From Terriglobia bacterium (GTDB taxonomy: Bacteria; Acidobacteriota; Terriglobia; JAIQFV01): a DNA stretch of 64,000 nt. Location of the stretch: NCBI GenBank assembly GCA_020073085.1, contig JAIQFV010000006.1, forward strand, positions 1 to 64,000. Direction: 5' to 3'. Under the pieces are notes generated by a model. It was not told where the DNA came from and did no database searches. It saw only the letters and a program-made list of their open reading frames with translations. Position 1 is the stretch's first letter, and each line of letters begins with the position of its first letter. Position numbers and translations under genes: made by a program. Positions 1 through 64,000 of this stretch are shown here, in pieces.

Positions 1-130
1 AGCACCTGGTGCAGTTCCTTTTGGTCGTGGGGCGAGACATGAATTTGTAAAGGATGTCGTGACATGCCCCGAGTATAGAATGAAACATCTTATAATACAA
101 TTACTTTATAGAACCGTTTCAGGCGGTCAA

Positions 131-270
131 AGACCTAGCCTGCCCGGCGGGGGATAATGGCCACCCTCCCCCGAAGGGGTTGTATATTCCAGCCCAGGGT
201 TGGCCGCCTTGCGGCCTACCCTGGGTGAGGATTCGTTTCCATGGAGGTTTTACCCTGAAGGGGTTCCATA
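131..270. repeat. Palindromic intergenic repeat element
   Basis: The stretch holds nested inverted repeats. The strongest is a hairpin with arms at 193-207 and 211-225 (CCCAGGGTTGGCCGC against GCGGCCTACCCTGGG, one mismatch). Short motifs CCGAAGGGG and CCTGAAGGGG flank it. From general knowledge, hairpin repeats of this appearance are scattered between genes in Acidobacteriota and some other environmental phyla. No convincing gene is present between 1 and 612; the long open frame on the - strand here only reads through repeats. Confidence 0.55.
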
Positions 271-280
271 CAACCTTGAC

Positions 281-462
281 GGACGCAGATAAACCCAGAC
301 AAACACAGAAGTGATTTGAGTAGGAATGAATTGGGTCGGCCCGTGTGATGCACGATAGGTTTTTGTTACATGTGTCTTTCCGATATTGGTCGTGAGCATT
401 TGATCGCAAGCCATTGTCTTTAACCCAAGGACTTCCGTGTTTGTCTGTGTTCATCTGCGTCC
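281..462. repeat. Inverted pair of a 31-base repeat
   Basis: A 31-base unit at 281-311 beginning GGACGCAGAT returns in inverted orientation at 432-462, with about four differences. About 120 bases without a recognisable gene lie between the two copies. The unit type (CGCAGAT-AAAC-CAGACAAACAC) looks like a dispersed intergenic repeat rather than a protein-binding site. Its function is unknown. Confidence 0.55.
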
Positions 463-612
463 TGTTACTTCCTTCTTCTCGATTGTCGAATGTCGCCGCC
501 TGACCTCTTTTGTTGTTCATAAACGTAGTCGAAACCGTTGTGAAATGAACGCCACCTAGATAGAATACCGGGCATACCCGCTTCAAGAATCCAAAGAGGA
601 GGTTCTGGTCTC

Positions 613-2442
613 ATGTTTGTCGAGAGCAAACTCCGGTTCTACCGAATCCGTTATCCGGGTTGCCTATTCGTTCTGACCCTTGCGCTGATGACTTTTGGGC
701 ACGATGTTCCTGCACAAGAACAGGAGTTCGCTAACAAGCTACAGGGGTTCGACACCTACATGGAACAAGTCGTGAAGGATTGGAATACGCCGGGGATCGG
801 CGTGGGCATTGTGATCAATGACAAGCTGGTCTTCGCCAAGGGGTACGGCTACCGGGACTACGAAAAGAAGCTGCCGTTCCTCCCGTCCACCCTGTGCCAG
901 ATCGCTTCGAACTCGAAGCTATTCACGGCTGTGGCGGCCGGGATGCTGGTCGAGGAAGGAAAGCTCACCTGGGATAAACCCGTGCGCGAGTCCGTGCCGA
1001 CGATCCAGTTTTACAACGACCCGCTCAACAATAACGTTACTCTTCGCGACATGCTGTCGCACCGGACGGGGGTAACGAGGCACGACCTGATCTGGTTCAA
1101 GTCAGATTTCACAAGGAAGCAGTTGTTCGAAAAACTGAAATACCTCGAGCCGCAGGTGCCAATGCGCGAGACCTTCCTGTACAACAACCTCATGTTCTCC
1201 GCCGTCGGGCAGATCATCGAATTGAAGTCTGGAAAAACGTGGGAGCAGTTTGTGCGGGAGAGGATTCTCGAGCCGCTCGACATGTCCTCGACCGGCTATA
1301 CGATTTCCGATATGTTGAAACATCCCGACTACGGGGTCCCCTTCAGAGAAAAACGCGACTCGTTCGAGCTGTACAAGATCCCCTATTACGAGGATACCGA
1401 GGGCGTCGCCCCTGCGGGCGCGATCATCTCGAATATCGACGAGCTGTCGCACTGGCTCATCGCTCTGATGAACGACGGGAAATACCATGGGAAGCAGGTC
1501 CTGCCGGCTAACGTGCTGAAAGCCACCTTGCAACCCGCCATTGGGTTACCCAACACCCTTGGGGAATCCCAGGGATACTGGGAGATACTGAATCCAGCTT
1601 ACGGGATGGGGCGACAGACCGCCTCCTACAGGGGACGCCTGATCACCTATCACGGCGGCGACCTTCCCGGGTTTCATTCGCAGATTTCTCTCATGCCCAA
1701 CGACAGGATCGGCGTGATCGTCCTCGTGATCGGCGATCACAGTGCTCCCCTCTACAACATCGTCAGCTACAACGTCTATGAGCGATTGCTCGGGATGGAC
1801 CAGACACCCTGGAGTCGGCGCCGGCTGGAGCAGCGGCTCGCCAACAAAAAGGCCGGCACGGAAGCGCGGGCGAAGGCCGGCGCGGACCGGGTTGCGAACA
1901 CCAAGCCGTCCCACTTGTTGGCCAACTACGGGGGTGAGTACGAGAACCCGGCTTACGGCATTCTCAAAATCGGAGTCAAGGATAACCAGCTTCAATTCGG
2001 GTTTCACGAGTTCCAGTTTCCGATGACTCATTTCCATTACGACCGGTTCGATACGCCCGACGACGAACAATATGGCAAATTCTCGGTTAATTTCCGGACC
2101 AATCCCCAGGGAGACATCGATGGCGCGGTCATTTCTCTGGACGAGGCCGAGGTCGTTTTCACGCGGAGGCCCGAGACTCTGGATCCGAAGCTTCTCGAGA
2201 AGCTCGCGGGAGTTTACCTGACGCCAGCTCACATCAAGTTCCAGGTCCTCTATCAGCCGGGGGTCGGACTCTCTCTTGTATTCCCGGGGGGACCTCCGCT
2301 CAAACTCACCCCGGTCAAAGGTCTCCAGTTCAGGACTCCGCAGTTCTCCGACGAGATCTTTGAGTTCGTGATGGAGAACGACCAGGTGAAGGCCCTGAAG
2401 GTGCGCGACCCGTCAGGCGAATTATCCTACTCCCGGCAATGA
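613..2442 (+). CDS. Secreted serine hydrolase of the beta-lactamase/PBP4-like family, with C-terminal DUF3471-like region
   Basis: This is a penicillin-binding-protein-like serine hydrolase (class C beta-lactamase fold) of 609 residues. A hydrophobic signal segment spans about residues 15-35, so the enzyme should act in the periplasm or outside the cell. The active-site set is complete: S99-x-x-K102 (nucleophile and base), Y190-N-N192 and H347-G-G349. The catalytic domain runs to about residue 400. The C-terminal 200 residues are beta-rich and resemble the DUF3471 extension found on many such proteins. The start is well supported by AAAGAGGAGG about 11 bases upstream. The substrate is unknown; family members include D-amino peptidases, esterases and D,D-peptidases, and the sequence does not choose between them. 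It is monocistronic as far as can be seen. Confidence 0.85.
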   Translation: MFVESKLRFYRIRYPGCLFVLTLALMTFGHDVPAQEQEFANKLQGFDTYMEQVVKDWNTPGIGVGIVINDKLVFAKGYGYRDYEKKLPFLPSTLCQIASNSKLFTAVAAGMLVEEGKLTWDKPVRESVPTIQFYNDPLNNNVTLRDMLSHRTGVTRHDLIWFKSDFTRKQLFEKLKYLEPQVPMRETFLYNNLMFSAVGQIIELKSGKTWEQFVRERILEPLDMSSTGYTISDMLKHPDYGVPFREKRDSFELYKIPYYEDTEGVAPAGAIISNIDELSHWLIALMNDGKYHGKQVLPANVLKATLQPAIGLPNTLGESQGYWEILNPAYGMGRQTASYRGRLITYHGGDLPGFHSQISLMPNDRIGVIVLVIGDHSAPLYNIVSYNVYERLLGMDQTPWSRRRLEQRLANKKAGTEARAKAGADRVANTKPSHLLANYGGEYENPAYGILKIGVKDNQLQFGFHEFQFPMTHFHYDRFDTPDDEQYGKFSVNFRTNPQGDIDGAVISLDEAEVVFTRRPETLDPKLLEKLAGVYLTPAHIKFQVLYQPGVGLSLVFPGGPPLKLTPVKGLQFRTPQFSDEIFEFVMENDQVKALKVRDPSGELSYSRQ

Positions 2443-2631
2443 GACCGGGTTAGCCGCCCGTGCCTCCGGGCTCTTTGCGCCTTTGCGGTGATTTCCGAGT
2501 TGTAATTGTGGAAGCATGAGCCCAAAAATTTTCCGGTCTAAATTCCCGGCCAGAGGAGCGGAGGACTGGCGTTGACCCGCAAGGGGCTGCGCCAGTTTGC
2601 CGCAGGCGGGCCAAGGTAACCGTCCCGCTCG

Positions 2632-2970
2632 CTATTTGTACGTGGCGTTTGTCAAATCCAAATCATCGCGGTGGTCGGTGAAATCCACCATCGAGGTGAA
2701 TGCCGGGCCACCCAGCGGGCTCGCCTTCTGCGCGTCGCGCAAGGCGGCGTTGTATTTGTCCAAGCCGTCCGCGTTGGACGCAATAAAGACAATCCAGAAC
2801 ATCTGGGCCGATTCCGTGTGGATCGCTTCGGTGTCAATCTCATATTCGAGAATCGTGCCGCCGGCCAGCAACTTCTCCAAAAGCGGCACAAATAGATTCT
2901 TGCAGAGGGTGCCAATCGCATCGTCCGGCGCTTCGAAGAATGAAAAAAAAGTGATTGGCCAAATCGGGGG
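2632..2970 (-). pseudogene. 3' fragment of an unknown gene
   Basis: On the - strand an open frame reads from about 2970 down to a stop at 2632 and gives a protein-like C-terminus with dense acidic and hydrophobic patterning, for example the stretches LEKLLAGGTILEYEID and QMFWIVFIASNADGLDKY. No plausible start codon lies in this frame upstream. The first internal Met is at 2889 and has no ribosome-binding site. A run of eight A/T bases at 2943-2950 marks where the frame degenerates. I read it as the tail of a gene whose 5' part has been lost. The family is not recognised. Confidence 0.45.
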
Positions 2971-3164
2971 TTTTGATACACAATTTGCATGGAACCTCCG
3001 CGAGGGCGGAGGAGTTTGGATGTCCCCCCTGTAGGGAAAACATGATTGCCGCGGAAGCGGATTACGGACCTCCTCCGGGAAGGAAGGGGCTCAACACTTG
3101 AGGATCTCCCGCAGACCTGAACCGGCCGGTGGCATCCGCATTGTAAGACAGTAAGAGGCTTCAG

Positions 3165-5393
3165 ATGACAGCACCGTCCCCGTCGGGCCCCAAGGCGACT
3201 CCTCAACGTAAGCCGGTTGAAGAACAGTTGCGGGAAAGCGAGCTCCGAATTCGCGCCTTTTGGGATCACAGCCCAAACCTTATTTTTCTTAAGGACAAAG
3301 AACTTCGTTACCTGTACGTCAATCGAGAATTTGAAAGAGTTCTCCGTGTCGACGGCGAACAGATTCGTGGCAAGAGGGATCATGAGGTGTTTCCACACGA
3401 GCTGGCAGCCGCCTTTCAAGCCAACGACCTTGAGGTGCTCAAGGCAGGTGTCCCGATTGAATTCGAGGAGGTAACCCAGCAGGCAGACGGTCCGCACATA
3501 AGCATCGTCCATAAGTTTCCACTCTACGATGCGGCGGGCGAAATCTATGCGATCGGGGGCATTGTCACCGACATCACCGAACGCAAACGATCGAGGGAAG
3601 CGCTCCAGCACAGCGAGGAGCGCTACCGGAGCGTGGTCGAAACCGCCACGGATGCTGTGGTCAGCGTCGATCAGGAAAGCCAGATTATCTTTGCGAATCC
3701 GGCGACCACCCGAACTTTCGGGTATCCAATTTCCGAAATGATCGGACAGCCTTTAACGATGCTCATGCCGGAATTCATGCGTGAGCTTCATAAGGCGGGA
3801 TTTCAACGTTACCTCAAAACAAACCAGCGCCATGTCGATTGGAACGGAGTGCAGCTTGTCGGCCTCCGGAAGAACGGGGAGGAATTTCCGGTCGAGGTCT
3901 CCTTCGGCGAGGTTCTCATAGACGGCCGTCACATCTTTACGGGGTTCATTCGCGACACCACCGAGCGGAAGCAGGCAGAAGAAAAGATCCGGGACCAGGA
4001 AGCAGAGTTGCGACAAGTACTGGATCTCGCCCCTCAGCACATCGTTGTCCTGGGACCCGAAGGGAATCGACTTTATGCCAACCGGGCCGCGCTCGACTAT
4101 CATGGTCTCACCCTCGACACGTGGCGGAGCTGTGATCCGCGCCGCCTCTTTCATCCGGATGATTGCGAACGGATGACGAGCGGGGCGCAATTCAAGGTCT
4201 TCAGTGAAACCCCATACGAGCGCGAAGCGCGGTTACTGGGAAAGGACGGGAAGTATCTCTGGTTTCTTTTCCACCGCAACCCGCTGCGAGATGCGCAGGG
4301 ACAGATTACGCGTTGGTATCTGGCGGGGACGGATATCGAGGATCGTAAGCAGCAGGAAGAGAGAATTCAGCACGAAAACGTTGCCCTGCGCGAAGAAATC
4401 GACAAGGCATCCATGTTCGAGGAAATCGTCGGGAGCGCTCCCGCCCTGCATGCGCTGTTTTCTCGTGTATCCAAGGTCGCTCCCACCGACTCCACCGTTC
4501 TGATCACCGGAGAAACCGGGTCGGGCAAGGAACTTGTGGCTCGCGCCATCCACAAGCGGTCTCTTCGCTCCTCACACGCCTTTGTGGGTGTGAACTGCGT
4601 TGCCATCCCGCGTGACCTGATCGCCTCAGAATTATTCGGCCACGAAAAGGGTGCCTTTACAGGGGCGACCCAGCAACGTTTAGGCCGCTTTGAATTGGCC
4701 GGAGGAGGCACGATCTTCCTGGATGAAGTCGGAGAGCTTCCGGCCGAGACCCAGATCGCACTCTTGCGGGTTCTGCAAGAACACGAATTTGAGCGTATCG
4801 GCGGAACTCGATCCATGCGAACGGATGTTCGTGTGATTGCGGCCACGAACTGTGACTTGCAGGCCGCCATTGCCGCAGGCGCGTTTCGCAGCGACCTGTT
4901 TTTCCGGCTCAACGTTTTCCCGATCGAGATTCCCCCGCTCCGGGACCGAAGAGAAGACATTCCCTTGCTGGTTGAGTACTTCATCGATCGCTATGCACGA
5001 AAAGCGGGGAAGAGGATACGAACCATCGAGAAGCGCACCCTGGAACTGTTCCAATCGTACCCCTGGCCGGGGAACATTCGCGAATTGCAGAACGTCATCG
5101 AGCGATCGGTCATTGTGTGTGATGGAGAGAATTTTTCGGTCGATGAGAGCTGGCTTTCTCGGCCGCTCCCCGCGACTGAATCGAACCGCCGGCTTGACCT
5201 TTATAAAAGTCTTTCGACTCAGGAAAAGGAAATCATTGAGGTTGCCTTGAGCGAAAGCGGGGGACGGGTTTCCGGACCGTCAGGCGCGGCTCAAAAGTTG
5301 GGGATGCCCCGCTCGACCCTGGAATCGAAGATTCGGTCCCTGAAGATCAACAAGAATCGCTTCAAAACAGCGAATCCCTCCGGGAACAGCTAA
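3165..5393 (+). CDS. PAS-domain sigma-54-dependent transcriptional activator
   Basis: This is a bacterial enhancer-binding protein of 742 residues with three N-terminal PAS domains (about 25-140, 145-265 and 275-400), an AAA+ domain (about 415-650) and a Fis-type helix-turn-helix at the end (about 690-735). Walker A GETGSGKE lies near residue 448. The sigma-54 contact loop GAFTGA near 496 is intact, as are FLDEVGELP (Walker B) and the R-finger region. It therefore should open promoters together with RpoN. There is no receiver domain, so the signal is probably sensed directly by the PAS domains; no cofactor can be assigned. No target is obvious, although the STAS and exporter genes downstream are on the same strand after a 180-base gap. 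Sigma-54 itself is not in the window. Confidence 0.9.
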   Translation: MTAPSPSGPKATPQRKPVEEQLRESELRIRAFWDHSPNLIFLKDKELRYLYVNREFERVLRVDGEQIRGKRDHEVFPHELAAAFQANDLEVLKAGVPIEFEEVTQQADGPHISIVHKFPLYDAAGEIYAIGGIVTDITERKRSREALQHSEERYRSVVETATDAVVSVDQESQIIFANPATTRTFGYPISEMIGQPLTMLMPEFMRELHKAGFQRYLKTNQRHVDWNGVQLVGLRKNGEEFPVEVSFGEVLIDGRHIFTGFIRDTTERKQAEEKIRDQEAELRQVLDLAPQHIVVLGPEGNRLYANRAALDYHGLTLDTWRSCDPRRLFHPDDCERMTSGAQFKVFSETPYEREARLLGKDGKYLWFLFHRNPLRDAQGQITRWYLAGTDIEDRKQQEERIQHENVALREEIDKASMFEEIVGSAPALHALFSRVSKVAPTDSTVLITGETGSGKELVARAIHKRSLRSSHAFVGVNCVAIPRDLIASELFGHEKGAFTGATQQRLGRFELAGGGTIFLDEVGELPAETQIALLRVLQEHEFERIGGTRSMRTDVRVIAATNCDLQAAIAAGAFRSDLFFRLNVFPIEIPPLRDRREDIPLLVEYFIDRYARKAGKRIRTIEKRTLELFQSYPWPGNIRELQNVIERSVIVCDGENFSVDESWLSRPLPATESNRRLDLYKSLSTQEKEIIEVALSESGGRVSGPSGAAQKLGMPRSTLESKIRSLKINKNRFKTANPSGNS

Positions 5394-5572
5394 CCTTCCT
5401 TTGTACGTGACTCTCCAAAAACGAGACGGGGTGTTTGTACAATTTTCGCCAATTGGCGAACGCCTCGCCATCTCTCCATCGGTTAATTAATCTATTTTCA
5501 GCAGCTTACGTTTGGAGCCTGAGTTGCACCTTTATCGTAACTCAGCTCAAATCAGATTCCTGAAGAGGGAAG

Positions 5573-5878
5573 ATGCTCAAGATTCGCAGAGCAGCGAACG
5601 GGGAGGTCGTCCTCAAATTGAGCGGTCGAATGGCCGCAGAGAATCGAGCCGAGCTGAAAACGCTTCTTGAATTAGAAGAAAAAGGACGCCGCATTGTCCT
5701 GGATTTAGAGGACCTGACCCTGGTGGATCGGGAGGCTGTCGGGTTTCTCGGGCGCTGCGAAGACGAGGGCATCAAGCTCGAAAATTGTCCGGCCTATATC
5801 CGGGAGTGGATTGAACGAGAAAGAGGCGGAAATTCTTCGCCAATCGGTGATCGGTTTAGGGGCCCGGCAACGACGTGA
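5573..5878 (+). CDS. Small STAS-domain protein (anti-sigma-factor antagonist-like)
   Basis: This 101-residue protein consists of one STAS fold: the start MLKIRRAANGEVVLKLSGRM, a central strand IVLDLEDLTLVD and the C-terminal motif CPAYIREWI. SpoIIAA-type proteins bind anti-sigma or transporter partners and are often controlled by phosphorylation of a Ser/Thr after the central D. Here the residue in that region is V-D-R-E, so a phosphorylatable Ser is not obvious. The last 20 residues after IREWIERERGG look unrelated to the fold. They overlap the 5' edge of the EmrA-type remnant, so the original C-terminus may have been altered by the deletion that removed that gene. The partner is unknown. 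Confidence 0.75.
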   Translation: MLKIRRAANGEVVLKLSGRMAAENRAELKTLLELEEKGRRIVLDLEDLTLVDREAVGFLGRCEDEGIKLENCPAYIREWIERERGGNSSPIGDRFRGPATT

Positions 5879-5985
5879 AAACTGTGCAAAGGATTCCGGT
5901 GAAAATCGTTCTTGATTCGGGCGAGAACAAAGATCGTCCACTTCGACCCGGCATGAACGTCGTACCGGACGTGCCGCTCCGATGA
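5860..5985 (+). pseudogene. C-terminal remnant of an EmrA/HlyD-type membrane fusion protein gene
   Basis: In the frame that ends at TGA 5983-5985 the sequence encodes GNDVKTVQRIPVKIVLD and, after ten residues, LRPGMNVVPDVPLR. This is the conserved C-terminal beta-barrel signature of EmrA-type periplasmic adaptor proteins. Upstream the frame is closed by TAG at 5857-5859, so about 90 percent of the gene is missing. The remnant stop overlaps the exporter start as ATGA, the usual emrA-emrB junction. It also overlaps the end of the STAS gene. Seen: the motif and the overlap. Inferred: a deletion fused the STAS region to the end of emrA. Confidence 0.75.
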
Positions 5986-7577
5986 CTTCCGCGGCGCTCA
6001 CGATGGACCAGGACCTCTGGCAGCCCCGATACAATCCTTGGCTGATCGCCGTGGTGGTGGCGATGGCAGCGTTCATGGAGGTCCTCGACACCAGCATCGC
6101 CAACGTGGCACTGCCGTATATGGCAGGGAATCTCGGAGCGAGCAACGACCAGAGCACATGGGTCCTGACCTCGTATCTGGTCTCGAATGCCATCGTCCTG
6201 CCCATCAGCGGCTGGCTGGCGGGCGCCTTCGGCCGGAAGCGTTTTTTCATGACCTGTTTGGGTGTGTTCACCGTGAGCTCAGTGCTTTGCGGAGTGGCGC
6301 CCAGTCTCGGGGTTCTGCTTTTCTTCCGTGTGCTGCAAGGCGCGGGCGGCGGGGGACTGCAGCCGATGGCCCAGGCCATTCTGGCAGACACCTTTCCGCC
6401 GCAGCGGCGAGGTCTGGCGTTTGCGTTGTATGGCGTCACGGCCATCATGGCGCCGACGATCGGTCCCACCCTGGGTGGATGGATCACCTTCAATTATTCC
6501 TGGCGATGGATTTTTTTTATCAATATCCCGGTCGGCCTGGTTACATGGTTTCTGGTGCGGCTCTTCATTGAAGATCCGCCCTACTTAAGCCGTCTCAAGT
6601 CGGCTGGGGTGAAGTTGGACTATGTGGGCATCGCTCTATTGGCTCTCGGGGTCGGGGCCCTGCAAATCTTGCTCGATAAAGGCCAGGAGGATGATTGGTT
6701 CGGGTCGTCCTTTATCACCACTTTAGCCATCATGGCGGCACTTTGCCTGATCGGGTTGGTGCTCTGGGAATGGTTTCAGAAGGCTCCGATTATTGAGGTT
6801 CGGATGTTCAAGAATTTTAACTTCGCCAGTGCGAGCTTGATGATGTTCATCCTGGGAATCGTGTTGTTCAGCAGTCTCGTTCTGATGCCTCAGTTCCTCC
6901 AGACGCTCTTGGGATACACCTCCGAGTTGGCGGGTCTGGCGCTTTCGGCGGGTGGATTAGTCTTGCTCTTTGAAATGCCCATTGTGGGTCAGCTCACCAC
7001 GAAGGTTCCGGCGCGTTACCTGATCGCATTCGGTTGGTTAAGTCTGTTCATCGCCATGTTCTATTCCACGAAGCGGATTGACTTGGAGATGAGTTTCAAT
7101 GCCGCCGTGTGGCTGCGCATCGCCCAGGTCTTTGGGTTGGGATTCCTGTTCGTGCCGATTACGCTGGTGGCTTACATCGGAATTTCGCCGGAGAAGAATA
7201 ACGCGGTCGCCGGGATTGTCAACTTCATGCGCAATATGGGAAGCAGCGTCGGAACTTCCCTAGTCACAACAGTAATTGCGCGGCGATCGCAATTCCATCA
7301 GGCAAGACTGGTACAGTACGCGGGAGCGGACAACCCCAATTTCCAGGACTTGGTAAACGGCCTCAGCGAGCGCTTGGCTCATTCGGGATTGGGAGCGTAC
7401 GGAGCGCACCAGCAGGCGATTGCCAGGATCTATCGAGAGCTGCAAGCGCAGGCGGCGAACCTGGCCTATATTGATGCCTTCATGGTCCTTGCCGTCGGGG
7501 CCGGGATCATGTTCTGTCTGGCTTTTGCTTTGAAGAAGAACGCTCCCGGTGGCGGTGGGATAACGGCGGAGGGTTAG
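5982..7577 (+). CDS. DHA2-family (EmrB/QacA) drug:proton antiporter
   Basis: This inner-membrane exporter of the major facilitator superfamily has 531 residues and about 14 hydrophobic segments. The DHA2 signature LDTSIANVALP lies at residues 35-45 in the first helix. GWLAGAFGRKRFF follows at the loop between helices 2 and 3, and the motif C region MAPTIGPTLGGWI comes near residue 165. EmrB-type pumps drive hydrophobic compounds out with a periplasmic adaptor (EmrA) and an outer-membrane channel. The adaptor gene that should precede it survives only as a tail that overlaps the start codon by four bases. An alternative start is ATG 6003. The cargo is unknown. Whether the pump is still expressed and works with another adaptor cannot be told from sequence. 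Confidence 0.92.
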   Translation: MTSAALTMDQDLWQPRYNPWLIAVVVAMAAFMEVLDTSIANVALPYMAGNLGASNDQSTWVLTSYLVSNAIVLPISGWLAGAFGRKRFFMTCLGVFTVSSVLCGVAPSLGVLLFFRVLQGAGGGGLQPMAQAILADTFPPQRRGLAFALYGVTAIMAPTIGPTLGGWITFNYSWRWIFFINIPVGLVTWFLVRLFIEDPPYLSRLKSAGVKLDYVGIALLALGVGALQILLDKGQEDDWFGSSFITTLAIMAALCLIGLVLWEWFQKAPIIEVRMFKNFNFASASLMMFILGIVLFSSLVLMPQFLQTLLGYTSELAGLALSAGGLVLLFEMPIVGQLTTKVPARYLIAFGWLSLFIAMFYSTKRIDLEMSFNAAVWLRIAQVFGLGFLFVPITLVAYIGISPEKNNAVAGIVNFMRNMGSSVGTSLVTTVIARRSQFHQARLVQYAGADNPNFQDLVNGLSERLAHSGLGAYGAHQQAIARIYRELQAQAANLAYIDAFMVLAVGAGIMFCLAFALKKNAPGGGGITAEG

Positions 7578-7641
7578 CGCAGTGGGCCATTCAATCCGTG
7601 GGTAGATACCGAGGGGCGGAGGGCATAAGTCAAGGAGCTCG

Positions 7642-8265
7642 ATGATCAGAATCGTCACGATCGAACGGGAATACGGAAGCGGCGGCGGCGAAATCGCCCG
7701 GCGGCTTGCGACGCAGTTGGGCTGGACACTTTGGGATCAGTTGCTGACCGATGAGATCGCCAGGCTGGCGAATTGTCCCAAAGCCGTCGTCGAGGTTCGC
7801 GAGGAACGAACCGACCCCCTCTATTACCGGCTCTTCAAGTCTTTTATGCGGGGGAGTTATGAAGGCAGCCTCAATGCGCCCAAGCTCAATCTAGTCGATA
7901 GCGAAAGCATTCTGAGATTCACCGAACAGGTCGTTCGGCACGCCGCTGAGACCGGAAACTCGGTCATCATCGGCCGGGGGTCGCAGCATTTTCTCAGGGA
8001 CCGTCAAGACACGCTCCGTGTGTTTCTTTACGCTCCGAGAGAAGACAAGGTACGGCGCCTGTTGGCTCGCGGCAAGAGTCAGAACGAAGCCGAACAGTTG
8101 GTGGATTCTATTGATCGGGAGCGGGCCGATTTCATCCAGAAATACTTCAGGGCGCAATGGCCGAATCGCGCCGTGTACCACGCCATGATCAATACGGCGA
8201 TCGGAGACGAGACCGTCGTTCAGATGATTCTGAATTTCATGAGGACCGTCGATGCGGCAACCTGA
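7642..8265 (+). CDS. Cytidylate kinase-like P-loop protein
   Basis: This 207-residue protein of the cytidylate-kinase-like family (AAA_26/PF13189 type) begins MIRIVTIEREYGSGGGEIAR. The glycine-rich loop GSGGGE at residues 12-17 takes the place of a classical Walker A and lacks the usual GK[ST]. Further family marks are IIGRGSQHFL around residue 112 and the Arg-rich lid region VRRLLARGKSQNEAE. Members are predicted to phosphorylate nucleoside monophosphates or small molecules, but most are uncharacterised. It follows the exporter by 64 bases on the same strand and may be cotranscribed with it. Confidence 0.8.
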   Translation: MIRIVTIEREYGSGGGEIARRLATQLGWTLWDQLLTDEIARLANCPKAVVEVREERTDPLYYRLFKSFMRGSYEGSLNAPKLNLVDSESILRFTEQVVRHAAETGNSVIIGRGSQHFLRDRQDTLRVFLYAPREDKVRRLLARGKSQNEAEQLVDSIDRERADFIQKYFRAQWPNRAVYHAMINTAIGDETVVQMILNFMRTVDAAT

Positions 8266-8591
8266 GCCCAATGCCTTGCTGCGGAGTTCACACACAGAAT
8301 TGAATCAGTACGATCCAATAAAACAAAGGGCACCTCGCTCTTATCGTTTGGTGGAACGAGTGTAAGAAGAGGGGATGAGGTTCTTTGATTTCAGCTCTAT
8401 TTCAGTTTAATGAATCAGACTTCCGAAGTAAAAGCCGCGTTCGGAACGGAGCGAGGAAAGCCTTGACGCTCTCCTCTCTGGTTTCCCGGTGGAGTGATCG
8501 GGGGTGTCTGTCTAGACGCGACGCGCCGTGTGGCCTCCTTCACGGGATTGTGCGCCTTTCTCATCTCCAGTCAGTTCCCGATCTCCCATTT

Positions 8592-8771
8592 GGAATCCCC
8601 AAGGGACAGCCCCTAGGGACAGTCCCTTTTTCGATCTCAAATTTGAAATTTCAGATCAAGGCTGCCCCAACACTAATCAAACAGATTCAACCGCTTGGTG
8701 GTAGTGGATTCTTGTCCCCAGTGATCGGGAATCCCGAAGGGACAGTCCCTAGGGACAGTCCCTTTTTCGAT
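8592..8771. repeat. Two direct copies of a 44-base palindromic repeat
   Basis: Copies at 8592-8635 and 8728-8771 share 42 of 44 bases. Each contains two tandem palindromic cores of the type AGGGACAGTCCCT and ends in CCCTTTTTCGAT. The rest of the 580-base gap between 8266 and 8847 shows no gene. The GGGACAG core is also seen at 21897-21958, so it probably belongs to a genome-wide REP-type family. The run of T after the second palindrome would allow transcription termination. Confidence 0.7.
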
Positions 8772-8847
8772 TCGAGAGCATTCTGTCGAGGGCTCGTCAT
8801 TTTGCGGAGTATGCAGCCCCCATTTAAATCGAATAGGAGAGTGAGAA

Positions 8848-9354
8848 ATGAGCACAAATGTGAAACGGCAAATGATAACCCGCTCTCAGCCGGCCGGCGC
8901 CGAGCTGCGCTTGAAAGAGCTGGGCATCGAGCTCCCGGAGCCGCCTGAGCCGTTCGGCACCTATGTGGAATCGGTGCAGACGGGCAATCTGCTTTTTCTG
9001 AGCGGGATGCTTCCCACGGAAGGCCACGAGGCGAAATTCATTGGACGCGTCGGCGCGGAGCTCGATGTGGAAGCGGGGCGCAACGCGGCTCACCGCGCCG
9101 CGCTCAACGCCCTCGCTGTCGCAAGGAAGCATTTGGGATCGCTCGACCGGGTGACGCGGATCGTCCGGCTCGGCGTGTCGGTGGCCACTTCGGGAGATGT
9201 TCGCGATCAGCCGAATGTTGCTGACGCCGCTTCGGAGTTGCTCGAAAACGTCTTCGGGAAGGACAAGCGCCCTTGCCGCCTGGTGTATGGCGTCGCAAGC
9301 CTTCCGCTCGGCACCCCGGTCGCGCTGGAAGTGATTTTCGAGGTGGCGGGGTAA
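8848..9354 (+). CDS. RidA/YjgF-family protein
   Basis: This 168-residue member of the RidA (YjgF/YER057c/UK114) superfamily carries FGTYVESVQTGNLLFLSG near the start, NALAVARKHLGSLDRVTRIVRL in the middle and the C-terminal PLGTPVALEVIFEV. RidA proper hydrolyses reactive enamine/imine intermediates of amino-acid metabolism. The canonical catalytic Arg of RidA (in the C(I/V)R-type position) is not obvious here: the aligned segment reads CRLVYGV. It may therefore be a divergent subfamily. The start has AGGAGAGTGAG just upstream. An internal ATG at 8872 is a possible alternative. It is the first gene of the accessory enzyme block. Confidence 0.85.
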   Translation: MSTNVKRQMITRSQPAGAELRLKELGIELPEPPEPFGTYVESVQTGNLLFLSGMLPTEGHEAKFIGRVGAELDVEAGRNAAHRAALNALAVARKHLGSLDRVTRIVRLGVSVATSGDVRDQPNVADAASELLENVFGKDKRPCRLVYGVASLPLGTPVALEVIFEVAG

Positions 9355-9500
9355 AGGCGCGGGGCGCAATGGTCGGTTGGCTCGCTGGTGAGGAGTAAGT
9401 GCTTTCAACAATAGCTGAAAATCATTGGACGATTCATGGCAACGAAATCGCTTTCAACAAATCTGATTTCGATCCAGGTGAACGCACAGGAGGAAAGTGC

Positions 9501-10439
9501 ATGGCGAATCTGAAGTATTCAAGCTCGAAAGGCACGTCGCTGCTATTGGTCGCTGCCCTCGTGTTGTGCGCAATGACCGCTTGGGCACAAAGCGCCAGGG
9601 ACACATGTCGACCCGCTTCGGTTATCCCGCTCGCCAATGAGCTCCCAGCGAAGATCGTCATCGATCCTCCGCTGGCCGGACCCCTCGCCTCCCGGGGAGT
9701 GGCGATTATCCAATACTGTACTCAGAACCTGCACCTTGTGCCGGTGTTCGGCCCCAATGCCCTGGCCGTCTCGCCGCGCATCGGCCACCTTCATGTGAGA
9801 GTGGACGATGCCCCATGGGTATGGGCAGATGCGAGTGGCAACCCAATCATCCTGATGGGTCTTCCCTCCGGTCCGCACAATGTGCTCATTGAATTGGAGG
9901 ACGCCAACCACCACCCCCTCGACAAAGGCACGGTCACCTTTGTCATTCCAGAAAAGTTTGCGGCCGAAAAGGCCCCGGCCTCTGGACAGGCCGATGGAGA
10001 GGCCCCCCCGATCTTCGGAGTCAAGATCCCCGCCGGATACCGCGACTGGAGGTTGATCTCCGTGGCCCACGAAGAGGGCAACCTCAACGATCTGCGCGCC
10101 ATTCTGGGCAACGACGTAGCGATCAAGGCCTATCGCGAAGGAAAGCTTCCGTTCCCGGACGGCACAATCATTGCCCGAATAGCCTGGAGTTCCGTCGCCT
10201 CAGAGGAAAACAACAAAGTCTTTGGCCGTCCCCAATCTTTCGTTCCCGGGCTCGCCCCGGATTGGTACCTTCAGTTTATGGTCAAGGACTCAAGAAAGTA
10301 CGCCGCGACGGGCGGCTGGGGGTTCGCTCAATTCAATAAGGACGGCAAACCTGCCGACGAGGCACCGCTCAAAACCTGCTTTCCCTGCCACGAGGCTATC
10401 AAAGCTCGCGACTTGGTCTTCACCCGTTACGCCCCTTAA
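9501..10439 (+). CDS. Exported DUF6130-cytochrome P460 fusion protein
   Basis: This 312-residue periplasmic protein starts with a signal peptide (about 1-29, ending AWA-Q). A DUF6130-like beta domain (about 55-150) has the HLHVRVDD and WADASGNP motifs. The cytochrome P460 domain (about 185-312) starts GVKIPAGYRDWRL and ends with the c-type haem motif C293-F-P-C296-H297. P460 proteins oxidise hydroxylamine or bind NO and related ligands, depending on a Lys crosslink to haem. I cannot place that Lys with certainty. ATG 9501 is chosen over an upstream ATG at 9399 because CAGGAGGAAA precedes it and the signal peptide begins there. The two-domain combination is noteworthy. Confidence 0.82.
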   Translation: MANLKYSSSKGTSLLLVAALVLCAMTAWAQSARDTCRPASVIPLANELPAKIVIDPPLAGPLASRGVAIIQYCTQNLHLVPVFGPNALAVSPRIGHLHVRVDDAPWVWADASGNPIILMGLPSGPHNVLIELEDANHHPLDKGTVTFVIPEKFAAEKAPASGQADGEAPPIFGVKIPAGYRDWRLISVAHEEGNLNDLRAILGNDVAIKAYREGKLPFPDGTIIARIAWSSVASEENNKVFGRPQSFVPGLAPDWYLQFMVKDSRKYAATGGWGFAQFNKDGKPADEAPLKTCFPCHEAIKARDLVFTRYAP

Positions 10440-10537
10440 TACCGAGAATCACAGCAGAAAGAAATGAGACGATGACCGCACGCAAATCAACTGCATCATA
10501 AACCAAGAAATCCAAGACTACTTAAAAGGAGAACACC

Positions 10538-11767
10538 ATGACCCCAGCCAGTGCTACAAAACGAGGTCGCGAGAAGGCAGATGACAAGAATGCAATCCGT
10601 CCGTTTCATGTAAACGTTCCAGAGGCGGATCTGACCGAATTGCGCAGGCGCATCAACGCGACTCGGTGGCCCGATCGCGAGACGGTCACCGATCAAACGC
10701 AAGGTGTGCAACTCGCCACGGTTCAGGCCCTCGCACGCTATTGGGCGACCGCGTACGACTGGCGCAAGTGCCAAGCCCAGCTGAACGCCCTGCCGCAGTT
10801 CATCACCGAGATCGACGGGCTGGACATTCACTTCATTCACGTCCGGTCAAAGCACGAAAATGCGTTGCCGCTCATCGTCACGCACGGCTGGCCCGGCTCG
10901 ATCGTCGAGCAGCTGAAGATCATCGATCCGCTGACCGATCCCACGGCGCATGGCGGCAGCGCATCCGATGCGTTCCATCTGGTGATTCCGTCGATGCCCG
11001 GCTATGGGTTTTCGGGCAAGCCAACCACCACCGGCTGGGACCCTGCCCATATCGCGCGTGCCTGGGTCGTGCTGATGAAGCGCCTCGGGTACACGAAATT
11101 CGTGGCGCAAGGCGGCGATTGGGGCGCGGTTATCACGGAACAAATGGGCGTGCAGGCGCCTCCGGAGTTGCTCGGCATTCACGTCAACATGCCAGGCATT
11201 TTTCCAGCCGACATTGATGGGGCGGCCTTTTCCGGGGCGCCGGCACCGTCCAGTCTCTCAGCCGAAGAGAAAATCGCTTACGAGCGACTGCAGTTCGTAT
11301 ATCAAAAGGGCATCGCTTACGGGTACCAGATGGGGCTGCGGCCGCAGACGTTGTACGGAATCGCGGATTCCCCCGTTGGCCTGGCGGCTTATTTCCTTGA
11401 TCACGACGCACGCAGCTACGAGCTGATCTCACGCGTTTTTGCGGGAGAATCCGAGGGCCTCACGCGGGACGACATCCTCGACAACATCACGATCACCTGG
11501 TTGACGAACACGGCGCTTTCCGGCGCCCGTCTCTATTGGGAGAATTGGGGCAAACTCGGGTATTTCAATGCCAAAGGCGTCGCCATCCCCGTTGCCGTGA
11601 CCTCCTTTCCTGACGAGCTCTACCCGACCCCGCGTAGTTGGGCTGAGCAGGCGTTCCCAAAACTCATCCACTACAACAAGGTCGACAAAGGCGGGCACTT
11701 CGCGGCCTGGGAACAGCCGAAGCTCTTTTCAGCAGAGCTTCGCGCGGGCTTCAGATCGCTGCGGTAG
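10538..11767 (+). CDS. Epoxide hydrolase with N-terminal EHN domain
   Basis: This alpha/beta-hydrolase of 409 residues belongs to the microsomal-epoxide-hydrolase-like group. The N-terminal EHN segment (about 18-110) carries RPFHVNVPEADLTELRRRI and TRWPD. The oxyanion-side motif HGWPGS is at 116-121. The nucleophile is D194 in GGDWGA, and the base is H387 in GGHFAAWEQP. Two lid tyrosines are expected but were not assigned. The reaction is addition of water to an epoxide to give a diol. A strong context GGAGAACACC precedes the start. It has its own leader rather than overlapping neighbours, but the next gene follows after 30 bases, so the two are likely in one transcript. Confidence 0.9.
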   Translation: MTPASATKRGREKADDKNAIRPFHVNVPEADLTELRRRINATRWPDRETVTDQTQGVQLATVQALARYWATAYDWRKCQAQLNALPQFITEIDGLDIHFIHVRSKHENALPLIVTHGWPGSIVEQLKIIDPLTDPTAHGGSASDAFHLVIPSMPGYGFSGKPTTTGWDPAHIARAWVVLMKRLGYTKFVAQGGDWGAVITEQMGVQAPPELLGIHVNMPGIFPADIDGAAFSGAPAPSSLSAEEKIAYERLQFVYQKGIAYGYQMGLRPQTLYGIADSPVGLAAYFLDHDARSYELISRVFAGESEGLTRDDILDNITITWLTNTALSGARLYWENWGKLGYFNAKGVAIPVAVTSFPDELYPTPRSWAEQAFPKLIHYNKVDKGGHFAAWEQPKLFSAELRAGFRSLR

Positions 11768-11797
11768 GATTCTTCACTAGAGAGGAGGAGATGCACC

Positions 11798-12667
11798 ATG
11801 CCTGACCATTCGCAGTTCATCACCGACCGGACCCATCCGGGCCGGTGGACGATCACCTTCAGCAACCCGCCGATCAACATGTTTGTTCCCACAACGATCG
11901 TCGAGTTGGGAGCGCTCATGACCGAACTCGAGGCGGACCTGTCCGTGAAGGTCGTCGTGTTCGAGTCGGCGAACCCCGATTTTTTCGTCGCCCACCTCGA
12001 CGTAGCCAAGGCCGCTGAACGGCCAGAGGCGCTGGGCCTTTGGCGCGACTTTGTGCTGCGCCTCTCGTCCACGCCAGTCGTGAGCATCGCCAAGATTCGC
12101 GGCCGCACGCGCGGCATCGGTAACGAATTCGTGCTGGCCTGCGACATGCGCTTCGCCAGCCGGCAAAGCGCCCTATTCGGCCAACCCGAGATCGGTGTCG
12201 GACTGGTCCCGGGCGGCGGAGCGCTGGAATGGCTCCCGCGCTTGGTCGGCCGCTCGCGCGCCCTTGAGATCGTCCTCAGCGGCGACGATTTCGACGCTGA
12301 TATCGCCGAGCGCTACGGCTGGGTGAACCGCACGCTGGACGATGACGGCCTCGACTCGTTTGTCGATGCGCTCGTCCGGCGTCTGGCCTCATTCGACCGT
12401 GAAACGCTGGCCGCGGCGAAGGCCCAGATCAATCGGTTCGGGACGCCGACAGCTACCGAGCTTCAGTCGAGCAACGACCTGTTCTTCCCACTGCTGGCCT
12501 TGCCAGGTGCGCAGGAGCGCCGTGCCAAGATCCGTGGTATCGGTTACGGTCTTCGGAGCGACTTCGAATTGAACTTCGGCCGGTACCTCCCTTCGTTCGG
12601 GCGGGCGGACGACGAAGACATGGATACACAGCCGACCAAAGCAGACCGTGCGAAGGCTGGTCTCTGA
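11798..12667 (+). CDS. Enoyl-CoA hydratase/isomerase (crotonase) family protein
   Basis: This 289-residue crotonase-fold protein has GRTRGIGNEFVLACDMRFAS carrying the first catalytic Glu and PEIGVGLVPGGGALEWLPRL carrying the second, so a hydratase-type active site is possible. The usual substrate-loop motif A-G-x-D is replaced by AHLDV. The oxyanion loop GxAxGGG is degenerate (GRTRGIGN), so the substrate may not be an ordinary enoyl-CoA. The C-terminus is extended and rich in D/K. GAGAGGAGGAG lies upstream of the start. It follows the epoxide hydrolase closely. Confidence 0.85.
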   Translation: MPDHSQFITDRTHPGRWTITFSNPPINMFVPTTIVELGALMTELEADLSVKVVVFESANPDFFVAHLDVAKAAERPEALGLWRDFVLRLSSTPVVSIAKIRGRTRGIGNEFVLACDMRFASRQSALFGQPEIGVGLVPGGGALEWLPRLVGRSRALEIVLSGDDFDADIAERYGWVNRTLDDDGLDSFVDALVRRLASFDRETLAAAKAQINRFGTPTATELQSSNDLFFPLLALPGAQERRAKIRGIGYGLRSDFELNFGRYLPSFGRADDEDMDTQPTKADRAKAGL

Positions 12668-12962
12668 CCTTTTTCACTCGAGACCACATAGACACGTTCG
12701 CGAGGGGATTCGTTGCATGCGCGAGATCTTCCACGCCGATAAACGCAGAGGCGAAAAACGTACCCACGTCCGGTAGGCTCTTCTTCCTGGACCTCGGCGC
12801 CGGCCGTAAGCCGATTTCAGAGGCCCATAACCGGCAAGCAACGCCTCTGTTCGCAAAAAGTGTCGAGCGACACGCCCTAAGGGACAAGTGATTCTGCTGG
12901 CTGGCGCGCTCAAATGCAACAACTCAAACTGTCGATTCTGGCAACAGGCAGGAGGAGAGCTC

Positions 12963-13604
12963 GTGGCAGATTTGAAGTTTGAAAAGGAGATCACCGCGCT
13001 TCTCGTCATCGACCCGTATAACGATTTCATTTCTGAGGGAGGCAAAATATGGGACCGCATCCGGACTGTTGCAGAAGCGAATGACTGCGTTCCTCATATG
13101 CTGCAGGTCCTGAATGCCGCGCGAAAGGCGAAGCTTCGGGTCTTCTATGCGCTGCATCATCGATACCGTCCGGGCGATTACGAGACCTGGAAGTACATAG
13201 CGCCTATTCAGAAGGCAGCTTGGTTGCACAAAGCGTTCGAATACGGCACGTGGGGTGGCGAGATCCGCCGCGAGTTCGCCCCTCAACCGGGCGATATCGT
13301 GGCCCTCGAGCATTGGTGTTCCAGTGGCTTCGCCAACACGGATTTGGATTTGCAGCTCAAGAGACACGGTATCCATCAGCTCATCGTCATGGGACTCATC
13401 GCACACACGTGTGTAGAGGCCACTGTTCGTTATGCCGCTGAGCTTGGCTACGAGGTCACGATGGTGAAAGATGCGACGGCGAGTTACTCGGATAAGGAGA
13501 TGCATGCCGCTCTCGACGTGAATATCCCAAACTACGCCGGTGCCATGGTGACCACAAATGAAGTCGTCGATTCGATTTTCGGCAGTAGGAGTGAACGTTA
13601 TTAA
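12963..13604 (+). CDS. Isochorismatase-like cysteine hydrolase
   Basis: This 213-residue member of the cysteine-hydrolase superfamily (isochorismatase, nicotinamidase and carbamoylase relatives) keeps the catalytic Asp in LLVIDPYNDF and the nucleophilic Cys in GLIAHTCVEATVRY. The third catalytic residue, Lys in most members, aligns with Glu in the motif ALEHWCSSGFANTDLD. From memory this EHW..SGFANTDLD pattern marks a distinct subfamily, so the reaction should not be assumed. GTG 12963 is chosen because GGCAGGAGGAGAG sits just upstream and the conserved N-terminus begins there. The 295 bases before it hold no recognised gene. Confidence 0.85.
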   Translation: MADLKFEKEITALLVIDPYNDFISEGGKIWDRIRTVAEANDCVPHMLQVLNAARKAKLRVFYALHHRYRPGDYETWKYIAPIQKAAWLHKAFEYGTWGGEIRREFAPQPGDIVALEHWCSSGFANTDLDLQLKRHGIHQLIVMGLIAHTCVEATVRYAAELGYEVTMVKDATASYSDKEMHAALDVNIPNYAGAMVTTNEVVDSIFGSRSERY

Positions 13605-13632
13605 AGAAAGTTCAAAATTCAAAGGAGAAATC

Positions 13633-14667
13633 ATGACAACTACAAAGACCGCAATGGCACCCATGAAGGTGGCGCAGATTTCCAAGGCGGGGTCCGATTT
13701 CCAGATTGTCGAGCGCGAGATTCCCAAGCCGGGGGTCGGACACGTGCGCATCCAGGTGCAGGCCTGTGGGGTCTGCCACAGTGACGTGCTCACGAAAGAA
13801 GGCGCCTGGCCCGGGATTCAGTATCCCCGCGTTCCGGGACACGAAGTCGCAGGCCTCATCGATGAGGTGGGCGTCGGGGTTTCCGGGTGGAAGAAGGGGC
13901 AGCGCGTCGGGGTTGGCTGGCACGGTGGGCAGGACGGCACGTGTCTCGAGTGCCGTCGCGGAGATTTTCGCAATTGCCGGAATCTGAAGATTGCGGGCAT
14001 CAGCTATGACGGCGGGTACCAGCAGTACATGGTGGCTCCGGTGGAGGCCCTGGTGCCGATACCGGAAAGCCTGAGTGACGCCGATGCCGCGCCGCTGCTC
14101 TGCGCTGGAATTACCACCTTCAACGCGCTGCGGCACAGCGGTGCGTTTCCCGGCGACCTGGTGGCGGTGCAGGGCATCGGCGGTCTGGGTCACCTCGGAG
14201 TTCAATTCGCGAACAAGTGTGGTTATCAGGTCGCGGCCATCGGGCGTGGGCCCGAAAACGCTTCGCTCGCCAAGAAACTCGGAGCCAACGTGTACATCGA
14301 CAGCAAATCGACGAACGCAGCCGAAGCTTTGCAAAAACTGGGCGGCGCACGCGTCATTCTAGCCACCGCCCCAAGCTCGAAAGCCATGTCCGAGCTGATC
14401 GACGGTCTGGGGCCGAACGGCAAGCTCATAGTGATCGGTGCGACCTTTGATCCCATCGAGGTCACCCCGATACAGCTCATTACCGGAAGTCGCACGATTC
14501 AAGGCTGGGCCGCCGGCACTCCAGCCGATTCCGAGGACACCCTGCGTTTCGCCGAACTGACCGGCGTGCGTCCCATGATTGAAAAATATCCGCTCGAAAA
14601 AGCGGCCGAAGCCTACGCGCGAATGTTGAGCGGCAACGCCCAGTTCCGCGTCGTTCTGACGATGTGA
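13633..14667 (+). CDS. Zinc-dependent alcohol dehydrogenase (AdhP/AdhA-like)
   Basis: This 344-residue medium-chain dehydrogenase begins MTTTKTAMAPMKVAQI after AAAGGAGAAATC. Catalytic zinc ligands are visible in ACGVCHSD and the following GHE motif (VPGHEVAG). The structural-zinc loop reads GGQDGTCLECRRGDFRNC, that is, three of four cysteines with Asp at the first position. The Rossmann motif GIGGLGHLGVQFA supports NAD(P) binding. It would oxidise alcohols or reduce aldehydes in the cytoplasm. It follows the isochorismatase-like gene by 28 bases on the same strand. An in-frame upstream ATG (13558) is rejected because it overlaps that gene and lacks a ribosome-binding site. Confidence 0.9.
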   Translation: MTTTKTAMAPMKVAQISKAGSDFQIVEREIPKPGVGHVRIQVQACGVCHSDVLTKEGAWPGIQYPRVPGHEVAGLIDEVGVGVSGWKKGQRVGVGWHGGQDGTCLECRRGDFRNCRNLKIAGISYDGGYQQYMVAPVEALVPIPESLSDADAAPLLCAGITTFNALRHSGAFPGDLVAVQGIGGLGHLGVQFANKCGYQVAAIGRGPENASLAKKLGANVYIDSKSTNAAEALQKLGGARVILATAPSSKAMSELIDGLGPNGKLIVIGATFDPIEVTPIQLITGSRTIQGWAAGTPADSEDTLRFAELTGVRPMIEKYPLEKAAEAYARMLSGNAQFRVVLTM

Positions 14668-14739
14668 AGCTGGATTAACGACTCGCTAGTATACTGGGTC
14701 GTAAATGGCGTTACGCAGGACGGGAGTGCGTCAACTGCA

Positions 14740-14935
14740 AGCGAAGCCGCGTTCACGCGGCTTGTCCGCAGGGTTACTAGGCCAGCCCTTCAGGGCTGGT
14801 AAACCGGGAGCAGAGGCGCAAAGGGCGCTTTAGCGTTCTTCTCGTCATCGCTTCAGCATGCTAAAGCTGGCGCTTGAAGCCCATTAAAACGGGCTCCCAA
14901 TAAAGCCGGCGCTCGACTCGTTCGCATTGCGGACG
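14740..14935. repeat. Palindrome-rich intergenic segment
   Basis: Short hairpins follow one another: AAGCCGCGTTCACGCGGCTT near 14747-14766, GCCAGCCCTTCAGGGCTGGT near 14782-14801, and GCATGCTAAAGC-type arms near 14857-14880. The segment ends in AAAACGGGCTCCCAATAAAG. No open frame in it resembles a protein. Such strings of small hairpins are typical of dispersed intergenic repeats, and this one may also terminate the alcohol dehydrogenase transcript. Confidence 0.45.
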
Positions 14936-14954
14936 ACAAAAAGAAAGGTCAATT

Positions 14955-15755
14955 ATGAAAAACGAAAAAACAATTATGAGCAAGGAAAGGCCAACGACGA
15001 AGATCGTCGTCATTGGCGGCAGCGGACTCATTGGAGCAAAGGTCGTGAAGAACCTGCGTCAGCAGGGCCATAAGGTAGTGGCAGCTTCACCCTCATCGGG
15101 CGTCAACACCATCACCGGCCAGGGGCTGGCCGCAGCGGTTGCAGGCGCTCAGGTGGTTGTCGATGTGGCGAACGCGCCTTCGTGGGAAGACAAGGCCGTT
15201 TTGGAATTCTTTGAAACGTCCGGCCGCAATCTCCTTGCCGCCGAAGCCGTCGCGGGCGTGGGACATCACATCGCGCTGTCCGTTGTCGGCACCGATCGTC
15301 TTCTTGCCAGCGGTTACTTCCGAGCCAAGATGGCGCAGGAAAAGCTGATCAAGGCCTCCCCGGTTCCCTACACGATCGTCCGTGCAACGCAGTTCTTCGA
15401 ATTCGTCGAAAGCATCGCCCAAACCGCCACCGACGGCCAAACGGTTCGGGTGCCGCCTGCCCTGATGCAGCCCATCGTGTCGAATGATGTCGCCGCCGCG
15501 CTGGCCGAGATCGCTGTCGAGCAGCCGCTGAACGGCACGATCGAGCTGGCGGGTCCTGAACCGATCCGTATGGACGAACTCGTCCGACGATTCCTGAGCG
15601 CAAACCGGGACACACGGAAGGTGATCACCGATGCCCACGCAGGCTACTACGGCATACAGGTGAACGATCAAAGCCTCACCCCCGGCGACAACCCACGTAT
15701 CGGCCCGACGCGTTTCGAGGACTGGCTCACCCGTGCGCAAGCGCATCACGCTTGA
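14955..15755 (+). CDS. NmrA-like NAD(P)-binding oxidoreductase (atypical SDR)
   Basis: This 266-residue Rossmann protein has the N-terminal motif VIGGSGLIGAKVV of the NmrA/atypical-SDR group. It continues with VVVDVANAP, ALSVVGTDR and the segment PYTIVRATQFFEF, which is characteristic of YwnB/NmrA-like proteins. There is no classical YxxxK, as expected for this group; it may be a reductase or a redox-sensing binding protein. GAAAGGTCAATT precedes the first ATG. A second ATG at 14988 would remove only the first 11 residues. Its 3' end overlaps the tail of a lost SnoaL-like gene. Confidence 0.82.
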   Translation: MKNEKTIMSKERPTTKIVVIGGSGLIGAKVVKNLRQQGHKVVAASPSSGVNTITGQGLAAAVAGAQVVVDVANAPSWEDKAVLEFFETSGRNLLAAEAVAGVGHHIALSVVGTDRLLASGYFRAKMAQEKLIKASPVPYTIVRATQFFEFVESIAQTATDGQTVRVPPALMQPIVSNDVAAALAEIAVEQPLNGTIELAGPEPIRMDELVRRFLSANRDTRKVITDAHAGYYGIQVNDQSLTPGDNPRIGPTRFEDWLTRAQAHHA

Positions 15756-15828
15756 AGAGACCGGCGTCCAGACGGTCAAGGGCGACAAGATTACGCGCGA
15801 GCGGTTCTTCTACGACAGAGAGCGGTAA
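15736..15828 (+). pseudogene. C-terminal remnant of a SnoaL-like (NTF2-fold) gene
   Basis: In the frame ending with TAA 15826-15828 the sequence encodes GVQTVKGDKITRERFFYDRE, the typical last strand of SnoaL-like or ester-cyclase-type proteins. The rest of that gene is absent, and its frame runs into the 3' end of the preceding NmrA-like gene. I infer a fusion by deletion or a transfer breakpoint. The assignment depends on one short motif. Confidence 0.5.
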
Positions 15829-15894
15829 CGGCCCATCGCGCCCGATCGGACCGGGTAGGAGCAACCAACAGTCCCTCTAATTTGGGAAACAGCC

Positions 15895-16623
15895 ATGAGC
15901 AGCCCAAGGAAGACAGCCATCGTGACCGGAGCTTCGCAGGGGATCGGTGCGGGAATTGTCGAAGAGTTTGTCAAACGGGGTTTCAACGTCATTGCCAATT
16001 CCCGGAGGGTGACCCAGTCCACCGAGATCGCGGCTTCCGACCGCGTCGCCCTGGTGGACGGCCACATCGGCGAGCCGGCAACGGCCGCCAGGATCGTCGA
16101 GACGGCGCTGTCTCGCTTTGAGTCGATCGACGCGCTGGTCAACAACGCCGGCCTCTTCTTCACCAAGCCGTTCACGGACTACACGGCCGAGGACTTCAAG
16201 TCGCTCGTCTCGACGAACGTTGAGGGCTTTCTGTATGTCACCCAACTCTCCATAAAGCAAATGTTAGCGCAGAAGAGGGGCGGGAGCATTGTCACGATCA
16301 CGGCGGCGCTTGCCCGCAACCCGATCCGGGGCGTCACGGCGGCGGTGCCGATGATCACCAAAGGCGGTCTTGAAACGATCACCCGGCACCTGGCGATGGA
16401 GTACGCAAAAGACGGCATCCGTGTGAACGCCGTTGCCCCCGGCGTCGTCTACACGCCGCTTCACCGGGAGACTCCGAAGGACGTGATGGAGAGCTTGTCG
16501 CCGATGGGTCGGCCTTCGACGGTCAAGGACATTGCGGACGCGGTCATGTACCTGACCGACGCGGCGACGGTCACGGGTGACACCCTGTACGTCGATGGCG
16601 GGGCTCATATCGGTCGCTGGTAA
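15895..16623 (+). CDS. SDR-family protein lacking the catalytic tyrosine
   Basis: This 242-residue short-chain dehydrogenase-like protein has the nucleotide motif TGASQGIGAGIVE near the start, LVNNAGLFF in the middle and the C-terminal VNAVAPGVVYTPLHR and VTGDTLYVDGGAHIGRW. The catalytic YxxxK reads P152-M-I-T-K156: the Lys is kept but the Tyr position is Pro. The Ser position upstream reads TITAAL instead of the usual Ser pair. It can probably bind NAD(P), but ordinary SDR chemistry is doubtful. A similar pattern occurs, from memory, in a subfamily of bacterial SDRs, so it may be a conserved specialised form. It begins about 67 bases after the SnoaL-like remnant. Confidence 0.85.
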   Translation: MSSPRKTAIVTGASQGIGAGIVEEFVKRGFNVIANSRRVTQSTEIAASDRVALVDGHIGEPATAARIVETALSRFESIDALVNNAGLFFTKPFTDYTAEDFKSLVSTNVEGFLYVTQLSIKQMLAQKRGGSIVTITAALARNPIRGVTAAVPMITKGGLETITRHLAMEYAKDGIRVNAVAPGVVYTPLHRETPKDVMESLSPMGRPSTVKDIADAVMYLTDAATVTGDTLYVDGGAHIGRW

Positions 16624-16652
16624 TTGAATGGAGCTTTCGTCAGGGATCGACC

Positions 16653-16778
16653 GGGTGGCGCACACATCACGCTTTTTTTGTGATGTGTGCGACGAAAGAT
16701 CGAGGAGTCTTCACGCATATGAGGCGACCTGCCGACAGTTTTGCACACATCCCAGAAGGCAGGATGTGTGCGCCACCC
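16653..16778. repeat. BIME-like composite palindrome
   Basis: The outer arms GGGTGGCGCACACATC (16653-16668) and GATGTGTGCGCCACCC (16763-16778) are perfect inverted repeats of 16 bases. Between them lie two more copies of the core, one in each orientation: GTGATGTGTGCG near 16680-16691 and TGCACACATCCC near 16742-16753. The four cores therefore alternate in orientation. A run of seven T follows the first arm, so the left half can act as a terminator for the SDR gene. The layout resembles bacterial interspersed mosaic elements. Confidence 0.75.
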
Positions 16779-16828
16779 TTTCGCCTCACTTTACTCAATC
16801 ATCATTAGCCATTCAAAAGGGATTCACT

Positions 16829-17908
16829 ATGAAGGAAGCAGAATCGAACGGGACATCACGCCGTCGACTTTTGGCAATGGCCGGCCTTTCCGGTGGCGCC
16901 GCACTGCTCGCCCGGTGGCCGCTCTTCGCGAACCAGGAGGGAGTCGTCTCAACAAAGATCAATGCGTCGGCGAAAGCGAAGATCACCGCGATTAAGCCGG
17001 GAACGAACACGTCGTTCGGCCCACTGAAGCAGATCGATGCGGGGGTCCTGAATATTGGATACGCTGAAGCGGGCCCCGCCGATGGTCCTGCCGTCATTCT
17101 GCTGCACGGCTGGCCCTACGATATTCACAGCTATGTTGATGTCGCCCCGATGTTGGCATCGGCGGGCTACAGGGCCATCGTCCCGTATTTGCGGGGCTAT
17201 GGCACGACGCGTTTTCTATCAAGCGAATCGTTCCGGAATGGCCAGCCGTCGGGGATCGCTGTCGATATTATCGCCTTCATGGATGCCCTCAAGATCAAGA
17301 AGGCGATCCTTGCCGGCTACGATTGGGGAGCGCGGACGGCCAACATCATCGCGGCGCTCTGGCCGGAGCGCTCGAAGGCCATGGTGTCGGTGAGCGGTTA
17401 TCTGATCGGCAGCCGGGAAGCCGGCAAGACGCCGTTGCCCCCCAGGGATGAGCTCCAATGGTGGTACCAATATTACTTTGCCACCGAACGCGGCCGGGCC
17501 GGCTACGACAAATACCGGCACGACTTTGCGAAGCTCATCTGGCAGATTGCTTCGCCGAAGTGGAACTTCGATGACGCCACGTTCGATCGTAGCGCAGCGT
17601 CCTTCAACAACCCGGATCATGTCAGCATCGTGATCCACAATTACCGCTGGCGGCTCGGCCTCGCTGAAGGCGAACCGAAATATGACGACCTCGAAAAACG
17701 GCTTGCCGCAGGTCCGGTCATCACCGTGCCCACCATTACCCTTGAAGGGGATGCCAATGGTGCGCCGCATCCGGATAGCAGTTTCTATGCCAGGAAGTTT
17801 TCGGGCAAATATTCCCACCGGATTATCAAGGGCGGCATCGGGCATAATCTGCCCCAGGAAGCCCCACAGGCCTTTGCCGAAGCTGTCGTCGACGTCGACG
17901 GTTATTGA
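16829..17908 (+). CDS. Tat-exported alpha/beta hydrolase (epoxide hydrolase/haloalkane dehalogenase-like)
   Basis: This 359-residue protein has a twin-arginine signal (SRRRLLAMAG, residues 10-19, then a hydrophobic stretch), which sends a folded enzyme to the periplasm. The mature domain carries HGWP at 93-96, the nucleophile D165 in GYDWGA and the base H339 in GGIGHNLPQ. The Asp nucleophile fits epoxide hydrolases and dehalogenases, not esterases. The lid tyrosine that marks epoxide hydrolases could be in GYDKY or HNYRW; I cannot decide. The start follows AAAAGGGATTCACT. It closes the + strand enzyme block and has a palindromic element upstream. Confidence 0.87.
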   Translation: MKEAESNGTSRRRLLAMAGLSGGAALLARWPLFANQEGVVSTKINASAKAKITAIKPGTNTSFGPLKQIDAGVLNIGYAEAGPADGPAVILLHGWPYDIHSYVDVAPMLASAGYRAIVPYLRGYGTTRFLSSESFRNGQPSGIAVDIIAFMDALKIKKAILAGYDWGARTANIIAALWPERSKAMVSVSGYLIGSREAGKTPLPPRDELQWWYQYYFATERGRAGYDKYRHDFAKLIWQIASPKWNFDDATFDRSAASFNNPDHVSIVIHNYRWRLGLAEGEPKYDDLEKRLAAGPVITVPTITLEGDANGAPHPDSSFYARKFSGKYSHRIIKGGIGHNLPQEAPQAFAEAVVDVDGY

Positions 17909-18057
17909 TCGGCGTCAACCTGCATAGGCCCTGCGGACGGACTTACACAGGGCCTTGGTCAACCTGGTGGGAATGAATGTGGACGTGATGCAAGAAGGAA
18001 TGGGACATTCCGACTTGCCGGGGCGCTCTTCCGTACCAAACCTCAGATGAAGACTTG

Positions 18058-18153
18058 GAATTCGCGATTTGTTTGAATTTTGTCCGCCGCCGGCAAATTG
18101 TAATTTGGATTTTGTTTGGATTTTGGCGATTTGGAATTTGGAATTTGCCTTTA
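18058..18153. repeat. AT-rich TTTGGATTTTGG repeat, copy 1
   Basis: The segment is built of short units such as ATTTGGATTTTGTTTGG and GATTTGGAATTTGGAATTT. Related copies occur at 22497-22617 (inverted) and 23589-23662. Base composition is far more AT-rich than the surroundings. It overlaps the region just past the 3' end of the following - strand gene and codes for nothing recognisable. Confidence 0.65.
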
Positions 18154-19119
18154 ATTGGTGTTTATGATCACTTTTCCTCTGGCGTGTCCTTCTTCCAGAT
18201 ACCGTATCGCTTCTGGCACCTCGCTCAACGGGTAACGTCTATCGATGACGGGATCAATCTTCCCGGCTTCAAGAAGATCTTTTAAAAGCGCCAAATCCTC
18301 CGGGTTTATGTTCGCCATAAAGAGACGCATCTTCTTGCGCCCGACCAGTGACAGTAAGGGTCCCAGCAACACAACTTGGAGCATTTGGACCCAACCCCCT
18401 CCGGCCATGACATAGATTCCGTTCTGAACCATCGCGCGCCTGTAATTGAAGATTGAATGATAGGCGTTCGCGGCGATGATCAGATCGTAACGCTGGCCGC
18501 TTCGCGTGAAATCTTCTTGAGTGTAATCAATGACCCGGTCGGCGCCCATCGACCGCGCCATGTCCACATTCCTCGTGCTGCACACGGCAGTGACTTCAGC
18601 CCCGAACGATTTGGCTATCTGGACCGCAAATGTACCCACCCCACCCGACGCGCCGTCAACCAGAACCCTGTGGCCTTGCTGGATCCGTCCCTTGTCACGC
18701 AGACCCTGGAGGGCAGTGGATGCCGCCACGGGCAAGGCTGCGGCGTCCTCAAACGACAGGTGGACCGGCTTCAGTGCCAATTTATCTTCATTGGCACACG
18801 CATACTCGGCACAGGCCCCTGGGCACACGCCGAACACCTCGTCGCCTGGTTTGAACCGGGTGACGTTCCTGCCCACCGCTTCAACCTGTCCGGCCACATC
18901 TCGGCCGACTCGGCCGGGTTGCGCGCTCTTTGGTTTACGCAGCCCGAACAGCATGCGAAGGATGTACGGCCCGCCTCTCATTAATCGCCAGTCAAGTGCA
19001 TTGAGGGATGCTGCGCGAACCCTTATCAAGACTTCATTGTCCCCCGGGGTCGGCTTTTCAATCTCCTCACATTTAAGAACATCGGGCGAACCGTAGTTGT
19101 AATAGACGACGGCTTTCAT
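18151..19119 (-). CDS. NAD(P)-dependent quinone oxidoreductase-like alcohol dehydrogenase
   Basis: This 322-residue zinc-independent medium-chain dehydrogenase/reductase begins MKAVVYYNYGSPDVLK, the usual start of the QOR-like group, with AAGGAGAATATCCCT before it. The GroES-like domain has ASLNALDWRLMRGG and PGRVGRDVAGQVEAVG, and the cofactor motif is DGASGGVGTFAVQIAKSFGA near residue 150. The zinc-ligand Cys and His of alcohol dehydrogenases are absent, as expected. It would reduce quinones or activated alkenes with NADPH. It lies convergent to the + strand block. Confidence 0.88.
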   Translation of the reverse strand: MKAVVYYNYGSPDVLKCEEIEKPTPGDNEVLIRVRAASLNALDWRLMRGGPYILRMLFGLRKPKSAQPGRVGRDVAGQVEAVGRNVTRFKPGDEVFGVCPGACAEYACANEDKLALKPVHLSFEDAAALPVAASTALQGLRDKGRIQQGHRVLVDGASGGVGTFAVQIAKSFGAEVTAVCSTRNVDMARSMGADRVIDYTQEDFTRSGQRYDLIIAANAYHSIFNYRRAMVQNGIYVMAGGGWVQMLQVVLLGPLLSLVGRKKMRLFMANINPEDLALLKDLLEAGKIDPVIDRRYPLSEVPEAIRYLEEGHARGKVIINTN

Positions 19120-19276
19120 AGGGATATTCTCCTTGATGCGGTTTTTAGGCGACGGCCGGTTACGCTCCGCTGACTCGCCAGGCGCTTGTTGACTTCCCAC
19201 CTCAGAATACTCACGCCGATCTCGATGAACCCCAGGGAAGCAATAGTTCTACCGCACCACAGGGGTTCGGTTCAGG

Positions 19277-19972
19277 CTATGCTGGGACATCTAATGGTTG
19301 GTCCTTTGCACCCTTAATCAAAAGCCACAAGATAATCGGCAGCTCCCCAAGAGTAAGCACCATCGCAAACCTCGAAACAATATGCCCGTAAGCCGGCAGG
19401 AGTAAGAATGTAGAACTAATGGCCAGATAGCCGAAACATGCCAAGATCAGCAGGACGCCCAGAATTCGGGGAAGGAAGCCCGATTTAAACACAAGGACCC
19501 CGAAGGGAAAAAGCCAAAGGCCCCAAAATATCTGGGCGAGAAGGATTCCGTCATTATGCAAACCGAGAAATAGCATGACCAGGGCATTCAGCTGACGTGG
19601 GTCGAATGCGGACAGGAAGTTAGCACCGCTCAAGAGTGTCAGGACAGCCAGTTGGTTAAGCACATTAAGAAACGATATGGGGACGGAGACCACAAACAAT
19701 GTCACCATGAGCGAAGCCTGCGTTTTGTCAACCCCTTTGAACAATCGATATAGAGCCAGAGCCACAAATATGAAACCGGTGGCGCAAATCAGCTCGCTCA
19801 CCATGCCGATACGGAAAAGCAACTCCGAAGCCTGAATCTTGTTGACCGTAGCCGTGGCATCTCCGGGCACAATAAGAACGGAGGGAACATACAGAAGGCT
19901 GAAGGCGCCGGGTATTGACATCAACACATACAGTAATCCTGCGACTCTTGCTGCCTTTTTGGTTGAATTCAT
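19277..19972 (-). CDS. DUF4386 membrane protein
   Basis: This 231-residue protein has six predicted hydrophobic segments and the DUF4386 start TKKAARVAGLLYVLMSIPGAF. Other family marks are ELLFRIGMVSELICA and the LHNDGILLAQIFWGLWLFPFG stretch. The family is common in soil bacteria and its function is unknown. A second member lies directly upstream at 20012-20719, so the two form a tandem pair on the - strand. CAAGGAGAGTGAGG precedes the start. Confidence 0.85.
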   Translation of the reverse strand: MNSTKKAARVAGLLYVLMSIPGAFSLLYVPSVLIVPGDATATVNKIQASELLFRIGMVSELICATGFIFVALALYRLFKGVDKTQASLMVTLFVVSVPISFLNVLNQLAVLTLLSGANFLSAFDPRQLNALVMLFLGLHNDGILLAQIFWGLWLFPFGVLVFKSGFLPRILGVLLILACFGYLAISSTFLLLPAYGHIVSRFAMVLTLGELPIILWLLIKGAKDQPLDVPA

Positions 19973-20011
19973 GGCCTCACTCTCCTTGTCTCGCGGTTGA
20001 CCGAGGGACCG

Positions 20012-20719
20012 CTACTCAACGCGCGGTGTTCGTATTCCCTTGAACAGAAGCCAAAAACTGAGCACAAGTTCGAAGATCGCCATAGGGGAATCGAACCACC
20101 ACAGGTTCACTACTTTGGAGAAGTGGGGAAAGATATAAAAAACGAAAGTGCAGGCGGCGCACCATGCACTGGAGATCATACCAAAGGCAGCCAGGGCTCT
20201 GGGGATGTAGTTCGATTTGAACCACAGGTAGCTGCCCACGGTGGCTCCCAATCCCCAAAACAGCAAGCCAACGTAGTACGCGTCGAACCCGCTGAGGTGC
20301 AATCGTACCAAGGCCGACAATTGGTCGGGTCCAAACGCACGCGAGTAATCAGCGTCCTTCAAGAGCCGCAGAGCGGTAAAGAGATTGAGCGTCGCCAGGA
20401 GCCACATGACGCCATGGACCAGCCTGCCGAATGCCGCGAGCAAGGCAAGGTTCTGGCTGACCGGCTTGAGGATCACGTAAAGCGCTGTCAGCAGCACGAC
20501 CACGCCAACGCAGTAAACCATGTCGCCCGCGACCCCGATACGGAATAGTGTTTCGTGCGCCAGGATATTGCGGGCGGTTTCCGCCGGATTGCCGCCAACG
20601 ATGAGGCGGGCGAAGATCCCGAAATTGACCGCAACCACGGTGACGAACGAGATCAGGCAAGCAAGTCCTGCGATCTTTGCAGCCGTGCGTTGTGACTCGT
20701 CGATCGTGCTGTTTATCAT
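20012..20719 (-). CDS. DUF4386 membrane protein, upstream paralogue
   Basis: This 235-residue protein is homologous to the product at 19277-19972. It shares the start pattern (RTAAKIAGLACLISFVT), the HETLFRIGVAGDMVYCVG stretch and the YVGLLFWGLGATVGSYL region. Six hydrophobic segments are visible. Only 39 bases separate it from the next gene, so the pair is probably cotranscribed. The two are far from identical, so the duplication is old or they were acquired together. GGGAGGAAACGAA precedes the start. Function is unknown. Confidence 0.85.
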   Translation of the reverse strand: MINSTIDESQRTAAKIAGLACLISFVTVVAVNFGIFARLIVGGNPAETARNILAHETLFRIGVAGDMVYCVGVVVLLTALYVILKPVSQNLALLAAFGRLVHGVMWLLATLNLFTALRLLKDADYSRAFGPDQLSALVRLHLSGFDAYYVGLLFWGLGATVGSYLWFKSNYIPRALAAFGMISSAWCAACTFVFYIFPHFSKVVNLWWFDSPMAIFELVLSFWLLFKGIRTPRVE

Positions 20720-20871
20720 TTCGTTTCCTCCCAGGAGGCCGGGTGCAGCGGGTTGTCAGGTTCTTCGTTATGTTTCCAGAGTTAATACTACACCTTTCGA
20801 GGTGTCCTTCTGCCGGATACCGCATAGCTTCAGCGATCCCTGCTTGGGACAGCGTCCGGGGACCGGCGGCC

Positions 20872-21231
20872 TCAAGGCTCTTTGGTCTCGCCGGGGGATG
20901 GGCAGAAGCCCCAACGTCCGCGCCAGCTTTGCCGGAGCCGTTCCTGCTCCTCAGGGGTCATGTGCTCCCAGCGCTCGGTCATGCGCTCTTTCATGCGACG
21001 GCGCACATTGGAGCGACCGGAACTGCGCACTCCAAGTCCGCCGAAGAGGATGCGGCACAGCGCCAGGATGCCCAGCGCTTGCCAGAAGGTGACCGGGCGC
21101 CAGCCGAAGAGCGGCGGCAGCAGCCAATTCCACAGTTGCAGCACGAGTTCGCCGCCAAGGGCGACAAAGAGCAGCATCCCCAGGATCGCCAGTGGAGCGA
21201 TGAAAATCAGTCTTTTCACTCTCGGTCTCAT
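20872..21231 (-). CDS. Small membrane protein paired with an ECF sigma factor
   Basis: This 119-residue protein begins MRPRVKRLIFIAPLAILG. It has two or three hydrophobic segments (about 8-30, 35-45 and 50-68) and a basic, hydrophilic C-terminus containing MTERWEHMTPEEQERLRQ. It begins 10 bases after the sigma factor stop codon, so translation is probably coupled. GAGGGACTGAAT precedes this start; an upstream in-frame Met inside the sigma gene is not used. The location is that of an anti-sigma factor, but no zinc-binding HxxxCxxC motif is present. A regulatory role is only an inference. Confidence 0.7.
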   Translation of the reverse strand: MRPRVKRLIFIAPLAILGMLLFVALGGELVLQLWNWLLPPLFGWRPVTFWQALGILALCRILFGGLGVRSSGRSNVRRRMKERMTERWEHMTPEEQERLRQSWRGRWGFCPSPGETKEP

Positions 21232-21241
21232 ATTCAGTCCC

Positions 21242-21823
21242 TCACGCTTTCGTAAATTCGTCGTAAATGTTTTGCAGTCGTTCGCGCAGGTGCAGCACCG
21301 CATAGCGTTTGCGCGAGAGCAGCGTATTCACGCTCACGCCGGTCTCGGCGGCCATCTCCTTGAAGCTGCGCCCCTCGATCTCGTGCCCGACAAACACCTG
21401 GCGCTGCGCTTCTGGCAGCTCATCGAGCGCAAACTCGAGTTCGTCGAGGAGCACGCCGCGGATGTAAAGAGCGTCCGGTCCGGCATCGGGCGAAGGCAGC
21501 AAGTCCTCCAACCGGAGCAACTCTTCGTCGTCGGCCACGGCGGCATCGCTGAAGCTCCCCGGCGTCTTCTTGCGGAAGAGATCGGTGATGCGGTTGCGCG
21601 CGACGCGGAAGAGCCAGCCGGCAACGTGCTCGATCGGCATCAGCAGGCGGTTCGCTTCCACCAGCTCGTAGAAAACCTCTTGCAGGATGTCCTCGGCATC
21701 GCGCGGGTCAGGCACCCGCCGCCGAATGAAGTTGCGCAGCCGGGATTGCTCCCGCTTGACCACCTCTGATATCCCCCGGTCCTGTTTGAGGCTCATGGGC
21801 TCCAGGCTCGCTGCGTCCCTCAT
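21242..21823 (-). CDS. ECF-type RNA polymerase sigma factor
   Basis: This protein of about 193 residues has region 2 (EDILQEVFYELVEAN, GWLFRVARNRITDLFRKK) and region 4 (LPEAQRQVFVGHEIEGRSFKEMA then VNTLLSRKRYAVLHLRE). Both match extracytoplasmic-function sigma factors. The start is taken at ATG 21823 (MRDAASLEP). ATG 21796 is also possible. The open frame continues to 22000, but that part runs through a palindromic repeat and is not protein-like. The membrane protein directly downstream may control it. No target promoter can be named. Confidence 0.87.
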   Translation of the reverse strand: MRDAASLEPMSLKQDRGISEVVKREQSRLRNFIRRRVPDPRDAEDILQEVFYELVEANRLLMPIEHVAGWLFRVARNRITDLFRKKTPGSFSDAAVADDEELLRLEDLLPSPDAGPDALYIRGVLLDELEFALDELPEAQRQVFVGHEIEGRSFKEMAAETGVSVNTLLSRKRYAVLHLRERLQNIYDEFTKA

Positions 21824-21896
21824 CCATAGTTGTAGACGAATGGGGGTGGGTGAATATTGTAGAATATTTGGGGAGTCTTTGTGTTGACCCTGGGTT

Positions 21897-21958
21897 AGGG
21901 ACAGACACCTTCTCTTAAGCAATATCGCAGAATGGCAGCAAAGCAGGTGTCTGTCCCT
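21897..21958. repeat. Inverted repeat with GGGACAG core
   Basis: Arms AGGGACAGACACCT (21897-21910) and AGGTGTCTGTCCCT (21945-21958) are a perfect 14-base inverted repeat around a 34-base loop, followed by a T run. The core is shared with the repeats at 8592-8771. From general knowledge, GGGACAGACACC hairpins of this form are a widespread REP-type family in environmental bacteria. It lies upstream of the sigma factor gene and could end transcription entering from the tRNA side. Confidence 0.65.
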
Positions 21959-22042
21959 CTTTTTTGGATCTCCATTTTCGATGAATGCGAGGCGAGCCAA
22001 GAGGGAAGAAGTGGACGAGCCAATGAAAGGAAAAATGAGTGT

Positions 22043-22118
<76 letters not shown>

Positions 22119-22370
22119 CCAGAGCGGGTAAAGAACTTAAACTGGAATGATGAAATTGTAAAACAAAAAATCGACCGGTCCTGGTATCCGGGATTACAGC
22201 TGGAATAAGCGAACAAAGAAGCTGATATCTAAAATCTGAAAATTCAGATTTGAGAATAGAAGCGAACCAAGAGTCCGAAATCCGAAATCTCAAATCCGAA
22301 ATGAAATCCCTTGATCGGCGGTGGTGGATGCGTTCGTACCAAGCCTCCTCCAGCCTCTCTCCCCAATTCA

Positions 22371-22447
22371 TGGTGCGCCTGACTGGGCTCGAACCAGCGG
22401 CCTTTTCCTTCGGAGGGAAACGCTCTATCCAACTGAGCTACAGGCGC
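22371..22447 (-). tRNA. tRNA-Arg (anticodon CCG)
   Basis: The - strand sequence folds with acceptor stem GCGCCTG/CAGGCGC, D arm AGCTC..GAGC, and anticodon stem TTTCC/GGAAA with loop CTCCGAA, giving anticodon CCG. The T loop is GGTTCGAGCCC, and a CCA end is encoded. Confidence 0.95.
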
Positions 22448-22496
22448 ACACGAAAAACCAGCGTTGAATTTTAACCCAACAACGCCCTCCGAGTAA

Positions 22497-22617
22497 ATTC
22501 CAAAGTCCAATAACCAAAACCCAAATAAATTTCAAAATCCAAATTCCAAGCCAGCCCGGCGGACAAAATCCAAACAAAACCCAAACTCCAATCCGCCTGC
22601 GGCGGACAAGTTCCAGC
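22497..22617. repeat. AT-rich TTTGGATTTTGG repeat, copy 2 (inverted)
   Basis: Units such as AAAATCCAAATTCCAAG and AAAATCCAAACAAAACCC are the reverse complement of the repeat at 18058-18153. The 339 bases between the tRNA-Arg and the hemerythrin-like gene (22448-22786) otherwise show no gene. Confidence 0.6.
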
Positions 22618-22786
22618 CCTCTGGACACGCCCCAGGACACTCCCGTTCGTGACTTATGTCATGGCGACTTACTGTGCGACTCGACCATAATCAATGGGCA
22701 TAGAATACTGTTACCCCGTTCGAGCCGCCTTAAAGGCGCTCACTTTCGTTCTGAGTGTCTAGCCGGAGCTTGAGCAGGAGGGATTC

Positions 22787-23311
22787 GTGGAAAGTCAAGG
22801 AAGGAGGGACTTGAAGAGAAGATCCCGGCGTCACAATAGTCTGGTCCCGCTTTCTCGCGAGCATCACTATGCGCTGACACTGTGCCTGCGGATTCACAAG
22901 GGATTGCCCGAGCATCGCACGGATCGGGACTGGATTCGAATAAAGGTGGGCCATGCCATTGAGTTTTTCGAGACCGAACTGGTCGTTCATTTTCAAGCCG
23001 AAGAGAGGTTCTTGTTCCCCGAGATGCGCGACATGGCCGAGGCCCGCGAGATTCTTGACGAACTGCTCGCTGAACATCGGAAGATGGATCGCCTTGTCAA
23101 ACAACTGCGGGATCGCGGGGGCGAGTCGCTGGTGTCAGCACTGACGGAATTCGCCGACACTCTTGAGGCGCACATCCGCAAGGAAGAGCGCGCCTTGTTT
23201 CCGGTCTACGAACGAGAGGCCTCCCCCGAAACTATCTCCCGCGTCGAACGGGCAATTTTTGAACTGATCGGCTCCGCATCTCGGCCTCGACACCCGGAGT
23301 TGCTGAAGTGA
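22787..23311 (+). CDS. Hemerythrin-domain protein
   Basis: This 174-residue all-helical protein has the iron-ligand pattern of hemerythrin-like domains: H26/H27 (SREHHYAL), H68-x3-E72 (HFQAEE), H97 (LLAEHRKM) and H129-x3-E133 (HIRKEE). It should bind a di-iron centre and react with O2 or NO; the exact role (sensing, storage or repair) cannot be told. The start is GTG 22787, preceded by GCAGGAGGGATTC. The protein is cytoplasmic, with no signal peptide. No repair or nitrosative-stress partners lie beside it. Confidence 0.85.
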   Translation: MESQGRRDLKRRSRRHNSLVPLSREHHYALTLCLRIHKGLPEHRTDRDWIRIKVGHAIEFFETELVVHFQAEERFLFPEMRDMAEAREILDELLAEHRKMDRLVKQLRDRGGESLVSALTEFADTLEAHIRKEERALFPVYEREASPETISRVERAIFELIGSASRPRHPELLK

Positions 23312-23501
23312 GCCGGGAGACGTATCAGATCCCTGGGGGCTGTTGCTAAGACCTGGAAGCCTGCGATGATCCCGCAGGTGGTGGAGGGCCACCACCATAA
23401 TCACGTGATTCTGGGTCGGAGGCTGTCTCGATTCCTTGGGGCCCACCCGGCAATTTGACCGCTGAGGCGCCAGGTCCGTCTGTAGACTGGATCTGAATAT
23501 T

Positions 23502-23521
23502 CCCCCAACTGCCGTTGGGGG
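23502..23521. repeat. Short perfect hairpin downstream of the hemerythrin-like gene
   Basis: CCCCCAAC (23502-23509), loop TGCC and GTTGGGGG (23514-23521) form a perfect 8-base stem. No T run follows. The 361-base gap 23312-23672 otherwise contains only an AT-rich repeat and no recognisable gene. Confidence 0.45.
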
Positions 23522-23588
23522 GATTGATCCGTCACTTCTGAGGTCTTCAACCAACACAACTCCTCAATTGAAGTCTGTGTTCCTGACG

Positions 23589-23662
23589 TCCTTTTGGACT
23601 TTGAGATTTATTTGGATTTTGGGTTTTATTTGGATTTTGGCGTTTGGAATTTGGAATTTACT
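23589..23662. repeat. AT-rich TTTGGATTTTGG repeat, copy 3
   Basis: Units ATTTATTTGGATTTTGGG, TTTTATTTGGATTTTGG and CGTTTGGAATTTGGAATTTA repeat, in the same orientation as copy 1 (18058-18153). The copy ends 11 bases before the tRNA-Arg(TCT) gene, on its 3' side. Confidence 0.65.
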
Positions 23663-23672
23663 CCGCAGGAGT

Positions 23673-23749
23673 TGGTACGCCTGGCCCGACTCGAACGGGC
23701 GACCCTCTGCTTAGAAGGCAGATGCTCTATCCACCTGAGCTACAGGCGC
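23673..23749 (-). tRNA. tRNA-Arg (anticodon TCT)
   Basis: On the - strand the acceptor stem is GCGCCTG/CAGGCGT (terminal G-T pair) and the D arm AGCTC..GAGC. The anticodon stem TCTGC/GCAGA has loop CTTCTAA, giving anticodon TCT. The T arm reads CCCGTTCGAGTCGGG. An encoded CCA follows discriminator A. Confidence 0.94.
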
Positions 23750-24034
23750 ACTCTCATCTGACGCCGGTCAAATTCTAGCGCACTCGAGACGGGGCGGCAA
23801 GTCTTGACCGTCGGAGACTGGGGGAAATTTCTATCGGGTTCAGAATCGGCAGACAACAGCATCCGCAAGGGGAATAGCAGGTCACCCCCGAGTGGAAAAA
23901 GATGTCTCAACCGGCTGGAAAAATGAATCGAGCCGCAAGCCAGTCCGCCCACGGGTGTGGGGTCTGCAGACGCATTTTCCCCGGACGGGAGCAGGCCATG
24001 GCAGGCCGGTGGAAAAAGATTGCTGTATTATGTG

Positions 24035-24063
24035 TTGAAAAATAAGGAGAATTTTTGTAGAGT
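24035..24063 (+). promoter_or_regulatory. Candidate promoter of the response regulator gene
   Basis: TTGAAA (24035-24040), a 17-base spacer and TAGAGT (24058-24063) lie 46 bases before the start of the gene at 24109. The -10 match is only moderate. The rest of the gap 23750-24108 shows no gene. Confidence 0.3.
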
Positions 24064-24108
24064 GGTGTCCTCACCAGCTCTGAGGAAGGGATCCTCAGCC
24101 GGATATCG

Positions 24109-24804
24109 ATGAGCCAAATTTCAAAAGTTCTTGTGGTTGAAGACGACATCAGCGTCACTACCGGTATTTCCATTTATCTCAAGAAGGCCGGCTACCAGGT
24201 CGTCAGTACCTTTGATGGGACCAGCGGTCTGGAGGCGGCCAAGAAGGAAACCCCGGACTTCATCATCCTCGACATCATGCTTCCGAAGATGAACGGGTAC
24301 GAGGTCTGCAAGGCCATCCGCAAGATCAACCCCCGTGTTCCCATCATTATGTTGACTTCCAAGTCCGACGAAGGCGACAAGGTCTTCGGCCTCGGGCTGG
24401 GTGCGGATGACTATATTACCAAGCCCTTCAGCTTCCGCGAGTTGGAGGCGCGCATGAAGGCCGTGGCGCGTCGGGCCGAAAAGGATGCCGTCCTGGTTTC
24501 AAAACAGCCCCAGCTCAAGCATCGCGACATCCTGCTCGATCTCAATACCCGGGAAGTCCTCGTTAAGAAGAAGGCCCTCACCCTGACTCCAAAAGAATTC
24601 GACCTGATGAAGCATTTCATGCAGAACCCTGAACTCGTGTTCTCGCGGGACCAGTTGTTGGATGCGGTTTGGGGATACACCTTCGAGGGTTACGACCGGA
24701 CCATCGATACGCATATTAACCGCCTGCGCAATAAGATCGAGAAGGATCCCAGCGCCCCCCAGTACATCATCTCGGTGTACGGCGTCGGCTACAAACTCGT
24801 TTAG
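24109..24804 (+). CDS. OmpR/PhoB-family response regulator
   Basis: This 231-residue two-domain regulator has a receiver domain at about 5-118 with acidic pocket E11/D12/D13, phospho-acceptor D55 (ILDIMLPK), T83 and K105-P106. A winged-helix DNA-binding domain at about 135-231 carries LTPKEFDLMKHFMQ and the recognition region YDRTIDTHINRLRNKIE. All phosphorylation residues are present, so it should work with a kinase, but no histidine kinase gene adjoins it. The nearest kinase in the window, at 54882, is a hybrid with its own receiver. It is therefore an orphan regulator here. Confidence 0.93.
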   Translation: MSQISKVLVVEDDISVTTGISIYLKKAGYQVVSTFDGTSGLEAAKKETPDFIILDIMLPKMNGYEVCKAIRKINPRVPIIMLTSKSDEGDKVFGLGLGADDYITKPFSFRELEARMKAVARRAEKDAVLVSKQPQLKHRDILLDLNTREVLVKKKALTLTPKEFDLMKHFMQNPELVFSRDQLLDAVWGYTFEGYDRTIDTHINRLRNKIEKDPSAPQYIISVYGVGYKLV

Positions 24805-24939
24805 CCATCCATTCACCCTTCCTTCCATTTTGCCTGGCTGAGTCGTCGCCGGACGATTCAAGAAATCTCTTCTGAATAACCATGCGCCCTGGGATTCAAG
24901 GGCCGTCTCAGTTTGGGGGGCGATTCCCGTGGTCTGGAA

Positions 24940-24955
24940 TACCGACCGGTCGGTA
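24940..24955. promoter_or_regulatory. 16-base perfect palindrome resembling a TetR-family operator
   Basis: TACCGACCGGTCGGTA is perfectly self-complementary. Operators of the form ACCGACCGGTCGGT are well known for TetR-family repressors. No TetR gene is present in the window, and the gap 24805-25292 carries no recognised gene. It may be a relic of a lost regulator or a site for a distant one. Confidence 0.4.
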
Positions 24956-25292
24956 GGTTGGCGGGGTCCCCGGGAGCGTGGCAAGCGAAAGCGGAAATAG
25001 CGCCATTTCGATGCGCGCTGTGGCCTGGAGGGATGCCAGGCGCTGATGGTATTTTTTTATATTCAACGACTTAACCCTTGCTTCGATGAGGCATCTAAAT
25101 GGAGTGAATCGATTGAGAGAGGAGAACTCAGGAACGCCGTCGAGTCGATGCATAGGACAGGAATTCGGGCCAGGAAAAAGGGTGGTCCGAAAAAAATACA
25201 ATTTTTAGCTAATGCTCCGTCCTCTTATGACGATAGATAAATGGAAATAGGGCATCGCCTTCCGGTGATGCGCAAGGAGCAACAAGAAGAAG

Positions 25293-26498
25293 ATGGAAGC
25301 GAACAGTAACACCAGTCAATTTGGCGAACTTAATCCTGATCTCAAGAGTGAGCAGGTGCGGGAATTTGAGGACAAGCTGTACGACCGCATCGTCGGGCAG
25401 GAGCGGGCGGTGCGCCGCATGTCCGGACTCTTTCAAATCTACCAGTCGGGCCTGACCGTCCCGGGCCGTCCGATTGGAAACCTTCTTTTCCTGGGCCCCA
25501 CGGGCTCGGGGAAGACGCGTCTCGTGGAAGCAGCCGCCGACGTTTTGTTCGGCGACGAGCGCGCGTTCATCAAGGTGGATTGCGGGGAGTTCCAACACAG
25601 CCATGAGATTGCCAAACTGGTGGGGTCGCCTCCGGGCTATCTGGGGCACCGCGAGACCCAGCCGGCGCTGACGCAGGAGGCGCTGGACCAGTTCCACAGC
25701 GACCGCATGCATCTGACGCTGGTGCTGTTTGACGAAATTGAAAAGGCCAGTGACGCCTTGTGGAAACTCATGCTGGGCATCCTGGACAAAGCCACCCTCA
25801 CGCTGGGAGACAACCGGCGCGTCGATTTTTCCAAGTGCATCATCGTGATGACCTCGAATTTGGGAGGCAGCGAAATCAGCCGCATGATGATGGGCACCGG
25901 GCTGGGGTTTGCCAGCGCCACCCAGAAATATGACTCCGATGAGACCGACGTTTCCATTTACCACACGGCGGTGGAATCGGCGAAGCGCAAGTTTTCACCC
26001 GAATTCATGAACCGGATCGACAAGGTGATTGTCTTCCGGCCCCTGAGACCGGAGCATCTCGAAAAGATTCTGGACATCGAGCTGGGACAGGTTCAGCAAC
26101 GGATCCTGAACTCCCAGGCCGAAAACAAGTTTGTCTTCCATTGTTCCGAACCCGCGCGACAATTCCTGCTGAAGGAAGGGACCGATCCGCAATACGGGGC
26201 TCGCCCGCTCAAGCGGACCATTGAGCGACACATCGTTTTCCCGCTCGCTAATCTGACCGCGACGAATCAGGTCACGCTGGGTGACTTCATCCGGGTGGAT
26301 TTTGATCAAGACAGGAACCGCCTCGTCTTTCTGAAGGCCCAGGAAGGCGCGATCATCCATGCCGCTCCCCTCATGGCAGGGGCCGCCCCATTGAGCGATG
26401 ACCAACAAGGGAAGGGGGTCGCCGTCGCGGAGAAAGTCGCGATTGAGATTGAAGAGAAGCCCCAGATTTTTCCCTACAGCAAATTCAAAGTCCAATAG
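25293..26498 (+). CDS. Single-ring ClpB/ClpC-type AAA+ ATPase
   Basis: This 401-residue protein corresponds to one Clp-type AAA+ module (like the second ATPase ring of ClpB) plus the ClpB small C-terminal domain. Walker A is GPTGSGKT at 68-75. A pore-loop-like motif GYLGHRET follows, then Walker B VLFDEIEKAS, sensor 1 IIVMTSNLGG, the arginine-finger region SPEFMNRID and YGARPLKRTIERHI at the C-terminus. The N domain, first ring and middle coiled-coil of ClpB are missing, as is a ClpP-binding IGF/L loop, so it would not be a ClpP partner. It may unfold or remodel unknown proteins. GGAGCAACAAGAAG precedes the start. Confidence 0.85.
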   Translation: MEANSNTSQFGELNPDLKSEQVREFEDKLYDRIVGQERAVRRMSGLFQIYQSGLTVPGRPIGNLLFLGPTGSGKTRLVEAAADVLFGDERAFIKVDCGEFQHSHEIAKLVGSPPGYLGHRETQPALTQEALDQFHSDRMHLTLVLFDEIEKASDALWKLMLGILDKATLTLGDNRRVDFSKCIIVMTSNLGGSEISRMMMGTGLGFASATQKYDSDETDVSIYHTAVESAKRKFSPEFMNRIDKVIVFRPLRPEHLEKILDIELGQVQQRILNSQAENKFVFHCSEPARQFLLKEGTDPQYGARPLKRTIERHIVFPLANLTATNQVTLGDFIRVDFDQDRNRLVFLKAQEGAIIHAAPLMAGAAPLSDDQQGKGVAVAEKVAIEIEEKPQIFPYSKFKVQ

Positions 26499-26528
26499 AC
26501 CTTCCCTCTCCCCTCGTCACGGCGTCGG

Positions 26529-26555
26529 ACAGGAGCGGGCTCGAACCGCTCCTGT
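26529..26555. terminator. Stem-loop after the AAA+ gene
   Basis: ACAGGAGCGG (26529-26538) and CCGCTCCTGT (26546-26555) form a perfect 10-base stem with a 7-base loop, 30 bases after the stop codon. No T tract follows, so termination would not be the classical intrinsic kind. Confidence 0.4.
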
Positions 26556-26799
26556 TGGACGCACCCCAAACCCGAGAGCACATTGATCAGCGAAGGCCAT
26601 TCAAGCAGCTTTTTGAAGCTGGAGGTTGTAGCGTGATTTGAGGGAATGTTGGGATCTTGTTCCGGTCAGAGATCGGAGGGCTGACAGAAGTTGTCTCCGG
26701 TCTTGTGCCGGGAAGGGTCCCAGGCGGGAAGCCCTCCGGAGGAAATCTGAATCCAGTCTCATCCGCGAGCCCACCTTGCTCTCCCGCGAGGAGTCTATC

Positions 26800-26930
26800 G
26801 CCCCGCAACCGGGGCTCTCACATTTTTTCTCATGGGTACCCCGCCCTCGCCCCGCAAAGAGAAAAAGCGCGGGGCTCAGACGGGGCTACATTCGATCGGT
26901 CCTCCGGACCTAACCTGAAAATATTCTCAT
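26800..26930. repeat. Dispersed 130-base intergenic repeat, copy A
   Basis: The segment begins GCCCCGCAACCGGGGCTC, contains ATGGGTACCCCGCCCTCGC and GGGGCTCAGACGGGGC, and ends TATTCTCAT. Copy B at 50876-51005 follows the same order of blocks with about the same spacing. Hairpins are inherent in it (CCCCGC..GCGGGG). The surrounding gap 26499-27046 holds no recognisable gene. Confidence 0.65.
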
Positions 26931-27046
26931 CTCGAGCCCCGTCTCGCTCCCCGCACGGAGGGCGGGCCGGAGCATCCTCGGCCCGTGAATCTTCGAAAGG
27001 CGGGGCAATGTGCCGCAGCACATCGCCCCGCTTCATCAAACGGGGT

Positions 27047-28657
27047 CTAGCGTTTAGTAGGAGGGTCCGCCGGCAAATTCGAATTGGACGGGGCGGCGGG
27101 CACTGGGGCCGGAGATGGAGGTGGAGGAACACGGTGAGGCAGCAGGTCAGGGAGTTGCGCAATATTGTAAGCCGCGACGGCAAGCACGGTGGAGGCCTGA
27201 ATCAGGTCGTCCTTCTTGGCCTTGTCAAAGGTATCGGACTGGGAATGATGGGTCTTCCCGTACTCCACCGGATCCTGGATGAAGGCAAACGCCGGGATGC
27301 CCGAAGGAAGAAAAGAGAGATGGTCAGTCCCTCCCTGGTTGCGGAGATTGATTTCCTGCAGGCCGAGGTCATTCACGGGAGCCAATACAGCGGCCATGGT
27401 GGGTCGAACGTCGTCGCGCCCTTGAAGGGCGATGCCGCGAAGCCGGCCCGTCCCGATATCCATAACCAGGACCGCTGACACCTTCGACATCTCGTCCCTG
27501 TGGGCGTCATGGTATGCTTTTGAACCCAGCAACCCTTCCTCTTCACCCTCAAAGAAAATGAAACGAATGGTGCGCTTCGGCTTGGCGCCCACCGCGTTCA
27601 ATACGCGGCACGCTTCCAGGATGGACATTGTCCCCGTACCGTTATCCGTGGTTCCGGTGCCCAGGTCCCAGGAATCCAGATGTCCGCCAAGAATCACTAC
27701 CTCATCGGGTTTTTCCGAGCCGCGGATCTCAGCGACTGTGTTTTTGGCTTCCACGGGAGAGGAGGTAAATGAGTTGGAAATGTTCATCTCCAGAACGACT
27801 TTTTGCTTCCGCTCCAGAAGCCGCCACAGCATCGTGTAGTTTTCGTGAGTCACAAAGACCGAAGGAATGACGGGGGCATTCGGGTCTTTTCCGCCCAGTC
27901 CGCCCATGTTGAGCAATCCATGATCTTTTCCGGAGTCGGAGATCGACACCAGGACACCCTCGTCTTTGAAGAACTGCGTCGTCTTTTCCCGTATCTGTCG
28001 CATCTGCTCGTAATTCATCGGCGGTCTCGGTGGGGGTGGAGGCTGTGGTGGAGGGGCCGCCTTATCCGGAGCCCCGGGTGCCGGAGGTTGTTGCGGGCCA
28101 GCCGCAGGACCGGGAGGGGCGCCCGGGCGACCTTGCATAACTTCAGGGGGAGGTCCGAAGGGCCGGGTAAGATCCGCGGGTGGGCGCGTGATAACGAATT
28201 TTCCACGCAACTGCCCTCGATACTTCTCGAGGTCTTCCACCTTGGGCGCATTCACGTAGATCAACTCACCCGTGACCGTTCCCGGGGTTCCTGGAGCCCA
28301 GCCGTATGAAGCGATCGTCAGTGGAATTCCGTTGGGGGTGAGGATGCGTCCCGTGGCGGTCCCGCGGCTCCATCCCAAGCCGAAAGCCCAGCTTTCCGAA
28401 TGGGCATTCACGCAGCCGTAATCGGCAAATCGCTGTCGGCTCCAATCCTCAGCGCGTTTTAATCGATCCGACCCCGTCAGCCGGGGACCGATCATGTCGG
28501 TCAAATACTCCAGGTTTTGCATGACTTCGGAGTGATCTTTCACGTTCTCAATGATCTTCTTGTCGACTTCAAGCGTCGCCGCGTCTTGTGCGAAGCAGAT
28601 GAAGGATTGCAGGGTGAACAGTACTGCCACCGTCAGACAAATGAGGCGTCGATGCAT
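27047..28657 (-). CDS. Exported M28-family zinc aminopeptidase
   Basis: This 536-residue peptidase begins with a signal peptide (MHRRLICLTVAVLFTLQSFI to FAQ). A PA-type region at about 130-260 carries a long Pro-rich insertion (about 190-235). The M28 di-zinc site is visible in GGHLDSWDLGTGTTDNGTG (His, Asp), FEGEEEGLLGS (catalytic and metal-binding Glu), VLVMDIGTGR (Asp) and GGTDHLSFLP (His). The C-terminus is also Pro-rich (about 505-536). It should release N-terminal amino acids from peptides in the periplasm or outside. ATG 28657 is chosen for CAGGAGAAGAAA directly before it and the signal peptide. Confidence 0.9.
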   Translation of the reverse strand: MHRRLICLTVAVLFTLQSFICFAQDAATLEVDKKIIENVKDHSEVMQNLEYLTDMIGPRLTGSDRLKRAEDWSRQRFADYGCVNAHSESWAFGLGWSRGTATGRILTPNGIPLTIASYGWAPGTPGTVTGELIYVNAPKVEDLEKYRGQLRGKFVITRPPADLTRPFGPPPEVMQGRPGAPPGPAAGPQQPPAPGAPDKAAPPPQPPPPPRPPMNYEQMRQIREKTTQFFKDEGVLVSISDSGKDHGLLNMGGLGGKDPNAPVIPSVFVTHENYTMLWRLLERKQKVVLEMNISNSFTSSPVEAKNTVAEIRGSEKPDEVVILGGHLDSWDLGTGTTDNGTGTMSILEACRVLNAVGAKPKRTIRFIFFEGEEEGLLGSKAYHDAHRDEMSKVSAVLVMDIGTGRLRGIALQGRDDVRPTMAAVLAPVNDLGLQEINLRNQGGTDHLSFLPSGIPAFAFIQDPVEYGKTHHSQSDTFDKAKKDDLIQASTVLAVAAYNIAQLPDLLPHRVPPPPSPAPVPAAPSNSNLPADPPTKR

Positions 28658-28923
28658 TTTCTTCTCCTGAAAAGACGATGTCCGGATTCTATTGCAGTGC
28701 ATTCCAGAGGGATACCTGAGGCTTACCTGGCAGAGGACGAGCGCCAAGGCCTTTCGGTTACGAGGGCTCAAGTTCAGGAATGTGCTCGAGGAAGCGCTCG
28801 AATCACAAAAAATCCCGCGGAAAACAAAGGTCTACAGGGAGGGAGCGCAGCGCGCTCAAAGGGGCCTCCCCCATTCGGGCGCTGGTCCATGCTTCTTGGC
28901 TTCTTGCGGCGAATCCGGGATGC

Positions 28924-29763
28924 TCAAAATTGGACGCCTTGCGGCTCGGGTATGTCCAGGACTGCCTCATGGCCCCATTCGCGGAACTTGAATTGAAAGA
29001 AGCCATCCAGATGAGGCAAATGGGAGACCCCGTGGCCCGTGGCCGAGGAGGGGAGATTCCATGTGCCGCGAAATGGCTCATACTGAATCTCAGCGGAGAT
29101 ACTTTCGAGTTTGGCGAGTTGTTTTTGTATGGACTGGAGGTTGTGCAGCGCCTCGATCCGTATTTCTTTGACCCTGCCGGTGGCAGCCTCGATCGAAACC
29201 GACCCGGAAGCCAGGATCAGCGACTTCGCCTGCACCTTAGGTTCGAAGCGGTACCGCACGACTGCAGAATCATCCGATGGGATGGCGTCGAATTGAAGAA
29301 AAGGGAGCTTCTCCTCCTGCAAAGGAAAGAACAGCTCGTCCCAGAGAATTTCCACCAGTATTCCCGGCTGCCCTTTTGGATCAATATGCGGCTTGGGATT
29401 TCCACGGTCGTCAGTGTCAGAGACGATGCGAACTAATACCTCGCGGCGACCCAGGGCATCAACCGTCGGGGCCGGTTCAATACTCACCACCGTGGTCCGT
29501 TCCCCGAGCTTCCGGGAGTCCTTCTCAGCGGCCGCGTTGCCGTCGTCAGGCTTTGCGCCCAGCTTGAAGCGCTCAACTGCCAGTTCCTGCTGATACCGCG
29601 TCCGATCACGGACCGCCATCGCTTGCTCTTGGTTGTGAGCGGCCAGCAGAATGATGTCAGGGGTTTGGCTTGCCTTTGGGGAAGCTAAAAGGAGATGGGT
29701 GGATATGAGGATAAGAACCAGAAGCGAATTGCGGCCCTCAAAAGTGATGCGTGAGAACTTCAA
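28924..29763 (-). CDS. Exported protein of unknown function
   Basis: This 279-residue protein has an N-terminal hydrophobic signal (about 12-30, LLVLILISTHLLLA). The rest is soluble and rich in beta-type patterning, with charged segments and no recognised domain. Features include a KDSRKLGERTTVV stretch and GSVSIEAATGRVKEIRIEAL near residue 190. It is likely periplasmic. Its start overlaps the end of the small membrane protein gene upstream by 26 bases, so the two are probably translated together. Function is unknown. Confidence 0.7.
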   Translation of the reverse strand: MKFSRITFEGRNSLLVLILISTHLLLASPKASQTPDIILLAAHNQEQAMAVRDRTRYQQELAVERFKLGAKPDDGNAAAEKDSRKLGERTTVVSIEPAPTVDALGRREVLVRIVSDTDDRGNPKPHIDPKGQPGILVEILWDELFFPLQEEKLPFLQFDAIPSDDSAVVRYRFEPKVQAKSLILASGSVSIEAATGRVKEIRIEALHNLQSIQKQLAKLESISAEIQYEPFRGTWNLPSSATGHGVSHLPHLDGFFQFKFREWGHEAVLDIPEPQGVQF

Positions 29764-30007
29764 ACTTTCTGGGTGCTCCTGCCTTGGAAAATCTGAGATG
29801 TTCGGTCGGAATCAAAGCAAAACCGGGAAACTGAATCGCTTGCTCGGGTGGAGCAAGAACTTCGCCTGGGTGTTCCTCGAGAGGAGGTATGCTCCCTTTG
29901 TCGGCCCATCTGGCGAGCTTGTTCAACATCAGTTTCGACAGAATGAGGGCGCTGATTCCTGCAATCCAAAAGGCCACGGTGAAGCCGATCACGAGGTTCT
30001 CGAGCAT
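29738..30007 (-). CDS. Small single-span membrane protein
   Basis: This 89-residue protein begins MLENLVIGFTVAFWIAGISAL, a transmembrane helix near the N-terminus, followed by a basic and Pro-containing tail. GAGGGGGTATCTA lies before the chosen start; an upstream Met five codons earlier is less likely. It overlaps the next gene by 26 bases. No family is recognised. A two-gene unit with the exported protein at 28924-29763 is inferred. Confidence 0.6.
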   Translation of the reverse strand: MLENLVIGFTVAFWIAGISALILSKLMLNKLARWADKGSIPPLEEHPGEVLAPPEQAIQFPGFALIPTEHLRFSKAGAPRKFEVLTHHF

Positions 30008-30588
30008 TAGATACCCCCTCAACTTCCTCCAGGGTCAATTGATGGGTGTCACGCCCCACCACTCCCTGAATAGACCCCTACCCATGCCTGATTTGCAGCA
30101 GTCCAGTGGCCAAAGTAAACTGAAATTGATGTTCATTTTGAATCAATATATCTAATTGAAACACTAAGGCTTATATGTGTAGAATTTATTTGAATTATTC
30201 GGGATTTTACACACCTTTTTTGAACATGCGAAAAAAGGGGAATTTTTCCTTGGTTTTTGACTCCAATCTGGACTAATTTGATGCGGTTTTGACAGCGGTT
30301 TTTTCTAACCTATTGTGTGTGGGCGGGTTTGGCCATTTTTTCACAATCAAAATTCACTCCCATCCTGGAAGTCGGAAACCTCGCAAGCACCTCCAGCAAA
30401 TTCTGATGACTATTTCATTTGTTTACGATGCATATTGGAGGGGAAATAGAGATGGTCCAAGCATTTTCGCCTGCGGCCTGATTCTGGGATCATCGAGCAC
30501 ACGTCCCTTCTGTTCCGGGAGCCGGCCCGGTAGGGAAACGGATGCGAAATGGCACTTAAAAGAGGGCTGATTTTGCGCCTTGAATCGT
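30008..30588. other. Long AT-rich intergenic region
   Basis: No credible gene is visible between 30008 and the aconitase promoter. Bases 30121-30330 are markedly AT-rich for this genome. A second promoter-like pair, TTGACA at 30288-30293 and TATTGT near 30310-30315 (16-base spacer), lies there on the + strand. It could drive a leader or a small RNA; I cannot identify one. Confidence 0.4.
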
Positions 30589-30618
30589 TTGACAACGTTC
30601 TTTGCGATGGACTATTAT
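30589..30618 (+). promoter_or_regulatory. Candidate sigma-70-type promoter of the aconitase gene
   Basis: TTGACA (30589-30594) and TATTAT (30613-30618) are separated by 18 bases, about 185 bases upstream of the aconitase start. Both hexamers are close to consensus. The leader that would result is long, about 175 bases; no riboswitch or iron-responsive structure was recognised in it. Confidence 0.5.
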
Positions 30619-30802
30619 CTCGCGGTTGACTGGGGGAAGATAGAGTCGCCCGGCACCAAGACTCCCTCCGGTACCCTCCGAGCAACGCACCTCGATAGGA
30701 CGCCCGCTTTTGCGGATGGCATCTCTATAAAAACGTGAACGCGCTGGCCGATTGATTTTGAGCGCACACTAAAAGACGGAAATTGCCGCTTCAGAGGTAT
30801 TC

Positions 30803-32743
30803 ATGCCACTCAACCTTTCTCAGAAAATCATAAAAGAACACCTGATCTCGGGCGAGATGTCGGCGGGCAAGGAGATCGGGATTCGGATTGATCAGACGCT
30901 GACGCAGGATGCGACCGGGACCATGGCCTACCTGCAATTTGAGGCCATGGGGATTCCCCGGGTGCGCACCCGCCGTTCCGTGAGTTATGTCGATCACAAC
31001 ATGCTGCAGACCGACTTCATGAATGCCGACGATCACCGGTATTTGCAGTCTGTCGCGGCTCGTTATGGCCTCTATTTTTCCAGGCCCGGCAATGGGATTT
31101 GCCACCAGGTGCATCGCGAGCGGTTTGCGGTTCCCGGGCAGACTTTGTTGGGGTCTGACTCGCACACCCCGACCTGTGGAGGCCTCGGCATGCTCGCGAT
31201 TGGGGCGGGCGGGTTGGACGTCGCGGTGGCCATGGCGGGGGCTCCCTTCTATCTTTCCATGCCCAGGATTCTCGGTGTACACCTAAAAGGTTCTTTACAG
31301 CCCTGGGTGACAGGCAAGGATGTCATCCTGGAGATGCTGCGCCAACTCACGGTCAAGGGGGGCGTGGGAAAGATCGTCGAGTATTTTGGTGAGGGGGTCG
31401 CTTCACTCTCTGTCAGTGATCGTTTTACCATCACCAATATGGGCGCCGAGTTGGGGGCCACCACCTCCGTTTTCCCGAGCGATGAGCAGACGAAGCGTTT
31501 TCTTGTAGCGCAGCAGCGGGAGGAGGCATGGCAATCCCTCGGGGCGGACCGGGATGCAGGCTATGATGAAATCCTGGAAATTGACCTCGACCGACTCGAG
31601 CCGATGATCGCCCAGCCCCATTCGCCGGATGCGGTGGTGCCGGTGCGGGAGGTGAAGGGGATTGCTGTGCAGCAGGTGTGCGTTGGCTCGTGCACCAACT
31701 CCAGTTATCATGACCTGGCGGTCGCGGCGTCGATGGTCGAGGACCGTGTGGTGCATCCCGGCGTATCGTTCACTCTCACGCCCGGCTCGAAACAGGTTTT
31801 CGAGATGATCGCGGGCGACGGAAAAACCCTGACCAACCTGATTGCGGCCGGGGCCCGCGTTCTGGAATCCGCCTGCGGACCCTGCATTGGAATGGGCCAG
31901 GCGCCCTCGAGCGGGGCGGTGTCAATTCGGTCCTTTAACCGAAACTTCGAGGGTCGCAGCGGGACGCTCAATGCCAAAGTCTACCTGGCTTCTCCGGAAA
32001 CCTGCACGGCTTGCGCCCTGACAGGCGAGATCACCGACCCGCGGGACTTGAAGTTGAAGTTCCCGAGTGTTCTTGATCCGGTAAAATTCCCGGTGAACGA
32101 CAACATGCTGATTCCGCCGTCGGGAAGCGGCGAAGCGATCGAAGTCATCCGCGGGCCCAATATCAAACCCTTGCCGACGGCCCGGACCATGCCGGAGGCC
32201 CTGCGCGGCCAGGTCCTTCTGAAGGTGAGCGACAACATCACCACTGACCACATCATGCCCGCCGGCGCCAAGGTGCTTCCGCTGCGTTCCAACATCCCGG
32301 CGATTTCCGAATTTGTGTTTGAACGGGTGGACCCGACCTTTCCCCATCGGGCCAAAGAGTCCGGCGGCGGATTCATTCTCGGAGGAGCCAATTACGGCCA
32401 GGGCTCCAGCCGCGAGCATGCCGCCCTGGCCCCGATGTACCTCGGGGTCATGGCCGTTCTGGCAAAATCATTTGCGCGCATTCATTGGGCCAACCTCATC
32501 AATTTCGGGATCCTCCCTCTGACCTTCGAAAATGAACTCGATTATGACCGCATCAACCAGGGAGATGCACTCGAGATGCCTTCCGTTCGAACGGAAGTGG
32601 AATCCGGACAGTCCATCAGCCTGCGCAACGTGACGCGGAATTTTGAAGTGAAGATGAAGCATACTTTCACGAGACGCCAGATCGAATTGTTGCTTGCCGG
32701 GGGATTGTTGAACCACATCAAGCAGGGCTCGTCGGGAAACTGA
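30803..32743 (+). CDS. Aconitate hydratase
   Basis: This 646-residue aconitase isomerises citrate and isocitrate in the TCA cycle. The [4Fe-4S] cluster ligands are C297 (VGSCTNSS), C358 and C361 (CGPCIGMGQ). Other marks are LLGSDSHTPTCGGLGMLAIG and the C-terminal swivel domain with SDNITTDHIMPAG and NYGQGSSREHAALAP. The length is that of the shorter aconitase type seen in several bacterial phyla and is distinct from the roughly 900-residue E. coli AcnA. It is followed by isocitrate and malate dehydrogenase genes on the same strand, so three successive cycle steps are linked. Confidence 0.94.
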   Translation: MPLNLSQKIIKEHLISGEMSAGKEIGIRIDQTLTQDATGTMAYLQFEAMGIPRVRTRRSVSYVDHNMLQTDFMNADDHRYLQSVAARYGLYFSRPGNGICHQVHRERFAVPGQTLLGSDSHTPTCGGLGMLAIGAGGLDVAVAMAGAPFYLSMPRILGVHLKGSLQPWVTGKDVILEMLRQLTVKGGVGKIVEYFGEGVASLSVSDRFTITNMGAELGATTSVFPSDEQTKRFLVAQQREEAWQSLGADRDAGYDEILEIDLDRLEPMIAQPHSPDAVVPVREVKGIAVQQVCVGSCTNSSYHDLAVAASMVEDRVVHPGVSFTLTPGSKQVFEMIAGDGKTLTNLIAAGARVLESACGPCIGMGQAPSSGAVSIRSFNRNFEGRSGTLNAKVYLASPETCTACALTGEITDPRDLKLKFPSVLDPVKFPVNDNMLIPPSGSGEAIEVIRGPNIKPLPTARTMPEALRGQVLLKVSDNITTDHIMPAGAKVLPLRSNIPAISEFVFERVDPTFPHRAKESGGGFILGGANYGQGSSREHAALAPMYLGVMAVLAKSFARIHWANLINFGILPLTFENELDYDRINQGDALEMPSVRTEVESGQSISLRNVTRNFEVKMKHTFTRRQIELLLAGGLLNHIKQGSSGN

Positions 32744-32904
32744 CGGGGGAGCGGTCAGGGCGGCCCAGTCTGAATGTGGCAAGGGGGCGGTTCAGCAACG
32801 TCCTTTTCGGCCGGTCCGGCTCCTCATCTCGCCAGCCTCTGCGTTCTCAGAGCCAGTCACAGAAGCAGTAAATCTAAACTTCACACCAACGACGGAGAAT
32901 TCTG

Positions 32905-34149
32905 ATGCTATCTTTTAATGGAAATCCCGTGCCCTCAACGGGTCGGGCGATCACCTTGAGCAATGATAAACTTTTCGTTCCGGATGATCCCATCATCCCT
33001 TACATCGAGGGGGATGGGACGGGGCGAGATATCTGGAAGGCATCGGTTCGGGTTTTTGATGCCGCGGTGTCCAAGACCTTCGGCGGGAAACGGAAGATCA
33101 CCTGGTACGAGACTTATGCCGGGGAGAAGGCGTTCAACGCGTGCAAGGAATGGCTCCCCGCTGACACCCTGGAGGCGATCAAGCATTTTCACGTGGCCAT
33201 CAAGGGGCCGCTGACCACGCCGATCGGCGGCGGCATTCGCAGCTTGAATGTCACCCTGCGCCAGGTGCTCGACCTGTACGCCTGCGTCCGGCCCGTCAAG
33301 TATTACGCCGGCGTGCCTTCGCCGGTGAAGGCCCCGGAGAAGATGAATATCATTATTTACCGTGAGAACACCGAGGACGTGTATGCCGGGATCGAGTGGC
33401 AGCAGGGAACCCCGGAGGCAAAAAAGATCATTGATTTTCTGGCGAAGGAGATGAACAAGAAGGTGCGTCCGGATTCCGGCATCGGGATCAAACCGATGTC
33501 AGCCACCGCATCCAAGAACTTGGTCCGGCGGGCCATCCGGTATGCCATCGATCATGGAAAGAAAGTGGTGACCCTGGTGCACAAGGGGAACATCATGAAG
33601 TTTACCGAGGGGGCCTTTCGTTCCTGGGGTTATGAACTGGCGCGGGAGGAGTTCTCCGCGCAGACCATCTCGGAGGAGGAGGTCACCAAGAACTTTGACG
33701 GAAAGGCGCCTGCCGGGAAGATTGTCATCAACGATCGCATCGCCGATTCGATGTTCCAACAGGTGCTGACGCGCGCCGACGAATATCAGGTGGTGGCCAC
33801 TCCCAACTTGAACGGGGATTATCTCTCGGATGCGTGTGCGGCCCAGGTGGGCGGACTGGGGATCGCTCCGGGCGCGAATATCGGCGACAATTATGCGGTC
33901 TTCGAAGCGACCCACGGCACGGCCCCGAAGTATGCCGACAAGGACGTCATCAATCCCGGGTCCCTCATCCTCTCCGGGGTCATGATGTTCGAACACCTCG
34001 GATGGAACGAGGTGGGGACCTTGATCGAAACGGCCTTTGCCAAGACGATCCAGCAAAAGAAGGTCACCTATGACCTCGAACGGCTGATGCAGGGCGCGAC
34101 AAAATTGAAGTCGAGCGAGTTTGCCAGCGCGATTATTGAGAATATGTAA
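32905..34149 (+). CDS. icd: NADP-type isocitrate dehydrogenase
   Basis: This 414-residue enzyme oxidatively decarboxylates isocitrate to 2-oxoglutarate. Family motifs are [14 protein letters not shown] near the start, [20 protein letters not shown] (substrate Ser and Arg residues), [18 protein letters not shown], and the metal and cofactor region [17 protein letters not shown] and [15 protein letters not shown]. The last resembles NADP-dependent E. coli-type Icd, hence the cofactor call, which remains an inference. CGGAGAATTCTG precedes the start. It begins 161 bases after aconitase. Confidence 0.94.
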
Positions 34150-34179
34150 GGGGGATGAGAGAATTCTGTGGGTTTCCAG

Positions 34180-34330
34180 ACATCAGCCGAGGCCGGAAGT
34201 CAGAGACCAGAAGTCAGAAGTCGGAAGTCGGATGACTTCTGTAGGGGCGCACAGATGTGGGCCCTGTTTCGAAATCAGAACCCGGAAGTCAGAATTCAGA
34301 AGCTGGACCCGATCGCATTCTGAGGGGGAA
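34180..34330. repeat. Degenerate GAAGTC-rich repeat with a partial REP hairpin
   Basis: Units such as CGGAAGTCAGAGACCAGAAGTC and CAGAAGTCGGAAGTCGG repeat several times, and a CTGTAGGGGCGCACAGATGTG segment near 34241-34261 is a degraded version of the hairpin at 44238-44265. The 318-base gap between icd and mdh (34150-34467) shows no gene. Confidence 0.5.
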
Positions 34331-34467
34331 TACGCGGCCACCTTCAAAGGGCACTCGAAGGAGCGGCCCGGGCAATCAGCCATTGCCCCATTCGAAGTTG
34401 ACTGTTCGAAACTCAATGTTCGTTCTTTCCTGTAGGGAGGAGAAATCCAAATAGCCTGGAGGCATTC

Positions 34468-35394
34468 ATGCGAAGGAAAATAACCGTTGTAGGAGCAGGC
34501 AATGTGGGCGCCACGACCGCCCAGCGGATTGTGGACAATCACCTGGCCGACGTGGTGTTGATTGATATTCTGGAGGGCGTGCAGCAGGGCAAGGGTCTGG
34601 ACATGCTGGAATCGGGCCCCGTGTGTGCGTACGACTGCCATTCCTCCGGAACCAATGATTACAAGGACACGGCGAATTCCGACATCGTGGTCATCACGGC
34701 GGGACTGGCACGGAAGCCGGGCATGAGCCGCGATGACCTTCTGAAGACCAACTTCGAGATCGTCAAGGGGGTCACAGAGCAAGTGGCCAAGTACTCGCCC
34801 AACGCGATTCTGATCGTCGTCTCCAACCCCCTGGACGCCATGGTTCAGACGGCATACAAGGTTTCCGGATTCCCCAAGAACCGGGTCATCGGGATGGCGG
34901 GGATTCTGGACAGTGCGCGCATGTCAGCCTTCATTGCCCTCGAGCTCAAGGTGAGTGTTGAAAATATCTCCTGCTTTGTGCTGGGAGGGCACGGCGACAC
35001 CATGGTCCCGCTGCCTCGCTATTCGACAGTCTCCGGCATTCCGATCACCGAGCTTTTGCCGAAGGACAAGATCGATGCGATCGTCAAGCGCACTCAAGGC
35101 GGAGGCGCAGAAATCGTTTCCCTGTTGAAGACGGGAAGCGCCTACTATGCGCCAAGCGCTGCCACCGTGGAGATGATTAAAGCCATCTTCTTTGACAAGA
35201 AGAAAATCCTGCCGTGCGCCGCGTTGCTGGAAGGGGAATATGGGATTAACGGCCTGTTTGTGGGAGTTCCCGTGAAGTTAGGGACCAAAGGTGTGGAGGA
35301 AATTGTTCAGGTCAAGCTGACCGCCGAAGAAGACGCCGCGCTGAAGAAAAGCGCTGCCTCCGTGAAAGAACTGGTCGGTATTATCGGAGTTTAG
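34468..35394 (+). CDS. mdh: Malate dehydrogenase
   Basis: This 308-residue lactate/malate dehydrogenase fold enzyme begins [20 protein letters not shown] (Rossmann motif [10 protein letters not shown]). Substrate motifs are [18 protein letters not shown], with the mobile-loop Arg residues typical of malate rather than lactate dehydrogenase, VVSNPLDAM, and the catalytic His in [10 protein letters not shown]. It oxidises malate to oxaloacetate with NAD. GTAGGGAGGAGAAATCC precedes the region of the start. It completes the aconitase-icd-mdh series and ends just before a symmetric terminator shared with the convergent acyl-CoA synthetase gene. Confidence 0.94.
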
Positions 35395-35402
35395 CGGAAA
35401 TG

Positions 35403-35434
35403 GGACTTCCGAAGGGGGAACCCTTCGGAAGTCC
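35403..35434. terminator. Bidirectional terminator-type hairpin between convergent genes
   Basis: GGACTTCCGAAGGG (35403-35416) and CCCTTCGGAAGTCC (35421-35434) pair perfectly over 14 bases around GGAA. It lies between the stop codons of mdh (+) and the acyl-CoA synthetase (-), where one element could serve both transcripts. There is no strong T tract on either side. Confidence 0.65.
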
Positions 35435-35437
35435 GCC

Positions 35438-37117
<1,680 letters not shown>

Positions 37118-37135
37118 AAAGCGGTCTGAAGCAGA

Positions 37136-38700
37136 TCATTGCAACCGGAAATTGACCTCGGCTTTGGCGACGACGTTCACAGCTCTTCCGTCTTTGGAGG
37201 AGGGAACGAACCTCCACTTTCTGACCGTGTCGACGGCATCTCGTCAAGCCCATAACCCACCGGGCGGAGCACCTCGATCTGATCCGTCGTCCCGTCGACA
37301 CGCACCATGAACTGAAGAAGGACTGTGCCCTGGATCTTCCGTTTTCGGGCGGCTTCCGTGTAACTTGGCGGAAAGCTGCAATTCTCAATGCACTGGGGGC
37401 TTGAGACGCCATCCCGGCCGGGGGTGAAGACCTCCGCTCTTGTGCTCCCCGCTTCCCTCGCCTGCTCGACCGCCCGCATCAAACGCAGTGTATTGCCCCC
37501 CAGGACCTTCCGGATTTCTTCCGCGCTGTAACCCTTGTTGAGCAAAGCCTGCGTCAGATTGGGCATCTTGGAAGCATCCTCCAATCCCACCGGTGTGCAC
37601 GTCACGCCATCAAAGTCGCTCCCGAGCCCGACGTAATCGATGCCCACCAGTTTCTTGACATGGTCGACCTGGGCCACCACGTCGTCGAGCGTGGCGGGGG
37701 GAACATTCTTTCGGTAGTCCTCCATAAGCTTTTTCTGTTCTTCTTTCAGCTTCTCAGGATCGTTCTTGTATTTCTCCTGAAGCGCATCCATCGCCTGCCA
37801 CCGCTTGAGCCCCTCGTCGGCGCTTCGCTGGGACAGGAATTCACAGCCGTAGTTGATCTGGATGACGCCTCCGTTCTGAGCGAGGGCCTTGATCATGTCG
37901 TCAGTCATGTTGCGCGGAATATTGGCGATGGCCCGGCAGGAGGAATGCGAGGCGATCACCGGGGCACGGGTCGTGGCGAGGACATCATAAAAGGTCTTGT
38001 CACTGACGTGCGAGATGTCGACCATCATCCCCAGCCGGTTCATCTCATGGATGACCTCGCGGCCGAAATCGGTCAGGCCGTTATGGTGGGTGACATCGGG
38101 TTTATCGATGTCGCCCGACGAATCAGCCCAGTTGTTGGTATTCACATGGGTGAGGGTCATGTAGCGCACCCCGAGGGCATAATAGTCGCGCAGCAGCCGG
38201 AGGCTGTCCTCAATCGCATGGCCCCCTTCGATGCCAATGAGCGCGGCGATCTTGCCCTGCTTGTGGATGCGTTCGATGTCATCCGCCGTCGTCGCGAGGG
38301 CAAAGGTCTCGGGGTGACGCGCCACGATGTCGAACCGGATGGTGTCGATCATCTCCAGAGCGCGATGGGCTGACTCATGCGTCTTCACGTACTTTTCACC
38401 CACATAAGCCGCAAAGAACTGGGCGCCCATCCCGCCGGCTCGAAGCTTGCCGATGTCCTCCATATTCTTGGAGTCCTTCGTGGCGATATCGAAACCATTG
38501 ACGGTTTCCGAAGAGGTGTCGGAATGCGTATCGATGACGATCGCGGAATCATGAATCTTTTTGGCCTCAGCGGAGATCGGTTGAGAGGACGCGGGCTTCT
38601 GCTGTCCGCTCAAATTGAGGGATAGAAGGATCCCCATCAAGGTGATGAGGCTGAAAAGAACCAAAAGCTTTCCATTTGACGCAAGACGAGGACGATTCAT
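37136..38700 (-). CDS. M19 membrane dipeptidase fused to a TonB C-terminal domain, frameshifted
   Basis: Residues 1-35 form a membrane anchor or signal (KLLVLFSLITLMGILLSL). About residues 55-395 are a family M19 (renal-type) dipeptidase with its zinc ligands in IDTHSDTSS, GIEGGHAIED, VDISHVSDKTF and ASHSSCRAI. After a short linker (GRDGVSS) comes a TonB C-terminal domain: QCIENCSFPPSYTEAARKRK, then KIQGTVLLQFMVRVDGTTDQ. The frame as read stops at 37177. In the next frame the missing end continues as AVDTVRKWRF and AKAEVNFRLQ to TGA 37136-37138, so one base is lost or added near 37238-37241. Coordinates given are for the repaired gene. ATG 38700 has AGGAAGGAATCCCAG before it. Confidence 0.85.
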
Positions 38701-38866
38701 CTGGGATTCCTTCCTGGTTGTGATCAGATTCAAACTGATTATTGTCCCGAGTGCTGCCCCGATAAACCCAAGACGCGGGTCAACGCCGAGGGGCCGAGTT
38801 CGCAGAGAATTCCAATGGTTTAAACTTGAAATTCTTCAGCGTCCTTTGCGGGAGCGTTTGTGGATT

Positions 38867-39088
38867 TCATTTCATGCCGTGAGATCTCTGCATCTCGGCT
38901 GACCAGCGGAGGAACGCCGCCAGCTCTTTGCGATACGACCACATGAACTTCCAGAAGGTTTTGATATCGATGGCGTCGGCGTGAATACCGGAGAATGTCT
39001 CAATGCGCCAGCGAAGATAAGGCGACCTCCAGGGCCGGAGCCGGTAGCCCCGCGACGCAACCCAGAGGTATCGAATCCAATAGAGCAT
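38867..39088 (-). CDS. Small conserved-looking protein of unknown function
   Basis: This protein of about 73 residues begins MLYWIRYLWVASRGYRLRPW and is rich in Trp, Tyr and Arg. It continues SPYLRWRIETFSGI and ends with a basic helix. The composition and length recall small uncharacterised proteins of Acidobacteriota, but this is from memory. The open frame continues upstream to 39181; the internal ATG at 39088 is preferred because the more distal part looks non-conserved. It lies between the dipeptidase-TonB gene and sdhB, on the same strand as both. Confidence 0.5.
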   Translation of the reverse strand: MLYWIRYLWVASRGYRLRPWRSPYLRWRIETFSGIHADAIDIKTFWKFMWSYRKELAAFLRWSAEMQRSHGMK

Positions 39089-39258
39089 GGGATCCCAATT
39101 GTCATCATTGTCGGGAACGGTCAGGATTGCCTGGGTCCCAGGGTGCTCGTCAATACTTCCCGTTAAGAGAATAAGAACCACGACAGGATTTTCAGAAACT
39201 ATCGCGGTAGGGGGGGGATGTCAAATAAATTGTAGCTGTCCGAGGACCCGAGTGCGGG

Positions 39259-40026
39259 TCATTTATGGAACCAGCCGAGGATCCCCTGTTTCACGGCCTC
39301 GCGATTCAACTCGGCGATGGCGTCGGTGAGCGGGATGTCCTTGGGACAGGCCTTGACGCAATTTTGGGCGTTCCCGCAGTCGGCCAGACCGCCTTCCTCG
39401 AGCATGGTCTCGATGCGCTCGTGGGCAATGGCCTGACCGGTGGGATGAGCATTGAAGAGGCGGACCTGCCCGTAAATCTGGGCGCCGACGAAATTCTTTT
39501 TCTTGTCTTCCTCGGTCCGGATCGGCATGAACTGCGGACACACCTCCAGGCAGCATCCACAGGTCATGCATCGTGAATACGGATAGCTCTCCTCCTGCAC
39601 CTTGGGCAGGAGCCGGGGGCCTTCGCCGAGCGGATACGTCCCGTCAATGGGAATCCACGCCTTGGCGCGAATCAGGTTCCGGAACATCGAACTGCGATCC
39701 ACCTGCAGGTCGCGGATACAGGGAAACTTTGAAAAAGGTTCGAGGGTGATCGGCTGAGAGAGTTGGTCGACCAGGGCCGAACACGCCTGTCGAGCCCGAC
39801 CGTTGATCAGCATCGAGCACGCCCCGCAGACCTCCTCCAGGCAATTACAATCCCACGTCACCGGCGTCGTCCTGGTGCCTTCAGCAGTCACGGGTCGTTC
39901 CTGAATTTCCAGCAACACCGAAATGATGTTCATGTTGGGCCGATAGGGGATCGAAAATCCTTCCCAGTACGGCCTGGAACCGGGATCTTTCTGGCGTTTG
40001 ATTTTCAATCTTATGGCGTCAGGCAT
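39259..40026 (-). CDS. sdhB: Succinate dehydrogenase iron-sulfur subunit
   Basis: This 255-residue electron-transfer subunit has [2Fe-2S] ligands in WDCNCLEEVCGACSMLINGR and the following RQAC, [4Fe-4S] in CMTCGCCLEVCP and [3Fe-4S] in CGNAQNCVKACPKD. The CNCLEEVCGACSM form is close to the Bacillus subtilis type, which reduces menaquinone. It passes electrons from SdhA to a cytochrome b subunit in the membrane. GTGAGGACCCTCC precedes the start. It lies 38 bases after sdhA on the - strand. Confidence 0.93.
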   Translation of the reverse strand: MPDAIRLKIKRQKDPGSRPYWEGFSIPYRPNMNIISVLLEIQERPVTAEGTRTTPVTWDCNCLEEVCGACSMLINGRARQACSALVDQLSQPITLEPFSKFPCIRDLQVDRSSMFRNLIRAKAWIPIDGTYPLGEGPRLLPKVQEESYPYSRCMTCGCCLEVCPQFMPIRTEEDKKKNFVGAQIYGQVRLFNAHPTGQAIAHERIETMLEEGGLADCGNAQNCVKACPKDIPLTDAIAELNREAVKQGILGWFHK

Positions 40027-40064
40027 GGAGGGTCCTCACGGGAATAATCTTCACCGGGTTGAGA

Positions 40065-41813
40065 TCAATCGTACTTTCTTTGCCGGGGTGGAAGGAGCGA
40101 GGTATCCACCGGTTCGTACGAAATTCTCGGCTCGCGGTTCTCAAATCGCGCCAGGGTCGTCTTGAGCCATTCAGCATCGTTGCGTTCGGGGAACTCCGGC
40201 TTGTAATGCGCTCCCCGGGACTCGTTGCGAAGCAGCGCCCCCAGATTGATGACCCGGGCGAGGTGCAGCATATTCCTGAGCGCGCGCGCGAACAGGAAGC
40301 CCTGATTTGACCATCGGGACTGGTCATCCAAGTGGATGTTCTGGCATCGCTCTTGGAGTTGGATGAGGTCGTCCCGATTTTGCTTCAGCCGGTCGTTGTA
40401 TCGAATGACCGTGCAGTTTTCCGACATCAGTGTGCCCATCTCGAGCCACAGCGCATAGGGACTCTCTTTTCCGTCGGCCTTCCAGAGGGCCTCGCTGATT
40501 TCGTTCTGCCGTTTCACCTCGGTCTCAAAAACCGTCGAGGCAACTGAACCCGAGCCATTCTTAAGCCCTTTGGCATAATTGAGCGCTTCGTCCCCGCACA
40601 CCATGCCGTCGAAGACGCAGGAAACCAGAGAGTTGGCCCCCAGGCGGTTGGCGCCGTGATGCTGGTAGTTGCATTCCCCGGCCCCGAAAATCCCGGGAAT
40701 GTTCGACATCAACTTTTCCCCGTCCACCCACATGCCGCCCATGGTGTAGTGCATGGCCGGAAAAACCCGCATGGGGACCTTGTGCGGATCATCTCCAATG
40801 AATTTTTCGTAGATTTCAAGAATGCCTTCCAGCTTCCGTTCCAGCACCTCCCGCGGGATGTGGGAGACATCCAGGTAGACTTGCATCTTCCCGTCCACGC
40901 CGTACCCATCCAGGCAAAGCTGGAAAATCTCGCGCGTCGCAATGTCCCGGGGGAGCAAATTCCCATACTTCGGATACTTTTCTTCGAGGAAATACCAGCG
41001 GCCGCCGGGCTTGTCCGCGCGCGGAACCCACAGACGGCCTCCTTCACCGCGGGCGGACTCGCTCATCAGACGCAACTTGTCTTCGCCGGGAATCGCGGTG
41101 GGATGCACCTGGATGAACTCTCCGTTGGCGTAAAGCATTCCCTGTTGATACAGGGAGGAGACGGCCGATCCGGTGCAATTCATGGAGTTCGTGGATTTGC
41201 GGCCGAAGATCAGCCCAATGCCACCCGTCGCCATGATGGTGGCTTCCGCCGGAAACGACTTGGTTTCCATGGTCGTCATGTTCATGGCGACAATCCCGCG
41301 GCCCATCCCCTGGTTGTCGATCACCCCGGAAAGCATTTCCCATCCTTCATACTTGGTGACCAGGCCTGCGGCTTCATGACGGCGGACCTGCTCATCCAGC
41401 GCGTAAATCAACTGCTGACCGGTGGTGGCGCCCGCGAACGCGGTGCGGTGAAACCGGGTGCCGCCAAAACGGCGGAAATCCAACAAACCTTCCGGCGTCC
41501 GGTTGAAGGTCACTCCCATCCGGTCGAACAGATCGATGATCCCGGGGGCCGCTTCACACATGCGTTTCACGATCGGCTGGTTGGCAAGGAAGTCGCCTCC
41601 GTAGATGGTATCGTCGAAGTGCTGCCAAATGGAATCTCCCTCACCCTTGAGGTTTTTGGCCGCGTTAATCCCGCCCTGGGCACACACCGAATGGGACCGC
41701 TTGACCGGGACCGTCGAGAACAAATCGACGTTGAACCCTTTCTCAGCGATTCGGATGGTGGCCATCAGACCGGCCAACCCGCCGCCGACAACGATAAATC
41801 GTGGGGTTGCCAT
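40065..41813 (-). CDS. sdhA: Succinate dehydrogenase flavoprotein subunit
   Basis: This 582-residue flavoprotein oxidises succinate to fumarate. The FAD-binding N-terminus is FIVVGGGLAGLMATIRIAE. The SHSVCAQGGINAA region carries the His expected to hold FAD covalently. Active-site marks are QVHPTAIPGEDKL, SARGEGGRLWVPR and HYTMGGMWVDGE. Length and motifs match the B. subtilis-type enzyme rather than the E. coli type. GGAGAACTCGTAG precedes the start. The cytochrome b subunit gene (sdhC) normally found just upstream in this type is absent; the 438 bases upstream are non-coding. Confidence 0.94.
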   Translation of the reverse strand: MATPRFIVVGGGLAGLMATIRIAEKGFNVDLFSTVPVKRSHSVCAQGGINAAKNLKGEGDSIWQHFDDTIYGGDFLANQPIVKRMCEAAPGIIDLFDRMGVTFNRTPEGLLDFRRFGGTRFHRTAFAGATTGQQLIYALDEQVRRHEAAGLVTKYEGWEMLSGVIDNQGMGRGIVAMNMTTMETKSFPAEATIMATGGIGLIFGRKSTNSMNCTGSAVSSLYQQGMLYANGEFIQVHPTAIPGEDKLRLMSESARGEGGRLWVPRADKPGGRWYFLEEKYPKYGNLLPRDIATREIFQLCLDGYGVDGKMQVYLDVSHIPREVLERKLEGILEIYEKFIGDDPHKVPMRVFPAMHYTMGGMWVDGEKLMSNIPGIFGAGECNYQHHGANRLGANSLVSCVFDGMVCGDEALNYAKGLKNGSGSVASTVFETEVKRQNEISEALWKADGKESPYALWLEMGTLMSENCTVIRYNDRLKQNRDDLIQLQERCQNIHLDDQSRWSNQGFLFARALRNMLHLARVINLGALLRNESRGAHYKPEFPERNDAEWLKTTLARFENREPRISYEPVDTSLLPPRQRKYD

Positions 41814-42251
41814 CTACGAGTTCTCCATGACGAGGGATCATGAAAAAGATTGCTTATTTGGAATTTCTCACATGGTCAGGATTGCCCGGAACGAGAGGAA
41901 ATCACTGGCAGCCAGGAGGAACAGCATCTTCCCCTTACAAAAACCAATTCTCCATGACGGGAGTTGGGATGTCAAACATTTTCCCGGGGAGGGATTTGGA
42001 AGAGAACGGCGCTCGGGCCGTTCCATTCGGCGAACAAGAATGGCCTCTTGATCAGGCGCTTATCTTTAGAATTTGGGTCGACGGCAAAAAGCTCTTCATG
42101 AGGAGACCAGGAATACAGAAAGTTAAAATCCTTCAATCGGAAGAGAATCCGATGAGCACGCCGGGCCTGGCTTCCCATCGACGACCCATTCCCCGATTTC
42201 CTGGCTTCCTAATGAAATCGGGCTTTGATCCCGGCCCGGCCGGAATGGGAA
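41814..42251. other. Intergenic region upstream of sdhA
   Basis: The 438 bases between the sdhA start and the TonB gene stop contain no frame with the transmembrane helices or haem-ligand histidines of a cytochrome b subunit, and no other recognisable gene. One open frame on the + strand from 41840 has a low-complexity, non-protein-like composition. The sdhA promoter should lie here. Confidence 0.5.
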
Positions 42252-44165
42252 CTACAGGATTCTCTTGAGTGAAAATGGGATGGTAATTTCTGCGAGGACA
42301 TCAACCGGCTGGCCGTTCTTTTGCGAGGGGCTGAAGAGCCAGTGTTTGAGCGCTTCGACGGCGGAGTCGTCAAGCCGCTCGTCAACACTGCGAACCACTT
42401 TGATGGTGTCCACAGAGCCGTCACGACGGATGACAGCACTCAAGATCACATCCCCTTCCACCTTTTCGTAGATGGTGGAGGATGGATACTTCGGATGTTC
42501 ACTGTGAAGCAAGCGGGGGGCGCTGAGTTCCGCATCAGGGTCGCCGGCCGGGATCGGGTCTCGCGAAGCACTCAGGGTCGGGTCCTCATATTCCGAGAAC
42601 CGCATCACCCAGCTTCCGCTTCGACTCGAAAGGTTGGCCAGGTTCAGGTACGCCGTATAGATTCTTTTTTCGGCCTGGCCGTGCGGGGCTTTCCTTGCCT
42701 CACTGGAGCTGCCGGGCGACGGCACCTGGGGACTTTGCTCGACGCTGAATCTCCGCGGCTTCGGAAGAACAAGTGCCGGAGGGTTGCCCTGGCCTTTGGC
42801 GCCTTCCCGGGTGGAGGTAGGCGCGGTGCGATCCTTCGGAGGAATATTGGCGGCCACCTGGGGTGGCAGCCTGGGTGTTTGGACGACCGCCGCGCCTGGT
42901 TCCGTCAGGCCTCCACCGGTCACCGTGACGTTGGGGATGTTCAAGGCCCCCGCCTTCCCGCCCCCATTCCCGCCATTTCCACTTCCTTCCTCTGTGCCGA
43001 AGGAGGCCGCCTTGGAGACGTGAGGGACTTTCACGTCCTTATCGGGGGGAGCCGGGTTGACATTCAACACGACGAGGTTCGGCATATCCACATTAGTGAA
43101 TCGCCCGATCTCGGGAGTAACCGTGGGGACGGCGTCCGGGCCTTTCGCAACGGGAACGCTGGCAAACGTGTTTCCGAAACTCGTCGGCGGGAGTGTCTCC
43201 ACCTGAGGCACTTCCGCATTCGGTTTGAGCATTAACTTCGGCTCCGGATTCAACGCCTCCGATTGAGCGATCTTGATATCAGCGAGCGCCCTTCGGCCCA
43301 CGTCGGCCTCCGGGGGCAAGGCGGGGGAAATCGGAACGAGCAGTTCTTTGGGGAGGTTCAAGGCATTCGGGGATCCGGGCACCAGAGTGGGCATCGGCGG
43401 TTCAAAGGGGCGAGCCACTTCGGGCTTGACCGAAATAATATTGGGCAGCTTGATTTCCGCCATATCCAGGGGCTTGGGGGCATCGGGCTGGATGATGGTT
43501 TGGAGATCATTGTCCGGCTCCGGCGGATTGGAAACGATGGTCTGATTCCTTTTTGGAATTCGTACCGCTGTTTTTGGCAGTTCCTGATTCGTGTCGGGGG
43601 AAAAGACTTCGGGAAGAAATTCTGAGAGCTTGTAATAAGTAATGGAATGTTCCTTACGCAGTTCATCGAGTTTTTGAAACGCGTGCTGAGTAAGAGGGTT
43701 GACTGAGATAAACAGCAGGGCCACCTGGATCCCGACGGCGAACATGACTCCAAAGCCCGGAAAATGATCGCGAACGATGACATTCCTGGCTTGGGCCGGC
43801 TCCGCCGTGATCGGAAGGGGAAACGAAGGAGTCCCGGGGTGAATGAAGAATTCCACCAGATGGCGCCACATCAACCGCTGGATCGAAGGGACCTCCCACA
43901 AAATCCGGAGGGGGGCCGCCTCATGCGCTTGGCGGCGAGCGAGGATCCTCTGCTCCCAGGAATGCAGTAATTCAAGAGCCTCACCACGGTTGATGCCGGA
44001 ATCGCCAAAATACTTGCTGCGGTAATTCAGCTCAAAATCCCTGTCCGAGACGACCTGCCACAGCTCGCGGAGTTGGTTGATATGGTCGACCACGCCGCCG
44101 TCTTTAGCCCGGTGATATTCCGGGTTCGGGGAATTTGTGTCCGGACCGCCCATCATGCGGGTCAT
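42252..44165 (-). CDS. TonB-type energy transducer with long cytoplasmic N-terminus
   Basis: This 637-residue protein has about 135 residues before its only membrane span (about 136-155, FGVMFAVGIQVALLFISV). A long Pro-, Asn- and Ala-rich periplasmic stretch follows to about 540. The C-terminal TonB domain has HPKYPSSTIYEKVEGDV, AVIRRDGSVDTIKVVRSVDE and AVEALKHWLFSPSQKNGQ. TonB proteins couple the proton gradient to outer-membrane receptors through ExbB/ExbD. Here the cytoplasmic N-terminus is unusually long and contains the segment FFIHPGTPSFPLPITAEP, a pattern also seen in the TonB gene at 51255. No ExbBD genes are in the window. The gene stands alone. Confidence 0.82.
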   Translation of the reverse strand: MTRMMGGPDTNSPNPEYHRAKDGGVVDHINQLRELWQVVSDRDFELNYRSKYFGDSGINRGEALELLHSWEQRILARRQAHEAAPLRILWEVPSIQRLMWRHLVEFFIHPGTPSFPLPITAEPAQARNVIVRDHFPGFGVMFAVGIQVALLFISVNPLTQHAFQKLDELRKEHSITYYKLSEFLPEVFSPDTNQELPKTAVRIPKRNQTIVSNPPEPDNDLQTIIQPDAPKPLDMAEIKLPNIISVKPEVARPFEPPMPTLVPGSPNALNLPKELLVPISPALPPEADVGRRALADIKIAQSEALNPEPKLMLKPNAEVPQVETLPPTSFGNTFASVPVAKGPDAVPTVTPEIGRFTNVDMPNLVVLNVNPAPPDKDVKVPHVSKAASFGTEEGSGNGGNGGGKAGALNIPNVTVTGGGLTEPGAAVVQTPRLPPQVAANIPPKDRTAPTSTREGAKGQGNPPALVLPKPRRFSVEQSPQVPSPGSSSEARKAPHGQAEKRIYTAYLNLANLSSRSGSWVMRFSEYEDPTLSASRDPIPAGDPDAELSAPRLLHSEHPKYPSSTIYEKVEGDVILSAVIRRDGSVDTIKVVRSVDERLDDSAVEALKHWLFSPSQKNGQPVDVLAEITIPFSLKRIL

Positions 44166-44237
44166 TTAATCACAATTCGGGGGGCATGGAAAGGGCAGGG
44201 AGGGGAGTACAGCAAGCGGCTTGGATTACAAGGAGTT

Positions 44238-44265
44238 GTAGGGGCGCACCGCTGTGCGCCCCTAC
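44238..44265. terminator. REP-type hairpin between tonB and inositol-phosphate synthase genes
   Basis: GTAGGGGCGCAC (44238-44249), loop CGCT and GTGCGCCCCTAC (44254-44265) form a perfect 12-base stem. It sits 21 bases beyond the stop of the inositol-phosphate synthase gene, before the TonB gene. From general knowledge, TGTAGGGGCG...CGCCCCTAC palindromes are widespread interspersed elements. It may end the upstream transcript. A degraded copy occurs near 34241. Confidence 0.65.
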
Positions 44266-44285
44266 GGCAAGGTCTGTGTAGTCCT

Positions 44286-45602
44286 CTAATCGTAATATTC
44301 CAAACCCAGGTGAGTAATCATCTCCTCGCCGCGCATGTAGCGAAGGGTGTTCTTCAGCTTCATAAGCTGAATGAACAGGTCATGTTCGGGGTAAAGTTGC
44401 GGCGCGCACATCGGTGATTTGAAATAAAAGCTCAGCCATTCCTGGATGCCGCGCATCCCGGCGCGACGGGCGAGGTCGAGGAAAAGCACCAGATCGAGAA
44501 CGATGGGCGCGGCCAGAATGGAATCGCGGCACAGGAAGTCCACTTTGATCTGCATCGGGTAGCCAAGCCAGCCGAAAATGTCGATGTTGTCCCAGCCTTC
44601 TTTATTGTCGCCCCGGGGCGGATAGTAATTGATGCGCACCTTGTGGTGAATCTTTCCGTATAACTCGGGATAAACCTCGGGCTGGAGGATGTGTTCGAGC
44701 ACGCCCAGCTTGGACTCCTCCTTGGTTTTGAACGACTCCGGGTCATCCAACACTTCACCATCACGATTTCCCAGGATGTTGGTCGAGAACCATCCATGCA
44801 TCCCCAGCATGCGCGCCTTGAAGCCCGGGGCGAGGATCGTTTTCATCAGCGTCTGTCCGGTCTTGAAATCCTTCCCACACACCGGGACGTTGTTTTTCCG
44901 TGCCAGTTGGCGCATCGCTTCGATGTCGATGGTCAGGTTGGGCGCGCCATTGGCAAAGGGAATGCCGAGGGAGAGGGCGGCGTAGGCATAGACCATGGAT
45001 GAAGGAATTTTGGGATCATTGGCCTTCAACCCCTTTTCAAACTTTGCCAGTGAGGAATGGACGTCGCTCGGCTTCAGGAACACTTCCGTGGAGCCGCACC
45101 ACACCATCACGGTGCGGTCCACCCCGGTTTCCTTTTGAAACCGGCGGATATCCTCCTTGACCTGCTGGGCCAATTCCCACTTATTCCTGCCTCGCTTCAC
45201 GTTGGGGCCATCCAGCTTCTTGACATACCTGCGGCTGAAGACGGCTTTCATGGGGTGAAGCAGCTCCAATTCATCTCGAATCGAATTCAGCAACTCCCGG
45301 TCCAGGACCCCTGCTTTGCAGGCGATTTCGTACCCGTTATCGGGAAAGATGTCCCATCCGGCAAACACAAGGTCGTTGAGGTCAGCCAGGGGCACGAAGT
45401 CCCGGATCGCGGGAACGCGGTTATCGGTGCGTTTCCCCAGACGAATAGTGCCCATCTGCGTCAACGAGCCGATGGGACGGGCGAGCCCTTTGCGTATGGA
45501 CTCAACCCCCGCGATAAATGTGGTGGCCACGGCCCCCAGGCCGGGAATCAGGACGCCCAATTTGCCTTTGGCGGGCGCGATCTTTACTCCTTTTTTAATC
45601 AC
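44286..45602 (-). CDS. myo-Inositol-1-phosphate synthase
   Basis: This 438-residue enzyme of the INO1 family converts glucose 6-phosphate to inositol 1-phosphate with NAD. It begins VIKKGVKIAPAKGKLGVLIPGLGAVATTF (shown here only for its Rossmann-like GLGAVATT). Other family signatures are FAGWDIFPDNGYE, PVCGKDFKTGQTLMKT, DNIDIFGWLGYPMQIKVDFLCRDSILAAP in sequence, and the catalytic lysines lie in this C-terminal part. GTG 45602 is preferred over the first Met at 45665, because GGAGAAATCATC precedes it and the family usually begins there. Inositol may feed phosphatidylinositol-type lipids or compatible solutes. Confidence 0.9.
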   Translation of the reverse strand: MIKKGVKIAPAKGKLGVLIPGLGAVATTFIAGVESIRKGLARPIGSLTQMGTIRLGKRTDNRVPAIRDFVPLADLNDLVFAGWDIFPDNGYEIACKAGVLDRELLNSIRDELELLHPMKAVFSRRYVKKLDGPNVKRGRNKWELAQQVKEDIRRFQKETGVDRTVMVWCGSTEVFLKPSDVHSSLAKFEKGLKANDPKIPSSMVYAYAALSLGIPFANGAPNLTIDIEAMRQLARKNNVPVCGKDFKTGQTLMKTILAPGFKARMLGMHGWFSTNILGNRDGEVLDDPESFKTKEESKLGVLEHILQPEVYPELYGKIHHKVRINYYPPRGDNKEGWDNIDIFGWLGYPMQIKVDFLCRDSILAAPIVLDLVLFLDLARRAGMRGIQEWLSFYFKSPMCAPQLYPEHDLFIQLMKLKNTLRYMRGEEMITHLGLEYYD

Positions 45603-45897
45603 GATGATTTCTCCAGGTCGAACATGATTTTTAATTGAGATGTTGTGTCCGCCGGCAAGAAGCAACTGCCCTTCGAGGCGGAGGATGAGTTGGGATGAAG
45701 AAATACTTCAGAAAACGATTGGCTATGATGGGGGAATCCGTCCCGATTTGCAACCTTAAATTTGGAGGCCTCCGGAAACGACGCGGGTGAAAGCCAACGC
45801 GCGAAGGCCAACTCGCCGATGCACCCACACAATCCAGACGCTCCTTGGAGCCGAAAGACATGGAGTATAAACCTTCTCTTTGAAGGGGATCTTGCCG

Positions 45898-47586
45898 CTA
45901 CAACTTCACCACACGGGCGAATCGGATTGCCGGAAAATGACAAATGTCCTCCAGCACTTCGCGGGACACGTCATCATCGATGTTGACCACCCCGATGGCC
46001 GTATGAGTATTCTCATCACGCCCCAGCGCGAAACCGGCAATATTGATATGGGTTCGGCCCAGCGTCGTCCCGATGTGCCCCACCACGCCCGGGGTGTCCT
46101 CGTTCCTGAAGAACAACAGGGTGCCGCGCAGAGGGGCTTCCAGGTCGATCCCGTCAACCGACACAAGCCGGCAAGCCGATTCGTTCAACAGACCCGTCGG
46201 GCCGAGAAGGACGGTTCCTTCGACCCACTCCTCCCGTGTCTCAGGTGGGGCGGCCAGGGTGCTCCCTCCGCCCTCCGGGGTCAGCACCCTCCCGCGTTTC
46301 GCTTCCTGCGGCATCGGACCGGAACCATCCGTCAATCGCAGCTTCAGCGAAATAAGGTTCGAGAAATGTCTTTGCCGGCTGCTGTTGGATTCCACGACGG
46401 TGATCCCGCGCTCTTCCGCGACGGCCCGGGCGTTAATGGCATTTACACGGTCTGAAATGGGCAAGAGCAAGGCTTTGACGATGGTATTTGAAATGATACT
46501 CGTGTTGATTTGCGCCAGCTCCCCGTAATAACGGATCCCAATCTCGTTCACCCGGCCTTCCACGATCGAAGCAAGAAAAGTTCCCATGCGCTCGCCCAGG
46601 CGGAGAAATGGCTCCAGCTTATGAAACTCCTCCAGGGTCAAAGAAGGAAGGTTGACGGCATTCTGGGCCACGCCCGACTTCAAAAAGGTGCGCACCTGTG
46701 CGGCGATTTCGATGCCCACGTTTTCCTGCGCTTCTACCGTGGAGGCGCCGATGTGAGGGGTGCAAATGAGGTTGGAAAGCTCCAGCAGTTTCCGGTTCTT
46801 AGGGGGTTCTTCGGCAAAGACATCGAGGGCGGCGCCGGCAATTTTTCCGGCTGCCAGCGCCTCATAAAGCGCCCCTTCGTCGACCACCTCGCCCCGGGCG
46901 CAGTTAATGAGCCTCGCGGTCGGTTTCATCAGTTTCAACTTGGCTGAATCAATGAACCCGCGAGTGGCGGAACTCAACGCCAGATGCAAAGTGATGTAAT
47001 CGGATTCCCGCAGCAGGATCTCCAACGGGACCAGGGCGACCGTCAGATCCTTGGCAATGCGCTCGGACACGTAAGGATCGTAAGCCATGACACGCATCTT
47101 GAAGGCGAGGGCGCGGCGGGCCACCTCAACGCCGATCTTTCCCAGCCCGATGATGCCCAGAAACTTGTCTTTGAGTTCGGAGCCCAGAAATGATTTCTTG
47201 TCCCACTGGCCCTGTTTCAGAGAGGCATTGGCGTTGGGGATCGAGCGGGCCAGGGCGAGCATGAGGGCAAAGGCGTGTTCCGTCACGCTGGTGGAGTTGC
47301 CGGCGGGGGTATTCATGACTGCGATGCCATGGCGCGTCGCCGCTTCGACGTCCACATTGTCGACGCCCGTGCCGGCGCGGCCGATCACCTTGAGGTTTTT
47401 CGCCTGTTCGATGACCTCGTTCGTCACCTTGGTTGCGCTGCGGACGATGAGCGCATCATATTCGCGGATGGCGGTCATCAGCATCTCCCGCGAGAGGTCG
47501 GTCTTTACATCCACCTGGAATTCCGGCTCGCGCTGGAGCAGCTCGATTCCGAGCTTGGAGATTTTGTCACTAATAAGAATCTTCAT
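45898..47586 (-). CDS. serA: D-3-phosphoglycerate dehydrogenase (long form)
   Basis: This 562-residue enzyme is the first of serine synthesis, oxidising 3-phosphoglycerate. The substrate and cofactor domains carry GRAGTGVDNVDVEAATRHG, the NAD motif GIIGLGKIGVEVARRAL and the catalytic Arg (NCARGEVVDE), Glu (FAEEPP) and His (TPHIGAST). Residues about 315-460 form the intervening (ASB) domain of long SerA, and about 475-562 an ACT domain (LFFRNEDTPGVVGHIGTTLG, VNIDDDVS), where serine may inhibit. The aminotransferase gene for the next step lies 48 bases upstream on the same strand. The ribosome-binding site is weak (ATTCCT before ATG). Confidence 0.94.
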   Translation of the reverse strand: MKILISDKISKLGIELLQREPEFQVDVKTDLSREMLMTAIREYDALIVRSATKVTNEVIEQAKNLKVIGRAGTGVDNVDVEAATRHGIAVMNTPAGNSTSVTEHAFALMLALARSIPNANASLKQGQWDKKSFLGSELKDKFLGIIGLGKIGVEVARRALAFKMRVMAYDPYVSERIAKDLTVALVPLEILLRESDYITLHLALSSATRGFIDSAKLKLMKPTARLINCARGEVVDEGALYEALAAGKIAGAALDVFAEEPPKNRKLLELSNLICTPHIGASTVEAQENVGIEIAAQVRTFLKSGVAQNAVNLPSLTLEEFHKLEPFLRLGERMGTFLASIVEGRVNEIGIRYYGELAQINTSIISNTIVKALLLPISDRVNAINARAVAEERGITVVESNSSRQRHFSNLISLKLRLTDGSGPMPQEAKRGRVLTPEGGGSTLAAPPETREEWVEGTVLLGPTGLLNESACRLVSVDGIDLEAPLRGTLLFFRNEDTPGVVGHIGTTLGRTHINIAGFALGRDENTHTAIGVVNIDDDVSREVLEDICHFPAIRFARVVKL

Positions 47587-47634
47587 AGGAATTCGAACAC
47601 GGCCTTCGTCCGCGGGGGACCTCTGTCCGGGAAT

Positions 47635-48786
47635 TCAGGGCCGCGGGTGATTGAGGAACGCCTCCTGTGCGGCTCGCACGCCGGCTCCCAGTTCGATCGC
47701 CACACCCCGTTCTTTCAGGATGATTTCCAGGCAGGCGATGGTGGCGATGGCATCATAGAAATCGTAGTAGCCGAGATGGGCGATGCGGAAAATCTTTCCT
47801 AGCATCTCGCCCTGCCCGTTGGCGAGCACGGTCCCAAATTGATCCTTGAAGGCCTTCACAATTTCGCCTGAGTCGATCCCCGGTGGGGCACAAACAGTTG
47901 TCAAGGCGTCACTCGGCGACGAGCGGGCGAACAATTTCAGACCGAGTGCTTGCACCGCGGCGCGAGAGGCCTCAGCCAGCAGGGCGGCATTGGCAATCAA
48001 TCGGTCGCGACCAAAAGAGCGGATTTGATTCAGGGCGGCGTGGAGGCCGATCACCAGCGAGATGGCGGGCGTGAAAGCGGACTCGCCCTTGGTCTGACTT
48101 TTTCGCTCCTTCTGGAAATCGAAATAATAGCGCGGCGATTTCGAATCCCGGATCATGGCCCAGGCCTTCTCGCTCACGCTGACAAAGGCGAGGCCGGGGG
48201 GCAACATCGTCGCCTTCTGACTGCCGCCGATGACGATGTCCAGGTGCCAGCGGTCGGTCGCCACCTCCATCACACCCAGCCCGGTGATGGCATCGACCAC
48301 CAGACAGGTTCCGGGATGCCCGGAAACGATCGCTCCCAGCCGTTCAATGTCGTGGCGGACGCCGGTGGAGCTTTCGGTGGCCTGCACGAAGACGGCCTTG
48401 ATCCGAGGATCTGCTTTCAGATGCTCCTCGACGTTTCGTGGATCGACGGTCTCACCGTAAGGGATGGAGATGACCTCCGCGTTGATTGAATAAGCCCGGG
48501 CGATGGAAGTCCAGCGCTCTCCGAACTTGCCCGCTGAAATGATCAGGGCCCGGTCGCCGGGCGAGAGCAGGTTGGCCATGGCCCCTTCCATCGCGCCCGT
48601 GCCCGAGGAGGCAAAAATCAACACCTCATTTTGAGTATCAAAGAGGTTCTGGAGAAGGGTTCGCGTTTCAGAAAAAACCTTTCGAAAGACCTCCGTGCGG
48701 TGGTGGGGGATCGGGCCCGCCATCGCCGCCTGCGCTTCGGGAAGCAACTGCGTCGGCCCCGGCGTCATGATCCGCGTCTTAAACAT
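47635..48786 (-). CDS. Class V aminotransferase, probably phosphohydroxypyruvate aminotransferase
   Basis: This 383-residue PLP enzyme of fold type I, class V, starts MFKTRIMTPGPTQLLPEA. Key features are FASSGTGAMEGAMANLLSPG, the Asp of VVDAITGLGVMEV that binds the pyridine N, and the PLP Lys in IGGSQKATMLPPG. It resembles serine-pyruvate and alanine-glyoxylate aminotransferases. In organisms without a classical SerC such an enzyme can make phosphoserine. The link to serA, 48 bases downstream, supports that, but it is an inference. CACAGGAGAGGTC precedes ATG 48786; the open frame further upstream is not protein-like. Confidence 0.88.
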   Translation of the reverse strand: MFKTRIMTPGPTQLLPEAQAAMAGPIPHHRTEVFRKVFSETRTLLQNLFDTQNEVLIFASSGTGAMEGAMANLLSPGDRALIISAGKFGERWTSIARAYSINAEVISIPYGETVDPRNVEEHLKADPRIKAVFVQATESSTGVRHDIERLGAIVSGHPGTCLVVDAITGLGVMEVATDRWHLDIVIGGSQKATMLPPGLAFVSVSEKAWAMIRDSKSPRYYFDFQKERKSQTKGESAFTPAISLVIGLHAALNQIRSFGRDRLIANAALLAEASRAAVQALGLKLFARSSPSDALTTVCAPPGIDSGEIVKAFKDQFGTVLANGQGEMLGKIFRIAHLGYYDFYDAIATIACLEIILKERGVAIELGAGVRAAQEAFLNHPRP

Positions 48787-49001
48787 GACCTCTCCTGTGA
48801 ATGCGTGCCGTTGGAAGTTGAAAGACATTGTCGAGTAAGGAGGCGTGCTTGTCAAATTCAAATCGGGTGGAAAGAGAGGCCCGGATCCTACCCGGCAACG
48901 CCCCCTGAACCTCAAGCGAAAAAATCACTTGGGAATACAAACCATGACCTTATAATGCATCTGAATCCTTCAAGGATGAACCACTCCGGAGTGGGATTTT
49001 C

Positions 49002-49817
49002 ATGAAGCAATTGCGGGAACTATTCATTGGCTTCGGTCCGAGGAGAACCCTTTTGACTCGATGGGCCCTGACGATCGCTCTCGCCGCCGGGGTGGCATTT
49101 TCTGGAGGCCAGACCCTCGCTTTCGGCGAGAATGACCAGGAAAGCGAAGCGGCAGGCAGGAAATTCATGAACAGTGCTATCGCGGCGATGGGGGGGCCAG
49201 CGGCCTTTGATCAGGTCCGGAGTCTCTCGATGCTGGGAATGACTCGGGTGGCGGCCGGAGACCGCGAGTTTCAAGGTTCAGCCCAGTATGTCTATTTGCG
49301 ACCGGACAAATATCGGGTCGATGTCAATCTGCAACCCTTGAAAATGATCCAGGCCTTTAACGGGAAAGTGGGATGGGGCATGGAAAATCTGAACCCCTAT
49401 CCTTCCAACATCAACCAGCGAATTGCGGATTCCATGAAGGTCGCTTTGACCCGCGGGCTTCTGGCATTGTTTCACGTCAATGCCCCGGGCGCCAAAATGC
49501 GCATCGTGGCCCGCGAGGAGGTCGAGGGCGTCAAGGCGGATGTGGTCGTCTTTGAGGATGGCTCCGGCAATTCCACGAGATTCTATTTTGATGCTGAGAC
49601 CCACCTGCCGCTTCGTGCCGTGTACGCGGACATTGACGCGGAAGGGAACCCCATCGAAACAACCGACGTCTTTTTGAATTTTCGCAAAGTCGGCGCCCTT
49701 CGCTGGCCTTACCGAATGGCGCAGTACCAGGCTGGCCTGCGCAAGCGCGAGGATATTTTTACTGAAATTGAGGTGAATGGAAAGGTCACCGGGTCTTATT
49801 TCGATCCGATCCGGTGA
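49002..49817 (+). CDS. Exported LolA-like (outer membrane lipoprotein-sorting) protein, first copy
   Basis: This 271-residue protein has an N-terminal membrane signal (about 20-42). A beta-rich mature domain has AMGGPAAFDQVRSLSMLGMT, YVYLRPDKYRVDVN and the segment ETTDVFLNFRKVGALRWPYR. The fold resembles LolA/LolB-type lipoprotein carriers, and such proteins are abundant in Acidobacteriota. A lipid-handling role is inferred from fold only. It is followed 101 bases later by a second, related gene, and a TonB gene lies convergent beyond that. AACTCCGGAGTGGGATTTTC precedes the start. Confidence 0.7.
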   Translation: MKQLRELFIGFGPRRTLLTRWALTIALAAGVAFSGGQTLAFGENDQESEAAGRKFMNSAIAAMGGPAAFDQVRSLSMLGMTRVAAGDREFQGSAQYVYLRPDKYRVDVNLQPLKMIQAFNGKVGWGMENLNPYPSNINQRIADSMKVALTRGLLALFHVNAPGAKMRIVAREEVEGVKADVVVFEDGSGNSTRFYFDAETHLPLRAVYADIDAEGNPIETTDVFLNFRKVGALRWPYRMAQYQAGLRKREDIFTEIEVNGKVTGSYFDPIR

Positions 49818-49918
49818 CTGGGGTGAAGAGTTTCTTCGCGCCCCCTGACAAGGTGGAAGTTACGAAGCGGCTTTCGTTCTCTGGGTGAGGCGAAAGGATT
49901 GAATTTCTGGAGGGTTGC

Positions 49919-50752
49919 ATGCACTCGGGTCGATTGATTACGCACGGCACAAAAGTGCTGCTTGGCCTTCTGCTGTACCTCGGCCTCCTTTTTCCCGGTC
50001 CGGCTCAGGTTGCCGCCGGGCAGACGAAACCGCGTTCCGGAGAAGGGGCGAAGGAGAAATCCTGGGAGAACGATCCCGCCCATGTCGAAGAGGCGAAGCA
50101 ATGGATTGCCCGTTCTATCGCGGCGTATGGCGGAGACGAACGTCTGGCGGCGATCACGGACTTGAGTTTTGCGAGCCAGTCTTCGGGACCTCAGGGCCAG
50201 CCGGTTAAGTTCAAGGTGTATTACAAGGACACCGATAAGTTCCGAAGTGAGGTGACAGGTTCAGATTTTTTTGCCATGACGATTGTCAACGGCACGAGCG
50301 CCTGGCTGAAGAGTGAGCAGACCCTCATTGAATTAACGGCCGGCGATGCAGAACCTCTCAAGATTTCGACGCAATTACAATCACAGCCCTTTGATATCTT
50401 TGATCGGCTGACAAAATTCTGGGCGGAAGGGGAGAGGAGCCTCGAGGGCGTGCGCTATCTGGTCATCGGAACAAGCGGTTTTCTGGGGAAGAATTTTGCT
50501 CGCGGAGAGATCTCGCTGGACCCCCAGACTTTTCTGATCCGGCGTTTCGAGTACGAGGAAGAAGTGGAAACCAAACAGGGCCGGGGAGTGAACAGGTACG
50601 ATTTGCGTTATGAGGACTACCGGGCCTTTGGCGGGATCCAGTTTCCGACGCGGGTTCGTTCCATCCAGCCGGGTGCCGCATCCACCACTACTTTCAGTGA
50701 TTTTAAAGTCAACCCCGGAGTGCCTGACAGCTTCTTCGAAAAGCCGAAGTAG
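49919..50752 (+). CDS. Exported LolA-like protein, second copy
   Basis: This 277-residue protein has a signal peptide (about 10-33, LLGLLLYLGLLFPGPAQVAA) and a mature part that matches the preceding gene in layout: AAYGGDERLAAITDLSFASQ, YYKDTDKFRSEVTG and YEDYRAFGGIQFPTRV. The two gene products are paralogues with low identity. It has no catalytic motif. It is probably a periplasmic lipid- or lipoprotein-binding protein. CTGGAGGGTTGC precedes the start. Confidence 0.7.
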   Translation: MHSGRLITHGTKVLLGLLLYLGLLFPGPAQVAAGQTKPRSGEGAKEKSWENDPAHVEEAKQWIARSIAAYGGDERLAAITDLSFASQSSGPQGQPVKFKVYYKDTDKFRSEVTGSDFFAMTIVNGTSAWLKSEQTLIELTAGDAEPLKISTQLQSQPFDIFDRLTKFWAEGERSLEGVRYLVIGTSGFLGKNFARGEISLDPQTFLIRRFEYEEEVETKQGRGVNRYDLRYEDYRAFGGIQFPTRVRSIQPGAASTTTFSDFKVNPGVPDSFFEKPK

Positions 50753-50875
50753 ATTTCTGCAACTCCAGGTTCCACGGCAGGTCCTCATCGGAGAATGGGC
50801 TCCGATGCTTTCGCTCTAGGCCCGCAGGGCTCCCGGATTGTAGATTGTCCTAAGATCGATTCGACCGATTCTTTC

Positions 50876-51005
50876 GCCCCGCACGCGGGGCTCGGATCTC
50901 TTTGGGGAGATGGGTACCCCACCCTCGCTCCGCAAGGAGCACGGAGCTCAGGTGGGGCCACAATCTTTCGGCCCTGCGGGCCTGAGATCTGATGCTTATT
51001 CTCAT
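50876..51005. repeat. Dispersed 130-base intergenic repeat, copy B
   Basis: Begins GCCCCGCACGCGGGGCTC, contains ATGGGTACCCCACCCTCGC and GGAGCTCAGGTGGGGC, and ends TATTCTCAT, in the same block order as copy A (26800-26930). It lies in the 502-base gap 50753-51254, which holds no recognisable gene. Confidence 0.65.
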
Positions 51006-51191
51006 TCCGACGTCATCCTCGACACGCTGAGAACGCGCGGGATCGCACCACGGCGCCACAGCCCTTCGGGCCTCAAGAGACAAAAGCGCTACTCGAAAAG
51101 CACCTCCTAATCGGATCCGAATCTTCCTCCAACATTGATCATGGCATTCAACTTCGGGATTCGGGGGTGAATCGGTTTTGATGAGAGAGTC

Positions 51192-51220
51192 AAAAAAAAA
51201 CACCCCGATAAATCGGGGTG
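51192..51220 (-). terminator. Intrinsic terminator of the TonB gene at 51255
   Basis: On the - strand the palindrome CACCCCGATTTATCGGGGTG (51201-51220) is followed by nine T (51192-51200). It lies 34 bases after the TonB stop codon. This is a textbook rho-independent terminator. Confidence 0.85.
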
Positions 51221-51254
51221 CTCCTTCATTGCGAAATTCTTAAAATGGGTGCCG

Positions 51255-52508
51255 TCAGAACAGCCGGAAGTTCACCTCGACCTGGGCGTAACAATCCACC
51301 GCTCGAGCGTCTTTCAAGGCGGGACGGAACCTCCATTTTCTGACGGTTTCAATGGCAGCCTCGTCAAGTCCGTAACCGAGGCCCCGAAGCACTTTGAAGC
51401 TGTCCGTGCTGCCGTTTGAGCGCACCACGAATTGCACCAGCACCGTTCCCTGGATCTTGAGCTTGTAGCCTTCCTCGCTATAGGGCGGTTTCAGCGAGCA
51501 GTTTTCCACGCATTGCGGCATGGATACCCCGCCACGACCGGGTGAAAATGGACCTCCACCACTGCCGCCGCCTTCGCCCGGCCCGACCCCCGGACCGCTT
51601 CCGGAACCCACTCCATGTCCCGTCCCTGAACCAATTCCCCCTCCCGAACCGGGGCCGGCAGAGAGCGGTCCGTTTTGTCCCAGCGGGTCTCCATAATTAG
51701 GGAGATTTAACTTGGGTAACTGTGCCAGTACCATCACCGAGGGCTCAGCGGGAAGTTTCGGATCCTCGACGGGAGGCTTCGGGGTGGGTGGAACCAGTTG
51801 CTCCGTGGCCAGCTTCGGCAGTTTTCCCTTGCTCGCCGGCAAGGGATCGCGCAATCCGCCGCCTCCGCCTCCGCCGGCTTTCTTTGCATCCGGAGGGACC
51901 ATCTTGTCATAGGGGGAGTCGAAGATAATCTCGGCGACCTGCTTGACTTGGGGCGCGACTACTGCCGCGAGCTTTCTCCCAATGAAAATCAGAAGCACAA
52001 GCAGAACGACATGCAACACCACCGAATAAACCGGGGAGGCTTTGCTTAGCTTGTAGTCCGCCCAGATGTCGGGGACCTCCACCGGCTGGGCAGTGATGTG
52101 GTAATCCGGTTTCTCGTTGGAGAAGTATCCCTTGATGGCATCTGGAAGCGTTTTATACCACGGCTCCTCGTCCATGAAAACTTTGTTGATGCCAATCGAC
52201 TCGTCCCCCTCTAACTCCTTGGGCAACGGGGCGCTGGGCTTCATCAAGATGCTGAGGCTTTCCTTAAAGGATTTCCATCGTGAGGGGGGCTCGATTATGG
52301 TAAGTTTCAGCTCGGGGACTTCATGCAACTCGATTTGCGGCCCCGCCAGGCTTTCCAGTTGAGTTAGTTCCTGGCGTGCGCTTTCATATTCGGATTCCAA
52401 ATCCTTCAGGTGCTGCGATTTCTCAGGGCTGTCCGGGAGATTGCGCAAGGCTTCCAGTCGCGAACCCAGATACTCGACTACAGCTTTTTGCTGTTTTAGA
52501 TTGGCCAT
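51255..52508 (-). CDS. TonB-type energy transducer with coiled-coil cytoplasmic N-terminus
   Basis: This 417-residue protein has a charged, coiled-coil-like N-terminus (about 1-60). A linker carries SRWKSFKESLSILMKPSAP and the ITAQPVEVPDIWADYKLSK motif, and a single membrane span runs at about 161-179. A Gly/Pro-rich periplasmic spacer follows (about 205-330, including GGGGGGG). The C-terminal TonB domain has MPQCVENCSLKPPYSEEG, IQGTVLVQFVVRSNGSTD and ETVRKWRFRP. It should energise outer-membrane receptors with ExbBD, which are not in this window. ATG 52508 is the likeliest start; the frame stays open to 52613. A strong terminator follows the gene. Confidence 0.82.
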   Translation of the reverse strand: MANLKQQKAVVEYLGSRLEALRNLPDSPEKSQHLKDLESEYESARQELTQLESLAGPQIELHEVPELKLTIIEPPSRWKSFKESLSILMKPSAPLPKELEGDESIGINKVFMDEEPWYKTLPDAIKGYFSNEKPDYHITAQPVEVPDIWADYKLSKASPVYSVVLHVVLLVLLIFIGRKLAAVVAPQVKQVAEIIFDSPYDKMVPPDAKKAGGGGGGGLRDPLPASKGKLPKLATEQLVPPTPKPPVEDPKLPAEPSVMVLAQLPKLNLPNYGDPLGQNGPLSAGPGSGGGIGSGTGHGVGSGSGPGVGPGEGGGSGGGPFSPGRGGVSMPQCVENCSLKPPYSEEGYKLKIQGTVLVQFVVRSNGSTDSFKVLRGLGYGLDEAAIETVRKWRFRPALKDARAVDCYAQVEVNFRLF

Positions 52509-52670
52509 TTGTTCCCGAGCCTTCCCTAGAATTTTATATCTTGGATGACGCTGCACCTTCCCGCGTTGCCTCCGCGAGAACAACAAATCTCCTGATCGGA
52601 TTTCCCAAGACAAAGTTTAGCACAATTTATGCCACTATGCCACTTGCCTGTGCGCGGACCGGACAAGATT

Positions 52671-53573
52671 TTACAATTTGAGCGACCGCAAGTACTCGCG
52701 GAAGGGGACACCGAGGTCGTCCCGTTTCAGGGCCAGCTCCACCGTCGCCTTGAGAAACCCTAGTTTGTCGCCGGCATCATACCGCTTCCCTTCAAACTGA
52801 TATCCATAGATGGGTTGCTGGTTCAGCAACTCCTTCAACCCGTCAGTGAGCTGGATTTCGCCTCCGGCGCCGGCCCGCGTTCTTTCCAGGCAATCAAAAA
52901 TTTCCGGTGGCAGAATGTATCGGCCGATGATGGCGAGGTTGGATGGCGCGGACTCAAGGGGAGGCTTCTCCACCATGTTCAGGACCTTGAAGACCCGGCG
53001 GTTCACTCCCTGGTCGACCTGGGCGCCCTCGATCACGCCATAGCGCGAGATCTGCTCCCGGGGGACTTCTTCGAGGGCCACGACCGCACCATGGAGCCGG
53101 TCATACACCTCCATCATTTGCTTCATGCAAGCCGTTTTGGATTCAATGATGTCGTCGCCGAGAAACACCGCGAAGGGCTCATTCCCCACCAGTTCGCGGG
53201 TCATGAGGATCGCGTGCCCCAGGCCAAGCGCCTCTTTCTGTCGAACGTAAGAAACATGAATGAGTTCGGAAATGGAGCGGACCTGGTCGAGCAACTCCGT
53301 CTTTCCGCGCGCCTCCAAAATCCTCTCCAACTCATACGACACATCAAAATGATCTTCAATGGCGTTCTTGCCGCGGCCGGTGACAATGATGATGTTTTGC
53401 ATGCCGGAAGCCACGGCCTCTTCGATGACGTACTGTATGATGGGCTTGTCCACGAGCGGCAACATCTCTTTGGGTTGTGCCTTGGTCGCCGGAAGAAAGC
53501 GCGTGCCCAGTCCGGCTGCAGGAAAAACTGCCTTCCGAATGCGTGAGTGGTTGTGCTTGGCGGCTTCAGACAA
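52671..53573 (-). CDS. galU: UTP-glucose-1-phosphate uridylyltransferase
   Basis: This 300-residue nucleotidyltransferase makes UDP-glucose. The N-terminal motif AVFPAAGLGTRFLPATKAQP is diagnostic, followed by KEMLPLVDKPIIQYVIEEAV. Other marks are RQKEALGLGHAI, PFAVFLGDDII, VEKPPLESAPSNLAIIGRY and QFEGKRYDAGDKLGFLKATV. UDP-glucose feeds lipopolysaccharide and exopolysaccharide synthesis. It lies 163 bases upstream of the chosen TonB start, on the same strand. No other sugar-nucleotide gene adjoins it. Confidence 0.94.
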   Translation of the reverse strand: MSEAAKHNHSRIRKAVFPAAGLGTRFLPATKAQPKEMLPLVDKPIIQYVIEEAVASGMQNIIIVTGRGKNAIEDHFDVSYELERILEARGKTELLDQVRSISELIHVSYVRQKEALGLGHAILMTRELVGNEPFAVFLGDDIIESKTACMKQMMEVYDRLHGAVVALEEVPREQISRYGVIEGAQVDQGVNRRVFKVLNMVEKPPLESAPSNLAIIGRYILPPEIFDCLERTRAGAGGEIQLTDGLKELLNQQPIYGYQFEGKRYDAGDKLGFLKATVELALKRDDLGVPFREYLRSLKL

Positions 53574-54063
53574 GATCCAACCTCCGTTCCAGGGGATGGG
53601 TTTTCAACGATGGGAACCAATTAAGCCCGCTTAAGAGCAGGACTCTCCTGATATGAAGGCCCGCGATCGCTCGTATCTCGCAATCCGATCATTCCCGTGA
53701 CGATACTCGGGCCAGGGTCCTCCTGGGCCGCGATCCCGCCCCTGTAAATCTATCGCATGGAACCGTTCGCAAACCTATCATTGGCCCGGAGGGATGTCAA
53801 GGAAGGCAGGGGGCGGAGCCGCGGGGATACAGCACAGACTCATAAAGCGAACCACGAGGCCTGTAATTCCGGCAGGAGGAGCGGGTTCGGGGGTAGAGTC
53901 GCCGAAATAAGGGTTTTGAAAATACCCTCTTGTGAGATACACTTTAGATGGGTTGATGGGGTTGCTGCCTCGCCTTTCATAACAGTCCTCTTCGGTAAGA
54001 GTTGTTCGGCACTTTTACTGCAAATAGGTTTCGTGTCCACTGTAGGTCTCAGGAGGCTGCGCC
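53574..54063. other. Intergenic region with no gene recognised
   Basis: The 490 bases separate divergent galU (-) and the zinc-ribbon gene (+). No protein-like frame or RNA gene was recognised. A weak promoter-like pair, TTGTGA and TTTAGA, is present near 53927-53950 on the + strand. Confidence 0.35.
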
Positions 54064-54630
54064 ATGACCCATTGTCTGCTCTGCGGCACCTTGAACAACG
54101 AAGATTTCGAGCGTTGTTCGCTCTGCAAGACGGAACCGGAACGGGCCCTCCATGTGGTGACCGAAAGCCGCCGCTGGGTCAATGTGGCCCTGGTGATGCT
54201 GGTTTTTCTGGCGCTGGCGAGTTCCGTGGCTCTTGACCTTTACCTGGCCCAGCACGTGATCTTTCGATCGGATAGTGAGGCGGAAAACGGCCTGACCGAT
54301 TCCTCGCGCACCGCGATGCCTGTCGACGGAAAAGACACGCCCGCGGGGCGTTCTGCCTCGACCTCGAGAGCCAGCTTGATCCCGGGAGCCCAACTCACTC
54401 GACTTATCCTCGATTCCCTCTACATCGCCATCTGGTTGGTTTTGTCGGTGGCTTTCGTCGGAGGAACGATGTACGGGGCCAAACGAGGGACAATGTGTGT
54501 CTGCCACGAGATCATGCGAAGGGTTCTCCGCGCCAAGGTTGCCCGGAACGAGTACGTCTTCCCCGGCCTTGAAACGGCCCATGCAGCGCGTTTTGAACGG
54601 GCCCGCCCTGATGTTCGAGGGACCCTTTAA
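54064..54630 (+). CDS. Zinc-ribbon membrane protein
   Basis: This 188-residue protein starts with a C4-x2-C7 and C18-x2-C21 zinc ribbon (THCLLC, RCSLC). Two hydrophobic spans follow: about 40-65 (VALVMLVFLALASSVALDLYLA) and about 118-140 (SLYIAIWLVLSVAFVGG). The hydrophilic loop between them is rich in Ser, Thr and Asp. Such short zinc-ribbon membrane proteins are common and uncharacterised. CAGGAGGCTGCGCC precedes the start. It is followed after a 250-base gap by a histidine kinase gene; a link is not shown. Confidence 0.65.
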   Translation: MTHCLLCGTLNNEDFERCSLCKTEPERALHVVTESRRWVNVALVMLVFLALASSVALDLYLAQHVIFRSDSEAENGLTDSSRTAMPVDGKDTPAGRSASTSRASLIPGAQLTRLILDSLYIAIWLVLSVAFVGGTMYGAKRGTMCVCHEIMRRVLRAKVARNEYVFPGLETAHAARFERARPDVRGTL

Positions 54631-54881
54631 CGGGGGCTTTTGATTTTTCACGCGGTGGAATTGCAGGTTCTTTTCCGTCGGGGAATGGCGAAATCTCCTG
54701 GCGGGTCGCGTGTCCCTTAAGACGGTGAATGGCCGGATCCTTCCTGTTTCTTCCACCCATCTTCTAATCTCGTGAAGTTTTTGCCACGATTAGCCGATAA
54801 TTTAGATTAAGCAGCCCGAATTCCCTGCGGTGAAGTCGGGTTGGGAGTCGCCCGCAGGAAGTGCATCCAAAGAGAGACAGA

Positions 54882-56609
54882 ATGAAGATCGGTTTCTCAA
54901 GAAAAACGGAGATGGAAGCCCTGACCGCTGTGATCAAGGAGATTGCGGGAGGGAGTTTAAACGCTTCTCTCGAGGGTCTGAAGGACCCGGAGTTGCAACC
55001 CCTGGTCGCCGCACTGCGACAGATGACGGCAAATTTGAACGAAGAATTGCGGAAGGCCCACGCGCCGGGGGCTGCACTGCGAAGTCTCATCGAGTCGGTT
55101 CCGATTGGCTTGATGAAGTGGTCGATCCGGGGTGAAATCCTCTTCGCCAATCAGGCGGTCCTCCATTTGTGGGGATGCGAGGATCTTGCCGAGTTGAAGT
55201 CCGCCTGCCACATCCAGGCGCTCTTCAGTCATCCCGCTCAACTCAAACGATTGATGCAAGACGCCGCAGAGAACGGTCCGGTCTCAGACTTTGAATTGAC
55301 CATTCGACGCCGGGATGGGGAGGAACGGCTCCTCAGCAGCACCGTGGCGGTTGTTAGAGACGAGGAGGATGAGGTCACGGGATTTGTGGGCGCCTTCCGG
55401 GATGTCAGTGGCCAGCGCGAAATGGAAGTCCAACTCATCCAGATTGAAAAGCTCGAGACGATCAGCAGTTTCGCCACCGGGCTGGCACACGATCTCAACA
55501 ACATCCTGTGTGGAATTCTTCCCAACGCGGAAATGCTCCGCCTTTACCTGACCCAGAATCCCTCCGATTCAAGTGAGCAGGAGAAGGGACTTCGCCTGCT
55601 CGACTCGATTGATCGGTCGGCCCAATGCGGTGTCACACTCGCCCGACAATTGATGTCTTTTTCTCGCAACACGCCAGCCCACATGACCGTCGTCAATCTC
55701 AACAGGACCATTGTGGACTGCCTGGACTCGTTGCGACAATCCCTGGGATCCGGGATTCGAGTCGAAACCGACCTCGCCCCCGGCCTTTGGAATATCGAGG
55801 CGGACCACAATCAACTGGAAGAGATCCTGATTCACCTCGGCAAGAACGCGCAGCAGGCGATGAAGGGAGTGGGTGTGCTTCGCTTGACGACTCAGAACAT
55901 TTCCCTGGAAGCTTCGTCCAGCATTCATTACCGCGGGTTCAAACCGGGCGAATACGTGCAACTGGCGGTGAGCGACCTGGGTCGAGGGATCGCACCCGAC
56001 AATTTTCATCGGATTTTTGATCCTTTTTTTGACGGAGGCGGGATGAACCAGGAGATGGGACTCGCCTTGAGTATGGTGTTTGGCCTGGTAAAAGATCACC
56101 ACGGCCACATTGATGTCGAAAGTCAACTCAACGTCGGGACCACCTTCAAGATCCATTTTCCCCGGACCCAGAAGGAACTCGTCTTGGAAGCGGTTCCGGA
56201 AACGATGCCCGCCCACCGCCCGGAACGTATCATGGTTGTGGACGATGAGACCCTGGTGCGCGAAGCGACCGTGGAACTTCTTTCTGAACTTGGCTATGAA
56301 GTGGTCGCTGTCCCGGATGGAGATGAAGCCCTCAATCGCATTACCCAGCAGGAGAACTTTGATCTTGTTTTGCTCGATATCCAAATGCCCCGGCTCAACG
56401 GGCATGAAACCCTGACCCGGTTGCGCGAAGTCAAACCCCAGCTGAAAGTCCTGCTCACCAGTGGTCACTCGCCCTCCGAAAATGTGCAGGATCTACTCCA
56501 ACGTTACCAGTGCGGTTTTCTTCAAAAGCCCTATCGCCTCGCTGATATCTCAAGGATGGTTCGAAGCTCCCTGGATGGAACCTTTCTCGCCGTCGAGACC
56601 ACATCATAA
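54882..56609 (+). CDS. Hybrid sensor histidine kinase with C-terminal receiver
   Basis: This 575-residue cytoplasmic kinase has no membrane span. The N-terminal segment (about 1-60) is helical. A PAS domain lies at about 60-185 with LIESVPIGLMKWSIRGEILF. The dimerisation helix has phospho-acceptor H203 in TGLAHDLNNIL, followed by a HATPase domain: N box HLGKNAQQAM, G1 DLGRGIAPDNFHRIFDPFF and G2 MGLALSMVFGLV. A receiver domain occupies about 455-575 with VVDDETLVREA, D499 (LLDIQMPRL) and LLTSGHSPSENV. The receiver accepts or drains phosphate from its own kinase. No output domain is fused. ATG 54882 is used; GTG 54861 is an alternative. Confidence 0.9.
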   Translation: MKIGFSRKTEMEALTAVIKEIAGGSLNASLEGLKDPELQPLVAALRQMTANLNEELRKAHAPGAALRSLIESVPIGLMKWSIRGEILFANQAVLHLWGCEDLAELKSACHIQALFSHPAQLKRLMQDAAENGPVSDFELTIRRRDGEERLLSSTVAVVRDEEDEVTGFVGAFRDVSGQREMEVQLIQIEKLETISSFATGLAHDLNNILCGILPNAEMLRLYLTQNPSDSSEQEKGLRLLDSIDRSAQCGVTLARQLMSFSRNTPAHMTVVNLNRTIVDCLDSLRQSLGSGIRVETDLAPGLWNIEADHNQLEEILIHLGKNAQQAMKGVGVLRLTTQNISLEASSSIHYRGFKPGEYVQLAVSDLGRGIAPDNFHRIFDPFFDGGGMNQEMGLALSMVFGLVKDHHGHIDVESQLNVGTTFKIHFPRTQKELVLEAVPETMPAHRPERIMVVDDETLVREATVELLSELGYEVVAVPDGDEALNRITQQENFDLVLLDIQMPRLNGHETLTRLREVKPQLKVLLTSGHSPSENVQDLLQRYQCGFLQKPYRLADISRMVRSSLDGTFLAVETTS

Positions 56610-57008
56610 AACCGGCTGATGGTTCCATGCGGGAAGATGATTCCTGGCACTCCTTTGCCCCGATAATAAACCCCTCCATTCAGACGCCCGATGGGCCGGG
56701 CTCAAACACACCCCGAAGACTCCCCTGGAGTCCCCTCACAGAACCAATTGACCCTTTCAGCGTCGTCATGGTCCTGCCGAGCCCCTTGGATTCGGGTGGG
56801 CCCCCTTGGACTGAATGTCCAATCCGGGTCCAAAAACTGAGAATTTTTCAATCTTGAAAGTCTCATTTGATGGACTGGAATGCATTACCGCACAATGAGG
56901 CATTTTTTGGAAGCAACTCTGCTCTTCTTCACCCTGTCGATCTAGACGGATAACAAATGAAGGATTGACGATATTGTGTAATAAATTGATTCAAATGAGG
57001 TTAATAAA
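56610..57008. other. Intergenic region with no gene recognised
   Basis: The 399 bases between the kinase and the sigma factor gene contain no protein-like frame. The part from about 56850 to 57008 is AT-rich and should hold the promoter of the sigma factor gene, but no clear hexamer pair was identified. Confidence 0.35.
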
Positions 57009-57863
57009 ATGGTAGCGAATCGCAGAGAATTGCAGACGTCAAGAAATGAACACCACAGTGTCAGGAATATGACGTTCCGTCAAAATCGTATTGGTTCATC
57101 CATGCCCAGGATGCCGCAAATTCTCAGGTCGCGGAAGCAGAGGGAACAGCTTGTTCTTACACACCTTCCCCTCATCCGGTTTATTGCTCACCGCATCGCC
57201 ATGCGATTGCCGAAATGGATTGATTCGAATGATTTAATCAATACCGGAGTTCTCGGTCTCCTCGATGCCGCCTCAAAATATGATGTGGCTCACAATGTTC
57301 AATTCAAGACTTATGCCGAGTTGAGGATCCGGGGAGCGATTTTGGACAGCCTTCGTCGACTCGACTGGGCCCCACGCTCTCTTCGTCAGAAAGAGCGGTT
57401 ACTTGAACGCACCACGGGGGAACTATCGAAGAAGTTGGGTCGCGCGGCGGAGGATCGGGAAATCGCCCATGCATTGGGTTTGAAACTGGATGGATATCAG
57501 CGAATGTTAGATGAGGTAAAAGGTTTGAACTTTGGCAGTTTTCAGCCGGTTGTCACGAACGACAAGGACGGGGGTGAAGCGAAGGACCTCATCGAGTTCC
57601 TCCCGGCCTCTGAAAACTCTGACCCTCACCTGATTTGCGAGAGGTCCGAATGGCGACGCCTTCTCGGCGGGCTCATTAACAGCTTGCCCCGCAAAGAGCG
57701 CTTAGTCGTCGCCCTCTATTATTACGAAGAGCTTTCCATGAAGGAGATTGGAACCGTCCTGCACGTCAACGAATCACGCGTTTCGCAATTGCGGCAAAAA
57801 GCGATGTTCCTGCTTCGCAGACGGCTCAAGAACTCAGTTCCGGAAATGCGCCAGACTCAATAG
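57009..57863 (+). CDS. FliA/WhiG-type RNA polymerase sigma factor
   Basis: This 284-residue sigma-70 family protein of the FliA type (no region 1) has region 2 with THLPLIRFIAHRIAMRLPKW, SNDLINTGVLGLLDAASKYD and YAELRIRGAILDSLRRLDWA. Region 3 has LGRAAEDREIAHALGLKLDG, and region 4 has LPRKERLVVALYYYEELSMKEIG followed by NESRVSQLRQKAM. FliA usually reads flagellar and chemotaxis promoters, but none of those genes is in this window, so the target set is open. The first 15-20 residues look unstructured. A start further in, at MTFRQNRIG (57069), is possible. A GC-rich stem-loop follows the gene. Confidence 0.88.
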   Translation: MVANRRELQTSRNEHHSVRNMTFRQNRIGSSMPRMPQILRSRKQREQLVLTHLPLIRFIAHRIAMRLPKWIDSNDLINTGVLGLLDAASKYDVAHNVQFKTYAELRIRGAILDSLRRLDWAPRSLRQKERLLERTTGELSKKLGRAAEDREIAHALGLKLDGYQRMLDEVKGLNFGSFQPVVTNDKDGGEAKDLIEFLPASENSDPHLICERSEWRRLLGGLINSLPRKERLVVALYYYEELSMKEIGTVLHVNESRVSQLRQKAMFLLRRRLKNSVPEMRQTQ

Positions 57864-58397
57864 ATCTTCAGATCTTCGATTCTTTAGCGTCTCCTCGAAC
57901 TCAATTCCTACTCCCATCCCGCTCCGGGTCCCAGCGGGATGACCCACCTCAGACGCGGTTTCCTTAGGAAGTCTACGGGTCTCTCCAGCGCTCCAGATCG
58001 GGTCCCGAACTTGAAGCTTCACAGAAGACACCACCCTTGACCGGGGGTCGAGAACCTCCAGCGGGTGGTTCGATCGGGGTCAGTCGGCAGGCTCTACGTT
58101 CTATTCGGCCTCCCGGTTTGGACCCTCCCGACCGGTCTCCATAGCCCCCCAATGCACCAACTGACAATGTCTCCATGGGGAGGGGGTTGATTTCAAGAAC
58201 CAGAGTCCTTATTCATTTTGTTGAGGTTTTGAGCAGGGGTCTAGGTTTGCTCTCCCGCTCCCACAGACCCTTTGGGTCAGGTTCTTCCTTCGCACAAGAC
58301 CCCGATTCCGCCTTACGGGCAAGCCTTTCCGTCAGATAGAAATGGCGGGAAACCGGATGCGGGATTCTTGTTAAACTCTCATTAAATCAAATAGATG
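57864..58397. other. Intergenic region after the sigma factor gene
   Basis: A hairpin with arms CATCCCGCT (57915-57923) and AGCGGGATG (57933-57941) lies 52 bases after the stop codon and may stop transcription. The remaining roughly 450 bases hold only short GC-rich stretches and no recognised gene. Confidence 0.4.
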
Positions 58398-58427
58398 TTG
58401 ACTTCCCCTCAGTCCCTTAAGTATAGT
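58398..58427 (+). promoter_or_regulatory. Candidate sigma-70-type promoter of ispH
   Basis: TTGACT (58398-58403) and TATAGT (58422-58427) lie 18 bases apart, 38 bases before the start codon of ispH. It is a reasonable housekeeping promoter, and the short leader contains the ribosome-binding site GAAGGAGAACTC. Confidence 0.55.
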
Positions 58428-58465
58428 TTGCTGCTGTATCGTGTGAAGGAGAACTCGCCATCCCT

Positions 58466-59329
58466 GTGAAGATCCTGATTGCTGCGGAAGCCGGTTTTTG
58501 TTTTGGCGTCAAGCGCGCCATGAAGATGACGGAGCGCGTGGTGGCGCAAGGTTGCGGCGAAGGGTCGAAAGTGTACACTTTTGGCCCCCTGATTCACAAT
58601 CCCCAGGTCATTGACCGTCTGAAGATCAAAGGGGTTGCCGTCGCCAATGAGGTGAATGAGATTGAGAGCGGGACGGTCATTGTGCGAACCCATGGGCTTG
58701 CCCCCCAGCGCATGGAGGAGTTGAGGCAACGCGTGGATAAGCTCATTGATGCGACTTGCCCTTACGTGACCAAGTCCCAAAGTTACGCCTCGCAACTGAG
58801 CAAAGACGGATACCATGTTCTGATTGTGGGCGATCAGAACCACCCCGAGATCAAAGGGGTGATCGGTTTTGTGAACGACAATTACACCGTCATCAAGACG
58901 GTGGAGGAGGCCGACGAGCTGAAGTTTCATCCGAAATTGGGGGTGATCGCGCAGACCACGTTCAATGTGGGGAAGTTTAATGCCATTCTCTCCAAGCTCT
59001 CAGACAAGGCCAATGAGGTTCGGATTTTCAACACGATTTGCGATGACACGTTCGTCCGGCAGCGCTCTGCCGCCGATCTGGCGCGCCAGGCGGATGTGAT
59101 GATAATTGTGGGAGGTCGGAACAGCGCGAACACCAACAAGCTTGTTGAAATCTGCAAGTCGATTCAACCGCGAACGTATCATATTGAAGAGGTAAAGGAA
59201 ATCGAGGAAATCGATTTTCAGGATGTTCAGAGTGTTGGCATCACCACGGGCGCCTCGACACCGGACTGGATTATCGCCGACGTGGTGGAACGTTTGAAAA
59301 ATCTCCCCACACACTCCGCAGTCACTTAG
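58466..59329 (+). CDS. ispH: 4-Hydroxy-3-methylbut-2-enyl diphosphate reductase
   Basis: This 287-residue enzyme carries out the last step of the methylerythritol-phosphate isoprenoid pathway. The three Cys ligands of its Fe-S cluster are C12 (AGFCFGVKRA), C98 (DATCPYVTKSQ) and C192 (NTICDDTFVRQ). Substrate-binding motifs are RTHGLAPQRMEEL and VGGRNSANTNKL. The start is GTG 58466, with GAAGGAGAACTC upstream. The next genes, rpsA, sppA, HU and HIT, run on the same strand. An ispH-rpsA neighbourhood, sometimes as a fusion, is known in other bacteria. Confidence 0.95.
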   Translation: MKILIAAEAGFCFGVKRAMKMTERVVAQGCGEGSKVYTFGPLIHNPQVIDRLKIKGVAVANEVNEIESGTVIVRTHGLAPQRMEELRQRVDKLIDATCPYVTKSQSYASQLSKDGYHVLIVGDQNHPEIKGVIGFVNDNYTVIKTVEEADELKFHPKLGVIAQTTFNVGKFNAILSKLSDKANEVRIFNTICDDTFVRQRSAADLARQADVMIIVGGRNSANTNKLVEICKSIQPRTYHIEEVKEIEEIDFQDVQSVGITTGASTPDWIIADVVERLKNLPTHSAVT

Positions 59330-59609
59330 GTTCTGGGTACCCGCATTGCCATCGCCGACGAGGGGCGCTCGATGATTGGGCGGCGAAGTTGGAGGGGAGG
59401 CGTCCAGTCAAGCTGCGGGAGGATGTTCACTCCCTTTAATGGGGATATGAACCTCGATGGCGTCCGCACTTTTAGCAAGTTTTCCTGCCGAAGCAGGGAC
59501 TCTCGAAGAGATTCAACCCTCATCGCGGCGGGTTTTTGACGAGACCCTTCGCGAGGGGAGTTGGAGAATAGGAACCCGTCGAGAGGGTTCGGTGGGAGGA
59601 ACAGGGGAA

Positions 59610-61406
59610 ATGGACAGCCGGCAGGACGACAAGCCGAAAGGAGGAGCGCAGCCAAAGCAGAACTCTATAGGCGAGAAAAACATGGGCTCAGAGAATAACG
59701 GATCGGTTGCAAGTTACGAACAGTTACTGGAATCCTACAGCGGGTGGAAAGTGGCCGAAGAAGGCGATGTCCTCAAGGGCACCGTGCTCAAGGTGACGCG
59801 GACCGATGTCATTGTGGATGTCGGGTTCAAATCGGAAGGCGTGATCCCGCTGGGAGAATTCATTGATGCCTTCGGTCAGGTGACCGTCAAGCCGGGTGAT
59901 TTGATTGACGTTCTCCTGGAACATGCGGAGGATATGGAAGGGGCCATTCGGCTGTCGCACGAGCGAGCCAAACGCATGCGGGTGTGGGACGACATCGAAA
60001 AGGCCTATACCGAGCAGTCCATTATCAAAGGCATCGTTCTTGAACGGGTGAAGGGTGGATTGTCGGTCGATATTGGCGTCAAGGCCTTTTTGCCGGGCTC
60101 CCAGATCGACATCAAGCCGGTCAAGAATCTGGACTCCTTTCGAGGGCAGGAAATTGCGTGCCGGGTCATCAAGATGAATAAAAAGCGTGGCAATATTGTG
60201 TTGTCGCGCAAGGTGGTGCTGGAGGAAGAGAACCAGAAGCGGCGCGCCTCCGTGCTCGAAAATTTACAGGACGGGGCGGTGGTCAACGGCATTATCAAGA
60301 ACATCACCGACTACGGGGTGTTTGTGGATCTGGGGGGAGTGGACGGATTGCTCCACATCTCGGATATTTCCTGGGGACGTCCCCCGTCTCCCCAGGAGAC
60401 CTTCCATGTCGGACAGGAAATAACGGTCAAAGTGCTGAAGTTCGATCGCGAGAAGGCCCGGGTTTCACTCGGTCTGAAGCAGCTTTTCCCGGATCCCTGG
60501 GTGGAGTTTTCCCAGAACCACCCGGTGGGGGCACGCGTCAAGGGGAAGGTGGTGAACCTCACTGATTACGGGGCCTTCGTCGAGGTGGCCGAGGGAGTGG
60601 AAGGATTGATTCATGTCTCCGAAATGAGTTGGTCCAAGCGGGTCAAGCATCCCTCCAAGATCTTGAACGTGGCGGATGAAGTGGAAGTGGCGGTGCTCGA
60701 CCTCAACATCCCGGAACGCAAACTCTCGTTGGGCTTGAAGCAAACGGAACCCGATCCCTGGATGACGCTGGCCTCCCGCTATGCCGTCGGCACGCAGGTC
60801 GAGGGGCGGGTGCGCAATTTGACCGACTTCGGCGCTTTCATTGAAATCGAAGAAGGGATCGATGGGCTGGTGCATGTGTCCGATCTCTCCTGGACACGCC
60901 GCATCAAGCATCCCTCCGAGGTGCTGAAAAAGGGCGATCTGGTGCGGGCCGTGATTCTCAATATCGATGCCGAGAACCGCCGGTTATCGCTGGGTCTGAA
61001 GCAGCTGCAGAACGAACCCTTCCAGGAGTTCGTCGAGAAACATCAAGTTGGCGACGTGGTCAAAGGAAAGATCACCCGGGTTTCCTCTTTCGGGGCCTTT
61101 GTGGATCTGGGTGGGGGCCTGGAGGGGCTGTGCCACTTTTCTGAGTTTGAAGAGAAGGAAAAGACCCAGGAGAAAGCGGGAACCACCGTGGCGGCCGGGA
61201 AGGAATATGAATTCAAGATCATCAAGTTGAGCCTGGAAGAGCGCAAGATCGGATTGAGCCAGCGCGGGGCCATCGACGACATGGACCGCAAGGCCTTGGA
61301 AACATACCAGGCGCAGACCGAGGAGGCTTCCAGGACCCGCATGGAGGAATTGGTGGGGCAGCTTCAGACGGACAAGAAATCCGATAAGGGATCAAGCGGT
61401 GACTAG
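59610..61406 (+). CDS. rpsA: 30S ribosomal protein S1 (six S1 domains)
   Basis: This 598-residue protein contains six S1 RNA-binding repeats: GDVLKGTVLKVTRTDVIVDV, QSIIKGIVLERVKGGLSVDI, GAVVNGIIKNITDYGVFVDL, GARVKGKVVNLTDYGAFVEV, GTQVEGRVRNLTDFGAFIEI and GDVVKGKITRVSSFGAFVDL. These bind mRNA on the small ribosomal subunit. The repeats from the third on are the closest to each other. ATG 59610 is chosen for GTGGGAGGAACAGGGG before it; ATG 59682 is the main alternative and agrees better with the length of typical N-termini. The stop is three bases before the first ATG of the sppA region. Confidence 0.94.
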   Translation: MDSRQDDKPKGGAQPKQNSIGEKNMGSENNGSVASYEQLLESYSGWKVAEEGDVLKGTVLKVTRTDVIVDVGFKSEGVIPLGEFIDAFGQVTVKPGDLIDVLLEHAEDMEGAIRLSHERAKRMRVWDDIEKAYTEQSIIKGIVLERVKGGLSVDIGVKAFLPGSQIDIKPVKNLDSFRGQEIACRVIKMNKKRGNIVLSRKVVLEEENQKRRASVLENLQDGAVVNGIIKNITDYGVFVDLGGVDGLLHISDISWGRPPSPQETFHVGQEITVKVLKFDREKARVSLGLKQLFPDPWVEFSQNHPVGARVKGKVVNLTDYGAFVEVAEGVEGLIHVSEMSWSKRVKHPSKILNVADEVEVAVLDLNIPERKLSLGLKQTEPDPWMTLASRYAVGTQVEGRVRNLTDFGAFIEIEEGIDGLVHVSDLSWTRRIKHPSEVLKKGDLVRAVILNIDAENRRLSLGLKQLQNEPFQEFVEKHQVGDVVKGKITRVSSFGAFVDLGGGLEGLCHFSEFEEKEKTQEKAGTTVAAGKEYEFKIIKLSLEERKIGLSQRGAIDDMDRKALETYQAQTEEASRTRMEELVGQLQTDKKSDKGSSGD

Positions 61407-61428
61407 ATCATGAGCGACCAACATTCCA

Positions 61429-62271
61429 ATGTTGTTCTGTGGATTCTCGTTGGCTGCGACCGACGAGAGCTCCGATTTTTCCTTTGCTGAAAACAAGGTG
61501 GCGATTGTCGAGCTCAACGGCGCGATCTTCGATTCCCAGCCCGTGGTCGATCAGCTGGAGCGGTACGGAAAGGACTCCGGCGTCCGGGCCATCGTGCTGC
61601 GCATCAACAGTCCCGGGGGTGGCGCCGCGGCGTCGCAGGAGATCTATCAGGCCATCAATCGTGTCCGGATGAAGAAAAAGAAGATTGTGGTGGCTTCGAT
61701 CGCCTCGATCGGCGCCTCGGGCGCTTACTACGCAGCCTGTGCCACCGACAAGGTGGTGGCCAACGCGGGCGCCCTCACCGGCTCCATCGGCGTCATCGCT
61801 CAGTGGTATAGCTACGAAGACCTTTTGAAATGGGCCAAAATGAAAGATGTGGTCGTCAAGAGCGGGGAGTTTAAAGATACCGGCGATCCCGCCCGCGACC
61901 TGACGCCCGCTGAACGAGCCTACCTGCAGCATCTCATCGACGATACCTATGGCCAGTTTGTGGAAGCCGTGGCAAAGGGCAGGAAGATGAGCGAGGAGGC
62001 TGTCAAGGGGCTGGCCGACGGGCGCGTCTTCACGGGGCGTGAGGCCAAAGAAAACAAGCTGATCGACGAGGTAGGCGATTTGCAGGATGCCATCGACGCC
62101 GCCGCTCAGTTGGCCAAGATCAAAGGGGAGCCGAAGATTATCCGGGCGACCAAACCGAAACAGTCGCTGTACGATGTTTTGTTCGGGGACGCCTCTTCGC
62201 TGGTCCCCGGGCCGCTTCAGCATCTGTCTAAAGAAGCACCTCTGCAGTACCTGTGGCGCCCCGGATCCTAA
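61429..62271 (+). CDS. sppA: Signal peptide peptidase SppA (S49), N-terminus damaged
   Basis: This 280-residue S49 serine protease of the short SppA type should cleave leftover signal peptides in the membrane or periplasm. Family motifs are ENKVAIVELNGAIFDSQPV, VLRINSPGGGAAASQEIYQ and IASIGASGAYYAACATDKV. The likely nucleophile is S97 of SGAYY. The likely general base is K144 (VVKSGEFKDTGD). The N-terminal anchor expected for this family is missing. A second frame starting at ATG 61410 reads MSDQHSNVVLWILVG, which looks like the true start, but it runs out of frame within 15 codons. I infer a deletion or frameshift near 61450. Whether the product from 61429 is exported is doubtful. Confidence 0.85.
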   Translation: MLFCGFSLAATDESSDFSFAENKVAIVELNGAIFDSQPVVDQLERYGKDSGVRAIVLRINSPGGGAAASQEIYQAINRVRMKKKKIVVASIASIGASGAYYAACATDKVVANAGALTGSIGVIAQWYSYEDLLKWAKMKDVVVKSGEFKDTGDPARDLTPAERAYLQHLIDDTYGQFVEAVAKGRKMSEEAVKGLADGRVFTGREAKENKLIDEVGDLQDAIDAAAQLAKIKGEPKIIRATKPKQSLYDVLFGDASSLVPGPLQHLSKEAPLQYLWRPGS

Positions 62272-62446
62272 AGGTCGCATGCCCGGGGCCGTCGGACCTG
62301 CGGGTCCGCACCGCGGGGATAACCATTTAGCCCCCGGTCGCGGGGCCGGGGCCGTGCTCGTTAACGTGCTGGCATGACAGCGCGGGGGAGGTTTATTCAA
62401 AATGAATCCGGAATCATCTCCAACAGGAAACCGCCAGGGAGGAACA

Positions 62447-62773
62447 ATGACGAAAGCGGATTTGGTGGAAGAAGTTTCCCGTATCACCGAGGTGAAAAGG
62501 AAAGAATCAGAGGTCATTGTCGAGACCATTTTTGACTCCATCATGGGAGCGTTGCGCAGCAAAGACAAAGTCGAGATTCGAGGCTTTGGAAGTTTTCGGA
62601 CCCGCCAGCGGCGCGGCCGCACGGGACGCAATCCGAAGACCGGTGAAAAAGTGGAAGTGCCGCCCAAGACCATTCCGTTTTTCAAGCCCAGCAAGGACTT
62701 GAAGGATCTGGTAAATCAGGAGACGTCCGAGGCAACCCGGGCCGCCACGCCTGCGGGAGATGTGGCGCTTTAA
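62447..62773 (+). CDS. HU/IHF-family DNA-binding protein
   Basis: This 108-residue bacterial histone-like protein reads MTKADLVEEVSRITEVKRKE, then VEIRGFGSFRTRQRRGRTGR and NPKTGEKVEVPPKTIPFFKP. The RGFGSF and RNPKTGE motifs are the DNA-bending arm. It resembles IHF alpha or HU; the sequence does not decide which. The C-terminal 18 residues (TSEATRAATPAGDVAL) are extra. GGGAGGAACA lies right before ATG 62447. It follows sppA by 175 bases and precedes a HIT-family gene, all on one strand. Confidence 0.93.
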   Translation: MTKADLVEEVSRITEVKRKESEVIVETIFDSIMGALRSKDKVEIRGFGSFRTRQRRGRTGRNPKTGEKVEVPPKTIPFFKPSKDLKDLVNQETSEATRAATPAGDVAL

Positions 62774-62799
62774 TCCGGCCCCAAGGTGACCCCACCCGA

Positions 62800-63315
62800 A
62801 TGGATCATCTCTACACTCCCTGGCGCTACCAATTCATTCGTGCAATTAAAGCCGGCGCCGAATGCATATTTTGCCTCGCGGCATCGACCGGCGAGGGGAC
62901 CCGTGGGGAGCAACAAGCCAGGGACCGGCAACGGCTGGTGCTTTATCGAGGCAGCCAGTCTTTCATCATCCTCAATCGCTATCCCTACACCAACGGTCAC
63001 TTGATGATCGCCCCATTCGCTCATCTCGCGGACCTGGCGTCCTGCCCCGTGCCTTTGCTCGCCGAACTCATGGAATTGGCCCAGCGAGCGGAGATCGCGC
63101 TCCGCGACACTTACCACCCGGATGGGTTCAATATCGGCCTCAATCTTGGGAAAAGCGCGGGGGCGGGGGTGGAAGGACATCTGCACCTGCATGTGGTCCC
63201 CCGCTGGGTGGGGGATGCCAATTTCGTGTCTGTCATTGGAGAGACGCGCTTGCTCCCGGAAGAGCTCGAAACCACTTATGACAAGTTGTTCCCGCTCCTT
63301 GCCCGGCCAACCTGA
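62800..63315 (+). CDS. HIT-family nucleotide hydrolase or transferase
   Basis: This 171-residue histidine-triad protein has the catalytic motif H127-L-H129-L-H131-V-V-P-R-W, an N-terminal zinc-like pair CIFC and the segment YPYTNGHLMIAP. The sequence pattern is that of the Ap4A phosphorylase-like/HIT domain group, which cleaves or transfers nucleotidyl groups. The start is ATG 62800, 26 bases past the HU stop, so the two are probably one transcript. The substrate is unknown. Confidence 0.9.
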   Translation: MDHLYTPWRYQFIRAIKAGAECIFCLAASTGEGTRGEQQARDRQRLVLYRGSQSFIILNRYPYTNGHLMIAPFAHLADLASCPVPLLAELMELAQRAEIALRDTYHPDGFNIGLNLGKSAGAGVEGHLHLHVVPRWVGDANFVSVIGETRLLPEELETTYDKLFPLLARPT

Positions 63316-63346
63316 CCTGCCTGCGTCTCATCGCACTCCGCCGTTC

Positions 63347-63565
63347 TCAGTCCAGCGCCACCCCAATGAATTGCTCCAGATAATGGAACGCCGTTTCCGC
63401 CGCGGCCCCATTCAACGCCTGGGTTTGACCATCGGCCAGCCGCAGGACGAGGTTGGCGTCCCTCGCTTCGATCTTCGGGCGATACTCCACCCGGACCACG
63501 TTCGCCAGATTGATGAGAACCGAATCGGAGGGTCGGTTTACTCGAATGAAAGGTTTCTGCTGCAT
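63347..63565 (-). CDS. Small protein of unknown function
   Basis: This 72-residue protein begins MQQKPFIRVNRPSDSVLINL. It has alternating hydrophobic residues (beta strands: VLINLANVVRVEYRP, LVLRLADGQTQAL) and a short C-terminal helix. Small proteins with this type of fold occur in many bacteria, but I cannot name the family. It lies on the strand opposite to HIT, with the stops 31 bases apart. GAAGGGGAACAACGCAT precedes the start. Confidence 0.6.
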   Translation of the reverse strand: MQQKPFIRVNRPSDSVLINLANVVRVEYRPKIEARDANLVLRLADGQTQALNGAAAETAFHYLEQFIGVALD

Positions 63566-63673
63566 ATGCGTTGTTCCCCTTCGCTGTAATCTGTTTTGTT
63601 CTCGCCTCGAACCATTGATTCTCCATCGCGATGATGTCGCCGATTCGTCACAAAAACTTGAAGACAGCTGCAT

Positions 63674-64000
63674 TTAACTATAAGTACATAATCCCCTGCA
63701 ATTGTGACGGGAAGGTATAATTGTGGCCTGTTGTGCCAGGGGGCAAATCCTTCCCGGTGGAGAGTCACCTCACGAGGTAAACGGTTCGCAATATCCTCGG
63801 TACGCCTCCGGAACCGGCCTCATTTCCCTCCCCTCGGGCAGAGTCAAGGTCTGAGCCTTTCCCCTCTCGACCCTTCCTCGAACGGGGCAGCCGTCCTTCC
63901 GGACGACAAAACCCCGGCTTGCGGGCATTCAGAACCGGCCGATACGGCCCCTTAGGCAGTCCCCCCCTCATCGCGCCGGGGCCCAAAGTTACTCTCCGGA
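63674..64000. other. Unannotated 3' end of the window
   Basis: These 327 bases contain only short GC-rich repeats (for example GGACGACAAAACCCCGGCTTG) and no protein-like frame. A gene may begin beyond the window end. Confidence 0.3.

Follow-up and report, generated by a model that had tools for sequence, protein, structure and literature searches.

The window, a stretch of 64,000 nucleotides from a Terriglobia genome, appears to hold a fragment of a foreign efflux operon that was captured and joined to a STAS gene. We give a probability of about 0.8 to this reading, in which the remnant of a truncated emrA gene serves as a translation relay and the pump, EmrB, borrows a paralogous EmrA or works as an inner-membrane exporter. 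A 2.4-kb piece of a foreign tolC-emrA-emrB-kinase operon would have been broken inside the last tenth of emrA, and illegitimate recombination via a 5-bp microhomology would have attached it at the 3' end of STAS, a resident gene located behind a sigma54 activator. The locus contains an emrA tail, an intact emrB and a kinase gene; the collinear locus of a sibling genome (G001, same genus) lacks them, their affinity is foreign, and the cognate emrA is missing. The features of the locus are as follows.

3165-5393, plus strand: PAS-sigma54-dependent activator, 742 amino acids, resident (Sigma54_activat 2e-68; three PAS stretches; HTH_8).
5445-5460, no strand: 16-bp perfect palindrome TTCGCCAATTGGCGAA, a possible activator site, exact in G001 at the same place.
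5513-5528, plus strand: weak sigma54-like -24/-12 element (GG-N10-GC), 9 of 12 letters of the consensus, identical in G001.
5573-5878, plus strand: STAS gene, 101 amino acids, resident; its last codons and stop were created by the junction.
5857-5859, plus strand: frame-closing TAG, part of the host DNA; G001 carries an additional base here.
5864-5868, no strand: left junction with the 5-bp microhomology CCGGC; host homology ends at 5868 and donor emrA homology starts at 5864.
5864-5985, plus strand: EmrA C-terminal remnant in the open frame 5860-5985, with a possible GTG start at 5875 and 36 codons from there onward.
5875-5878, plus strand: GTGA, where the possible remnant start overlaps the STAS stop; no Shine-Dalgarno site was found for it.
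5982-5985, plus strand: ATGA, where the emrB start overlaps the remnant stop.
5982-7577, plus strand: emrB, a DHA2 efflux transporter of 531 amino acids, read as acquired (TIGR00711, 442 bits; 83-86% identical to distant Acidobacteriota).
7642-8265, plus strand: Cytidylate_kin2 (PF13189) kinase-like gene, read as acquired with emrB (1.7e-42; same order in donors; own Shine-Dalgarno site).
8269-8812, no strand: zone of the right boundary, between the end of donor homology (8268) and the return of the host locus (8813).
8848-9354, plus strand: resident gene of 168 amino acids, which we presume to be RidA-like, collinear with contig C79 of G001 (92% DNA identity).

The initial annotation had placed about 40 residues of an EmrA C-terminus before emrB, with an ATGA overlap, and profile searches bear this out. 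The remnant matches NCBIfam TIGR00998 with E=1e-5 over model positions 302-331 of 334, far under the full-length cut-off of 390.8 bits, and the EmrA family NF011715 with E=5e-4 over positions 313-342 of 390; the EmrA structure chains 8zal and 8zar are matched at E of about 0.01. A full-length EmrA of a relative, used as query in this genome, returns the remnant with 78% identity over residues 383-422 (E=4e-12). By these comparisons the EmrA match is beyond chance. The remnant contains the C-terminal β-barrel segment VKxVQRxPVKI...LRPGM and aligns to the 3' end of the emrA genes in tolC-emrA-emrB loci of distant Acidobacteriota. The open frame on the plus strand has 41 codons (5860-5982), followed by the stop TGA at 5983-5985; from GTG 5875, which corresponds to an internal valine codon in donor emrA genes, it gives 36 residues matching the EmrA C-terminus. 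It falls short of a full adaptor, which has an N-terminal membrane helix, a hairpin, a lipoyl domain and a whole β-barrel, in agreement with the annotation's view that everything upstream in emrA is gone from the locus. A search of the whole genome for the missing part gave no other piece; relocation of that part elsewhere in the genome was rejected, the best other EmrA being only 45% identical. The frame was also described as closed by a stop. That stop exists, as the upstream TAG at 5857-5859, and it belongs to host DNA, left of the junction and outside emrA.

The emrB gene has no internal stops, and its product matches TIGR00711 over residues 22-506, a full-length family match with 442 bits against a cut-off of 230.2. 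EmrB carries the motif-D aspartate and the FFRVxQG stretch. Against six relatives its dN/dS is 0.08-0.125, so that by sequence EmrB is intact and constrained. Decay of the bundle on which EmrA docks was considered and rejected: in this bundle, with approximate bounds that we set at residues 432-492, none of 12 invariant columns is changed, against 5 of 269 elsewhere. The ratio of codon positions 1+2 to position 3 is 0.243 for the window emrB, the highest of 24 end branches (others 0.056-0.196); given this, constraint on the gene may have eased.

The Cytidylate_kin2 kinase-like gene lies near emrB in 65 of 89 locus rows, a count that includes duplicates and cut contigs. Its position takes three forms. 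It may follow emrB, it may stand between emrA and emrB (L026 and L036), or it may immediately precede emrB and overlap it by 4 bases, as on contig C12 of this genome (L190, G000:C12:52000-62000, 4396-6587), a place without a visible emrA in the vicinity. Such a pairing with a drug pump might mean that the kinase modifies the pump's substrate.

Comparison with the same-genus genome decides against the simplest reading of the locus, that of the initial annotation, in which gene loss struck a resident exporter operon. DNA of G001 contig C79 matches window positions 3102-5868 (88%) and 8813-11962 (92-93%), and between the two matched blocks it has about 310 bp without emrB or the kinase-like gene. 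Loss from a resident operon is rejected by this collinearity without emrB, together with the affinity of EmrB to distant Acidobacteriota. The same-genus comparison consists of this one genome, and the same-family comparison of one other, G002. Inspection of the locus in a close genome, as had been proposed, gave the left edge at 5864-5868; no emrB was found there, and intact copies of the truncated emrA occur in distant relatives. The STAS-ridA interval of G001 is itself rearranged and is not a clean empty site: about 180 bp of it are 73% identical to the end of a window gene that we take to be epoxide-hydrolase-like. This debris corresponds to L143:4420-4732, and both lineages hold gene debris at the STAS-ridA site.

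The STAS gene had been thought to be brought next to the remnant; the comparisons argue for the opposite, with the activator, the STAS gene and the ridA-like gene as residents. The PAS-sigma54 activator is 90% identical and collinear in G001:C79, and the STAS protein is 83% identical to that of G001 over residues 1-99. Its match to STAS_2 (1.8e-5, 25.3 bits) falls under the curated cut-off of 29.2. Neither this genome nor G001 has a second exact copy of the palindrome TTCGCCAATTGGCGAA. The sigma54-like element, at 9 of 12 letters, adjoins the activator, and the same or a better score is found at 31 sites in the window on both strands. A search for relatives of the STAS protein covered 399 genomes of the class and gave matches at E<=1e-8 in 62 of them; 20 of the loci were taken for neighbourhood analysis. 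In 16 of these 20 loci the gene immediately upstream, on the same strand, is a sigma54 activator, and emrA, emrB, tolC or the kinase occurs within 5 kb downstream in none of the 20, several of which lie on short contigs. We therefore consider that the STAS gene is resident with its activator and that emrB arrived beside it.

The closest relatives of the segment are found in distant Acidobacteriota. Window positions 5864-8268, which include the emrA tail, emrB and the kinase-like gene, have about 80% DNA identity to L041, L043 and L052. The donor-type operons are complete tolC-emrA-emrB-kinase operons; in loci with enough flank, such as L040, L042, L043, L044 and L045, the order is tolC-emrA-emrB, in some an intervening gene that by its appearance is presumably a universal stress protein, and then the kinase-like gene. 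The comparison took in 24 distinct loci at an EmrB identity of about 76% or above (one duplicate was dropped and L073 was classed by hand). In 21 of them a whole or nearly whole emrA is directly upstream of emrB; two of the other three are cut by a contig end inside the emrA tail, and one (L083) is without emrA. The remnant motif is conserved in the EmrA of the relatives. None of the relatives carries a STAS gene directly before emrB without an adaptor gene.

Housekeeping proteins are less similar than EmrB to those of the putative donors. In eight donor-type genomes EmrB identity is 82.5-86%, against 72.5-77% for rpoB (four genomes with a measurable copy) and 49-53% for ileS; in nine genomes with a close EmrB, the corresponding values are 76-86%, 72.5-77% (six measured) and 49-53% (all nine). 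By comparison, G001 has an rpoB identity of 96.5% (951 residues aligned) and an ileS identity of 91%, and its best EmrB is 52% identical; for G002, rpoB is 90% and the best EmrB 50%. The best copies in the own genus and family are thus at about 50%. The segment is absent from these closest relatives (one same-genus and one same-family genome), and its foreign affinity is above housekeeping similarity. Since EmrB is more conserved than rpoB across families and is absent from the genus sibling, we infer horizontal transfer. The EmrB tree places the window inside a 25-row set with a support of 99, in which 23 rows have emrA and the window and one other do not. Because the end branch of the window is long (0.17) and the best donor has about 80% DNA identity, no near donor appears to have been sampled. 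A search for deviant composition gave no signal, emrB having a GC of 0.571 and the window 0.567; GC is uninformative for transfer here, because the donor loci have similar GC. No EmrB of 60% identity or more was found in 36 plasmid records, all being below this value.

The emrA-less L083 was considered as a sister sharing the emrA loss and was rejected: it occupies a different position in the tree, and it is homologous to the window from the start codon of emrB onward. Its EmrB (L083:5700-7238), 86% identical to that of the window, is behind an unrelated gene with no trace of emrA. From sequence, it is a second, independent emrA-less EmrB copy. In another EmrB subgroup (L079, L085, L091, L092, L097 and L104), emrA is located 3-5 kb downstream of emrB, past the kinase-like gene.

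The right boundary is placed inexactly, within 8269-8812, a zone whose positions 8300-8596 have a similarity of about 70% to two other sites of G001. We assign the event to the window lineage, because a deletion on the G001 side would need to strike the same point by chance. The claim that the event was recent holds in so far as it appears to be later than the split from G001 (ileS 91%, rpoB 96.5% over the aligned part), and the timing is bounded by that split alone. The same junction and microhomology would also result if a whole tolC-emrA-emrB-kinase operon had been acquired behind the STAS gene and a later deletion had run from the STAS end into emrA. Donors usually carry the operon complete, which speaks for such a loss in place; this scenario takes two events where one suffices, however, and remains of tolC or of the 5' part of emrA were not seen at the locus, so that we regard it as quite improbable.

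Short palindromic repeats of the AGGGACAGTCCC type, with many copies in the genome, occur just right of the insert at window 8594-8627 and 8737-8775. At the contig start, about 140 bases (window 1-141) have copies of 96-100% identity at or close to the ends of other contigs, both in this genome and in G001; the assembly was probably broken there by a mobile or repeated element. Rfam gave zero matches in window 1-14000.

The capture of a fragment would leave emrB with a ready translation signal. By a simple motif scan, emrB lacks a Shine-Dalgarno site both in the window and in the relatives (12 of 12), and the activator, the STAS gene, the kinase-like gene and the next resident genes each have one. 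At 5982, the stop/start overlap ATGA is present without an independent ribosome site, as expected from sequence for a coupled gene. This arrangement was said to be inherited from an intact emrA-emrB pair, and the relatives agree: they hold intact copies, with an emrA-emrB offset of -1 (ATGA) in 15 of the 24 loci. The lack of a Shine-Dalgarno site fits reinitiation after emrA, of which the remnant keeps the stop-start overlap; emrB probably depends on translation of what lies before it, and the remnant is able to pass this on. Ribosomes could pass from the STAS stop and GTG start (GTGA) through the remnant to the stop and emrB start (ATGA). In such a scheme emrB would be translated by termination-reinitiation, the remnant surviving as a translation relay, and the foreign pump would now be expressed with STAS, probably from the putative sigma54-type promoter of STAS.

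The pump itself would borrow a paralogous EmrA, encoded on contig C30, or would work, if at all, as an inner-membrane exporter. Borrowing seems possible because the C30 EmrA (L002) shares the same docking loop, FSLLPPENATGNYVKVVQR. According to PMC13139468, E. coli EmrB without EmrA shows neither resistance nor antiport, which disfavours a stand-alone pump. A more specific proposal, that debris of emrA, useless as a protein, has been kept as a 36-codon relay under the PAS-sigma54/STAS switch while the pump docks on the paralogous EmrA, is tentative, and we consider it rather doubtful.

The sequence of the remnant bears on two further explanations. Its dN against L041 is 0.106, compared with 0.013-0.059 for four intact relatives against L041 over the same codons. 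At one position it carries T where the other rows, 25 of 25, all have I, its single change at an otherwise constant residue. By NF011715 numbering, this position corresponds to residue 315 of E. coli EmrA, which PMC13139468 places among the ring-2 residues whose combined change abolished resistance. The short frame could be a functional mini-protein or a STAS-EmrA fusion product and not debris: the frame is kept open, and G001 has one base more near 5857, just before the junction, so that STAS read in the sibling's frame would continue straight into the EmrA tail and end at the emrB ATGA. Against this stand the present interruption of that frame, the changed invariant residue, the occurrence in one genome only, and the lack of EmrA's membrane anchor, hairpin and lipoyl domain as well as its hydrophobic ring-1 (placed according to PMC13139468), all of which leave such a product very unlikely. 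An assembly chimera, in which the join at 5864-5868 unites two unrelated pieces and the remnant is artefactual, gains from the genome being a 68-contig draft with the site 5.9 kb from a contig end, and is hardly credible, since it would need two joins (G001 synteny resumes on the far side, from 8813 on) and the raised dN is as expected after lost function, a signal weakened by the tie in residues off consensus (7 in the remnant and 7 in each of four intact loci that are more distant).

Since both sides of the junction can be compared with relatives, the locus illustrates how the torn edge of an operon can provide an incoming foreign gene with the signal for its translation in another host. Without the sibling genome, gene loss and capture would be indistinguishable here, and the tempting reading as loss is corrected by it. 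In it, nature also puts to the test whether pumps of the EmrB type can dispense with their adaptor, or swap it.

Among known systems, the E. coli EmrAB-TolC tripartite MFS pump (PMC13139468), in which EmrB assembles with an EmrA hexamer, is matched by the window EmrB in family, in the motif-D aspartate, in FFRVxQG and in the uneroded docking bundle. The donor operons also resemble it, with tolC-emrA-emrB, whereas the window locus is without cognate EmrA or TolC and retains about 40 C-terminal EmrA residues; emrA and emrB are not encoded together there. The tolC-emrA-emrB-(usp)-Cytidylate_kin2 operons of Acidobacteriota (L040, L041, L043 and others) share with the window the emrA tail, the ATGA and the order of emrB and kinase. 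They differ in that tolC and about 90% of emrA are gone from the window, whose segment lies in the sigma54/STAS locus of another lineage.

In the same family, a STAS gene also heads EmrAB-type operons, STAS-tolC-emrA-emrB, on contig C30 of this genome, G001:C73 and G002:C1 (L186, L187 and L188). These operons differ in being complete and in having another STAS (24% identical for the C30 copy) and an EmrB of about 50% identity, and they are not the source of the fragment. STAS matches are found upstream of emrA also in L109, L111 and L113, of which L111 and L113 are labelled Verrucomicrobia, and the STAS-led efflux operon seems to recur. The papers listed by a literature search on EmrA/EmrB coupling, STAS-efflux operons, sigma-54 with STAS and efflux, operon transfer by microhomology, cytidylate kinase-like genes with efflux or EmrB, orphan EmrB and operon fragments included no description of the arrangement.

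Operon fragments captured by illegitimate recombination typically have a microhomology junction, a truncated edge gene and an expression borrowed from a resident gene. The junction belongs to a known kind of event, in which part of an operon is captured and the gene at its edge is cut short. It is unusual in that the edge still gives the pump its start context: compared with operon-fragment capture in general, the truncated gene of the window still supplies the stop-start overlap of the gene downstream.
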